A stretch of 38,488 nt of DNA from a virus, in the IMG/VR virus record IMGVR_UViG_3300045119_000248, positions 1 through 38,488 of that record. One strand, 5' to 3'. The notes under the pieces were generated by a model. It saw only the letters and a program-made list of their open reading frames with translations, had not been told where the DNA came from and made no database searches. Position 1 is the stretch's first letter; each line of letters begins with the position of its first letter. A program made the position numbers and the translations under genes. Below, piece by piece: positions 1-38,488 of this stretch.

Positions 1-234
1 GACTGCTCGCGCTGCTCGGACTGCTCGGACTGCTCGGACTGCTCGCGCTGCTCGGGCTGCTCGGGCTGCTCGGACTGCTCGGACTGCTCGGACTGCTCGC
101 GCTGCTCGGACTGCTCGGACTGCTCGCGCTGCTCGGGCTGCTCGGACTGCTCGGACTGCTCGCGCTGCTCGGGCTGCTCGGGCTGCTCGGACTGCTCGGA
201 CTGCTCGCACTGCTCGGGCTGCTCGGGCTGCTCT
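1..234 (+). repeat. 9-bp tandem repeat encoding X-Cys-Ser tripeptides (26 units)
   Basis: Twenty-six uninterrupted 9-bp units of the form NNC-TGC-TCG fill the start of the window. The TGC and TCG codons are invariant (only the last unit has TCT), while the first codon of each unit switches between GAC, GGC, CGC and once CAC. Read in the frame that continues into the conserved domain downstream, the array encodes (Asp/Gly/Arg)-Cys-Ser repeated 26 times. The order of the variable residue shows a rough higher-order pattern of Gly-Gly-Asp-Asp-(Asp)-Arg. Near-identity at the DNA level suggests expansion by slippage or unequal exchange. The array may extend left of the window. Confidence 0.95.
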
Positions 235-603
235 CACATCGCCTGGCTGGAGGACAAGGAAAACCTGTCACCCGAGCCGCCGGCGGAAGGCACAACGCTC
301 GGCCAACCGCCGATTCCGGTCATCGAGAACATCCACGCCAAGGTGCTCGAGGCGGTGTCGCAGCCGGACGCTCTCGATATGAGCAACTGGCACACCTGCA
401 ACACCACACATTGCCGCGCGGGCTGGGTCGTGCACCTGGCCGGCGAACCGGGTTACGCACTTGAGCGCTTCCACAACACCACGCTCGCGGCCCAGCTGAT
501 CTATCGCGAGAGCGGCCACCCCATCAATCCGTGCCGGTTCTACGACAACAATGTCGCGGCGCTCGCCGACATGAAGGCTCTCGCCGGAACGGTGCCGGCA
601 TGA
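1..603 (+). CDS. Cys-Ser tripeptide-repeat protein with conserved C-terminal domain (5' partial)
   Basis: The frame is open from base 1 to the TGA at 601-603, so the start lies outside the window. Residues 1-78 are the X-Cys-Ser repeat. A short Pro/Glu-rich linker (about residues 83-105) leads into a compact C-terminal domain of about 95 residues with the motifs WHTCNTTHCRAGWV, AAQLIY and INPCRFYDNN. I recall this C-terminal domain from proteobacterial phage proteins in which it follows pentapeptide-type repeats; here the repeat is a Cys-Ser triplet instead. Function is unknown. Regularly spaced cysteines could bind metal or form disulfides, but nothing in the sequence proves it. The stop overlaps the next start (ATGA at 600-603), so it belongs to the early operon. 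An internal ATG at 343 would drop the repeat and is unlikely to be the main start. Confidence 0.85.
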   Translation, partial: DCSRCSDCSDCSDCSRCSGCSGCSDCSDCSDCSRCSDCSDCSRCSGCSDCSDCSRCSGCSGCSDCSDCSHCSGCSGCSHIAWLEDKENLSPEPPAEGTTLGQPPIPVIENIHAKVLEAVSQPDALDMSNWHTCNTTHCRAGWVVHLAGEPGYALERFHNTTLAAQLIYRESGHPINPCRFYDNNVAALADMKALAGTVPA

Positions 604-884
604 GGTACGTCTCCAATGCCGATCGCGCACTGAACAGCACGCTCCGTTCAATGCGCCGCGACCGGATCAAGCGCGAGCGCGAGAGCCTGTCGCCCGCCGA
701 AATAGACGAGCGGATCACCCAGGCCATCATCGATTCCGTGATGGCGCGCGGCACGGTGCAGATGAGCGACCTTCTCCGCACCAACATCCCGAAGGATGCC
801 GTCACCAAGGCGAGGTTTGACCGCTGCTTTGAAGCCGCCCGCGAACGTGAGCCTGCGATCACCTGCGTTGAGGCCTTCGCATGA
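600..884 (+). CDS. Hypothetical protein, 94 aa, basic and helical
   Basis: Starts at the ATG at 600, inside the stop of the previous gene, giving a 94-residue protein beginning MRYVSNADRAL. The middle is strongly helical and charged (MRRDRIKRERESLSPAEIDE), followed by a segment (SVMARGTVQMSDLLRTNIP) that could form a helix-turn-helix-like pair: residues MSDLLRTNIPKDAVTKARFDR read like a short DNA-binding or regulatory fold. No family is recognised with certainty. An upstream in-frame ATG at 531 lies fully inside the preceding gene and is rejected in favour of the coupled start. It is part of the translationally coupled early operon. Confidence 0.75.
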   Translation: MRYVSNADRALNSTLRSMRRDRIKRERESLSPAEIDERITQAIIDSVMARGTVQMSDLLRTNIPKDAVTKARFDRCFEAAREREPAITCVEAFA

Positions 885-1132
885 GCCCGGAATTCACCTT
901 CACGGCTCAATTCGCGCGAGGCGCCTGTTCCGGCACAGTCACGCGCGAGCGCGACGGGCTCGAGCTCGATCTGCGCGATGATGAAGTCCGTCACCTGATC
1001 GACGAGCTCGCGGAGAGTTCCTCGAAAATCGACACGCTCCGCAACTGGTTCGTCGCGCACTACGTGCGGCCAGCGGCTGAGTTCGCACAAGTGGCGCCAC
1101 GGAGCGGCGGCGCCGGGGATTGGCGGCTGTGA
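881..1132 (+). CDS. Hypothetical protein, 83 aa
   Basis: An 83-residue acidic protein beginning MSPEFTFTAQFARG, coupled to the previous gene by an ATGA overlap and to the next by a GTGA overlap. The N-terminal half alternates hydrophobic and polar residues like a small beta-sheet; the second half (DDEVRHLIDELAESSSKIDTL, truncated here to the visible helical core) is a predicted helix. No signal peptide or membrane segment is seen and no family is recognised. It is likely an accessory early phage protein. Confidence 0.7.
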   Translation: MSPEFTFTAQFARGACSGTVTRERDGLELDLRDDEVRHLIDELAESSSKIDTLRNWFVAHYVRPAAEFAQVAPRSGGAGDWRL

Positions 1133-1305
1133 GCGGCTTCGCGCCCGATCCGAGCTTCCGGCGCATGCACCGGCGCAATCATGGACCTTTCCTGAGCGAG
1201 AACGCGCGCATCTGGCTCAACGCCATCGTCGGTGTGCTGCTTCTCGTCGCCTTCGTCGCTGTCGTGCTGTACCTGCCGGTGTTCCTGCCGAACGGGTTCC
1301 GCTGA
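1129..1305 (+). CDS. Small single-pass membrane protein, 58 aa
   Basis: Starts with GTG at 1129, overlapping the stop of the previous gene (GTGA), and ends at 1305 where the next ATG begins (TGATG). A TTG at 1120 is in frame, but the coupled GTG fits the operon pattern better. The N-terminal 30 residues are basic and polar (PSFRRMHRRNHGP), followed by one clear transmembrane helix of about 22 residues (LNAIVGVLLLVAFVAVVLYL) close to the C terminus. The positive charges before the helix favour the N terminus inside the cell. No family is recognised. Possible roles include superinfection exclusion, but this is speculation from size and topology. Confidence 0.65.
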   Translation: MSGFAPDPSFRRMHRRNHGPFLSENARIWLNAIVGVLLLVAFVAVVLYLPVFLPNGFR

Positions 1306-1502
1306 TGTGCTGGCGCGACAACCCAAAGCGCGTCAGGGCCGTAGAGTTGCTCGACATCGCACAGGAATGCGAGCGACAGGCGCAACGACTTTCGGACGAG
1401 CACATCCAAAAACTCGTCCTGATCGCGCGTGGCGCGGAGTTTCGAGCGCAATCCAGGACGCTCGCTGCCGAAGCCAACCGGACCGGAGAGAGCCGGTGGT
1501 GA
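1305..1502 (+). CDS. Hypothetical helical protein, 65 aa
   Basis: A 65-residue protein starting MCWRDNPKRVRAVELL at an ATG that shares one base with the preceding stop. Most of the chain is a predicted amphipathic helix rich in Glu, Gln and Arg (DIAQECERQAQRLSDEHIQK), which suggests a coiled coil or helical bundle. Similar short helical proteins with the IAQECERQA-type heptads are common in alphaproteobacterial phage and bacterial genomes, without a known role. It is coupled downstream to a 28-codon ORF by a GTGA overlap. Confidence 0.7.
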   Translation: MCWRDNPKRVRAVELLDIAQECERQAQRLSDEHIQKLVLIARGAEFRAQSRTLAAEANRTGESRW

Positions 1503-1585
1503 CCCGCTCCAACAGCAGTTCTTCCATCTGGCGCCCGTCGCATCGCTTCCACACGCCGGCGCCCATGCAGTTGGAGACAAGTTGA
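1499..1585 (+). CDS. Candidate 28-aa peptide bridging two operon genes
   Basis: A GTG-initiated frame of 28 codons fills the space between two better-supported genes. Its start overlaps the stop of the gene at 1305-1502 (GTGA), and its stop shares a base with the ATG of the next gene (TGATG). These two junctions have the same geometry as every other junction in this operon, which is the main reason to believe it is translated. The peptide is Ser/Pro/His-rich (TRSNSSSSIWRPSHRF) with no recognised family. It may act only as a coupling device that carries ribosomes to the next start. Confidence 0.45.
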   Translation: MTRSNSSSSIWRPSHRFHTPAPMQLETS

Positions 1586-2148
1586 TGGCTGTTTTCAAGG
1601 AATACTACGAGGTTGTCGGTGCCGCGAAGAAGCGCGCGATGGAGTTCGCGAGGGAGCGCGACGTTGCGCTAAGGGCACAATGGAAACTCGTTCAGTCCCT
1701 CGGCGCCGTCGCGTTCCGTCCCGGACAAGGTGGCAGCATCAAAACGCTCTTGTACGATCCGAAAGCAGATGTGCCCGCTGGACTGAGAAAGCTTGGCCGA
1801 GCTGAGAAGGGCAATATTGAATACGCGCCAAAGCTGAGCATTGCTGCCGGAAAAGAGATTGCGAGAACATTGGCATCCGCACCCTCGGTCAAAGACTGGG
1901 GTCACTTTGCCAATAGTTTCGGATGGAAGGGGCGTTCCCCTGTCAGCAACGAGGGCGGCCGTGGCCGCATTCATTTTACTTCCGGCGTTCATGTCATCAA
2001 ATCCCGCGATCGCTTCTTCTTACAATATCCGCGCGAACTTAAGGATGGATGGAGGCCGCCGGAAGATCTCAAGTTGGTCCGCGAGAGTGATATGTTGCGA
2101 GCCATCGAGGATCACAACGCCATCGTGAACAAGAAGAAGGCCGCGTGA
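1585..2148 (+). CDS. Hypothetical protein, 187 aa
   Basis: Begins MAVFKEYYEVVGAAKKRAM at the ATG at 1585, which is coupled to the preceding small ORF; an upstream in-frame extension to 1429 overlaps two other frames and is rejected. The N-terminal 40 residues are a charged helix, followed by a mixed alpha/beta region with a conserved-looking core (VKDWGHFANSFGWKGRSPV). No signal peptide or transmembrane segment is visible. Codons include more AT-rich choices than its neighbours (stretches around 1740-2100), a mild sign of separate origin. No family is recognised. Confidence 0.75.
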   Translation: MAVFKEYYEVVGAAKKRAMEFARERDVALRAQWKLVQSLGAVAFRPGQGGSIKTLLYDPKADVPAGLRKLGRAEKGNIEYAPKLSIAAGKEIARTLASAPSVKDWGHFANSFGWKGRSPVSNEGGRGRIHFTSGVHVIKSRDRFFLQYPRELKDGWRPPEDLKLVRESDMLRAIEDHNAIVNKKKAA

Positions 2149-2354
2149 CCCGCGCCGTCTCTTCCGAGTTGGTGAGTGCGCACGGTGCCTGCGAGCGCTG
2201 CAGCGCAAAATGGACGGCCGCAAACGCTCAAGGCCTCGCCTCACAGCACCACGACAAATCCGGCCATGTCGTATCGGTGACCATCACACGCAAGTTCACC
2301 TATGGGCGGCACGCGGGAAAGCGCTCCAAGGCGGCGGAAGCGAGGCTCCTGTGA
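2145..2354 (+). CDS. Small Cys/His protein, possible zinc ribbon, 69 aa
   Basis: Starts with GTG at 2145 in the GTGA overlap with the previous stop and ends in another GTGA overlap at 2351. Residues 12-30 contain GACERCSAKWTAAN with a CxxC pair, and a His-His pair follows about 20 residues later (ASQHHDKSGH), a spacing that could bind one zinc ion. The rest is basic (RKFTYGRHAGKRSKAAEARLL), so nucleic-acid binding is possible. The short length and only two cysteines keep this tentative. Confidence 0.6.
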   Translation: MTRAVSSELVSAHGACERCSAKWTAANAQGLASQHHDKSGHVVSVTITRKFTYGRHAGKRSKAAEARLL

Positions 2355-2725
2355 GCCGCAGACGCTTCAGCGAGATAGAAGTCATAGAAACCTTGCTGAT
2401 CCAGGGCGAGACGATCCGCTGCTTTCGCTGCAAGGAGCCCTTAACGCTCGAGGACGTGCGGACCAAGAATATCCAGAAAGAACATCTGCACGAGCACGCT
2501 CTCGACGGGCCGGACAAGCCATTCAATTGCCGCTTCTCCCATAAACCGTGCCACAGCATCATCACCAACGGCACGCCAGCGACAACGGCAGGAAGCTCTC
2601 AACATCGCCTGGCAAAGACCCGTGGCACGCGCGCAGCGAAATTCGCGGTCCGGAAGAAACCTCTCGACCAAGAGCGCGACCAGAAGCCTCACTTCGGCTT
2701 CTCACGAAAGACTGCGCGCGCATGA
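2351..2725 (+). CDS. HNH-like phage protein, 124 aa
   Basis: Starts with GTG at 2351 (GTGA coupling). The core has the order expected for a small HNH/zinc fold: CFRCKEPLT (CxxC, about residues 24-32), then IQKEHLHEHALDGPDKPFN with the His-containing beta-hairpin, then CRFSHKPCHSI with a second Cys/His pair. The C-terminal tail is basic (KTRGTRAAKFAVRKKPLDQ) as in related phage proteins with an ATTAG-type motif before it. HNH proteins cut DNA or assist packaging; this one sits directly before a DNA methyltransferase, which hints at a DNA-modification context. Catalytic competence is not certain because the usual third His/Asn position is ambiguous. Confidence 0.65.
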   Translation: MSRRRFSEIEVIETLLIQGETIRCFRCKEPLTLEDVRTKNIQKEHLHEHALDGPDKPFNCRFSHKPCHSIITNGTPATTAGSSQHRLAKTRGTRAAKFAVRKKPLDQERDQKPHFGFSRKTARA

Positions 2726-4833
2726 CCCGCAAGATCCTCGTGGCCGATCTCCTGTGCGGCGCCGGCGGTTCGTCGACCGGATGCGAGCGCGCGCTTGCCG
2801 AGCTCGGCCTCAAAATGGAACTGGTCTGCGTAAATCATTGGGCCACAGCAATCGAGACACACACCAAGAACCATCCGAACGCCCGTCACTTTGTGCAGGA
2901 CATCTCCACGGTTCGGCCGCACCTTATCGTGCCGGAAGGCTATCTCGACCTGCTGATGGCGTCGCCGACGTGCACGCATCACTCTGTCGCGCGGGGCGGT
3001 AAGCCGACCAGCGACCAGCAGCGCAGCGACCCTTGGCACATCATCACCTGGCTGACCGAACTGCGCGTTAAGCGCATGATCATCGAGAACGTGTGGGAGT
3101 TCATCGGCTGGGGACCGGTCGATCCCCGCACCGGCAAGCCCATCGCGTCACGCAAGGGCGAATATTTCCGCGCGTGGATCGATACCATCCGCCGCCTCGG
3201 CTTCGACCCGCAGTGGCGCAAGCTAAACGCGGCAGACTACGGCGACGCCACCACGCGCCAGCGCTTCATCCTGATGGCACGTAGCGACACGAAGACCGTC
3301 GTATGGCCGATGCCGACGCATGCGCGCAAGGCCGAGCACGGCCTCGCCCTGTTCCCGACCGTGAAGCCGTGGCGCCCTGCACGCGAGATCATTGACTGGA
3401 ACATCAAGGGACGGTCGATCTTCAGCCGGAAGAAGCCGCTGGCGCCGAAGACGCTGGCGCGCATCCACGCCGGCGCGGTGAAGTTCGGATGGCCTGAGCC
3501 GTTCCTGGTCATCCTGCGCAACCATATGGCGGGACAGAGTGTAGAGCAGCCGTTGCCGACGATCGCGGCGGGCGGAACGCATATCGGGCTGGCCCAGCCG
3601 ATCGCTAATGGCGTCCCAACGTTTGAGGATTGGTATGCAAAGACGAAACACCTTGGAGGCACACGCCAAGAATACGACCGCCTCTATCTTGATGCGGAGC
3701 AATACGGCCGGCGCTACTACCCAGAGGACTACGCTGAGCCGATCATGCTCGCAAATCGGTCGAACAACACGGCCAAGAACCCAGATGACGAGCCGCTGCC
3801 TTGCCTGACCACTGCTCACGGTGGCGGCATAGCCATCGCCGAGCCCGTGATCATAAACGGCCGCAAGAACAACCAGGCGAAAGCCGTCTCGACCGATCCC
3901 GTTCCGACACTCGATACCAAAGGCGGCGTGTGGCTCGCGGAACCGTTCGTGCTGTCACAGCAGAACAGCGGACAGCCCCGATCGGTTGACGACGATCCGT
4001 TGCCCACAATTACGACCGGCGGCGCCGGCGCGGAAAAGCATGAAGGCTGCGCGCGGCCGATGCTGGTCGAGCCGTTCATTCTCTCGCGCCAGGGAGGCGG
4101 AGCACCACGGTCGACGGATGCACCAACCCCGGCGCAAGTGGCGAAGCATTCGCATGTGCTGATTTCGCCCTATTACGGCACTGGATCAGGTGAGACGTGC
4201 AACAGCGCCGATGAACCGTTGCCGACGCTGACCGGAAAGAACCGCTTCGGCATGGTCGTGCCCGTCACGCACACCAACGGCAGCAATCAAGCCCGAAGCG
4301 TCGACGATCCCGTTCCAACCCTGACGACGGCAAAAGGCGGCGAGTTCGCCATCGTGATGCCGGTCACACACGCCGGCGGTTTCGACCGCGCGCTGGATGC
4401 GAACGGCGATCCACTACCCACCATCACCGGCGCCAATCGCGGCGAACTAGCCGTCATCACGGCGCAGCATGGCGAGCGCGACGGGCAAGCGCCGCGCGTG
4501 CACAGCATTGAGGAACCGGTGCCAACAATAGCGGCCACCGGGCATGTCGACCTGGCGCAAGGCGTGGTGACGCCCGTCTTCGACGGCCAGCAATACGACA
4601 TCCTGTTTCGGATGCTCGAGCCTCATGAGCTCGCAGCGGCCATGGGTTTCACGACCGAAGATCAGGCCTACGAGTTCGCCGGCACGAAAACTGAGCAGAT
4701 CAAACAGATCGGCAACGCGGTGTCGGTTCGGAAGATGGCCGCATGCGTTGGTGCCATCATGGCTGACGCAGCACCGAAGCAGAAACCCGCAGCCCAGCGC
4801 GCGCCGACCCCAGCTATCGCGAAGGTGGCCTAA
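2722..4833 (+). CDS. DNA cytosine-C5 methyltransferase with expanded repeat target region
   Basis: A 703-residue enzyme that should transfer a methyl group from SAM to cytosine C5 in DNA. Start at the coupled ATG at 2722. Motif I DLLCGAGGSSTG is at residues 9-20; motif IV reads ASPTCTHHS (residues 80-88) with the presumed catalytic Cys84 in a TC rather than the usual PC context; motif VI is ENV (122-124); motif VIII is TTRQRFIL (177-184); motif X is GNAVSVRKM near the C terminus. Between motifs VIII and X, residues about 270-620 hold nine imperfect 30-45-residue units, each with a P(L/V)PT core such as DDPVPTLTT, replacing the usual target recognition domain. The protein is much longer than a typical 330-420-residue family member. 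In phages such enzymes protect against host restriction or mark phage DNA. It is followed by DUF5131 with a one-base stop/start overlap. Confidence 0.92.
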   Translation: MTRKILVADLLCGAGGSSTGCERALAELGLKMELVCVNHWATAIETHTKNHPNARHFVQDISTVRPHLIVPEGYLDLLMASPTCTHHSVARGGKPTSDQQRSDPWHIITWLTELRVKRMIIENVWEFIGWGPVDPRTGKPIASRKGEYFRAWIDTIRRLGFDPQWRKLNAADYGDATTRQRFILMARSDTKTVVWPMPTHARKAEHGLALFPTVKPWRPAREIIDWNIKGRSIFSRKKPLAPKTLARIHAGAVKFGWPEPFLVILRNHMAGQSVEQPLPTIAAGGTHIGLAQPIANGVPTFEDWYAKTKHLGGTRQEYDRLYLDAEQYGRRYYPEDYAEPIMLANRSNNTAKNPDDEPLPCLTTAHGGGIAIAEPVIINGRKNNQAKAVSTDPVPTLDTKGGVWLAEPFVLSQQNSGQPRSVDDDPLPTITTGGAGAEKHEGCARPMLVEPFILSRQGGGAPRSTDAPTPAQVAKHSHVLISPYYGTGSGETCNSADEPLPTLTGKNRFGMVVPVTHTNGSNQARSVDDPVPTLTTAKGGEFAIVMPVTHAGGFDRALDANGDPLPTITGANRGELAVITAQHGERDGQAPRVHSIEEPVPTIAATGHVDLAQGVVTPVFDGQQYDILFRMLEPHELAAAMGFTTEDQAYEFAGTKTEQIKQIGNAVSVRKMAACVGAIMADAAPKQKPAAQRAPTPAIAKVA
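3532..4560 (+). repeat. Nine imperfect protein repeats in the methyltransferase target region
   Basis: Nine in-frame units recur with the pattern S-x-[DE]-[DE]-P-[LV]-P-T-[IL]-x-[AT], then Gly-rich residues, then a hydrophobic [AVL]-x-P strand. Examples of the core are VEQPLPTIA, DDEPLPCLT, STDPVPTLD, DDDPLPTIT, ADEPLPTLT, DDPVPTLTT, NGDPLPTIT and IEEPVPTIA; one degenerate unit reads STDAPTPAQ. The units are diverged at DNA level, so the array is old rather than a recent slippage product. Borders are approximate. Confidence 0.8.
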
Positions 4834-6257
4834 TGGGCGAGAAGACGGGCATAGAGTGGACAGATTCCACATGGACACCGATCCGGGCGCGGCTGCTCAA
4901 TCGAGACGTCGCCGTCAACCGACCCGTGGGATCGGTCGGCTGGCATTGTGAGCACGTCAGCGAAGCGTGTCGGAACTGCTACGCCGAAACGATTAATCGT
5001 CGCCTTGGCGCAGGTCTCAATTTCAAGCCCGGACACCGCAAGGACATCGAGATATTCCTTGACGAGGCGATGCTGACGAAGCCGCTGCACTGGCGCAAGC
5101 CGCGTAAGATTTTCGTCTGCTCGATGACCGATCTCTTCGCCGACTTCGTCAAAGACGAATGGATAGACCGGATGTTCGCCGTCATGGCGCTTTGTCCACA
5201 GCATACGTTCCAGTGCCTTACCAAGCGGCCGGAGCGGATGCGGGCGTACTTTTCTTGTGCGGATGTCACCCAACGCATTGCCAAGGCGATGGACAGTATC
5301 AGCGTTGATTGCGAGCACTGTGAGAAAAAAATATGGGCCTCCGTTCCAGATTGGCCCTACGAGGCGTCGACACATGGTCGCGTCAGGCGGGACGGCTTAA
5401 TCCTGCAGCAAATTCCGAACCCGATCTCTAGCCGGGCCAGTGTCACATTATGGCTCGAAAATGAGCCGACAACGTTCTTTGTCCACACTCTGGTTTTGCT
5501 CGCACATAGGGGGGCTGCGCCTGAGGGTCTTGAGGCTTGCCATCGGAACGGCAACGAGCAGGACAATCGCCTTGCAAATCTACGCTGGGGTTCACGTACT
5601 GAAAATCAGCGAGAGAAGGTTCGTCATGGCGCCAATGGCGGACCTGCAAAAATAACCCGTGAGCAAGCCGCTGAAATTCGATCCCTGCGGAAAGCTGGCG
5701 GAATGACGCAGCAGGCTATCGCTGACAAATATGGCGTCTCGCGATCTCTCATCAGCATGATCGAAAGCCGCGCTGTGTGGCCAGATGCGTTCTCCTTGCC
5801 GCTCCCCAACGTCTGGTTAGGCACGAGCTGCGAAGATCAGGCCACAGCAGACGAGCGCATCCCACATCTTCTCGCAACACCAGCTGCGATCCGGTTCCTG
5901 TCATGTGAGCCGATGCTTGGGCCGCTTGATCTTCGCCATGTCGCCCCGACTGACAGCGGGTACATCAACGCGCTTTCGTCTTCGACTGGCCCTAATATCG
6001 ATTGGGCGATTGTCGGCGGAGAGTCCGGACCGAACGCACGACCCATGCATCCTGATTGGGCAAGGTCTCTCAGGGATCAGTGCGTAGAGGCGGGCGTGCC
6101 GTACTTCTTCAAGCAATGGGGCGAGCACGGCCGCGTTGGGGATCAGCAGCCTGCGCCGGATCATCTGCCCGAAGATGTGGACCGCATGACCCGTGTCGGC
6201 AAGAAGCGCGCCGGCCGCCTTCTCGACGGAGTAGAGCATAACGGGTTTCCGGGATGA
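4833..6257 (+). CDS. Gp37/Gp68-family (DUF5131) protein with in-frame HNH endonuclease insertion
   Basis: A 474-residue continuous frame. Residues 1-159 and 317-474 are the phage Gp37/Gp68 (DUF5131) family: N-terminal GIEWTDSTWTPI, a three-cysteine segment HCEHVSEACRNCYAE (39-51), VCSMTDLFAD (95-104), LTKRPERM (129-136), then LPNVWLGTSCEDQ (323-335), FLSCEPMLGP (355-364), WAIVGGESGP (391-400) and PYFFKQWG (423-430). Between them, residues about 160-316 are a complete-looking homing-type endonuclease: a NUMOD4-like WPYEASTHGRVRR, an HNH core with VHTLVLLAH and CHRNGNEQDNRLANLRW, and a C-terminal helix-turn-helix (AIADKYGVSRSLISMI) ending in Trp316. No stop or frame change occurs at either border. 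The family's three cysteines recall radical-SAM-like proteins, but its activity is unproven. Whether the host domain still folds is unknown. Confidence 0.88.
   Translation: MGEKTGIEWTDSTWTPIRARLLNRDVAVNRPVGSVGWHCEHVSEACRNCYAETINRRLGAGLNFKPGHRKDIEIFLDEAMLTKPLHWRKPRKIFVCSMTDLFADFVKDEWIDRMFAVMALCPQHTFQCLTKRPERMRAYFSCADVTQRIAKAMDSISVDCEHCEKKIWASVPDWPYEASTHGRVRRDGLILQQIPNPISSRASVTLWLENEPTTFFVHTLVLLAHRGAAPEGLEACHRNGNEQDNRLANLRWGSRTENQREKVRHGANGGPAKITREQAAEIRSLRKAGGMTQQAIADKYGVSRSLISMIESRAVWPDAFSLPLPNVWLGTSCEDQATADERIPHLLATPAAIRFLSCEPMLGPLDLRHVAPTDSGYINALSSSTGPNIDWAIVGGESGPNARPMHPDWARSLRDQCVEAGVPYFFKQWGEHGRVGDQQPAPDHLPEDVDRMTRVGKKRAGRLLDGVEHNGFPG
5310..5780 (+). mobile_element. In-frame HNH homing-endonuclease-like insertion inside DUF5131
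   Basis: About 471 bp (157 codons) that interrupt the DUF5131 reading frame without breaking it. It encodes a NUMOD4-like segment, HNH core (H218, H237 and N245/N249 of the host protein numbering) and a HTH tail ending in Trp, the usual order for phage HNH homing endonucleases. Base composition appears lower in GC than the flanks and includes an A7 run near 5324-5330. The inserted piece is nearly all coding, leaving no room for a group I intron ribozyme, and no intein splicing residues (terminal His-Asn plus Cys/Ser/Thr) are seen at the right border. Borders are estimated from where DUF5131 similarity stops and resumes. Confidence 0.75.
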
Positions 6258-6709
6258 GCGGGAAGCGGCGCCAACGCAAACCGAATTACGCTTGCCGCTT
6301 TGTACGTGTGCATGTCTGCTGCAATGATGCCGACAACGGCGCATTCCGTGGCCGCGCTGAGGCACTTGAGTTCCAGCGCGCTGGGCAAACACTCTCCCTA
6401 GAACTGTCCGGGAATGCCCCGCGCTTCGCGGTGGCATCGCAGGGAGACACGATCCGCATTTTCCGCCGGACCTTCGTCACGCACGAGCAAGCGGATTGGG
6501 TCGGAAATTGGTCATGGAATGCTTACACACTCTTCCTGCCTGATGCTGCATGGCTCCTGATCCGCGCGCTGAAGGATGGTTTATTCACAATCACTGGTGC
6601 TTCCGGCAACGAGGCGTGTTCCCTAAGCGAGATGCTCGATATCGGCGCCGCGACGCTGTCCCTCGCCGAAGCGATGCTCGCTTGCTTCAAACGGAGCGAT
6701 GCAGCATGA
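6254..6709 (+). CDS. Hypothetical protein, 151 aa
   Basis: Begins MSGKRRQRKPNYACRFVRVH at an ATG overlapping the DUF5131 stop (ATGA). After a basic N terminus the chain is a mixed alpha/beta globular protein with a Trp-rich stretch (ADWVGNWSWNAYTLFLPDAAW) and a helical C-terminal half. No signal peptide or transmembrane helix is seen. It is coupled to the ASCH-domain gene downstream. I do not recognise a family, though tight coupling to DUF5131 and ASCH suggests they act in one accessory module. Confidence 0.75.
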   Translation: MSGKRRQRKPNYACRFVRVHVCCNDADNGAFRGRAEALEFQRAGQTLSLELSGNAPRFAVASQGDTIRIFRRTFVTHEQADWVGNWSWNAYTLFLPDAAWLLIRALKDGLFTITGASGNEACSLSEMLDIGAATLSLAEAMLACFKRSDAA

Positions 6710-7101
6710 CCCGCAACATCTCCTTCGCCCTGACGACAAAGCAATTCCTGGACGGATCGAAGACGGTCACGCGACGGATGGGCTGGGAGAACTTGCGGCC
6801 GGGCGACGTTCTTTACGCGGTCGAGAAGTCCCAAGGCCTGAAAAAGGGCGAGACTGTGAGGCGGCTCGGGCTAATCCGCGTCGTGACCGCCCGCCGCGAA
6901 AAGCTGTTTCGGATGCAGATGGATGTTCGCTACGGGCGAGAAGAATGCCACCACGAGGGGTTTCCGGGAATGGACCCACACGAGTTCGTGCGCTTCTTCT
7001 GCAACTCACACAAAGGCTGCCGGCCAGCGAGCCTAGTCACCCGCATCGAATTCGAGCGCCTCGCCAACTCACCCCCTGACATGACGGAGAGCGGGAGATG
7101 A
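6706..7101 (+). CDS. ASCH-domain protein, 131 aa
   Basis: Start at the coupled ATG at 6706; an upstream in-frame extension to 6550 lies within the previous gene and is rejected. The N terminus ISFALTTKQFLDGSKTVTRR, then GWENLRPGDVLYAVEKSQG and RRLGLIRVVTARRE, is the pattern of ASCH domains: a small RNA- or nucleotide-binding beta-barrel related to PUA, seen in many phages, where a KxVTRR-type motif and GD(V/I)L are conserved. The C-terminal part holds two cysteines (REECHHEGFPG and HKGC) and MDPHEFVRFFC. Role is probably RNA or modified-nucleotide binding, not shown by sequence alone. Confidence 0.8.
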   Translation: MTRNISFALTTKQFLDGSKTVTRRMGWENLRPGDVLYAVEKSQGLKKGETVRRLGLIRVVTARREKLFRMQMDVRYGREECHHEGFPGMDPHEFVRFFCNSHKGCRPASLVTRIEFERLANSPPDMTESGR

Positions 7102-7304
7102 GCGGCTGGGACTTGTTCGACTACATCAGCTATCGCGCCGTGCAGGTTGCGGCGCTATGCGGCTTTGTTGCGGTCTCATTAGGATGGTCGCCGCCGAGCA
7201 GAATTTTGTGGATGGCCGCGTTCTATGGCGCAACGGTAGCGGCGAGCGCTAAAGCCAAGCAAGTTCCACGCGAACGCCCCGCACCCAATGAGGCGCCGGG
7301 ATGA
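7098..7304 (+). CDS. Small two-helix membrane protein, 68 aa
   Basis: ATG at 7098 overlaps the preceding stop and follows a GGGAG ribosome-binding sequence. Two hydrophobic segments are visible: about residues 12-29 (VQVAALCGFVAVSLGW) and 35-52 (RILWMAAFYGATVAASA), followed by a basic polar tail (KAKQVPRERPAPNEAPG). No family is recognised. It precedes the excisionase/integrase pair, coupled by an ATGA overlap. Confidence 0.65.
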   Translation: MSGWDLFDYISYRAVQVAALCGFVAVSLGWSPPSRILWMAAFYGATVAASAKAKQVPRERPAPNEAPG

Positions 7305-7666
7305 CGGCGCGGGCGCATCTTTCGCTCGATGACGCCGCCGACCGTCTCGGCATGGGCGCCAAGACGCTTGCGAAATGGCTGCGCGATAATCCCGCAGAAC
7401 CGCCGCTGTTTGCCAAGCCCGGCCGCGACTACATAATCTCCGAACCCGATCTTGCCCGCATCTACGAGGCGATGAAATGCCGCTCAAGCTCGTCCGCCGC
7501 AAAGGCTCGCCGCAATGGTACATCCGCGGCTCTGTCAGAGGCCAAGCTGCTTTCGAGACTACGGGCACTGACGACAGGGCAGCGGCAGAAGCCATCCGCA
7601 TCAAGCGGGAAAGCCAGCTCCTCGACCGTTCTGTCTTTGGCTCAGGCGCGAGCCTCACGTTCCTAG
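7301..7666 (+). CDS. Excisionase-like HTH protein overlapping the integrase, 121 aa
   Basis: Residues 7-58 form a MerR/excisionase-type helix-turn-helix: LSLDDAADRLGMGAKTLAKW, then a wing and IISEPDLARIYEAM. Such proteins direct excision with a tyrosine recombinase and lie next to it, as here. The last 60 residues are a Ser/Ala/Arg-rich low-complexity tail encoded in the 190 bp that overlap the integrase in another frame, so the tail is probably a by-product of the overlap, not a domain. The stop at 7664-7666 is well inside the integrase gene. Confidence 0.75.
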   Translation: MTARAHLSLDDAADRLGMGAKTLAKWLRDNPAEPPLFAKPGRDYIISEPDLARIYEAMKCRSSSSAAKARRNGTSAALSEAKLLSRLRALTTGQRQKPSASSGKASSSTVLSLAQARASRS

Positions 7667-8520
7667 AAGCTGCGGTATCCTACATCGCAGAAGGCGGCGA
7701 GAGCCGGTTCCTGGGGCGCGAGGACCCCGAGACTGGCGAGTGGTCGCTGCTGATCGGCCGCTTCATGCGCAGGGCCCTGGGTGGCATCGGGCAGGCCGAG
7801 ATCGATGATGCCGCGCTGGCGCTCTACCCCAACGCCAAGCCGGCCACGCGCAAACGCTGCGTCTATGTGCCGATGTGCTCGGTGCTGAACCACGCCGCGC
7901 GCAAGGGCTGGATCGCCCGCCCCATGATAAGCCACCCCAAGGTAAAGTCGCCCGTGACGGTGTGGTCAACGCCCGAGCGCCTGACCAAGCTCCTGCCGCA
8001 CCTGAAGCCCCGGGAGCGCCGGCTGGTGCTGTTCATGGCCTACACCGGTGCCAGGCTCTCTGAGGCCCTGCGGCTTGACTGGGACCGCGACGTGCGCTTG
8101 TCCGATCGCATCGTCATCCTGTGGCGCACCAAAACCAAGATGCGGACCCTGCACGTTCCAGATCCGCTCCTGGTCGAGCTCGCCGCGGTGCCCGCGTGCG
8201 ATCGCCACGGCCCGCTGTTCGACTACCGCTACAAGACCGGCGTCTATTACCCGCTGCGCGTGGCGTGCCGGCGCGCCGGTGTCGACTACCTGCCAACCCA
8301 CCAGCAGGGCCGCCACACCTTCGCGACATGGCTCAGGCTCTACGCGGGGATGGACCTGGTCGGACTAAAAGAGGCCGGCGGCTGGGAGAGCATCAAGTCT
8401 GTGGAGCGCTACGCCCATGTCGTTCCGGGCGAGGCCGCAGCGGCCGTGGACCGGCTTCCAGGCGTGCAGAATCCGTGCATTTCTGTCAGGGCCGTCCGCA
8501 AGCGATTGAAAGCGCGGTAG
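7477..8520 (+). CDS. int: Tyrosine-recombinase integrase
   Basis: A 347-residue phage integrase that would recombine attP with a host tRNA gene. The N-terminal 55 residues are a beta-strand arm-binding-like domain (PLKLVRRKGSPQWYIRGSV), followed by a helical core-binding domain (about 60-165) and the catalytic domain. Catalytic residues visible: Arg in YTGARLSEAL, Lys-containing beta-hairpin WRTKTKMRTL, the His-x-x-x-Arg-His segment THQQGRHTFATW, and the tyrosine in SVERYAHV near residue 314. A ribosome-binding GAGG lies seven bases before the ATG. It overlaps the upstream HTH gene by 190 bp and ends 16 bp before a tRNA 3'-end fragment. Its last codons lie within the left copy of a 19-bp direct repeat. 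Confidence 0.95.
   Translation: MPLKLVRRKGSPQWYIRGSVRGQAAFETTGTDDRAAAEAIRIKRESQLLDRSVFGSGASLTFLEAAVSYIAEGGESRFLGREDPETGEWSLLIGRFMRRALGGIGQAEIDDAALALYPNAKPATRKRCVYVPMCSVLNHAARKGWIARPMISHPKVKSPVTVWSTPERLTKLLPHLKPRERRLVLFMAYTGARLSEALRLDWDRDVRLSDRIVILWRTKTKMRTLHVPDPLLVELAAVPACDRHGPLFDYRYKTGVYYPLRVACRRAGVDYLPTHQQGRHTFATWLRLYAGMDLVGLKEAGGWESIKSVERYAHVVPGEAAAAVDRLPGVQNPCISVRAVRKRLKAR
8461..8479 (+). repeat. 19-bp direct repeat, left copy (putative integrase arm site)
   Basis: The 19-bp sequence GGCGTGCAGAATCCGTGCA occurs here, in the 3' end of the integrase gene, and again at 8666-8684. On the minus strand each copy contains TGCACG twice with 11-bp spacing, one helical turn, as expected for paired binding sites on one DNA face. 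The copies lie on either side of the tRNA-like core at about 85 and 120 bp, the kind of arrangement used by tyrosine integrases for arm-type binding. Confidence 0.6.
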
Positions 8521-8536
8521 GAAATGGTATATCGCG

Positions 8537-8575
8537 ACTCCTTGGTCGGGGGTTCAAATCCCTCCGCTGCTACCA
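8537..8575 (+). other. Phage attachment site core (tRNA 3'-end fragment)
   Basis: The T-arm and acceptor 3' half of a tRNA are recognisable: stem GGGGG, loop TTCAAAT, stem CCCTC, acceptor strand CGCTGCT, discriminator A and encoded CCA ending at 8575. There is no matching 5' half upstream, where the integrase coding region lies, so it is a fragment and not a working tRNA gene. Integrases of this type usually target tRNA 3' ends and carry the identity block in attP, which restores the host tRNA after integration. The tRNA species cannot be named safely from this part. Confidence 0.8.
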
Positions 8576-8665
8576 GCAACCCAATGAAATCGGGCGTTTC
8601 TCGATTGTCGAAAGAGAACATTTCGGCGTTCTCAGGCGGAACAGACCAAGAAAGTGCACGTCTCG

Positions 8666-8684
8666 GGCGTGCAGAATCCGTGCA
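8666..8684 (+). repeat. 19-bp direct repeat, right copy (putative integrase arm site)
   Basis: Exact second copy of the repeat at 8461-8479, located about 90 bp beyond the tRNA-like core. A further TGCACG lies just upstream at 8655-8660, giving three hexamers in a row spaced 13 and 11 bp. The remaining non-coding sequence between 8576 and 8769 shows only a weak TTCTC/GAGAA inverted repeat (8598-8618) and no gene I can support. Confidence 0.55.
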
Positions 8685-8738
8685 GTCCTGAACGGCACTG
8701 TTCTTGCGCAGGCAGCGCCTTGCGTGCCCAGCACGTTC

Positions 8739-8764
8739 CACGGTTTGATGATGAAGGATGGAGG
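8739..8764 (+). promoter_or_regulatory. Shared leader element, copy 1
   Basis: CACGGTTTGATGA (8739-8751) followed by GATGGAGG (8757-8764) precedes the gene at 8770. The same two blocks occur before the gene at 9447. GGAGG is the ribosome-binding site; the upstream 13-nt block may be a translation or transcription control element. Confidence 0.4.
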
Positions 8765-8769
8765 ATCGA

Positions 8770-9369
8770 ATGGATATCATGGCAACAGGCGACGGATGGG
8801 CTTTCCCGTTGGTTGGTCTCGGCGGCTTCAAGTATGGCGTCGATAAGAAGACTGGCGACTTGTCGCTCGTGATTGACCCGAAGGCAAAACACAAGCGCGA
8901 TACGTTCATGGTGGAAACGCCGCGCGGCCTGTTCATCGAGACCATGAAAGACGGAGAGGTGATACAGGAGGGCGGCGACGGTAACTGGTGTCATATCACG
9001 GTCGGAAAGAAGCCCGTCACGTTGCGCTACAAGAAGTTGCCTGATCCCGGGCTGTCGAAGCGCGAACTCGATAAGTGCCGCAAGAAGGTCAGGCGCTACC
9101 TGGTTGACGGTCAACCCTATAGCGCTGGCGTTCCTGACACACTGACCGGGCTGGTCAAGTGGGCTGAAGGGTTGCTCGTGAAAATACCGGCGTCATCGCG
9201 CAAGGATGCGCGGTGTAGCTTCGATACATCGAGCGAATACGGCGAGACGTACCCCCATGTCGAGGTTAGCTACATAGAAGCCGAGACGGATGATGAAGTA
9301 ATTGAGCGCGTGAAGATCGAGCGCGAACGTGCTCGTCTCAAGGATATATCGCGAAGCGCGCTCAATTAG
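8770..9369 (+). CDS. Hypothetical protein, 199 aa
   Basis: The ATG at 8770 follows GGAGG by five bases and is preferred over the in-frame ATG at 8758. The protein starts MDIMATGDGWAFPLVGLGGF, with a beta-rich N-terminal half (KKTGDLSLVIDPKAKHKRD) and a charged helical C terminus (DDEVIERVKIERERARL). No signal peptide, membrane segment or recognised family. It is the first gene after the attachment site and shares a 13-nt leader with the gene at 9447, so the two may be controlled in the same way. Confidence 0.7.
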   Translation: MDIMATGDGWAFPLVGLGGFKYGVDKKTGDLSLVIDPKAKHKRDTFMVETPRGLFIETMKDGEVIQEGGDGNWCHITVGKKPVTLRYKKLPDPGLSKRELDKCRKKVRRYLVDGQPYSAGVPDTLTGLVKWAEGLLVKIPASSRKDARCSFDTSSEYGETYPHVEVSYIEAETDDEVIERVKIERERARLKDISRSALN

Positions 9370-9417
9370 CGCGACTCAAGGCAGAGCTCGAAACGGGCAA
9401 AGCCGCCTGACCGCACA

Positions 9418-9438
9418 CACGGTTTGATGAGATGGAGG
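9418..9438 (+). promoter_or_regulatory. Shared leader element, copy 2
   Basis: Second copy of CACGGTTTGATGA (9418-9430), directly joined to GATGGAGG (9431-9438), eight bases before the ATG at 9447. It differs from copy 1 by lacking a five-base spacer between the blocks. Confidence 0.4.
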
Positions 9439-9446
9439 GCGAGAGT

Positions 9447-9689
9447 ATGGCCATCAGAATTACGCTCCGGGACGGCACGGGAGAATCGAAGCTATCCGAC
9501 ATGCAGGCCATCGTCCTTGAGCGAGTCCATCATCGACGGATGGACGATTTGCGCGAACTCGGTGAACAGGGCCGTAAAGTCATCATCGATCTGGGAATGA
9601 TGGAGCCGCCGCTTGTTGACGTTCGCGCGGACGAAGTCTTTCTCACTGATGTTGGACTTGAAGCACTCAAGCAGTTCATCCGCTCATGA
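9447..9689 (+). CDS. Hypothetical protein, 80 aa
   Basis: The ATG at 9447 is preferred over the in-frame ATG at 9432 because GGAGG lies eight bases before it. The protein begins MAIRITLRDGTGESKLSDMQ and is a small acidic alpha/beta chain with a regular C-terminal helix (LTDVGLEALKQFIRS). The second half (VIIDLGMMEPPLVDVRADEVFLTDVGL) reads like a winged-helix tail, but the evidence is weak. It is coupled by ATGA to the next short gene. Confidence 0.65.
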   Translation: MAIRITLRDGTGESKLSDMQAIVLERVHHRRMDDLRELGEQGRKVIIDLGMMEPPLVDVRADEVFLTDVGLEALKQFIRS

Positions 9690-9856
9690 CCACCGCTCCC
9701 CGCACATACGCCACTCCCCGCCGTCCTATTACATTCGAGCAGGCGTGCGAGATCATTGGCGAAGAGAATGCGCGCCTCAGATTCGAGCGCGAGGGAAAGG
9801 CTTTGAGCGAGACGATCATGCTGGCTGCTGTGGTGGATGATGATGACAGACGATGA
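9686..9856 (+). CDS. Small hypothetical protein, 56 aa
   Basis: A 56-codon gene that starts in an ATGA overlap with the previous stop and overlaps the next start region by about 20 bp. Sequence begins MTTAPRTYATPRRPITFEQA and continues into one charged amphipathic helix (ENARLRFEREGKALSETIML) ending in an acidic tail (DDDDRR). No family recognised. The coupling and the downstream overlap support translation. Confidence 0.55.
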   Translation: MTTAPRTYATPRRPITFEQACEIIGEENARLRFEREGKALSETIMLAAVVDDDDRR

Positions 9857-10286
9857 CATTGACCCACGGATCATGGCTGCAGTGCGCGAGACACTGATAC
9901 GGCGAACCGACGAACTTCTCTTCGCGGCCTTGGGCGGAACGTCCACAACGGCCGGCGCCACAATTGAAAAGCCGTTGAGCATTGAGAAGCTGATGCGCGA
10001 CTGTTCCAACTTCGCGGCGCGGTGGCGGAGAACTCAGATCATCGTCGAAGTCTCAGCTTCGCACTTTGGCCCGATACTATCTCACAAATCGCCAAGCGAT
10101 GGCACCCGGATCGAATGTTCGTGGGAACAGGCGTCTGAAATTCATCGCGCGTGGCCGCTTAAGCTGTCCAACGTCCTATCCGAGGAAGTGGCGGAATTCG
10201 TGCCGGTGAGCAGCGTTTTTACAGAATATTTCTTGCGCGATCTTCCGAAGCCGCCCTTTGCCGTTCCAGAAGAGCGTCCTGAGTGA
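9837..10286 (+). CDS. Hypothetical protein, 149 aa
   Basis: Three consecutive ATG codons (9837, 9840, 9843) can start this protein, and the sequence does not clearly decide between them. The N-terminal 40 residues are helical (DPRIMAAVRETLIRRTDELL), followed by a mixed region with a basic stretch (RWRRTQIIVEVSASHFG). No membrane segment, signal peptide or recognised family. It ends eight bases before the next gene. Confidence 0.65.
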   Translation: MMMTDDDIDPRIMAAVRETLIRRTDELLFAALGGTSTTAGATIEKPLSIEKLMRDCSNFAARWRRTQIIVEVSASHFGPILSHKSPSDGTRIECSWEQASEIHRAWPLKLSNVLSEEVAEFVPVSSVFTEYFLRDLPKPPFAVPEERPE

Positions 10287-10293
10287 TGCTTCC

Positions 10294-10560
10294 ATGCCGA
10301 AACCGCCGCTCTACAACCCCCAAACCCTCGCCAGCTTTGACAAGGGCGGTCTCGAGCTCGCTGGCCTGTGCAGCAATGGCCACGCCGCCCGCCTGGTGAT
10401 CGCTGACAATGCGGCGCTGATCGCGAAGTTCGGCCCAGATGCACGAGTGCAGGAAGTCGCGGAGCATATCGTCTGCGCGGAATGCGGAAGCAAGATCCGC
10501 GTGACCGTCAGCGCGAAATCTGCCCGCGGTATGGAGCCATCATCGTTCGGCGTGTCTTGA
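10294..10560 (+). CDS. Small protein with C-terminal CxxC, 88 aa
   Basis: The ATG at 10294 is chosen because it lies just after the preceding stop; the in-frame ATG at 10258 is inside the previous gene. Begins MPKPPLYNPQTLASFDKGGL. Cysteine and histidine residues GLCSNGHAAR and later HIVCAECGSKIRVTVS give two Cys/His groups about 40 residues apart, suggesting a zinc-ribbon-like fold. Function unknown. Two bases separate it from the next gene. Confidence 0.65.
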   Translation: MPKPPLYNPQTLASFDKGGLELAGLCSNGHAARLVIADNAALIAKFGPDARVQEVAEHIVCAECGSKIRVTVSAKSARGMEPSSFGVS

Positions 10561-10562
10561 CC

Positions 10563-10778
10563 ATGGCCACCTTCGAATACAAGGGCTTCATCGTCTCGAG
10601 CAAACAGCGTAGCGGGGCTTTCACAGCGCTATGCTGGCGGAAGGATGGCCGGTTCTTCTCGATCGATGGCCACTCGCTCAAGACCTACGAGACGATGACG
10701 AAGTTCGCGGAGAAAGACGCGTTGGCCGATAGCATGGCGGCGATCGATGGCATTGCCGCGACAACCGGGGCGCGATAG
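10563..10778 (+). CDS. Hypothetical protein, 71 aa
   Basis: Starts MATFEYKGFIVSSKQRSGAF at 10563, two bases after the previous stop. It looks like a small beta-hairpin protein followed by a helix (ETMTKFAEKDALADSMAAID); similar short proteins of the type YKGY-x-I/W-x-A are frequent in phage accessory regions. No function is known. Confidence 0.6.
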   Translation: MATFEYKGFIVSSKQRSGAFTALCWRKDGRFFSIDGHSLKTYETMTKFAEKDALADSMAAIDGIAATTGAR

Positions 10779-10815
10779 GTTGGCGCTGCTTTCGTTTTCT
10801 ACCCGGAGATTGTGT

Positions 10816-11073
10816 GTGACCTTGAACCTAGAAACCGCGACAAAGGCCGATATCGAAGCGCTTCCTTGGTACTACAGCGTAGAGCTGAAGCCGGGTGCGT
10901 TCACCAAGGGGCCGCCCCTTGGAAACCTTCCGCCGACGAGGACGTTGCTCGATCGCATCGACTTCAAGGGCATGAAGGTTCTGGACATCGGGTCGCAAGA
11001 GGGCGTCTTCTGCGTGCTGCTGACCAAGGCCGGTGCGCGCGTTACGGGCTACGACCGCTTCGACCTCGCGTAG
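10816..11073 (+). pseudogene. Truncated SAM-dependent methyltransferase (N-terminal part, 85 aa)
   Basis: GTG at 10816 follows GGAG by eight bases. The protein has the N-terminal lead-in of class I methyltransferases (ADIEALPWYYSVELKPG) and motif I VLDIGSQEGVFCVLLTKAGA, then the acidic loop YDRFD, where it stops. A normal enzyme would continue for 120-200 residues with motifs II-V. The stop lies 25 bp inside the convergent minus-strand gene at 11049, so the 3' part seems to have been replaced at the boundary with the late region. It could bind SAM poorly at best. The break is best explained by recombination, although a short functional domain cannot be excluded. Confidence 0.7.
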
Positions 11074-11252
11074 TACTCGCCAAGGCGCGCCTCACGGTCT
11101 GCCCAGTAGGCGACAAGGCATGCCAAGATAGCGATATAGACCGCTGGCTGTTTCCACGGAGATTCTTTGGTCAGTTCAATACGGATATTCGGACTACCGT
11201 CGCCAGACCTCTGGCTCGTGTCGTCCATAGCCGTATTGTGAGGCTCGCTCAT
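11049..11252 (-). CDS. Small membrane protein at the end of the late region, 67 aa
   Basis: ATG at 11252 overlaps the stop of the previous minus-strand gene (ATGA). The first 32 residues are polar (SEPHNTAMDDTSQRSGDG), followed by one hydrophobic helix (PAVYIAILACLVAYWA) and a short charged tail. It is the last gene of the late block and converges with the truncated methyltransferase, overlapping it by 25 bp. No family recognised. Confidence 0.6.
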   Translation of the reverse strand: MSEPHNTAMDDTSQRSGDGSPNIRIELTKESPWKQPAVYIAILACLVAYWADREARLGEYYARSKRS

Positions 11253-11572
11253 TTTCCTCTGCGCTTCTGGCAGAACTCGGTCGAGGCAACGGCCTGAAGG
11301 CAATCGACGCGAGCCTCAAGTTCGTTCTGCCGTTCGATAAGGCTCGGAAGCTCGGCGGTGATCGTCGCGATCTGCGTATTGATGCTGCTGACGGTCGCCT
11401 GGATCAGCGCGAGCTGGGACTGCGTCTGGATCGGCTGCGTCAGGACCTGCTCGTGATCGAGGCGGATCAGATTGCCGATGTAGATCAGCGCGGCCAATGC
11501 AACCATCGTTATGATGTTGCTCCAGTTGATTTGTCCGCTGCTTTGGATGCTCTCAACGTCGTTTTCCCCCAT
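11249..11572 (-). CDS. Membrane-anchored coiled-coil protein, 107 aa
   Basis: A transmembrane helix at about residues 20-37 (IITMVALAALIYIGNLI) is followed by a long heptad-like region (LALIQATVSSINTQIATITA, then LIERQNELEARVDCL), so it is anchored in the inner membrane with an external coiled coil. This layout resembles i-spanin (Rz-like) or tail-end lysis proteins. No good ribosome-binding site precedes the ATG at 11572; the frame upstream may belong to the same gene (see the entry at 11509-11631). Confidence 0.65.
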   Translation of the reverse strand: MGENDVESIQSSGQINWSNIITMVALAALIYIGNLIRLDHEQVLTQPIQTQSQLALIQATVSSINTQIATITAELPSLIERQNELEARVDCLQAVASTEFCQKRRGK

Positions 11573-11631
11573 GTGACAGCGCGGGTGAAGATGTCGGTAC
11601 TCCGCTTGGTGGCGGCTTCGAGCGTTACCAT
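11509..11631 (-). CDS. Short ORF with strong ribosome-binding site, 40 aa; possible 5' part of the 11572 gene
   Basis: AAAGGAG lies seven bases before the ATG at 11631, the best ribosome-binding site in this part. The 40-residue product begins MVTLEAATKRSTDIFTRAVT and stops at 11509, overlapping the gene that starts at 11572. Adding one G to the G5 run near 11568 would join the two frames into one protein reading TRAVTWG-ENDVES. This could be a true frameshift, a sequencing error in a homopolymer, or two overlapping genes. The sequence alone cannot decide. Confidence 0.4.
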   Translation of the reverse strand: MVTLEAATKRSTDIFTRAVTWGKTTLRASKAADKSTGATS

Positions 11632-11702
11632 TGCCGTTCTCCTTTCCAGAGGAAACGGCCCAACTTCACAAACGGGGGCAAGTTGAGATGCGACTTCTTC
11701 AT
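11625..11702 (-). CDS. Candidate 25-aa peptide
   Basis: A 25-codon frame (begins MKKSHLNLPPFVKLG) between two late genes; its last codons contain the ribosome-binding site of the next ORF. It begins 11 bases after the preceding stop and lacks a clear ribosome-binding site of its own. It is basic and could be a coupling peptide, but support is weak. Confidence 0.25.
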   Translation of the reverse strand: MKKSHLNLPPFVKLGRFLWKGERQW

Positions 11703-11713
11703 CGCATCTCGCG

Positions 11714-12100
11714 CTAGTGTGGGAAAAGGGCACGACGCGCGCCATCGGCCTGATCGTGGAGCTTGTCGCAGCGCTTGTCGTTCTTGTCGGCTTCCTTCTG
11801 GAGCGCTTGGTTGTGCGTTGCGCGCGCCTCGAGATTTTGTACGGTGGTCCTGTTGTCGCAATTGTCCGCGTCGTCTTGGAGAAGCTGCCACAGGATCGCG
11901 GGCTGAGATTGTTTGACGGACTTCACGTCCGCCGCAACCTGCATTTCCTCTTTCTCGCTCGCATAGGGCGTCTCTTTCCCGCCAACGTAGGTAACGGCTG
12001 CTTTGATGCCTTGCGTGCCGTAGCCGCCAAGAGCAATGAGCGCACCGACCACGGCCGTAGCGGTGATGATGGTCTTCGTGTCGAACTGTATCTGCATCAT
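11714..12100 (-). CDS. Membrane protein with coiled coil, i-spanin-like, 128 aa
   Basis: The ATG at 12100 overlaps the stop of the lipoprotein gene upstream (ATGA). A transmembrane helix (IITATAVVGALIALGGYG, about residues 10-27) is followed by a charged, heptad-like region (SEKEEMQVAADVKSV and HNQALQKEADKNDKRCDK). N-terminal membrane anchor plus periplasmic coiled coil is the form of an i-spanin (Rz). It lies directly after a small proline-rich lipoprotein that looks like Rz1, so the pair could span the envelope at lysis. Order is reversed compared with lambda, where Rz1 is nested in Rz. Confidence 0.6.
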   Translation of the reverse strand: MMQIQFDTKTIITATAVVGALIALGGYGTQGIKAAVTYVGGKETPYASEKEEMQVAADVKSVKQSQPAILWQLLQDDADNCDNRTTVQNLEARATHNQALQKEADKNDKRCDKLHDQADGARRALFPH

Positions 12101-12387
12101 GGCACCTTCGATTGAGCAGCCGTGCACGCTTTCGCATCGCCATAGTACCGGCGCCAATCGATGACCGCGCGCACGATGATCGCGGGTGTCGATGGCGGTG
12201 CGATGGCCGCGCCAAGAGCCTTCATGTCGTGGCTGCTCCATTCCCGCCACGGGACGCAGACCTGCTTCACCAAGGTCCTGATGGCGGGCTTGGGCGGCTC
12301 TGGCGGCGGCGGGAGCCGGTCTGGGGCGCTCTGGCAGGCCGCCAGCGCGAGGAAGCCGAGGCTCGCAAGCGCGGCACGCGCGATCAT
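12097..12387 (-). CDS. Small proline-rich lipoprotein, o-spanin (Rz1)-like, 96 aa
   Basis: Signal peptide ARAALASLGFLALAAC ends in a lipobox (LAAC, Cys at residue 18), so the mature protein should be lipid-anchored in the outer membrane. It is followed by a Pro-rich stretch (APDRLPPPPEPPKP), typical of Rz1-like o-spanins, and a C-terminal domain with WREWSSHDM and YYGDAKAC. It is joined by ATGA overlap to the membrane coiled-coil gene downstream. An o-spanin role is an inference from lipobox, proline content and position. Confidence 0.7.
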   Translation of the reverse strand: MIARAALASLGFLALAACQSAPDRLPPPPEPPKPAIRTLVKQVCVPWREWSSHDMKALGAAIAPPSTPAIIVRAVIDWRRYYGDAKACTAAQSKVP

Positions 12388-12809
12388 TTTCCACCTCCAA
12401 GAAGATCGGCCAGTAGGGCGGCTTTGTCCTTCGGTGCAGCCTCATCGGCGACCGCTATCGCGCCCTTCACCTTATCGGCCTGGGCCTGATCCGCGTCGTG
12501 CTGTGCCACAACGCCAGAATCGATCAGCACTTTGGCTTGGGCGGCCGTGACGGGGGTTCCGACCGCGGCAGTTGCCTTGATCCGGTTATCGACCGTGTTC
12601 GCATCCATGGCCGAAAGTGCGAGGCCGCCGGCCGTCATGCCCGCGGCAACGAGGTATTCGATCAGCGCTCCCGATTGCGTCGGATCGGCGTTCTTGGACG
12701 CGAGCCATGCGGCCAGCGCGCCACCAGCCGTGGTGAGACCGTGGTGGAGCAACTTGAGCAAGATGGTGCGGATAAAGCCCATCTGCAGGAGTTTGTGGAG
12801 GAATGTCAT
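12384..12809 (-). CDS. Holin-like protein, 141 aa
   Basis: The ATG at 12809 follows a GAGG-like sequence and is preferred over an upstream extension that runs through two other genes; an ATG at 12782 is an alternative. The N-terminal half has two hydrophobic helices (HGLTTAGGALAAWLASK and LIEYLVAAGMTAGGLALSAM), and the C-terminal half is Ala-rich, helical and charged (AAPKDKAALLADLLGGGK). The hydrophobic part resembles the Pam3-gp28-type putative phage holins. Position in the lysis block supports holin. Whether it or the gene at 13806 is the true holin is open. Confidence 0.55.
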   Translation of the reverse strand: MTFLHKLLQMGFIRTILLKLLHHGLTTAGGALAAWLASKNADPTQSGALIEYLVAAGMTAGGLALSAMDANTVDNRIKATAAVGTPVTAAQAKVLIDSGVVAQHDADQAQADKVKGAIAVADEAAPKDKAALLADLLGGGK

Positions 12810-12817
12810 TGATGGCC

Positions 12818-12916
12818 TCAGTGATGGTTGTTGAGGTAGTGGATGGCGCGGAAGATCGCTTCGGCGACGATCACTTCCGCAGCGAGGATCACGCTGATCC
12901 AGAAAAGCGTGCTCAA
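12818..12916 (-). CDS. Unannotated 32-aa single-helix membrane peptide
   Basis: A TTG-started frame of 32 codons: MSTLFWISVILAAEVIVAEA and a short tail ending in NNHH. The TTG overlaps the stop of the lipoprotein gene upstream (TTGA), and the stop lies eight bases before the next ATG. It has one clear transmembrane helix (residues 3-23), amphipathic by Glu residues. Too short for usual gene finders. The stop/start coupling and the lysis context make translation plausible; it could be a holin partner or pinholin-like peptide. Confidence 0.5.
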   Translation of the reverse strand: MSTLFWISVILAAEVIVAEAIFRAIHYLNNHH

Positions 12917-13326
12917 GGCGCACTCGCCGGATCGAGCACGAAATACGCCCCGCTTTTGTCGCCTTTGCGCCGCATACAGTTCGCAAGGAGACGCCGCTCG
13001 TCCTGCCCGAGCAGGTTCAGCTCGTTCAGCGCTTCACCGCTCGCACCAGCAACCACGCCGATCACCGGGGCCAGTGGGTTCACGGCGGCCGTAGGAGCCG
13101 TTGCCAGCCCTGCTTTCGCTCCAGCGGTCCCGACACTCGACAGGCTGAGAGACTGCCGTGCCTGCTGCGCGTAGACCCTGCACATCGCGAGATCGGCTCG
13201 GAACGAGGTCCAGTCCGTGATCTCGAATGTGATTGGGGCTGGAACGGGCTTTGTCGCGCATGCGCTCAGTGCGCAGGCGACGGCCGCGAGCGCGAGCCCA
13301 CGACCGCCATGCCTTGCACGGATCAT
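12913..13326 (-). CDS. Lipoprotein, 137 aa
   Basis: The ATG at 13326 overlaps the stop of the gene at 13323 (ATGA). Signal peptide GLALAAVACALSACATK carries a lipobox (LSAC), so it should be exported and lipid-modified. The mature part has a charged helical segment (SFRADLAMCRVYAQQARQ), a long small-residue hydrophobic stretch (AAVNPLAPVIGVVAGASGEA) of glycine-zipper type, and a CMRRKG motif near the end. Glycine-zipper lipoproteins interact with membranes. A role in envelope disruption during lysis is possible. Confidence 0.7.
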   Translation of the reverse strand: MIRARHGGRGLALAAVACALSACATKPVPAPITFEITDWTSFRADLAMCRVYAQQARQSLSLSSVGTAGAKAGLATAPTAAVNPLAPVIGVVAGASGEALNELNLLGQDERRLLANCMRRKGDKSGAYFVLDPASAP

Positions 13327-13670
13327 CCGACCGGAAGCTTGCTCTGGATGTAGTTGTAGGCGTTCTGCACGAGCGCCTGACCGTCGGCGACAAGGATCGG
13401 CTTGCCCGCGGCTTCAACGTCCTGCACGACAGACGCCACGGCGTTGCCGAACTTCTCCTGACCGGAAGCGATATTTTTAGCCTCGGCGATGACGGCATTG
13501 ATAGCCAGCGGCGCGGCGAAGGCCCAGAGCGCCTTGAGATCGGCCACGACGAGGGTTTCGGTCTGGGTGAAGAGTTCGACGGCATCCGTTTTGACCGTCG
13601 TCCAGGCGTTTTCGAAGAAGCCTTCGAGCTCGCTGAAAATGCCGGTGTTCGGCGTTGCGGGATTGGACAT
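13323..13670 (-). CDS. Hypothetical protein in the lysis block, 115 aa
   Basis: ATG at 13670 follows GGAG by seven bases and is preferred over the in-frame ATG two codons upstream. Begins MSNPATPNTGIFSELEGFFE. Mostly amphipathic helix with a hydrophobic centre (LWAFAAPLAINAVIAEAKN), not clearly transmembrane. Proteins of this composition sit next to holins in several alphaproteobacterial phages, but the function is not known. Coupled by ATGA to the lipoprotein. Confidence 0.65.
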   Translation of the reverse strand: MSNPATPNTGIFSELEGFFENAWTTVKTDAVELFTQTETLVVADLKALWAFAAPLAINAVIAEAKNIASGQEKFGNAVASVVQDVEAAGKPILVADGQALVQNAYNYIQSKLPVG

Positions 13671-13693
13671 ATTCATTCTCCGGGTTGACTGCC

Positions 13694-13786
13694 GCGCGGG
13701 ATGCGCAACATGGCTGAGCCGCCCCAGCTTTCAGGTGAGGGAAGATGGGCACCGTCAGCGCGGGATGCGCCGCCGGGGCGGCTCAG
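13694..13786 (-). other. Structured non-coding segment in the lysis block
   Basis: A 130-bp gap between two minus-strand genes holds a perfect 12-bp inverted repeat, CTGAGCCGCCCC at 13714-13725 and GGGGCGGCTCAG at 13775-13786, with a 49-nt loop, plus a perfect 13-bp direct repeat GCGCGGGATGCGC at 13694-13706 and 13758-13770. In RNA from either strand the inverted repeat would form a very stable stem. No T-run follows either arm, so it does not look like a standard intrinsic terminator. It may be a small RNA, an mRNA-processing hairpin or a protein-binding site. Confidence 0.5.
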
Positions 13787-13805
13787 AGATGTGGCGTGCG
13801 ATCTT

Positions 13806-14072
13806 TCATCGCGAAAGCCTTGCTTCGAGCTCTTTCAGGCGCTCCTCGAGGAGCTTGGCGGCCGGCTCGTCGTCCTTTTTCTTGATAAGGCCCAGGTAGC
13901 CCACGAGCGCGAGGTTCAGGAAGGCGCCGAGCAGGGGATAGATCTTCGTGTTGTCGGGCTTGTCAAAATAAAGTCCGACGCAGAGCGAGACTGTGATGAT
14001 CAGCATGCACGCTGACAGCGTGACGGTGACCCAGCGATCATTGGGCCAGTCCTTCACGGGTATTGCTTCCAA
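13806..14072 (-). CDS. Two-helix membrane protein, candidate holin, 88 aa
   Basis: Two transmembrane segments are visible: about residues 16-36 (VTLSACMLIITVSLCVGLYF) and 46-63 (LLGAFLNLALVGYLGL), followed by a Lys-rich turn (IKKKDDEP) and a short coiled coil (LLEERLKELEARLSR). This size and topology fit class II holins or related phage membrane proteins. It overlaps the end of the M15 endolysin gene by 19 bp, as expected for a lysis pair. Confidence 0.65.
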   Translation of the reverse strand: MEAIPVKDWPNDRWVTVTLSACMLIITVSLCVGLYFDKPDNTKIYPLLGAFLNLALVGYLGLIKKKDDEPAAKLLEERLKELEARLSR

Positions 14073-14449
14073 GGTAGTTGAAAATGGCCCCAGTCTTTGA
14101 AGCTGGTCCAGTCACCTCCCCATTCGAGCGAGATCAGGCATCGCGACGCGGCGGCTTTCACCTGAGCCGCAATCTTCCCGAACACCTCGGCCTCACGCCC
14201 CCGCGCGAAACTCACCTTGCCGTCGATAAGCGCCGCCACATCGACCGCGCACGACACGCCATCATTGTTCGGCAGATGGCGCGAATGCATCGTGGTCGAA
14301 TGGCCAGTCGCCACGGCCTGGCGCTCGGCCTCGATCGTGCGGATGCCATAGACGATTAGAAACGGCTGCGGTTCCTGCGCAGCGGCGCGCATCACCTTCG
14401 CTAGATCGGGGTGGACATGCGTGAGGAAGGCTTCCGAGCGGGCGTCCAT
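14054..14449 (-). CDS. M15-family peptidase endolysin (VanY/D-Ala-D-Ala type)
   Basis: A 131-residue zinc peptidase that would cut peptide cross-links in peptidoglycan. Motifs visible: YGIRTIEAERQAVATG, the metal-binding His/Asp pair in HSRHLPNNDGVSCAVDVAAL, and the C-terminal WGGDWTSFKDWGHFQL with the Glu/Asp and His ligands of the family. No signal peptide, so it needs a holin to cross the membrane. The ATG at 14449 follows GAGG by 12 bases and starts the family-typical MDARSEAFLTHVHPDL; the ATG at 14467 would put a 17-bp palindrome right on the ribosome-binding region. The two-helix membrane gene overlaps its 3' end. Confidence 0.85.
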   Translation of the reverse strand: MDARSEAFLTHVHPDLAKVMRAAAQEPQPFLIVYGIRTIEAERQAVATGHSTTMHSRHLPNNDGVSCAVDVAALIDGKVSFARGREAEVFGKIAAQVKAAASRCLISLEWGGDWTSFKDWGHFQLPWKQYP

Positions 14450-14468
14450 CACTACCGCATACCTCATT

Positions 14469-14485
14469 AGTCAATAGTATTGACT
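14469..14485. promoter_or_regulatory. 17-bp palindrome, candidate operator/promoter
   Basis: AGTCAATA-G-TATTGACT is a perfect inverted repeat lying between the divergent endolysin (-) and the small gene at 14539 (+). It contains TTGACT (14480-14485), a -35-like hexamer for the + gene; the matching -10 (TAGCGT-like, 17-18 bp later) is weak. A dyad over a -35 element is the usual form of a repressor site. No second copy was noticed in the window. Confidence 0.45.
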
Positions 14486-14538
14486 TTATCGCAATTCGCG
14501 TCGTAGCGTGCCCGCGCGTTCACAGGGCAGAACACACA

Positions 14539-14766
14539 ATGGCAGATAAGAGGGGTGCAGCGGCCGCAGGACCCGGCACGACAAAACCGCAGATGGACGA
14601 AGGCAAAAAGGTTGCCGCCATCATCACGCTCATTGGTCGATTAAATTTCCGGCTCTCTGATCACCAGGCCATCAATGAAGCCCGCATCGGGCTTGCTGAA
14701 TGGTCCGCGCTTCACGAGATCGCGCGCCAACCCGATGTCGCCAGGCCCGCGCACCCGCGTGAATAG
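14539..14766 (+). CDS. Small hypothetical protein, lone + strand gene in the late region, 75 aa
   Basis: The only supported plus-strand gene within the 27-kb minus-strand late block. Begins MADKRGAAAAGPGTTKPQMD, with a Gly/Ala/Pro-rich leader, then helices (EGKKVAAIITLIGRLNFRLS and HQAINEARIGLAEWSALHEI). An AGGG-like site lies about 11 bases upstream. Its own palindromic promoter region suggests independent expression, as in lysogeny-expressed moron genes. No family recognised. Confidence 0.55.
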   Translation: MADKRGAAAAGPGTTKPQMDEGKKVAAIITLIGRLNFRLSDHQAINEARIGLAEWSALHEIARQPDVARPAHPRE

Positions 14767-14816
14767 CGAGGCGTTGGCGGCCTTTGCAGTCTGAGGGTCT
14801 CCCGCTATTGAGATGA

Positions 14817-15815
14817 TTACATTCCCATGCCCATCATCATTCCAGAGCGCCCTGTCGGAGTGTACGTAAGAGCGAGAATTCCTTGGCCGCCTGTGCCGCC
14901 CGTGCCGTGCCCCGTTGCATTGTCGCCGCCCCCGGCGCCACCGCTGCCATACGTTCCAGCGTTGCCGCCATTACCTACCGCAGTTGCATTACCGCCGCCG
15001 CCGCCGCCGCCGCCGCAAACGCCGTGCGTCGAATCCCAATGGGTGTCACACCCGCCGTTGCCGCCAACCGCATCACCGACAAATGGTGCTCCACCACCAC
15101 CGCCGCCGCCTGCGGTTCCGTTCGTTGGAACGACGCCATTGGAACCGCCGGTCCCCTGTCCTGTTCCGGCAGGACCTTGGCCGCCGTTACCGCCTGCCGA
15201 GGCTGATCCCGTGCTTCCGGCGGTGGAGGACGCGCCTCTGGCGCCACCGCCGCCTCCGCCGCCTGCGGAAGCCGTAGCGCCGCCGCCGCCGCTTCCGCCA
15301 GACACCGAGCCACCTGAGCCGCCTCCGCCTGCACCGCCTCGCAGTGAAGCAGCCGAGCCGTTAGCCCCAGCGAACCCGGCTTTGAGATTTGATCCGGTTG
15401 ATGCGCCAGTCGTTCCAGCAGCGCCCTGCGTGGTCCCAGAAGCGTTTCGTCCGAAGTCGAGCGAGATGACGAGCGTGCCATCCGCATCCGTGAGTGTTGT
15501 GGCAACTTGCTGCGCGCTCGAAGAAATCTTGCATGGGACTGATGTGCCAGGGTATGCCGCGATGCGACCAGTCGGATTGTTCCTAGAACTTTGCCCGAAG
15601 ACGCCGCCGCCGCCGCCCGCGCCGCCCGAAGTGGCATTGACGCCAGATGAACCAGCACCGCCAGCGCCCAGCCCCTCAAGCAGATTGACAGGCCCCATAT
15701 CGACGGGGATCGCGCACGTTGTCGCGGCCGTGTCGGTGAAAAATACCTGCGCGGCTTGCGCTGATAGCGGCGCAAGCGCAAAGGCAAATGCGAGAAGGGT
15801 GCGCTTCAGCATCAT
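14817..15815 (-). CDS. Secreted glycine-rich protein, 332 aa
   Basis: A Sec-type signal peptide (LKRTLLAFAFALAPLSAQA, cleavage likely after AQA) precedes a chain very rich in Gly, Ala, Ser and Thr, with runs such as GGAGGGGSGGSVSGG and GGGGGGGNATA. The C terminus GGTGGQGILALTYTPTG matches the glycine-rich domain seen at the ends of phage tail fibres and adhesins, where Gly-rich sheets form polyglycine-II packing. Two cysteines flank CDTHWDSTHGVC. It follows another signal-peptide gene by four bases. A signal peptide is unusual for a virion part, so it may instead be exported to the host surface. Confidence 0.75.
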   Translation of the reverse strand: MMLKRTLLAFAFALAPLSAQAAQVFFTDTAATTCAIPVDMGPVNLLEGLGAGGAGSSGVNATSGGAGGGGGVFGQSSRNNPTGRIAAYPGTSVPCKISSSAQQVATTLTDADGTLVISLDFGRNASGTTQGAAGTTGASTGSNLKAGFAGANGSAASLRGGAGGGGSGGSVSGGSGGGGATASAGGGGGGGARGASSTAGSTGSASAGGNGGQGPAGTGQGTGGSNGVVPTNGTAGGGGGGGAPFVGDAVGGNGGCDTHWDSTHGVCGGGGGGGGNATAVGNGGNAGTYGSGGAGGGDNATGHGTGGTGGQGILALTYTPTGRSGMMMGMGM

Positions 15816-15819
15816 CAGC

Positions 15820-16779
15820 CTAGTCCTGCAAGAGGCTTGTGTCCAAACCGCTTGTGCAATTGGTTGAACCAGTCGGCGTGGTCGTCGCTGCGATTGTCAT
15901 GGCAACGCTGAAATTGAAATCCACTTTCAAATTCGCGCCGCCCAATGCAGGAACCGGCACAAAGAACAACGGCGCCGTCGAGCCGACCGTGACGTTCGCT
16001 GATGCCAGATTGAAGAATTGCAGGTAGCAGAACGATGAGTTGGAGTTCCCAATAATGTAGGTGCGCAGCTTTGTGGGGGAGGCATTAGCGGCGACTTTCG
16101 TGCTAGTCACGTTGCCTTCATAGGCCGTTGCCGCAGTTGCGTTGTTCTGCACCGGGAAGGTGCCCGCGTTTGTCACGGCCTGAGACGGTGGCGCCTGCAC
16201 GCTGGCGCTGATCTGCTTCAAGATTGAGACGATGCTGATCGGTGTCGCGTCGGTCGCTGCGGACTTCGCGTCCGCTTTCGCGCCGAGCGTGGCGTCGTTG
16301 CCATCCGGGATTGTTGTCGTAGTGCCAGAACCGAATGTTCCAACATCGTGATAATAGATGCTGATGCCGACACTCGGCGTTCCGGACGAGAGTGCGGATG
16401 CACGAACTCGCAACGTTGAAGCCTGGCCGACCGGGCAATTGAATGTACCATCTCCCGTCGCGGCACTTGCTGGCGTTGTGGATCCGACAAGCGCGCATGA
16501 GACGGGCGCGAATGTGGTGGCACCGTCCGCGCTCGCCTCGAAATTGAGCGTCCCGCTGAACGTTCCCGCCACCACAACGGACATCGCCGCAACGGAACCG
16601 CCCGTACTCTGCTGCACGAAAGAGCCAGCAGTTGGCGTTCCGCTTACAATGACGACGCTACCCTGCCCCGTTGACGTTGTGGTGCCAACATCCGCAGCCG
16701 TGATCGTCGCGGCAAGTGCTACGGCAGGAACACAAAGGAACAGCAGCGCGGCAAGACCGCGCTTCAGAAGAGTGAGCAT
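15820..16779 (-). CDS. Secreted structural-like protein, 319 aa
   Basis: Signal peptide KRGLAALLFLCVPAVALA (cleavage near AALA/ATIT) is followed by a Ser/Thr/Ala-rich beta-type chain. The C-terminal third (YIIGNSNSSFCYLQFFNLAS and AMTIAATTTPTGS) matches the end of phage virion-associated proteins of unknown function. It lies just after the second tailspike and just before the glycine-rich secreted protein, forming a pair of signal-peptide genes. Possible roles: tail-fibre accessory, surface adhesin or receptor-masking protein. Function unproven. Confidence 0.7.
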   Translation of the reverse strand: MLTLLKRGLAALLFLCVPAVALAATITAADVGTTTSTGQGSVVIVSGTPTAGSFVQQSTGGSVAAMSVVVAGTFSGTLNFEASADGATTFAPVSCALVGSTTPASAATGDGTFNCPVGQASTLRVRASALSSGTPSVGISIYYHDVGTFGSGTTTTIPDGNDATLGAKADAKSAATDATPISIVSILKQISASVQAPPSQAVTNAGTFPVQNNATAATAYEGNVTSTKVAANASPTKLRTYIIGNSNSSFCYLQFFNLASANVTVGSTAPLFFVPVPALGGANLKVDFNFSVAMTIAATTTPTGSTNCTSGLDTSLLQD

Positions 16780-16852
16780 GATGGCTCCTTAGATGTTTGA
16801 AGGCTTGTCGACCAGGGAGAGTGCTAAACGCCGCTGTAATGGCGAAGAGCCG

Positions 16853-19144
16853 TCAAGAATTCACCACTGCCCCCTCGAACTGCAGATATTGGGTGTTCTG
16901 TAGTGTCAGTGAGCCGCTGCCAGAGCCACGCTGGATGGTGCAAACGATCGTAACTGTAGGGGCGAGCTTAACCAGCGTATCAATCACAAGCTGGCCAGGA
17001 CCGCCGCTGGGCGGAACGAAAGTCTCGGTTTTGAATACCTGACCATCGCTTGTCGTCAGAATCAGAACCCATTCATCGCCAGCGGTTCCAGACACAAACC
17101 CAAGCGTCATTCGGATGCGGTAACTCCCGCGGATTGGCGCGATATAAACCCCCGTGGATTGATTGAAGGAGCCCGTGCCGTCAAACGTCGTGCTTGTGAA
17201 AGCGATTGTACTGATCCCGGCGCCGAAGACCTGACCAGCAGTCGGTTTCGCTGCAAACTGCGGAAAGCAGCTTGGTGCAACGTCCTTATCCCAGTCGTTG
17301 CCAACAGCGATCAGAGTTGATGCAACACCAGTATCGTTTTGCAGAACTGCGCCGGCGGTGTTGGTGGAGCGATTGGAACGTACACGGACATTTGCCGCAG
17401 AACTCCGCGTCCACACGTTCTTCTTGTGACAGCCATCAAAGTGATTTGCCACCACAGATAAAGCTGAACAACTATCCACTACAATGCCCGCGTCAATGCC
17501 GGTATCACCAAGAAATGTAACGCCATCAACAATACCATCGACATTCGCATTATTGAGGTAGATGGCGCGGGCTTCTGTGACTGTGTTGTCTTGAGTGTGA
17601 CCCCAGCTCTTTATAATGCCGCCACTAACATTCAAATTTGTCACGACGCCTTCAATGTGAATGCCATCGCCCTGCGAGTAGAAAATCTTTGGATTGTTGA
17701 TGTTGATGAGGTTCGATGAGATGGTGTTTCCTGTAAACACCTCGAATGCGTGCGCCTTTCCTGTCGCGCCATACGGACCTGATCCCGTCGGGTCATACTG
17801 GTAGCAATAGCAGATCGGGCTATCAAACGTCACACCATCTACGTCCGCGAGACTCTCGACTGTGATGAATGATCCAGTGCCGTCAACTTCCATATTGACG
17901 CGCGATACGCCAATTGAGCCGGAAACAGCATGAATGCCGTAGCGGCTGCCGAAGCAAACGACATCACTGATTTCTAATCCGGCAATCTTCGGCCTGCTCG
18001 ACCCAGCTATGTCATAGCGAAGGAACGCGCCGCTTACTGATGCTTGAAGCGTGAGCGCAAACGGCGTGACGTTGTTGATCGACGCGGCGACGGCTGGAGA
18101 GAACCAAATGCCCTTGATGAAGCAGACGGTCGCCGTGCCCTTGAGCAGATAGATGCCCGCGTCGATTGCCCAGAGGTTACAATTCTCGATGCGCCAGCCG
18201 CCGCTCTGCGGCGAGCCGCCATCGTTGATCTGGATGATCCGGTAGGCGTTGAAGACCGTGCAGTTCTCAAGAACGAAACGGATCGCGTTGTCATTCATGA
18301 AGAGCGCGGGATAAGCGATAACCGGACCGGCACTGGTCTGGTTCGGCCAATAGAAGGTGACCCCATCGAACGTGCAATCCGATCCAGGAGCAAACGGAGA
18401 CGCGGCCTGATTTGTGATCAGGATACGCGATCCAAGATCCGTCGCGGCGTTCGGACCTCCGGGATAAATTCCAGTGCCAACGATCTTGATGTTGGAGAGC
18501 GCTATCTGATTTGCGGTAGCGATGTTGTAGTCGCGCCGTTTCAGACTGACGATGCCAATGCCGTTCGTGGCCGCATATGCTACGGCAGCAACGAATGACG
18601 GGGTGTCATCGGACCCGTCAGATGCGACATAAAACATGTCCGGAAACACAGCAGTCACAGGAGAAAGCGAGAAACCGGTATAGACGATCTGCGCCTGGGC
18701 ATCCGTGAATATGACGTTCGCGCCGCTCGAAATTCCGCAATTGCGCGCCCATGTCGCAGGACTTTGCATCGTACTGTCGAGCGATAGCCCAACCTGCACG
18801 GGCCACGCTCCTATTGCGAGAACTTCTATCGAACCATCGATCCCGAGACGGCGAAGCTCGAAAGCATAATTTGTCGGGAAGATGGACTGCGTATCGACCT
18901 TCGGTATCTGCAGGCTAATGGCATTCAGTGCCGAGAACGAGAGCGGGCTGGCTGGGTCTGAAGAAAGGTATTCGACCTTGCTAATACTCTGATCGCGACA
19001 GACCAGAACAAGCGATGCGACGTCTCCCGCCGCGAAATTATGTGGCGTGTTCAGGTCGAAATCGAAGAACACGAAGTCAAACGAAAAATCCGCGTCCGTA
19101 TAGATCGGCGGCACTTTCACGATTGCAGGAACCGCAACGGTCAT
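16853..19144 (-). CDS. Tailspike 2, beta-helix (pectin-lyase-like) protein, 763 aa
   Basis: A 763-residue protein that probably binds or cuts host surface polysaccharide. The N-terminal 130 residues are a beta-sandwich (VKVPPIYTDADFSFDFVFFD) of the type that attaches to the tail. A right-handed beta-helix follows, starting at YVASDGSDDTPSFVAAVAYA and continuing through many short strand repeats (about 170-640). The C-terminal 110 residues look like a C1q/TNF-type trimerising jelly roll (GSYRIRMTLGFVSG, LQNTQYLQFEGAVV). It is 30 bp from the first tailspike. Active-site residues cannot be assigned from sequence alone. Confidence 0.8.
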   Translation of the reverse strand: MTVAVPAIVKVPPIYTDADFSFDFVFFDFDLNTPHNFAAGDVASLVLVCRDQSISKVEYLSSDPASPLSFSALNAISLQIPKVDTQSIFPTNYAFELRRLGIDGSIEVLAIGAWPVQVGLSLDSTMQSPATWARNCGISSGANVIFTDAQAQIVYTGFSLSPVTAVFPDMFYVASDGSDDTPSFVAAVAYAATNGIGIVSLKRRDYNIATANQIALSNIKIVGTGIYPGGPNAATDLGSRILITNQAASPFAPGSDCTFDGVTFYWPNQTSAGPVIAYPALFMNDNAIRFVLENCTVFNAYRIIQINDGGSPQSGGWRIENCNLWAIDAGIYLLKGTATVCFIKGIWFSPAVAASINNVTPFALTLQASVSGAFLRYDIAGSSRPKIAGLEISDVVCFGSRYGIHAVSGSIGVSRVNMEVDGTGSFITVESLADVDGVTFDSPICYCYQYDPTGSGPYGATGKAHAFEVFTGNTISSNLININNPKIFYSQGDGIHIEGVVTNLNVSGGIIKSWGHTQDNTVTEARAIYLNNANVDGIVDGVTFLGDTGIDAGIVVDSCSALSVVANHFDGCHKKNVWTRSSAANVRVRSNRSTNTAGAVLQNDTGVASTLIAVGNDWDKDVAPSCFPQFAAKPTAGQVFGAGISTIAFTSTTFDGTGSFNQSTGVYIAPIRGSYRIRMTLGFVSGTAGDEWVLILTTSDGQVFKTETFVPPSGGPGQLVIDTLVKLAPTVTIVCTIQRGSGSGSLTLQNTQYLQFEGAVVNS

Positions 19145-19174
19145 CGCAATGGTGCCCTTGTCTGTTCGGAAAAA

Positions 19175-20779
19175 TTATGAGTTCGGGACGACGAGCGGCG
19201 CCCAATCGGTGTTGAGAACATCCCCCGTTCCGGTGTCGAGCCTGATCCAGCCCAACGTGGTCTTGCCGCCGGAAAGCACGGGGTTTGTGTTCGTGACCAA
19301 ATCTCCCTTTGTCCACGAGCCAGTCGTCGGGATCGATGCCGCCTGGTTCAGGCCGAACACGTTGATGCGGCTCAGGCCCGTGAATGTGCCGTCGAACATG
19401 TTGGCGACGGAAAGTCCGCTCGCGATCACGGAACCGTTCAGGACTGCGCAATTGGAGAACGTGACCGAATGACCGCTGCGCTGCTGGTACGCCTTCGTCA
19501 GGTTGCCGGTGCTGTCGGAAATCTGAAGCTCATAGACGTTCCCGGTCGGCGTTAGGCCGCGGCTGTTGTCGTTAAACTGGACGGCCACACACGCCGCAGC
19601 AGGCTGACTGAGTGATCCGTGAACGCGACAACGATTGTGGTCTATAAGCGTCAGACCGCCCGAGCTGCCTCCATTGTAAGCCTCAAGGTCGAGCTTGAGG
19701 TCCATATCGTTCACGGTATCGGCAAAGCCAATGACGATAGTCGCCATGTTGCGGCCGACGATGATACCCCTGCACGAATCGGAAGCGTCGATTTCTGGAC
19801 CAGGCGCGAGCGAGCCAGACCCTGCAATGTCAAAATCGAAATTCACGCGGCGGACGCGCTGCAGTATGCCACTGTTCGCCGCTGCGCTTGTCGTTCTGAT
19901 GGTTGCGCGCATATTGCCATCGTAGACGTTGTAGTCCCGCTGGCCGCCTGTGACCTCGATACCAACCAGCGCAACTGGACCCTGCACAACACCGCTGCAA
20001 TAGACAAATGCATCAATGTCGAAGTCGTGAACCGACTGGTATGTCGCATTCGGTTCGATATCGATGCCGCCGGGCTCATTCACGGAGTTGACCGTGCCGC
20101 CGATGTCCCAAGACCAGAGCCTGACCTGTATGCCCTGACACGAGATCAGGCTAACAAGGTTGCGGCCATCGGCAGCGGAGTTGTAGCCCTTGATTTCGAT
20201 ATAGCCCCCGACGCTCTGCGCTGAATTGCTGCTCCAGTTCGCCTGACTCACATAGACGCCATCGCCACGGATTTCGCGGCACTTGCCGATGACCTTGTAA
20301 TTCGTCGCGCCGGCGATACCGACGCAGAAAATATGCTCGTTCGCTGCCATCAGCGAACGGTTGCCGTTCATGTCGAGGTGGACCGTCACATTGCTGCAGG
20401 ACTGGACGATGATGGCGACGTAAGCCCCGCCGAAGTTCGGAGACGATCCGCCCGGCAGGAAGTTGACTTCGCCGTTGCAGACGACCGTGGTGCTGTTATA
20501 GGTCGAGCCGCTCAGGAGAACGCCAGCAAACGTCGAGTTTGCAGGGATAATGATGCGCTTGCCCTTGTTCGCATCGATGCAGGACTGGATCGCCGCTGTG
20601 TCGTCTGTCGTGCCGTCCGCGACGGTCTGCGCCACGATCGAGTCGTCTGTGTTTGCTTCGATCGTCGCACCAAGGGCCTGACAATCCGCCTTCCCAATCG
20701 GATGGCGCCCAGACCCGGACACGCCGTCCGTGTTGTACTGGCGGAACGCGGCGTGGAATGCGGTGGCGATATTGCCCAT
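19175..20779 (-). CDS. Tailspike 1, beta-helix protein, 534 aa
   Basis: Begins MGNIATAFHAAFRQYNTDGV. The pectate-lyase-superfamily entry motif DGTTDDTAAIQSCIDANKG appears near residue 55, followed by a beta-helix with repeated short strands (about 80-440) and a C-terminal carbohydrate-binding-like tail (TGSWTKGDLVTNTNPVLSGG, TTLGWIRLDTGTG). It is 11 bp after the gpJ-like tip gene. With the second tailspike it gives this phage two likely polysaccharide-recognising spikes. Function is inferred from fold. Confidence 0.8.
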   Translation of the reverse strand: MGNIATAFHAAFRQYNTDGVSGSGRHPIGKADCQALGATIEANTDDSIVAQTVADGTTDDTAAIQSCIDANKGKRIIIPANSTFAGVLLSGSTYNSTTVVCNGEVNFLPGGSSPNFGGAYVAIIVQSCSNVTVHLDMNGNRSLMAANEHIFCVGIAGATNYKVIGKCREIRGDGVYVSQANWSSNSAQSVGGYIEIKGYNSAADGRNLVSLISCQGIQVRLWSWDIGGTVNSVNEPGGIDIEPNATYQSVHDFDIDAFVYCSGVVQGPVALVGIEVTGGQRDYNVYDGNMRATIRTTSAAANSGILQRVRRVNFDFDIAGSGSLAPGPEIDASDSCRGIIVGRNMATIVIGFADTVNDMDLKLDLEAYNGGSSGGLTLIDHNRCRVHGSLSQPAAACVAVQFNDNSRGLTPTGNVYELQISDSTGNLTKAYQQRSGHSVTFSNCAVLNGSVIASGLSVANMFDGTFTGLSRINVFGLNQAASIPTTGSWTKGDLVTNTNPVLSGGKTTLGWIRLDTGTGDVLNTDWAPLVVPNS

Positions 20780-20789
20780 CGATCAAGCC

Positions 20790-22883
20790 CTAAACCGTTA
20801 CAACAGCCGGCCCGTCAGGCGCAGAAGCGTTTCCGCTCACGCTCTCGGCCGTGGCCCAGTAATTCCAGGTGCCCGCACCGGGCGTGTCCGTCTTCTCGAG
20901 CTTCTGGTTCGGTGCGCAGTAGATCGGCCCCGAGATATCGACTGCCGACCCGAACGCGCCGCTGCCGCGATAGACCCTGCAATCGCTCACGTTCGGATCG
21001 TTCGGCGCGAAGAAATCGACGGTTACAGTGCCGCTCGCATTGATCGCCGTAATCCCGGTTGGAGAACTGGGTGCAGCAACGCCGCCGACATCGACGCCAT
21101 CAACCTCGACATATTCGCTGGCCGCGCCATCCTGCGTCGTGAACCAAACCCGCACGTCGTAGGAGTTCTTCGGCAGCGAGCCTGACGTACCGGTGTAAGC
21201 CCCAATTGCGACGGGGATTATGGTCCAGACAGAGCCACTGTGGATCGTGTATTCGGCGTGGAACTGAAGATCCTGGCGGTCTGTCGGCACATCGCACGAT
21301 GCTGTCAGCGTGCCATCCGTCGACGTCACCATGACGCCGGTCGGAACTTCGATGTCGCCGCCCGTGCTGCCCGGGTTTGGCGCCGGGATCACACCTTCCT
21401 CTGTCGCGGCGTCGAACTCGTAGACGGCTGAGTCCGCGGCAGAGACGCCAATGATGCAGGATTGCGTTGCCATATCGATCTTGAACGACGTCACGTCCAT
21501 GTCGAGATCGATCGTCGGGCGCCCCCTGCGTTTGATCGTGACGTGAATGCGGCGCTCGCCAAGAGCATTGAGGCCGAACAGGTCTGTCGTGATCGTGCCG
21601 GCGCGCTCGGGGTTGGCCCGCGACGCCGCAATCTTCATCATCCTGCGCGCCTGGTTGTGCGACGGGCAGTAGGTGAGGTCGATCTGTCGGTCGATGACGG
21701 TTCCGCGCGCGGAGATATCCGCTTCGTCGCGCCACGGAAGGGCCTCTACAGGCTGGTAGTCGTTGTTCGGGTCGGTGAAGGTGGCCCGTATTTCATTGGC
21801 TGTCCGAAGCGGTCCCAGGCCCTTCGGAAGGCTGAACGAGCGGATGTGATCCTGCGTGATCGTGACCGATGGCGCTTGCCATTCGCCAACTTCAAGCGCG
21901 ATTGAGCCGTCCGCCTGCATCGCAAGCCAGCCATCGCAACTGTCGCTGAACGCCTTGAGAACGTCCTTTGGTGCCGTCGGCAGATCGTATCCGCCGTCGA
22001 TGCGATAGCGCCTGTCTGTACCGCCAGCGAGAAGCGGCACGCTCTGATCGGAGACCGTGGCGGCATACTGCCACTTTGCGAGCGATGGCAGCACGGCGGC
22101 GCGCGGCAAGCGCATTCCGTCCTTATGCGTCAGGTAATCGAAGATGACCCACGCCGCATTGTCGTAGCCGAGATTCCAAGTCGACCGATCGTCGATGTTC
22201 TGTTCCGGGTCGGTTCCGTTCCAAACGCGGTCGCCATGGATGACGCCGCGGTATGGCTGCGCCCCTCCTGGATAGTATTTTGTGAAGTCGGTTTGCTTCA
22301 CGCTACGCTGGACAAGCAGGATATTTGCGATGCCCTGAAGGCGATGTGCCGTCGTCCAAAGGACGGGAAAATTCGATATCAGCCGCGCGTTCGCGAGCTG
22401 GTCGTCCAGGCCCGTCTGGACGTCGATTGCAAAGACGCCAGAGCCCCAATAGTCCCGTGTCATGGATGGCGGGGCAATCACGTCGCCACCGCCGGCCAGC
22501 GTTACCCGCCTATCGCCAATCCAGTGCTCTAGAAATTCGACTTCGTGAGTAGCGACCAGAACGAGATCGAAGAGTGATCCGTTGCCGTTGCTGCGGAGGA
22601 ACGCGTGGACCCCACCGGCCTTATCCTTGCCGTAATAGCGCCTGCGGCTTGGGACCGGCTGGCGAACTGTGAACTGCTGGGCGGCCGACTTCTGCCCAGG
22701 GCCCGAGATCAGCGATGTGAGCCCAAATTCCAGAGCGCCGAGTGCGATAGTGCCGACGGCGCCTGCGACGGTGACACTTCCCACAATTACCGTGGCCGAG
22801 GTCGCGGCTGCCGCTGCGGCCGTTGAACCAGCCACCGCATAGGCCGCCGAGACAATTGCAGCGCCAAGGCTCGCAGGCATCAC
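20790..22883 (-). CDS. Tail tip / host-specificity protein (gpJ-like), 697 aa
   Basis: A large tail-tip protein, ATGA-coupled to the GNAT gene. The N-terminal 60 residues are hydrophobic and Ala/Gly-rich (ATVIVGSVTVAGAVGTIALG), followed by the central hub region (FDYLTHKDGMRLP, DVLKAFSDSCDGWLAMQADG) shared with lambda gpJ-type proteins, and a C-terminal pair of fibronectin type III-like domains (SPTGITAINASGTVTVDFFAP and PGAGTWNYWATAES). It would form the tail baseplate hub and contact the receptor together with the spikes that follow. Confidence 0.8.
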   Translation of the reverse strand: MMPASLGAAIVSAAYAVAGSTAAAAAATSATVIVGSVTVAGAVGTIALGALEFGLTSLISGPGQKSAAQQFTVRQPVPSRRRYYGKDKAGGVHAFLRSNGNGSLFDLVLVATHEVEFLEHWIGDRRVTLAGGGDVIAPPSMTRDYWGSGVFAIDVQTGLDDQLANARLISNFPVLWTTAHRLQGIANILLVQRSVKQTDFTKYYPGGAQPYRGVIHGDRVWNGTDPEQNIDDRSTWNLGYDNAAWVIFDYLTHKDGMRLPRAAVLPSLAKWQYAATVSDQSVPLLAGGTDRRYRIDGGYDLPTAPKDVLKAFSDSCDGWLAMQADGSIALEVGEWQAPSVTITQDHIRSFSLPKGLGPLRTANEIRATFTDPNNDYQPVEALPWRDEADISARGTVIDRQIDLTYCPSHNQARRMMKIAASRANPERAGTITTDLFGLNALGERRIHVTIKRRGRPTIDLDMDVTSFKIDMATQSCIIGVSAADSAVYEFDAATEEGVIPAPNPGSTGGDIEVPTGVMVTSTDGTLTASCDVPTDRQDLQFHAEYTIHSGSVWTIIPVAIGAYTGTSGSLPKNSYDVRVWFTTQDGAASEYVEVDGVDVGGVAAPSSPTGITAINASGTVTVDFFAPNDPNVSDCRVYRGSGAFGSAVDISGPIYCAPNQKLEKTDTPGAGTWNYWATAESVSGNASAPDGPAVVTV

Positions 22884-23335
22884 AACACCTTCGCGTAGAC
22901 GGTCTCGATAGGTGTGTGACCGAGGTGCTCAAGCAATCTGCCGGCCGCCGGGTGTGCGTTCTTGGCGCGCGTGTGCAGCACCTTCACCCCTTGGGCGCGC
23001 AGTTCGGTTTCGCAGAACTTGAATAGCCTCAGCGCAACCGTTGGCAGGCGTAGTTCGGGATCGATCCAGAAGATGTCAGACTCCGCCCATCGCGTCTTGC
23101 GGTAGTGGATCTGGAAAAATGTGAAATAGATCGCGTATCCAACCAGCCTGTCGCCATCTCTCGCCGTACAGATCAGCAGTTGGCCGCGCTCGTCTAGCGT
23201 GGCGTAGAGAGTGTAGTCCGGATCGAGTTTGACCGTGTCCTTGTTGCGGGCGATCTCTTCCCAATGCCGGACCAGCAGCGGCTTGATGTCGCCGATGACA
23301 TCGGCATACCGCTCGGTCCTGAATGCAATCGCCAT
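22880..23335 (-). CDS. GNAT-family acetyltransferase in the tail module, 151 aa
   Basis: A 151-residue GCN5-related acyltransferase: central strand GDRLVGYAIYFTFFQIHY, then the strand-helix IFWIDPELRLPTVALRLFKF where acetyl-CoA pyrophosphate is usually bound (the usual Q/RxxGxG/A is degenerate here), and a C-terminal ARDNxAAxRLLEHLG-like segment (KNAHPAAGRLLEHLGHTPIE). It lies between tail genes and is coupled to both, so it is co-expressed with the tail tip. Possible target: tail tip or host protein. Such GNAT genes recur next to tail genes in phages of this kind. Confidence 0.75.
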   Translation of the reverse strand: MAIAFRTERYADVIGDIKPLLVRHWEEIARNKDTVKLDPDYTLYATLDERGQLLICTARDGDRLVGYAIYFTFFQIHYRKTRWAESDIFWIDPELRLPTVALRLFKFCETELRAQGVKVLHTRAKNAHPAAGRLLEHLGHTPIETVYAKVL

Positions 23336-23347
23336 TGTTCCGGACCC

Positions 23348-23935
23348 TCAGAACGTAGGCCAGCGAACCGTGTAATTCTGAAGCGCGGACATGATCTCGA
23401 GGCCGCGATCACCAGGGAAGCGAAGAACCTGATCGCTGTTGCTATAGTAGCTGTATGGCGGACGCCCACGGCCAGCGAACCAACTCTCCGCGGTGATCCC
23501 GATGGTATCGACCCACTGCTTCTTGCCTTCGTCCCAGGACGTCGATTCCTGAAACGTCTGCATCGTGCCGCCCCAGATCGCATAGGGGTTGTCGAGCGGC
23601 GTCCATCTCCCGTCGGTCGTGAAGAACTGGATGAAAACATTGATCGGCTGGTTGACGTAGTCGAACGGGTCGCCTTCCTCTTCGGTTTGAAGATCGAGGC
23701 TGACGCCGCTGAGCGTGAAAATCGCCTGTGGCGCGTTTCCGTTTACCGCCTGCTCGAGCCCGTCGATCTTGCCGAGCCCGCGAAGGCCGTCCCAGTACGT
23801 GCCGCCGAACTTTCTGCGACCACTGAGGTTCGAGACCTGCATCGTCTGCGACGCGAACTGAAATCGCACGAGATGGGCCATGCAGACCATGCGGCCCGCC
23901 AAGGCCTCCGCTATCGTCTCGGGGAAATAGCCCAT
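23348..23935 (-). CDS. Tail protein, 195 aa
   Basis: Begins MGYFPETIAEALAGRMVCMA and has a conserved core typical of alphaproteobacterial tail-tip proteins (HLVRFQFASQTMQVSNLSGR, then YWDGLRGLGKIDGLEQAV and ESWFAGRGRPPYSYYS). Position between the tape-measure-adjacent gene and the tip protein corresponds to lambda L/M-type minor tail proteins. Exact role not assigned. One base separates it from the previous gene. Confidence 0.7.
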   Translation of the reverse strand: MGYFPETIAEALAGRMVCMAHLVRFQFASQTMQVSNLSGRRKFGGTYWDGLRGLGKIDGLEQAVNGNAPQAIFTLSGVSLDLQTEEEGDPFDYVNQPINVFIQFFTTDGRWTPLDNPYAIWGGTMQTFQESTSWDEGKKQWVDTIGITAESWFAGRGRPPYSYYSNSDQVLRFPGDRGLEIMSALQNYTVRWPTF

Positions 23936-23936
23936 G

Positions 23937-24644
23937 TCACGTCAGGTCTTCGATAAACTGGACTGTCTGCGACCCGATGAGGCCGGCATTCAGGCTAAGG
24001 CTCATCTGGTTGCCGTCGATGAGCGTCACCTGACACGACGGATCGTTGAAGTCCGCGATATCGCCAGCGAATGCCGCTGCCCGCGCTTCCGGAAGCGTCT
24101 GGCATGTGAAAACCGGATGCGCGCCGCCCCTGTCGACGGAAAGAACGCGCACGATCTTGTAAAGATACCTTCCGCCGAGAGTGTAGAGATGGCCACCTTC
24201 GGGATCGGCTCCCGCGATCATCTCAAGCTGCATCATCGTGTCACCGAGCGCGACCGGCGCGGCGAGGACACATTCGATTGGATCGTCCAGAAATCCCGCA
24301 CCATCGTCGAACGACGCACCGTCGTCGAACTCCACAGTCGAAATCGGCATAATCGGATTGCCGCTGCCATCAAGTGGCCAAGGCGCGCGGAGCAAATCGA
24401 GCACTGAGACGATGATTGACGTGACCGGGCCCTGAAGGATTCCATCAAGAGCGCGCCAGCACTTGATCTTCTGCGCATTACCGACGGACACGCCGGTATA
24501 GGTGATGTACCAGCAGCCTGAGTCCGATTGCTGCCATTGCGAACCACCCGACAATGCCGGGCCACCACTGACCGGGCGCGAGTTCGAATCGACATTAATC
24601 GCTGTGGGCGAGAGCGCATCGATGGGCCAGCGTTCCGCCGTCAT
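23937..24644 (-). CDS. Tail protein, 235 aa
   Basis: ATGA-coupled to the tape measure gene. Begins MTAERWPIDALSPTAINVDS and is beta-rich throughout (SDSGCWYITYTGVSVGNAQK, LSVDRGGAHPVFTCQTLPEA). No signal peptide or membrane segment. By position it is a distal-tail or minor tail protein acting with the 195-aa protein next to it. Family not recognised with certainty. Confidence 0.7.
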   Translation of the reverse strand: MTAERWPIDALSPTAINVDSNSRPVSGGPALSGGSQWQQSDSGCWYITYTGVSVGNAQKIKCWRALDGILQGPVTSIIVSVLDLLRAPWPLDGSGNPIMPISTVEFDDGASFDDGAGFLDDPIECVLAAPVALGDTMMQLEMIAGADPEGGHLYTLGGRYLYKIVRVLSVDRGGAHPVFTCQTLPEARAAAFAGDIADFNDPSCQVTLIDGNQMSLSLNAGLIGSQTVQFIEDLT

Positions 24645-27043
24645 CCGAACCTCGCCTGCGCGTCGGACATCAGCGCCGGGAGGTCACGCTTTACGCTCGA
24701 ATAGCCTAGCGAGGCACCTTGCTGTGCTGCGTGTAGCATCGTCTTCTTAAGCGCCTCGTCGCCGTAGACATGGCCCTGCACCACGACCGTTACCGACGGC
24801 ACTTGCTGCTGCTGACCCGGCGTCCTCACGCTGACACGCTCGCCCGGCGTTGCGCGGAACGCGACAAACTGAGAATCCGTGCCACCACTACCGCCGACAT
24901 CGAATTCGCCGCCGGCAGCGAATCCGAAGAAACTTGCGATATCGGCGAAGATACCAGCGCCGTTGAGGCCGGGAATTCCGAGGCCACCAACGGGCACGAC
25001 GTAAATCGGGTTTAACTGCGTGCCGTCCGGCTTGCTCCCCGATGGGCCGCCGATCAGCGAATTCAGTTGGTCCCCGATAGGACCGAGGATGTATTTCTCG
25101 ACGCTCTTCTTGGCGAGATCGGCCATGATGTCGAGTGGCAGTTGCTTCAGCGCCTTGCCGAGCGATTCCGTACCCTTGATGAGGCCCTCGATGTCGTTGC
25201 CGACTTGGTTCAGACCGTCGGCCGCGACCTGCTTGAGGCTTTGGTTCCAGTCCGCGTTCTCGGCGTCGATGAACTGCTGCAGTGCGCCAGCCTGCTGCCG
25301 CTGAAGGTCAAGCTGTCGCTGCTCCGCCTGCGCCTGCAGTGCCGCGCGCTTGTCGTCGGCTGTCTGCTCGATCGTGGTCTTGTCGAGCTGGTATTCGGCG
25401 AACGCAACGCTGTCTTTTGCGTAGCCAGCGGCCTTTGCGTCCAGCGCGGCGATCTCTTTGTCACGCTCGGAATCAATGGCCTTGCTCTGGTTGGTGAGCC
25501 AATCGTTGATCTGCTTTTCTGCTGCGCCGTAGTAATCGGATGTCCCTTTGAGAAGGTCGATCCGGAACGCGTCCTGCGCCTCGACCATCTGCGCATAGGC
25601 TTCGTCCTGCTTGTGCGTCAGATCCTCGAAGAGCTTCTCTTGGTCGGCGACGTCCTTTACGAGGGTCGCGGCCCAGCGCTGTTCCTCGTTCAGCCATTTG
25701 TTGAACGCTTCTTGAGCCTTGCGCGCCGCCTCGGACGCCTTGTTGGCGAATTCTGAGGCGTGCTGGGCGTTGTATTCATTCGTCTCTGAGCCGGTGATAG
25801 ATGCAAGCTGGCCCGCATATGCCGGATTGTTGCGCAACTGATCGGGCGAGATTCCAGCGGCCTTTGCGGCCTCGTTGATCGCCTTATCGATCGCTTGCGT
25901 GAGCTTCGGCTTGGAGAGTTCGGCGGCCTGCTGATCGAGCGACTTGCCAAACTGACCAAGCGCAGCCGTGGAGTCGATGACAGCCTGATTATGCTTCAGG
26001 GCAAGAGCGAGGCCGCTGAAATCGGTTTCGTGCGGACTTGCGCCACCTGGTGCGTGGCCGCCACCACTGACGACGCCGAATTTGCTGCCACCAAGAACAC
26101 CGCCGCCAAACAGGCTAAGCGCGTTTATAAACCCTTCGGACTGGCCGACCTTCTCAATCTCTTTGAGAGATTCGGTGATGCCGTTCAGAAATCTTGTCGC
26201 TACGCCCCCGGCATGGTCGCTCTGGCCCATCGTGGTGAGCAGATGGTCCCACGCTTCGCCGAGATTATGCGTCGCGCCCGTGAGGCCCTGATCCTGCGCT
26301 GCCCCCGCGCCGCCGATGCGACCTTCCAGCGCGGTCAGAACAACATTGAGCGCGCCAGCGTGATCCCCCTGCTCGTCGAAATCCTTGATCTGCTGCTTCT
26401 GCTGCGCGGAAAGCGCGATGCCCGCGCGCTGAAGCTGCGTGACCGTTCCTTCCGACGCCAACGCGATCGCTTTGACTGCGGCGGCCAGATCGCCATGGAA
26501 AACCGGACTCGCCGCGAGATCGGACGCCGCGTCGAGCGTGCGCTGGAACGCTTTTGGGCCCTCCACGCCGAATGTCGCCAATTCCTCGGCCGCGGCAAGG
26601 ACGGATTCGCGGGTCTGGAGCGTGTGCTCAGAAATACCCTCCGCCATCGACGCGATCTGTTCGCGCGTGACGCCGGAAGCAAAGCCCGTCGCCTGCAGCA
26701 CCGCGTCCACGCCGCGCATGGCCTGCTCGTAGGCTTCTGCCTTGGAGACGCTCTGCTCGAGCACGAGACCAAAGCCTGCAGCCGCAGCGCCAGCCGCAAG
26801 CCAGCCGCCGCCCAGCGTGGACAGAATACCGCCAAGCGGGCCGAGACTGGACGTGTACTGACGCGCGATCCCGTCCGCTTCCTCGAGCGTGGCACCAAAG
26901 AGTCTCGAGCCGCCCGTCGCCGTGTCGAAGTTCAGCCGCTTAAGCGCCGCTTCTCCGGTGGCGCCAAGCGAAAGCAGCGCGGCCTTGACCTGCTCGCTGC
27001 CTTCGACCGAGAGCCGAACTGCGACCTGGTTAGTTTGAGCCAT
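24641..27043 (-). CDS. Tail tape measure protein, 800 aa
   Basis: An 800-residue tape measure that sets tail length and may help DNA delivery. N-terminal MAQTNQVAVRLSVEGSEQVK, an Ala/Gly-rich hydrophobic region (GGWLAAGAAAAGFGLVLEQS) about residue 75-100, long helical stretches with regular heptads in the middle (QLDLQRQQAGALQQFIDAEN), and a C-terminal Gly-rich part with FGFAAGGEFDVGGSGG typical of lambda-type tape measures. Its start overlaps the end of the GT frameshift frame by 14 bp. Large size predicts a tail of moderate length. Confidence 0.88.
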   Translation of the reverse strand: MAQTNQVAVRLSVEGSEQVKAALLSLGATGEAALKRLNFDTATGGSRLFGATLEEADGIARQYTSSLGPLGGILSTLGGGWLAAGAAAAGFGLVLEQSVSKAEAYEQAMRGVDAVLQATGFASGVTREQIASMAEGISEHTLQTRESVLAAAEELATFGVEGPKAFQRTLDAASDLAASPVFHGDLAAAVKAIALASEGTVTQLQRAGIALSAQQKQQIKDFDEQGDHAGALNVVLTALEGRIGGAGAAQDQGLTGATHNLGEAWDHLLTTMGQSDHAGGVATRFLNGITESLKEIEKVGQSEGFINALSLFGGGVLGGSKFGVVSGGGHAPGGASPHETDFSGLALALKHNQAVIDSTAALGQFGKSLDQQAAELSKPKLTQAIDKAINEAAKAAGISPDQLRNNPAYAGQLASITGSETNEYNAQHASEFANKASEAARKAQEAFNKWLNEEQRWAATLVKDVADQEKLFEDLTHKQDEAYAQMVEAQDAFRIDLLKGTSDYYGAAEKQINDWLTNQSKAIDSERDKEIAALDAKAAGYAKDSVAFAEYQLDKTTIEQTADDKRAALQAQAEQRQLDLQRQQAGALQQFIDAENADWNQSLKQVAADGLNQVGNDIEGLIKGTESLGKALKQLPLDIMADLAKKSVEKYILGPIGDQLNSLIGGPSGSKPDGTQLNPIYVVPVGGLGIPGLNGAGIFADIASFFGFAAGGEFDVGGSGGTDSQFVAFRATPGERVSVRTPGQQQQVPSVTVVVQGHVYGDEALKKTMLHAAQQGASLGYSSVKRDLPALMSDAQARFG

Positions 27044-27778
27044 CCGAGCGTTCTCTCATTCCGGCAAGCGCGCCGGTTTCAATCCGCGCGAGGAAGTAGG
27101 ATGCGACGGATGCCTGGATGCCTTCCGAAGCGGCCAGCGCAATCGCGGCGCCCCAGTCGAACCCGACAGCAACTCCGCTCAGTCCGGCCCGCTGCATGAC
27201 ACCAGGACGAACTGCAATTGCATATGCCGCCATTCCTTCGAAGCTCGCGGGTGTGTTCGCTACGAAGGGGCAGACGCTGCCGCAATTTTTTCCGAGAGAC
27301 TTACAGCCCCGGCAGTATTCGCCGCCCCCGCGCCAGTCCCATTGCGCAAGGGCGGCTAAGCGTTTCCCTCTGCGGCCATCAGGACGTTGGCCGTCGTGTA
27401 CTGATCGAGGAAGGACGAGCCGATCGTTGGAATGGAGACGAGAGCAGAGATATTTTCGGGCGTGACCTGTGCGTCTGTCGTGCCATCTGCGTCTTTCACG
27501 CCATTCCAGTCCACGATGCCGTAGTGGGCCAGCTCCTTCGCGAACGCCGCCTGCACGAACGCGCGACGAAAGTTCGCGTCTCCGCCTTCGAACGAGCCAT
27601 CGTTCGCGACCGTCGTGCCGTCGCCGATCGAGGCGTCCGTGACTGCACTCAGGAGGGCCGATCGCGCGGCGCCGAGCGCGGCCTGGTACACCGTCATCGT
27701 GCACGGCCTGACGGTCACGGTCACTCCACCAGGGAGATTGAGCGGGTAATTCTCGGTCGGGAGAGAAAGACGGATCAT
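27030..27778 (-). CDS. GT-type tail assembly chaperone, -1 frameshift fusion product, 249 aa
   Basis: A canonical slippery heptamer, GGGAAAC, lies at 27368-27362 in the frame G-GGA-AAC just before the stop of the 140-residue upstream frame. A -1 shift there joins residues 1-139 to a 110-residue extension that starts RLAALAQWDW and contains four cysteines (YCRGCKSLGKNCGSVCPF), then VANTPASFEGM and a helical C terminus. The extension ends at 27030, overlapping the tape measure start. Siphophages make two tail chaperones this way (lambda gpG and gpGT), and a Cys-containing extension in this place is known from related phages. The extension has no good start of its own. Confidence 0.8.
27356..27778 (-). 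CDS. Tail assembly chaperone (G-like), 140 aa
   Basis: The 0-frame product, begins MIRLSLPTENYPLNLPGGVT. Beta-strand N terminus, then helices (AALGAARSALLSAVTDASIG and RRAFVQAAFAKELAHYGIVD) and a C-terminal tail ending at TAG after the slippery site. It overlaps the preceding tail tube stop by one base. Position between tail tube and tape measure fits a lambda gpG analogue. Confidence 0.75.
   Translation of the reverse strand: MIRLSLPTENYPLNLPGGVTVTVRPCTMTVYQAALGAARSALLSAVTDASIGDGTTVANDGSFEGGDANFRRAFVQAAFAKELAHYGIVDWNGVKDADGTTDAQVTPENISALVSIPTIGSSFLDQYTTANVLMAAEGNA
27362..27368 (-). promoter_or_regulatory. Programmed -1 ribosomal frameshift site (GGGAAAC)
   Basis: X-XXY-YYZ heptamer G-GGA-AAC in phase with the 0 frame, one codon before the TAG at 27358-27356. 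After slippage, translation resumes with CGC. Lambda uses the similar GGGAAAG. Confidence 0.8.
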
Positions 27779-28755
27779 CAGTAGCTCGGGACGTCGTTGA
27801 TGAGGGTGACGATGATCGAGGCGGTCGCCGAAGGGTCACGCGAGGCCTGCCACGCATATTTCACGTCGACGCCTCCGGGCCCTTTGATGCCGACGGACGG
27901 CTTCGCCCATGAGATGCGCGGTGCGACAAAGCTCACGAGCGCCGTGCTCGAGATCTTATAACCGAACGCCAGGGCCCCAAAGCCAGCCGAAGCCGCTAGC
28001 TCGAACAGCGTCATGTCGTCGAGGCGAATCTGGGCGTCTCCAGACGCCATGAACTGGCCTCCGTCAGCTCCGATGATGAGGCCCTGTGTAGCTGCGCCGC
28101 TCGGCGCGTCCACATTGTTCGATCCCTTGAGCGTGGCGCCGGTGAGGTCTGGGATCGTCGTCGCAGGCGACGTCGAGCCCGCTGTGTCGATATCGAAGGT
28201 CCCCTGTATCTGCGAGAAGGGCGTGTAGCTCCTGATCGTGGGCGTTCCGCCTTGCGTGGCAGTGTTCTCCGCTTCGTTTTGCGCAACGAGACCGAGCACG
28301 AGTTTTGGGGTCCCCGACGGCGAGATGTCGAAATCGAACGTGTCGACGACGCATCCGGTATAGTCGAGCCATTTTCCAGCGCCGGAATTTGCATCCGGAT
28401 AGCCCGCTTCGAGCGAGAAGGACGGGAGTGCCGATGCGGCGATTGCCTTGAACGTGTGCGTGTAAGGTCCTGAACCTGCCACGGCGTAATTTCCGAGCGC
28501 GAGTTTCAGCCAGCGGCCGATGTTGCGCAGATCGACAGGGACCGTGAGTTTCGGTTTGAATATTCTCGCCTTCCGGAACGGATCAAGCATCTCGCGATGG
28601 CCCATTCCGATGGCGGGGTCATTCTCAAGATCGGCCGCTACGCCTGGATCGAAGTCCAGAATTGGCACTTCTTCCCAGTTTCCTGTCGGAAGCGTGCCGT
28701 AGGTCGTCTCCGTCTTCGTCAGGAACGTGATATGCGCGCCAGTCTGTCTCGCCAT
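27778..28755 (-). CDS. Major tail tube protein, 325 aa
   Basis: Begins MARQTGAHITFLTKTETTYG and is rich in beta strands with Gly/Ser/Thr turns (VPVDLRNIGRWLKLALGNYA, PSFSLEAGYPDANSGAGKWL, SATITV-like repeats). The TETTYGT start and length around 320 residues match major tail proteins of this kind. The C terminus SASIIVTLINDVPSY-like segment ends in the sheet that stacks rings. Position before the G/GT chaperone supports this role. Confidence 0.8.
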   Translation of the reverse strand: MARQTGAHITFLTKTETTYGTLPTGNWEEVPILDFDPGVAADLENDPAIGMGHREMLDPFRKARIFKPKLTVPVDLRNIGRWLKLALGNYAVAGSGPYTHTFKAIAASALPSFSLEAGYPDANSGAGKWLDYTGCVVDTFDFDISPSGTPKLVLGLVAQNEAENTATQGGTPTIRSYTPFSQIQGTFDIDTAGSTSPATTIPDLTGATLKGSNNVDAPSGAATQGLIIGADGGQFMASGDAQIRLDDMTLFELAASAGFGALAFGYKISSTALVSFVAPRISWAKPSVGIKGPGGVDVKYAWQASRDPSATASIIVTLINDVPSY

Positions 28756-28793
28756 GGCGAAACTCCTTGTTCAGATTTTGAAGAGGGAAGCGC

Positions 28794-29222
28794 TCAGCCG
28801 ATCGGACTGGCGCTATCGTATTCGAGACGGACCATAACCTGCGCGACGCGTATCGTCTGCGCGCCCTCGGCCTGATCGACTTCATCGATGATCGGCGCTG
28901 CCATTACGCGGGCATCGATGACATTGCCGTCGAGACTGCGGTTGCCGGTCAAGAACGTATCGAGTTGAAGGAGCATAGCGTCGACGGTTGCTATGCGATT
29001 TTCGCCGACGGCCGCGAACTCAAGCGGAACCTCGTGCTCCCATTGATAGTGAACCGGTGAGAGCGTGACCGTCGGTTGCCCTGGATCGCCGTTACGCATG
29101 ATGAGCGTGCCACATTCGGATTCAACAGGCGGCTTCTCGGGATCGCGGAAAAACTTGTCGCTCCCGAAGATACTATCCAGATCGGTTTCGAGCTGGGCCA
29201 GAACGGTTTCGACCTTAGTCAC
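28794..29222 (-). CDS. Tail terminator-like protein, 142 aa
   Basis: A 142-residue acidic protein (MTKVETVLAQLETDLDSIFG) with a mixed alpha/beta layout typical of the U-type tail terminator family: N-terminal helix, strands (HYQWEHEVPLEFAAVGENRI) and a C-terminal strand (IRVAQVMVRLEYD). It overlaps the previous gene by eight bases. By position between the head-tail genes and tail tube it corresponds to lambda U. Sequence similarity itself is weak. Confidence 0.65.
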   Translation of the reverse strand: MTKVETVLAQLETDLDSIFGSDKFFRDPEKPPVESECGTLIMRNGDPGQPTVTLSPVHYQWEHEVPLEFAAVGENRIATVDAMLLQLDTFLTGNRSLDGNVIDARVMAAPIIDEVDQAEGAQTIRVAQVMVRLEYDSASPIG

Positions 29223-29859
29223 CGAGCCGCTCCGCGATTTGCTGCGCCAGTTCGCCGCCGATGCGATTGGCCTCTGAGATGAGGTTCAGCCGTTTCTTGA
29301 TAGTGACCTGTGGGACCAGGATGTAGAACACTAGCGTTGTCACCGTGCGGCCACGCCGCGTCCTGCTGGCTGGCCGAATGCCGCCGCGCTTGCTCTTCGA
29401 GGCAACCGTGTCTGCCACCAGCATCTTCGTGCCGCGCTTATTCTGCGCATAGCGAAGGTGATACCCGGTGATCGCTTCCAGCGTGTGTGGCGTCAGGCGA
29501 GTACCGCGCGGGCCGCGCGGGACGTTCTGCGTCGGGATCGCGAGGAACCTGCCGCGCGCTACGTTTATGACGGCTCCCTGCTCCAGTTCGGCAAGAATGA
29601 ATTGTGGCGTGCCCTTTGAGGCAAACACTTCGCCGGCCGGGTGAAGGCTGCTTCCTGTGGCCGGATAGGTCTTGCTCCGAACCGTGTTGCCCAAACGGCT
29701 CGAAAGCCCCGCTCCACGTATCTGAGCGCGCCAGTTATTCTTGACCAGCGCGGTCGATGACTTCACGGCATCTGTGATTGCGGCCGCATCGTGATCGAGC
29801 CGCTTGTCCATCGCCGATCTGAAGCTGCCGATGACCTGGGATTTGATGTCGAAGGTCAT
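29215..29859 (-). CDS. Tail completion protein (DUF6441-like, lambda Z position), 214 aa
   Basis: Begins MTFDIKSQVIGSFRSAMDKR with a basic helical start, followed by a segment with RGPRGTRLTPHTLEAITGYH and SRTRRGRTVTTLVFYILVPQ, then a C-terminal VTIKKRLNLISEANR. This matches the DUF6441 family of tail proteins found at the lambda Z position in alphaproteobacterial phages. ATGA-coupled to the FII-like gene. Highly basic, as expected for a protein close to DNA at the head-tail joint. Confidence 0.7.
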   Translation of the reverse strand: MTFDIKSQVIGSFRSAMDKRLDHDAAAITDAVKSSTALVKNNWRAQIRGAGLSSRLGNTVRSKTYPATGSSLHPAGEVFASKGTPQFILAELEQGAVINVARGRFLAIPTQNVPRGPRGTRLTPHTLEAITGYHLRYAQNKRGTKMLVADTVASKSKRGGIRPASRTRRGRTVTTLVFYILVPQVTIKKRLNLISEANRIGGELAQQIAERLGD

Positions 29860-30170
29860 ACCAGCGCGGCTTCGATAGTGAGAATGCCGCGACGGGCGTC
29901 CTTTATCTGCCCGCTCATCACGCGATAGGCCGCAACATCATCCTGTAACGTGTCGCCTTTTGTCACGCTCGCGATCTGGGAGACGCGAACGTCAAAGATC
30001 GTCGCCTGTTGTTGCAGTTTTGGGCCGCCACCGAGCTCGCTTTGGATGTCGGGTCGCTGCCTGATTGCCCGAACTACGAAGCTTCTCCCCGATGCAGGGG
30101 TGTAGGTGACGTCGATCGCCAGGCTCGGGTCGCCAAACAGCGTGTCGAGTGCGGCATCGAACACGCTCAT
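29856..30170 (-). CDS. Head-tail joining protein (FII-like), 104 aa
   Basis: A 104-residue beta-rich protein beginning MSVFDAALDTLFGDPSLAID, which is the typical start of FII-type connector proteins, then VTYTPASGRSFVVRAIRQRP and a C-terminal GILTIEAALV strand. It would close the neck between head and tail. Directly upstream of the DUF6441 gene with an ATGA overlap. Confidence 0.75.
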   Translation of the reverse strand: MSVFDAALDTLFGDPSLAIDVTYTPASGRSFVVRAIRQRPDIQSELGGGPKLQQQATIFDVRVSQIASVTKGDTLQDDVAAYRVMSGQIKDARRGILTIEAALV

Positions 30171-30175
30171 GGCAA

Positions 30176-30415
30176 TTAGGCCGCCTCTTCGACGGTTCCG
30201 CGCACGGTTTCGACGCCAAGCGCCGTCAAATTCGGCTCGCGCATCGGGCCGTGGATCAATTTTTGCTGCCGAAGCGATGCGAGCGCCTCATTCAGCGCTT
30301 CCGGCGTGCAGTCATTGGGATAGGGCCGCAAAACATGTGCCGTGCGATGCACCGCGGCGCTCATCAGCCGCGTTTCAAGGTCGGCGATGCTTTCCGCGGC
30401 GGTCTGCTTCTTCAT
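30176..30415 (-). CDS. Small hypothetical protein next to the capsid gene, 79 aa
   Basis: A 79-residue protein (MKKQTAAESIADLETRLMSA) that is helical and charged (ALNEALASLRQQKLIHGPMR). It lies between major capsid and FII-like genes, the place of lambda FI, which aids packaging; sequence similarity to FI is not evident. A GGAGG-like site precedes the ATG. Role unknown. Confidence 0.6.
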   Translation of the reverse strand: MKKQTAAESIADLETRLMSAAVHRTAHVLRPYPNDCTPEALNEALASLRQQKLIHGPMREPNLTALGVETVRGTVEEAA

Positions 30416-30432
30416 TTTCGCCTCCGGGTGAC

Positions 30433-30459
30433 AAGCGGCGCCGGTTCCGGGCGCCGCTT
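30433..30459. other. Strong hairpin just after the major capsid gene
   Basis: A perfect 10-bp inverted repeat, AAGCGGCGCC and GGCGCCGCTT with a 7-nt loop, starts eight bases after the capsid stop. On the minus strand no T-run follows, so it is not a standard intrinsic terminator there. Such a hairpin may stabilise capsid mRNA or reduce expression of downstream genes relative to the capsid. Confidence 0.55.
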
Positions 30460-30466
30460 TCTCTTG

Positions 30467-31504
30467 TTACGAGCCCGCGCGGCCACTCAGCAGCACGTCG
30501 GGACGCGTGCAGATGAACAGCGGATACGAATAGAGCTCGATATCCACGTAGGCCTGGCGCTCCGTCGGGTCCGGCGCGATGATCGGGTATAGCGGACGAC
30601 CCGGCGTATTGACGAACGGGAAAAATTCGTCGGCGGGCGCGAGAGCGCGGCGAAACATGCCAGGTGCGCCGACCGGGAAGAACTTCGCTTTGTCCACCGC
30701 TACGGCGATTGTCGAATTGTCGTCGCTGCCGCGGTAGTTGATCCAGTTCACGCCGCCGAAATTGAACGCGCTGAACGCCGTCCCGGGGCGCAGTTCGGCC
30801 GCGGCCACCCAGTTCAGGTAGGTCGTGCGAACGTCGGAATGCGAGACGAGTTGATCGAAGAACGTATCGCCGCAGAGCGCGGTAACGACCGTCGATGGAA
30901 GCCACATTCCCTTCGCGGCGCGCATCATCGGACGGACGATGTTCGTCGCGATGAATGTGCGCAGCGTGCCGGCCGCAATGCCGGTGATATTGAACGCGAT
31001 CTCGCTTGGCTGAGAGATGCCGAACTCGGTGTACCAGTTGTTGATGACGCTGCTGTCGGCGTCGACAACGATGCCCTGCACCGCACCCAGACGCATATTT
31101 TCCCAAGTGTATTCGATCTCGCTCTGCATGCCGACTGGCCCGGAAAGACGTCGTGCCACTTCGGCCTGCGCCGACATCAGTTCCGTATCGCTTCCGAACG
31201 CTCGGATGCTCGAGATCTCGGGAGCATTCAGGCGGTCGCCCTTCGCGACGCGGACCGTGCCAAAAGCGCGCGCCGTGCGCTTTTCGGTCGTGCGCTGTGG
31301 TAGCGGTGACCCGCGCGGCGACGTCTGAATGAGAGAGAGCGTTCCGTCGCGCTCTTCGATCCAGACGGTTTTCGTGGTGACAGGAAAATCCGCGAAGATG
31401 TTCATGTCGCCGAGCATGGTCGGCTTGAACGGCGTCTTCTCGATGGCCATCAGCATGGTGGTCATAGAGAACGCGTCGCCGGTGAAGATATTGATGTCTG
31501 CCAT
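30467..31504 (-). CDS. Major capsid protein (lambda E family), 345 aa
   Basis: ATG at 31504 follows GGAG and gives the family-typical start MADINIFTGDAFSMTTMLMA; a longer in-frame extension upstream overlaps the decoration protein and is rejected. Recognisable parts: KTVWIEERDGTLSLIQTSPR, EYTWENMRLGAVQGIVVDAD, CGDTFFDQLVSHSDVRTTYL, GRPLYPIIAPDPTERQAYVD and the end LYSYPLFICTRPDVLL. These match the E-type (HK97-fold) capsid of lambda-like heads. A strong hairpin follows the stop, consistent with high expression. Confidence 0.93.
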   Translation of the reverse strand: MADINIFTGDAFSMTTMLMAIEKTPFKPTMLGDMNIFADFPVTTKTVWIEERDGTLSLIQTSPRGSPLPQRTTEKRTARAFGTVRVAKGDRLNAPEISSIRAFGSDTELMSAQAEVARRLSGPVGMQSEIEYTWENMRLGAVQGIVVDADSSVINNWYTEFGISQPSEIAFNITGIAAGTLRTFIATNIVRPMMRAAKGMWLPSTVVTALCGDTFFDQLVSHSDVRTTYLNWVAAAELRPGTAFSAFNFGGVNWINYRGSDDNSTIAVAVDKAKFFPVGAPGMFRRALAPADEFFPFVNTPGRPLYPIIAPDPTERQAYVDIELYSYPLFICTRPDVLLSGRAGS

Positions 31505-31569
31505 TTTCAGTCTCCGAGAGAAAGCGGCTCGCGAAGCGGCGCGCTTATTGGATTGAGGGAAGCCCGTGC

Positions 31570-32226
31570 TTAGCGGGCGATGACGTGGTTCGCAGCGAGC
31601 TGCACCAGAGCCGCCGCCTTCTGCGGATCTGTGGTCACATTGGCGCCCCAGACGAGTTCGCTCTTGTTGACCTCGCAATCGCGAAAGATCCCAGTCGCCG
31701 TCGCATCGGCATTCGTTCCGGTCGAGGACGTGTTGCGATCGTTGAAGAGGATCGCCGCAGCATTCTGCGTACCGTCGGTTGCGGTCGGATCGAATGCCGC
31801 GTATTTCCCGGCGTTCGCATTTGCTGCCACGGTGATGGTCGCGCTATCTCCGGCCACCGCAGGAGTACCGCCGGCCGTGATCGTGAACCCAAGGCCACCA
31901 CCCGAGAATGCGACGCCCGTGTGACCCTCGCCGACGAAAGCGCCCTTCGGGTCACTGACGTTGAACACGGTCGCCGCGATAAACTCGATCTTGAATACGC
32001 CGACGAGCGGACCGCTTTCGGTGACAGTGCCGCAGGTGAAGTTGCCGGTATTGCCGCCGGTGGCCGCATAGACCGGCGCACCGGTGGAGTCTGAAATCAC
32101 GCCGAGAACTTGTCCCGCGAGCAAGACCTGCCCGGAGACAACGGTGATCTTCTCGCGCGAGAGAGTGCCAGGGGCTTCCGAAACAAGGAAGCCTGCTGCA
32201 TGCAGAGTTTCTGTGAAAGAGGTCAT
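31570..32226 (-). CDS. Head decoration protein (D-like), 218 aa
   Basis: Begins MTSFTETLHAAGFLVSEAPG, then LSREKITVVSGQVLLAGQVL, the form of the lambda D decoration family (beta-rich capsid-stabilising trimer). Rich in Gly, Thr and Ala (GNTGNFTCGTVTESGPLVGV and TITAGGTPAVAGDSATITVA). ATGA-coupled to the protease gene. At 218 residues it is longer than lambda D (110 residues) and carries an added central beta region. Confidence 0.8.
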   Translation of the reverse strand: MTSFTETLHAAGFLVSEAPGTLSREKITVVSGQVLLAGQVLGVISDSTGAPVYAATGGNTGNFTCGTVTESGPLVGVFKIEFIAATVFNVSDPKGAFVGEGHTGVAFSGGGLGFTITAGGTPAVAGDSATITVAANANAGKYAAFDPTATDGTQNAAAILFNDRNTSSTGTNADATATGIFRDCEVNKSELVWGANVTTDPQKAAALVQLAANHVIAR

Positions 32227-33908
32227 TTCGCATCTCCTTGTTTCTTATCGCCGAACGCGGCGAATGCTTTGGTCCAACCGGCGGCTGCCTGCTGGGCATC
32301 GGTTCCGCCAGCGTCGGGCATGATGTGCCCCGTCACCGCCAGTGCGTCGCTGGCGCGCGCTCTGAGCGTTTGAAGTTCTTTGCGCACGTCGGCGATGGAC
32401 GTGCTTTTGCGGATGAACCCTGCGGCGAGCTCGGGATGGCTCGCGAGCGCGCACAGTTCGACGATCTCCGCATGCGCAGATGTCGCCTCACCCGTGATGC
32501 GAAGACGCTCGGACGCAAGGTCGATAACCTGGGCCGTTCCTTCTGCCACAGCCGCTACAGGCGCAGGTTCGGCCGCCGCCGCGAAGGGTGGCTTGGTGGT
32601 CTGCGCGCGCGCAGCTATCTCTCCGCGCAATGCGGTCAGCGCATCGGCCGGCGTACCCACGGCATCGGCGAGGTTTGCCGCGACTGCATTGGCGCCAAAA
32701 AACTTCGCGGCCTGCGTAGCGACCACAGCGTCGACAGATATTCCGCGATAGCGCGCGACCGAGTCCGCGAAGATCGTGCGAAGGCGATCGCTCTCTGCCT
32801 GCATCACCTCCATCGCTGGCGAAGTCAGGGGCACATGTGGATTGCCATCGATCTTCCGGTCGCCGGAATAGACGTAGGTGTATTTCAGCCCGTCCTGCTT
32901 GTCTGCGGCCGTCTGGTCGATGTGGCAACAGACGACACCGATCGATCCGACACCGCTCGTCCGGCTCACAAAGAGTTTCGAGGCGGCCGAAGCGAGCGCG
33001 AAAGCTCCGCTATACGCATCGTCTGCAGCAACGGCATAAAGCGGCTTGGCTCCGCGAGCGGCAAAGATGGCGTCCGACAGATCAAAACATCCATTGGCCT
33101 CGCCTCCGTAGGAATTGATCTCAAGAAGGATGCCCTTCACGCTGGGATCGGAAACCGCCTTGTCGACGGCCGCGCGCACGTCGGAATAGGATGTCAGGCC
33201 AGAGAGAGCGCCAAGCCAGCCTGTCTTGTAGACGAGCGTTCCGTCCACGCCGATACAGGCGATGCCATCGGGCGTGACCTCATATGGCACCAACGGATCG
33301 TCGCCTTCGTCATCATCGCCAAAGAGCGCCTTCATCTTCTGCGGGTCGACTGTCACGCTCGAAAGGCCGAGACGCGGACCGAGCGCCGAGAGGATAATCT
33401 CGAGTTTTGAGGCATCGACCAGCAACGGTGTGCCAAAGATGCGCGCCATCATGCGTGGCAGGTCGGTGCGTGCCATTCCCTTCGGTGTAGGGGCCACTGC
33501 ACTTGCCTCGTTTCCGCCTTCGCCCTTGTTCTCTGCTGGCGTTTCGGGATCCCTGCCTTCCTTCTTGTCGATCGCGTCGATCAGCGCAGACGCCGCATCC
33601 TCGATATCCTTTTCCCCGTTCTGCGCGGCGCGATCCTTCGCAGCCACCAGGCCGGCACGATGGACTTCCTCGCTCGCACCCTTCGCCTTCGCGGCGGGAT
33701 ATTTCCAGCGGGCCTTGGTGTCTTCCGTCGCGCTGTCATCCTCGCCCAGATGCGCACTCCCATAGCGGGCCCAATCGTCGCCCTTGTCGCCGAGCAGCGC
33801 GTTTCCGTCCTCGGCGCTGAAGTCCCAGCCCTTGTCCGTGTTGTATTTGCCGGCATCAATGAGACCCTTCAGGTGAGCCTCGCCGGACTTGTTGAGTGTG
33901 ACGGCCAT
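32223..33908 (-). CDS. S49-type prohead protease with N-terminal fusion and scaffold-like tail, 561 aa
   Basis: Three parts. Residues 1-118 carry a DUF6582-like N-terminal domain (KGWDFSAEDGNALLG, KARWKYPAAKAKGA). Residues about 145-440 are an S49 signal-peptide-peptidase-type protease as in lambda gpC: MARTDLPRMMARIFGTPLLV (usual C-protein start), SDPSVKGILLEINSYGGEAN, then the catalytic serine in AYSGAFALASAAS (Ser300) and SRTSGVGSIGVV. Residues 440-561 are Ala-rich and helical and could serve as scaffold, as Nu3 does in lambda. The N-terminal domain is not usual for lambda-type C proteins. An internal start at Met145 could make the protease without it. Confidence 0.85.
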   Translation of the reverse strand: MAVTLNKSGEAHLKGLIDAGKYNTDKGWDFSAEDGNALLGDKGDDWARYGSAHLGEDDSATEDTKARWKYPAAKAKGASEEVHRAGLVAAKDRAAQNGEKDIEDAASALIDAIDKKEGRDPETPAENKGEGGNEASAVAPTPKGMARTDLPRMMARIFGTPLLVDASKLEIILSALGPRLGLSSVTVDPQKMKALFGDDDEGDDPLVPYEVTPDGIACIGVDGTLVYKTGWLGALSGLTSYSDVRAAVDKAVSDPSVKGILLEINSYGGEANGCFDLSDAIFAARGAKPLYAVAADDAYSGAFALASAASKLFVSRTSGVGSIGVVCCHIDQTAADKQDGLKYTYVYSGDRKIDGNPHVPLTSPAMEVMQAESDRLRTIFADSVARYRGISVDAVVATQAAKFFGANAVAANLADAVGTPADALTALRGEIAARAQTTKPPFAAAAEPAPVAAVAEGTAQVIDLASERLRITGEATSAHAEIVELCALASHPELAAGFIRKSTSIADVRKELQTLRARASDALAVTGHIMPDAGGTDAQQAAAGWTKAFAAFGDKKQGDAK

Positions 33909-33938
33909 GGAAGCGTTCTCCTTCGTGAGGGGCGGCCG

Positions 33939-35555
33939 TTAGGCCGCTTCCTCTTCGGCGGCGCGCGTGACTTGCGGGCTTTCTGTGTCTGGTGGCGCGG
34001 TAAGATCGGGCGGCGGACCAGAGCCACGCTCGTTCGTGCGCCGCGGATCGGTGTCGAGCACCAGGCCGTTCTTATCGGCGGATGTGTTGCCACGCGCGAG
34101 TTCGGCATCGACCTGGGACATCTCGCCACCAAGGCTGCGGATCACGGCCTCGCGGCTCTTGAAGCCAGAACGCACCGCTTCCTTTTCCGCCGCGACGTCC
34201 TTCTGCGGATCGATCCATTCGCTCCGCGGCGGGATCCAGGTCGAGCGGTTGTACTGCTTCGGCGCTGCGTTGAAGGCCGATACCTTGATCGGCAACGATC
34301 CGTCCAGAACGGCGTCGGCGATAAACCGCGGATAGACCTTCTTGCACATCTGGAAGATCATCACGGTGTTCTGGAGCGTCGCGAGAGATGCGCGCATGTC
34401 GAGTTTTGACGCCCGCTCGCTCGAATAGTTCGCCTTCGAGTAATCGCCCGTCGTGCTCGAATAAGGCATGTCCATCGCGGCGCAGAGCGCAAGCAGCGCG
34501 CGGAAGATGAATGGCTCGAAATTCGGGCCAACGTCGGCAGGGCTCGAGAACTTGATGTCCTCGCCCTGCAATAAAACCTGCAGCATGCCAGGCGTCAGAC
34601 CCGCTATCGCTTCGTCCGGTGCGTTCAGCGATGTGTCAGCGATACCGGCTGCCGGCTGATCCTGCTGGCCGAGCGGGCCATCGTCGTCGGCGCTTGCCTT
34701 GGTGATGAAGCCCGCGAACAGCGCGGCGGTTTTCTTGCGCTCTAGTTCGGCATCTTCGTATTGGTCGATGGTGAACGCACGAACGATAGCGGCGGCTAGC
34801 CACGATACACCGCGAATTTGGCCCGGCCGCAGCGGCTCGAAGAGATGCACCACTTCCTCAGCGGGAACGCGGGTGTAACCGAGCTGCGCCGGGATGAGTG
34901 CCCATTCGCCGGGGTGCGATTTCCAGAACCAGTAGGCGACGCGTCGCCCAATCTTGTCGAATTCGATGCCAGAGCGGATTGTGTTGCCGCTGTCGGCAAT
35001 CATGTTCAGTTCATAGGGACAGAATTCCGATTCCAGAAGCTGGATTTGAAACGGAACGGTAAGGCCATCTTCGGGGAGGCGCGGACGAAAGCGAAGAAAA
35101 CACTCCCCCGCGTCGAACATTGCTCGAGCTGCGAGGACTTGCAGGCCGTAGAAATCAACAAGCCCGTCGGCATCGGCTTCTTCAACCCAATCGTGCCAGA
35201 GATCTTCGACGGCAGTCTTGATCTTCAGATCATCGATCCGAGGAATTGGCTTGATGCCTGTCCCGACAAGATGCGAGACAAAAACGCGCTGCGCCTTCTT
35301 GGCATAGGGGTTGTTGCGGACCAGATAGCGTGCGCGCGAGCGCAGCATCGGGCCGTTGGACATGAGCAGGCTGTTGATGCCTGCTTCTGTCGGGCGAAAT
35401 CCGAAGAGACGACGCTGGCGCTGCGAACCTTCATAGCCGCCGGGAAACCCGGTCGCACCAAGACCGCTCGACGTCGCGCCCATCTTGGGCGGCGTCGCGT
35501 CGGCCCGCACCGCACGAGGCTTGCGCGGCTTTGGTGTGGCAGCCTTTTGCGCCAT
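33939..35555 (-). CDS. Portal protein (lambda B family), 538 aa
   Basis: Forms the ring through which DNA enters and leaves the head. Basic N terminus (TPKPRKPRAVRADATPPKMG), then the family-typical FGFRPTEAGINSLLM, LRSRARYLVRNNPYAKKAQR, VSHLVGTGIKPIPRI, DAGECFLRFRPR, and PYSSTTGDYSKANYSSERAS further on. C-terminal Pro/Ala-rich tail. The start shares one base with the stop of the gpW-like gene. Length is typical. Confidence 0.92.
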   Translation of the reverse strand: MAQKAATPKPRKPRAVRADATPPKMGATSSGLGATGFPGGYEGSQRQRRLFGFRPTEAGINSLLMSNGPMLRSRARYLVRNNPYAKKAQRVFVSHLVGTGIKPIPRIDDLKIKTAVEDLWHDWVEEADADGLVDFYGLQVLAARAMFDAGECFLRFRPRLPEDGLTVPFQIQLLESEFCPYELNMIADSGNTIRSGIEFDKIGRRVAYWFWKSHPGEWALIPAQLGYTRVPAEEVVHLFEPLRPGQIRGVSWLAAAIVRAFTIDQYEDAELERKKTAALFAGFITKASADDDGPLGQQDQPAAGIADTSLNAPDEAIAGLTPGMLQVLLQGEDIKFSSPADVGPNFEPFIFRALLALCAAMDMPYSSTTGDYSKANYSSERASKLDMRASLATLQNTVMIFQMCKKVYPRFIADAVLDGSLPIKVSAFNAAPKQYNRSTWIPPRSEWIDPQKDVAAEKEAVRSGFKSREAVIRSLGGEMSQVDAELARGNTSADKNGLVLDTDPRRTNERGSGPPPDLTAPPDTESPQVTRAAEEEAA

Positions 35556-35767
35556 TACAGGTCCTTGACCGAATAGACTTTGATGCGGCGGGGCTTCGGC
35601 GTGACGTTGTTCGCGGCGTCGAGCGATTGCGCGATGATGCCGCGCGCCGTGCGCATATCCGCCAGCGATCGGTACGTGACGCCGCCGCCGCCGGGATAAT
35701 CGACATGTACGGCGCCGATCCCGATCGCCTTGTCGATGGCATCAAGGTCGGCCTGCGTGTATGCCAA
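35555..35767 (-). CDS. gpW-like head-tail joining protein, 70 aa
   Basis: A 70-residue alpha+beta protein beginning MAYTQADLDAIDKAIGIGAV, with YRSLADMRTARGIIAQSLDA and the common C-terminal RRIKVYSVKDL. This size, sequence pattern and place between the terminase and portal match gpW-type joining proteins. Confidence 0.8.
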   Translation of the reverse strand: MAYTQADLDAIDKAIGIGAVHVDYPGGGGVTYRSLADMRTARGIIAQSLDAANNVTPKPRRIKVYSVKDL

Positions 35768-35771
35768 GGCG

Positions 35772-37850
35772 TCACCTCATGAACCCGGAAGGGATTGTCC
35801 TACGCGCGGGAGGGCGCGGGGCGTGGGATACCTGCGGCGCGCCGACGGTTTTGACTACGGCGTCGACCCGCTCGTTCAGCTTGAGCCCGAAGTGCTTGAG
35901 CCCGCAGAGCGCGGCGTAGGCATAAACGCGGCAATCCAGCGCCTCGTTCGCCCGGCCTGGGATTTGCTCCCACACACGATACTTCCGGCCGCCAATGACT
36001 TTGACGACAATGCGTTCCGAGTTGAACTGCTCGAAATAGTTCAGCTCCCGATCTGCCGGGAAGTGCATATATCCCGGCGTCGGTTCGCCTGGCGCAGCCT
36101 GTTCCTTCAGCAGGTTGGAACGTATGACATCCTTCGCCGCGTTGACGCCGATGATGATCGGGCGAAATGCCTGCTTGGTCTTCGATGTTGGCCGCTTTGC
36201 CGGCCACACCGGATTGCGCTGGCCGTTCTTCGCACTCTCGCCCTTGATCGCCCAGATGCGCCGGCCAAGGCGAGCTTTGGCGAACTCGTAGACCCGTTGC
36301 GTGTGATGGCCGCCAGAGTCGATGCAGGCCGCTTCGACCACGAAGGTGCGACCATCGGCGCGCTTCATCTGCCGACGCAGTAATCCGTCCAGCGCAGCCC
36401 ATGTCTCGGGCAGTTCAGGCGAGCCTTCGATCACCGTGTGCGAGAGCGACCACGATTCCTCGTCGCGGCCCCAACCGACGAGCTCGACCTCGAGCCTGAA
36501 GTCCTGCGTGTCAATGCCCGCCGTGAGCAGCGCAACACCGTCCGGAATTTCTCCTTCCCAGACTTCCCGCCGTGACGCGAGCGCCTCTACCTGAACGCTG
36601 CGCACATAGTCGGGCCGATACGGAAGGCCGGCCTGGGTGTTCCACCAGGCCTGTTTCTTCTCTTCATCGCCTTGGGCGTCCAGCCACTTGGCGGCGATCG
36701 AGGCCGGGCTGTCCTTCGGCCAAGGGCTGTAGAGCTTCGAGCACTGGAAGCCAGCATGCTCGTTGGAAACCGGAGCGGCCGAACACTTTGGGCACTTCAG
36801 CAGATAGACGGCGTATCGGTCGCCAGCCCACCAATCCCAGATCCTATCGACCGAGCCCTCATCACCGTGCTCACGCCAATTCTTGTCGTAATCGTCGAGC
36901 GGATTGCGATAGACCCCGCAGCACTGATAGGGCGCCGTCTGGTGCCAGCGCGCGGTCTGCAGCGCGTAGAGACGTTCACCCTCGGACCAAGCTTCTCCGC
37001 AAGCCTCGCAGCTAATGCGCGCGGTCTTGGGCTTGTGTGTCTCGCCGTCCTTTTCCCAGTTAACGTGCTTGAAGAAGTCCAGAAACTGCCGGTGATGGCA
37101 CTTCGGGCATTCGAGCGATGCACGGCGCTGATCGGATTGCGCGTAACTCGCTGCGATCCGGCTCGCGTCCTGGATGGTCGGCGAGCAGGCACGAAGACTG
37201 AGCCAATTCACGAACGACGCCATGCGCTCATCGCCGAGCGCAAACGGATCACCTTCCCGCGTGACCGGATACTTGTCGGCTTCGTCGTACATCACGACGC
37301 GAACCGGCCGGCGCGCCAGATTGTCCGGGCTGCCAGCGCCGGCGAGAGCGAGAAACCCGCCTGGGAACGATTTGTAGAGCAGCGTTTCCTCGGCGCTGCG
37401 TGTCTTGCCTGTGCCGATCAGCGCCCGGAGAACCGGTGTCGCCTTGATCATCGGCGTGATGCGCTCTTTTGAGAACTGCTCGGCTGCCTCGTCCTTCGGC
37501 TGCACCAGCAGCATCGGGCAGGGATCGAGGTGTGCAAAGTATCCGGACGTGTTCTCGAGCAGCGAGGTCTTCAGGAGCTGCGTCGCCACCATCACCGTGA
37601 TGATGTGAACGCCGGGCTCGGTGACCGCGAGCATCGGACCGCGGGCGATCTCGACCGTCTCCGTCCGCCACTGCCCCGAGCTGCTGCCCGCTTCGCGAGC
37701 GAGCTTTCGATAACGGTCCGCCCAGGCGGGTACGCTGATTCGTGGTGGCGGCGTCCAACCGCGACGCCACACAAACCTTAGCCGATCAGCCTGGCTCTCC
37801 GCTGAAGTCTGCGACGGGCTCGCCAAGCTCTTCAATTTGGCGATGGACAT
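35772..37850 (-). CDS. terL: Terminase large subunit (lambda GpA family), 692 aa
   Basis: Packages phage DNA: ATPase plus nuclease. Walker A-like VATQLLKTS at residues 88-96 (the deviant form usual in GpA), Walker B VVMYDEAD at 185-192, two zinc-type CxxC pairs (ECPKCHHRQ and SCEACGEAW), and the nuclease aspartate in LLTAGIDTQDFRLEV near residue 455. Length is as usual for the family (about 640-700). The start overlaps the small subunit by 65 bp and follows GGAGG by 12 bases. GpA-type enzymes cut cos sites, so the virion DNA likely has cohesive ends. Confidence 0.95.
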   Translation of the reverse strand: MSIAKLKSLASPSQTSAESQADRLRFVWRRGWTPPPRISVPAWADRYRKLAREAGSSSGQWRTETVEIARGPMLAVTEPGVHIITVMVATQLLKTSLLENTSGYFAHLDPCPMLLVQPKDEAAEQFSKERITPMIKATPVLRALIGTGKTRSAEETLLYKSFPGGFLALAGAGSPDNLARRPVRVVMYDEADKYPVTREGDPFALGDERMASFVNWLSLRACSPTIQDASRIAASYAQSDQRRASLECPKCHHRQFLDFFKHVNWEKDGETHKPKTARISCEACGEAWSEGERLYALQTARWHQTAPYQCCGVYRNPLDDYDKNWREHGDEGSVDRIWDWWAGDRYAVYLLKCPKCSAAPVSNEHAGFQCSKLYSPWPKDSPASIAAKWLDAQGDEEKKQAWWNTQAGLPYRPDYVRSVQVEALASRREVWEGEIPDGVALLTAGIDTQDFRLEVELVGWGRDEESWSLSHTVIEGSPELPETWAALDGLLRRQMKRADGRTFVVEAACIDSGGHHTQRVYEFAKARLGRRIWAIKGESAKNGQRNPVWPAKRPTSKTKQAFRPIIIGVNAAKDVIRSNLLKEQAAPGEPTPGYMHFPADRELNYFEQFNSERIVVKVIGGRKYRVWEQIPGRANEALDCRVYAYAALCGLKHFGLKLNERVDAVVKTVGAPQVSHAPRPPARRTIPSGFMR

Positions 37851-38406
37851 GCGCCGTCAGGGCCTCCACGACGGGACCGGGTTCAAGCTTCAGATCCGCA
37901 GCCAGCTTCGGGCCATACTTCGACGGGAAATTCAGCCAAAGATCGCGTGCGGACCGAGAGACTTCGAACAGCACCTTCTCGGCAATGTCCGCGTCGACCA
38001 GAGAGCCCGCAATCTTCAGCGCCTCCAGGGCGTGCTTCAGAGCAAGGGCATTTTCCTTGATCGCGGCGGCGCTCGCGTGCGTCTTGGTCTCGCCGCCAAG
38101 CAAGCCTTCGATGAACTTCCGAAGGCCGCTTTCGTCGGCTGCAACACCCTTCTCGACGAGTGCCTGGACAACGTCCTCAACCGGTGCCTTTGCCGTCGCG
38201 GCTGGCGCAGGAGAGCGTGGCGTCTGCGGCGCGCCGGCCCGTGCGCCAAATCGACCTAGACCTGCGGCGCGCAAGCGCTCATCAGAAGCGTCGACGTCTA
38301 CCTTGTCGCCCTGAAGGACGAGATGGCCCTTCGTCTTCCACTTCGTTGCGGCCTGCGCGCTGGCGCCATGTTGCTTGGCATACGCGTTGAGCGAGACGAG
38401 GTTCAT
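37786..38406 (-). CDS. Terminase small subunit (Nu1-like), 206 aa
   Basis: N-terminal winged-helix DNA-binding part (NLVSLNAYAKQHGASAQAAT, then WKTKGHLVLQGDKVDVDA), an Ala/Pro linker (residues 55-80) and a helical C-terminal domain (SARDLWLNFPSKYGPKLAAD) that would bind the large subunit. It recognises the packaging site, and the DNA just upstream contains iterated repeats. It is the first gene of the late minus-strand block visible here. Confidence 0.85.
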   Translation of the reverse strand: MNLVSLNAYAKQHGASAQAATKWKTKGHLVLQGDKVDVDASDERLRAAGLGRFGARAGAPQTPRSPAPAATAKAPVEDVVQALVEKGVAADESGLRKFIEGLLGGETKTHASAAAIKENALALKHALEALKIAGSLVDADIAEKVLFEVSRSARDLWLNFPSKYGPKLAADLKLEPGPVVEALTAHVHRQIEELGEPVADFSGEPG

Positions 38407-38415
38407 AGGGTCACT

Positions 38416-38462
38416 ATCAACCGGGCATCAACCAGACCATCAACCACAAACGTGGTTCATAG
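38416..38462. repeat. Iterated repeats before the terminase genes (candidate cos/terminase-binding region)
   Basis: ATCAACC occurs three times at 38416, 38427 and 38439, spaced 11 and 12 bp, about one helical turn. The last copy overlaps a perfect inverted repeat AACCAC-AAAC-GTGGTT (38442-38457). GGTTCATAG occurs at 38400-38408, spanning the small terminase start, and again at 38454-38462. Phased repeats just before the small subunit gene are typical of terminase-binding sites, but a repressor or promoter site is also possible. The window ends shortly after. Confidence 0.45.
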
Positions 38463-38488
38463 CTGGCGTTCCCCCGCGCTTGTTTGCC

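Follow-up and report, generated by a model that had tools for sequence, protein, structure and literature searches.

The gpG and gpGT proteins of phage lambda reportedly arise through a programmed -1 frameshift, as described in work attributed to Levin in 1993 and to Xu in 2004. HK97 carries an annotated -1 frameshift in gp13/gp14, between its major tail subunit and its tape measure. The lambda gpG/gpGT frameshift is also covered in a review (PMC5009743). Among the closest described loci are genes 15/16 of the Rhodobacter RcC phages (RcKemmy and others), which share with the locus studied here a homologous extension, the heptamer GGGAAAC, four cysteines (Cys4), and a hairpin, but whose extensions are only 27 to 32% identical to ours and whose 0 frame reaches its stop about 30 codons later. 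In RcKemmy, RcKai, RcKvothe, and RcDormio, the same layout is annotated as a joined coding sequence, "tail assembly chaperone." The G/GT mechanism is already known from lambda and HK97; a conserved Cys4 extension marks the variant proposed here.

The window analyzed here is the whole of IMG/VR record IMGVR_UViG_3300045119_000248 (38,488 nucleotides), and its chaperone locus lies entirely on the minus strand. The chaperone gene pair sits between a tail tube protein (27778..28755; Pfam Phage_tube_2, E = 1.5e-27; phrog_290, E = 1.9e-32) and a tape measure protein of 800 amino acids (24641..27043; phrog_27166, "tail length tape measure protein," E = 2.4e-14; Pfam TMP_2 at 0.0027, below its cut-off). 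The 0-frame product, a G-like tail assembly chaperone of 140 amino acids (27356..27778), matches phrog_313, "Tail assembly chaperone," in PHROGs (E = 2.9e-8) and shows protein-level conservation across 51 aligned homologues. Its reading frame (27778-27356) ends GAG GGA AAC GCT TAG, which therefore places GGGAAAC (G_GGA_AAC, 27368-27362) in the X_XXY_YYZ phase for a -1 shift, one codon before the TAG at 27358-27356. The extension in the -1 frame, a T-like domain of 110 amino acids plus TAA (27030..27362), is open for 110 codons up to the TAA at 27032-27030 and overlaps the tape measure ATG at 27043. The first-pass annotation had read this arrangement as a GT chaperone with a phase-correct GGGAAAC one codon before the stop and a -1 frame open to the tape measure start; the sequence bears out both the heptamer and the open frame, and the assignment as a GT chaperone agrees with the position, the phrog_313 match, and the joined coding sequences of the four RcC phages.

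As in lambda, where the gene pair has the same position, the first ORF closes shortly after an in-phase heptamer and the -1 extension reaches the tape measure gene; the lambda heptamer is GGGAAAG. Comparison by hhalign gave no detectable sequence similarity to lambda (probability 3.6 for T and 0.1 for G) or to HK97 gp13 (0.6). With the AlphaFold model of the 0-frame chaperone (pLDDT, 88.5), Foldseek returned nothing at an E value of ≤0.001, and VIA-align placed the HK97 chaperone 2ob9 at the top of 54 rows (Z, 4.8; rmsd, 5.2; 93 residues), a low Z that an unrelated chain practically equals (4.6).

By itself, the open -1 frame is weak evidence for shifting, because 110 open codons are expected in about 3% of cases from base composition and because this frame is already open for 166 codons upstream. 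The main evidence for the proposed frameshift is the comparison with relatives. Single window proteins used as queries against viral contigs found no relatives, and a megablast search of phages with the structural half of the window gave no match, whereas a degenerate DNA pattern succeeded. The resulting counts describe samples among the matches listed and are not a census; membership was called by a protein profile that begins after the slip site. Among the matches listed, an in-phase heptamer precedes the same Trp codon by exactly 27 nucleotides in 165 of 169 profile members (viral, 112 of 113; genomic, 53 of 56), in contrast to 0 of 66 nonmembers (viral, 0 of 7; genomic, 0 of 59). Loss of the heptamer while both frames are conserved, which the first-pass annotation had named as grounds for rejecting programmed shifting, is thus not what the relatives display. 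The members without an intact heptamer are L074 (GTGAAAC), L168 (contig edge), L213 (Ns in the site), and L158, whose membership is probably a chance match. Only four heptamers are used among the matches listed, namely, GGGAAAC (118), AAAAAAC (38), AAAAAAA (6), and AAAAAAG (3). Where the heptamer is GGGAAAC, the slip glycine is encoded by GGA in all 111 genes among the matches listed, a codon that accounts for 22 of the 764 glycine codons elsewhere in genes of this class. Relatives were also reached by a second route, a search of 289 alphaproteobacterial genomes for DUF7697, which gave matches in 11 genomes; the heptamer and a Cys4 extension are present in 10 of the 11 loci first reached in this way, and one DUF7697 locus, L258, is broken.

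The extension itself evolves as a protein under purifying selection, as judged from sequence comparison. Homologues were found by tblastn in 14 phage records, in all 14 of which the match starts at the first residue after the slip, among the matches listed. Over 91 pairs, differences at codon positions 1, 2, and 3 number 858, 518, and 2,045, and the median dN/dS is 0.21; alignments of the products, including the alignment of related extensions that had been suggested as a check at the outset, show both frames conserved as protein. The only part recognized by Pfam is DUF7697 (PF24752; 27036..27176; extension residues 63 to 108; E = 2.7e-8), with 34 bits against a cut-off of 27. NCBIfam holds no relevant model. 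The AlphaFold model of the extension has a pLDDT of 91.3 and a pTM of 0.83. With this model, Foldseek found nothing at an E value of ≤0.001 in the PDB or BFVD, the best BFVD match being a "Tape measure chaperone" of Salmonella phage Shivani (E = 0.18), and the best VIA-align Z was 3.5.

The first-pass annotation had also pointed to a CxxC-x6-CxxxC motif as a possible zinc site absent from lambda gpT. The motif is present at extension residues Cys17, Cys20, Cys27, and Cys31 (27270..27314; codons 27314-27312, 27305-27303, 27284-27282, and 27272-27270), and lambda gpT has no Cys at all. It is family-wide rather than special to this phage, a point that the first-pass annotation did not make. Four Cys in two pairs are kept in 153 of 153 complete heptamer-bearing members among the matches listed, as scored with a permissive pattern; a pattern with a short second gap fits 127 of the 153, and in the 26 others the fourth Cys follows after a longer gap. 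The Cys4 extension probably binds a structural zinc ion, a reading that draws on the conserved motif and its confidently predicted fold, in which metal binding is putative. That the frameshift is real while the four Cys form disulfides or part of a metal-free core is unlikely, since a CxxC is joined by another pair of Cys, with P or PY often coming next, all 153 complete members keep four Cys, and the chaperone should be a cytoplasmic assembly factor. In zinc knuckles, the spacing between Cys pairs varies, and the inter-pair spacing is likewise variable here.

Downstream of the slip site is a candidate stimulatory hairpin (27321..27356), which had not been mentioned in the first-pass annotation. 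Its 13-bp stem pairs 27356-27344 with 27333-27321 around a loop at 27343-27334, and the spacer from the heptamer is 5 nucleotides in this phage. The minimum free energy is -28.6 kcal/mol, with a z of -2.94 against dinucleotide shuffles; for the 89-nucleotide segment of this phage, z is only -1.42 against such shuffles. It is quite improbable that GC-rich codons and a conserved ALAxWHFGGG peptide account for the hairpin. The sequences are GC rich, and RNAalifold predicted no consensus pairs on related sequences, perhaps because two stem registers alternate; nevertheless, under a synonymous-codon randomization that keeps peptide and codon usage, the natural sequences still fold better, and at this offset most of all. 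In this phage z is -2.17, and across 41 sequences the mean z is -1.96 (Stouffer, -12.5), with 38 below 0, 11 above -1, and 3 positive. By position, the Stouffer value is -12.5 at offset 0, -8.0 at the overlapping offset 3, and between -4.1 and +3.2 at the remaining 14, and the randomization thus supports a hairpin here above all other tested positions. Applied to lambda as a contrast, the randomization reveals no hairpin downstream (z, +0.95). In the alternative stem register, 72.5% of cells pair across 40 sequences, versus 65.0 ± 1.2% in shuffled sequences and 34.5 to 55.3% when the register is slid; none of 500 shuffles reaches 72.5%, a count that is no probability, as the sequences are related.

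It is very improbable that the downstream frame is a small independent gene whose translation begins at an internal ATG (residue 44; 67 amino acids), with the heptamer incidental. An AAGGA directly precedes this in-frame ATG, the matches to Pfam DUF7697 (52 positions) and phrog_11212 (55 positions) cover the C-terminal piece of the extension only, and two records annotate an independent downstream coding sequence starting well past the slip site. Yet the first 43 residues, including all four Cys, are conserved although they lie upstream of that ATG, homology begins at the slip itself, the heptamer is kept at a fixed distance, and the Shine-Dalgarno-like bases abut the ATG with zero spacer. Slippage by RNA polymerase on an A run, rather than by the ribosome, would suit relatives L003, L005, and L006, in which six to eight A stand in a row, but is extremely improbable given GGGAAAC, with no long homopolymer, in this phage and in 118 of 165 relatives among the matches listed, and given a hairpin starting about 5 to 8 nucleotides downstream, which fits a ribosomal stimulator.

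The locus very probably encodes a tail chaperone of the G/GT type made through programmed -1 ribosomal frameshifting; sequence and comparison support the layout, the heptamer, the hairpin, the conserved Cys4, and the purifying selection that acts on the extension. Shifting in the cell, its rate or efficiency, zinc binding, and binding partners are matters that we infer. Most ribosomes would stop at the TAG (27358-27356) and release the short G-like chaperone of 140 amino acids, whereas a minority would pause at the hairpin, re-pair on G_GGA_AAC, and continue in the -1 frame, yielding a G-extension fusion of 249 amino acids (139 + 110) with the junction EGN-RLA or EGK-RLA. The extension would form one domain, in which an N-terminal helix would be followed by a Cys4 knuckle, probably with a structural zinc ion in it, and then by a C-terminal core (DUF7697) that DUF1799 extensions in other phages share. 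If the parallel with lambda holds, the G part would coat the tape measure and the extension would recruit tail tube subunits.

The DUF1799 (PF08809) extensions resemble ours in that the domain is preceded by an in-phase heptamer at all 11 loci, with a hairpin (mean z, -1.92), and in that the C-terminal core is shared (probability by hhalign, 73.6%; E = 2.9e-5; 70 columns). They differ in that the Cys4 knuckle is absent by eye from the 11 loci, two of which have Cys in simple repeats. DUF1799 gave no match to the extension of this phage at an E value of ≤1, and its matches in relatives are weak, under the cut-off where scores are shown. DUF7697 and, by extension, DUF1799, both of "unknown function," look like the C-terminal parts of frameshift-made chaperone extensions, which gene callers truncate by choosing an internal start; this marks where many prophage annotations lose a conserved Cys4 domain. 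The long Cys4 end is a widespread variant that is only partly present in protein databases. Within the literature open to the searches, no listed paper names DUF7697, and the listings and passages covered describe no zinc or Cys motif in a T part.

A two-part reading, somewhat unlikely to hold jointly, is that a large group of mostly alphaproteobacterial phages has an essential zinc knuckle that would make tube nucleation on the tape measure zinc dependent, and that AAC-type slip sites would need a strong hairpin and be used because AAG-type sites are poor in hosts with a second lysine tRNA. In the review, A_AAA_AAC is stated to shift far less than A_AAA_AAG in Escherichia coli (PMC5009743), a point that counts against the frameshift reading. 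With their AAC-type slip sites and hairpins, the loci form a clean set for comparing the choice of slip site and the strength of the stimulator with those of the lambda type. Taken together, 24 window ORFs totaling 9,326 codons contain 20 in-phase XXXYYYZ heptamers, five of which are XXXAAA followed by A, C, or G and one of which, the chaperone slip site, is GGGAAAC.

The window, a 38.5-kb IMG/VR phage record, contains terminase, portal, major head, tail terminator, tail tube, tape measure, and more tail genes in the usual order. A 140-aa ORF on the minus strand (27356 to 27778) lies between its upstream neighbor, the tail tube gene (27778 to 28755, minus strand), and its downstream neighbor, the tape measure gene (24641 to 27043, minus strand). 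The slippery heptamer GGGAAAC (27368 to 27362, minus strand) is found near the end of this ORF, the 3' end of which reads GAG GGA AAC GCT TAG, and the -1 frame encodes a 110-residue extension that begins RLAALAQWDWRGGGEYCRGCKSLGKNCGSVCPF and runs to a TAA stop at 27030 on the same strand. Every part of the description in the first-pass annotation is correct. The window's 24 ORFs (9,326 codons) include 20 XXXYYYZ heptamers in phase, of which 5 are of the type XXXAAA[ACG], so chance placement of one right where this gene ends is unlikely, yet this is not decisive. The open -1 frame by itself is weak evidence, with a chance of about 3%. At the sequence level, the question of chance is decided by comparison with relatives.

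Used as a tblastn query, the extension matched 14 phage records. Loci were collected by scanning DNA for sequences that could encode W-x-F/W...Y-C-x-x-C, a pattern that excludes the slip site, and these scans returned at least 120 viral and at least 115 genomic stretches. Members were accepted (E < 1e-4) by a protein profile running from the Trp codon onward, with the heptamer outside it; its 62 training rows (the window and 61 viral loci) influence membership, not the heptamer count. Among the matches listed, 113/120 viral and 56/115 genomic stretches were members, and a heptamer in the -1 phase stands exactly 27 nt 5' of the Trp codon in 112/113 and 53/56 of them, respectively, compared with 0/7 viral and 0/59 genomic nonmembers. 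The heptamers among these listed matches are GGGAAAC (118), AAAAAAC (38), AAAAAAA (6), and AAAAAAG (3). The exceptional members are L074, with GTGAAAC and the 0-frame stop within it; L168, near a contig edge and with unrelated upstream sequence; L213, with Ns inside the slip site; and L158, which lacks the motif (E = 5.5e-5) and is probably a chance match. In 78 sequences (L011 to L090 and the window), the 0-frame stop lies one codon past the heptamer in 41, including the window, 20 to 57 codons past it in 36, and inside the mutated heptamer in L074. Nostoc phage Nsp-JY21 and Synechococcus phage Sc-Yong805-1 have identical tail-region reading frames despite differing stated hosts, and the tail tube gene of the latter is annotated, probably by mislabeling, as tyrosine recombinase XerD.

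The final three codons are GAG GGA AAC in 111/111 genes of the GGGAAAC class with a recognizable start, window included (a start was recognizable in 154/166 sequences of all heptamer classes), while GGA accounts for 22/764 Gly codons elsewhere in those genes. From residue 20 of the extension, 91 pairs differ 858 times at first, 518 times at second, and 2,045 times at third codon positions and have a median dN/dS of 0.21, which indicates that the extension is translated and under selection as a protein. The sequences behind all of these counts are related, so the events are not independent. The second codon AAC predominates (156/165 heptamers among the matches listed). According to PMC5009743, A_AAA_AAG shifts better in Escherichia coli, and only one lysine tRNA is present in about half of bacteria. 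Should the hosts here carry two lysine tRNAs, AAG would serve poorly as a slip site, and AAC together with a hairpin would make sense as an alternative.

Such a hairpin, with a 13-bp stem and a 10-nt loop (27356 to 27321, minus strand; -28.6 kcal/mol), begins 5 nt after the heptamer. Its z score is -2.94 on a 54-nt piece and only -1.42 on an 89-nt piece. A central hairpin of at least 9 bp occurs in 140/142 distinct family sequences among the matches listed, though these are GC-rich. Under synonymous randomization of 41 dereplicated sequences, with peptide and codon usage kept, the mean z was -1.96 (below zero in 38/41; window, -2.17). The signal was strongest directly after the heptamer (Stouffer, -12.5) among 16 offsets, followed by overlapping offset 3 (-8.0), with the remaining 14 between -4.1 and +3.2. 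Across an alignment of 40 sequences, a helix of 15 pairs and a single bulge was paired in 72.5% of cells, a value reached by 0/500 shuffles (65.0 ± 1.2) and compared with 34.5 to 55.3% for the slid helix; the unbulged register, used by the window, gave 66.5% (58.2% after a +1 slide). RNAalifold found no consensus structure. We read the hairpin as a probable ribosomal stimulator with a somewhat free register. The idea of structures downstream of such slip sites has precedent: for Burkholderia phage KL1, PMC3483164 reports a GGGAAAC that immediately precedes the stop and is followed by stem-loops from mfold.

The AlphaFold model of the extension (62 sequences; pLDDT, 91.3; pTM, 0.83) predicts a helix (residues 2 to 22), a short helix (32 to 35), a helix (41 to 50), two strands, and helices 70 to 79 and 84 to 106, with Cys17, Cys20, Cys27, and Cys31 (Cys4) located where the first helix ends, ahead of the second. 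Cys17, Cys27, and Cys31 are invariant in the 62-row alignment and Cys20 nearly so; the search pattern itself selected Cys17 and Cys20, but not Cys27 and Cys31. All four occur in 153/153 complete heptamer-bearing members among the matches listed, a conserved pattern that suggests a putative zinc site. No solved structure resembling the extension was found at an E value of ≤0.001.

The G-like 140-aa part matches phrog_313 (E = 2.9e-8), and its model (pLDDT, 88.5) has as best row in VIA the HK97 chaperone 2ob9, with a Z of only 4.8, tied with an unrelated chain. Sequence comparison with lambda G, lambda T, and HK97 gp13 found no similarity. Pfam recognizes only residues 63 to 108 of the extension, as DUF7697, which reaches an E value of ≤0.01 in 41/66 extensions. 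Searching 289 alphaproteobacterial genomes with this C-terminal piece gave matches in 11, and heptamer and Cys4 extension are present in 10/11 loci first reached by this independent route (L252 to L262). Judged by eye, the L260 extension closely resembles that of the window. In L258, an internal frame change breaks the frame; L258 and L074 are probably decaying prophages or assembly errors. DUF7697 also scored above the cutoff in the Caulobacter vibrioides control genome. The 11 DUF1799 loci match the window family in how the heptamer is laid out and in having a hairpin (mean z, -1.92), and their C-terminal core is held in common with the Cys4 extensions (hhalign, 73.6%; E = 2.9e-5; 7/11 loci aligned), but they are without the Cys4 module. 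Because layout, hairpin, and core are in common, DUF7697 and DUF1799 appear to be separate branches of a single T-like domain, which databases would cover just in part because the junction is overlooked. Two DUF1799 extensions (L265 and L267) carry tandem Cys-bearing repeats (ENCLQ-like and NTCQ-like) ahead of the core.

The window displays an ordinary mechanism, with a distinctive and conserved extension. G/GT frameshifting is described as widely conserved among long-tailed phages in PMC5009743, and PMC8601537, on Rhodobacter phages, states that tail-chaperone frameshift sequences occur in most of the phages it covers, with RcZahn as the exception; joined annotations are already present in the Rhodobacter RcC phage records (RcKemmy and others). 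DUF7697 was not found by name in the literature searched. As far as our literature and database searches reach, the new elements are how widely the Cys4 branch extends, the quantification of the hairpin, and the DUF7697/DUF1799 link.

A small gene amid the tail genes (22880 to 23335, minus strand) matches phrog_1249, "acetyltransferase" (E = 8.1e-16). In many phages of this type, a peptidase occupies that place.
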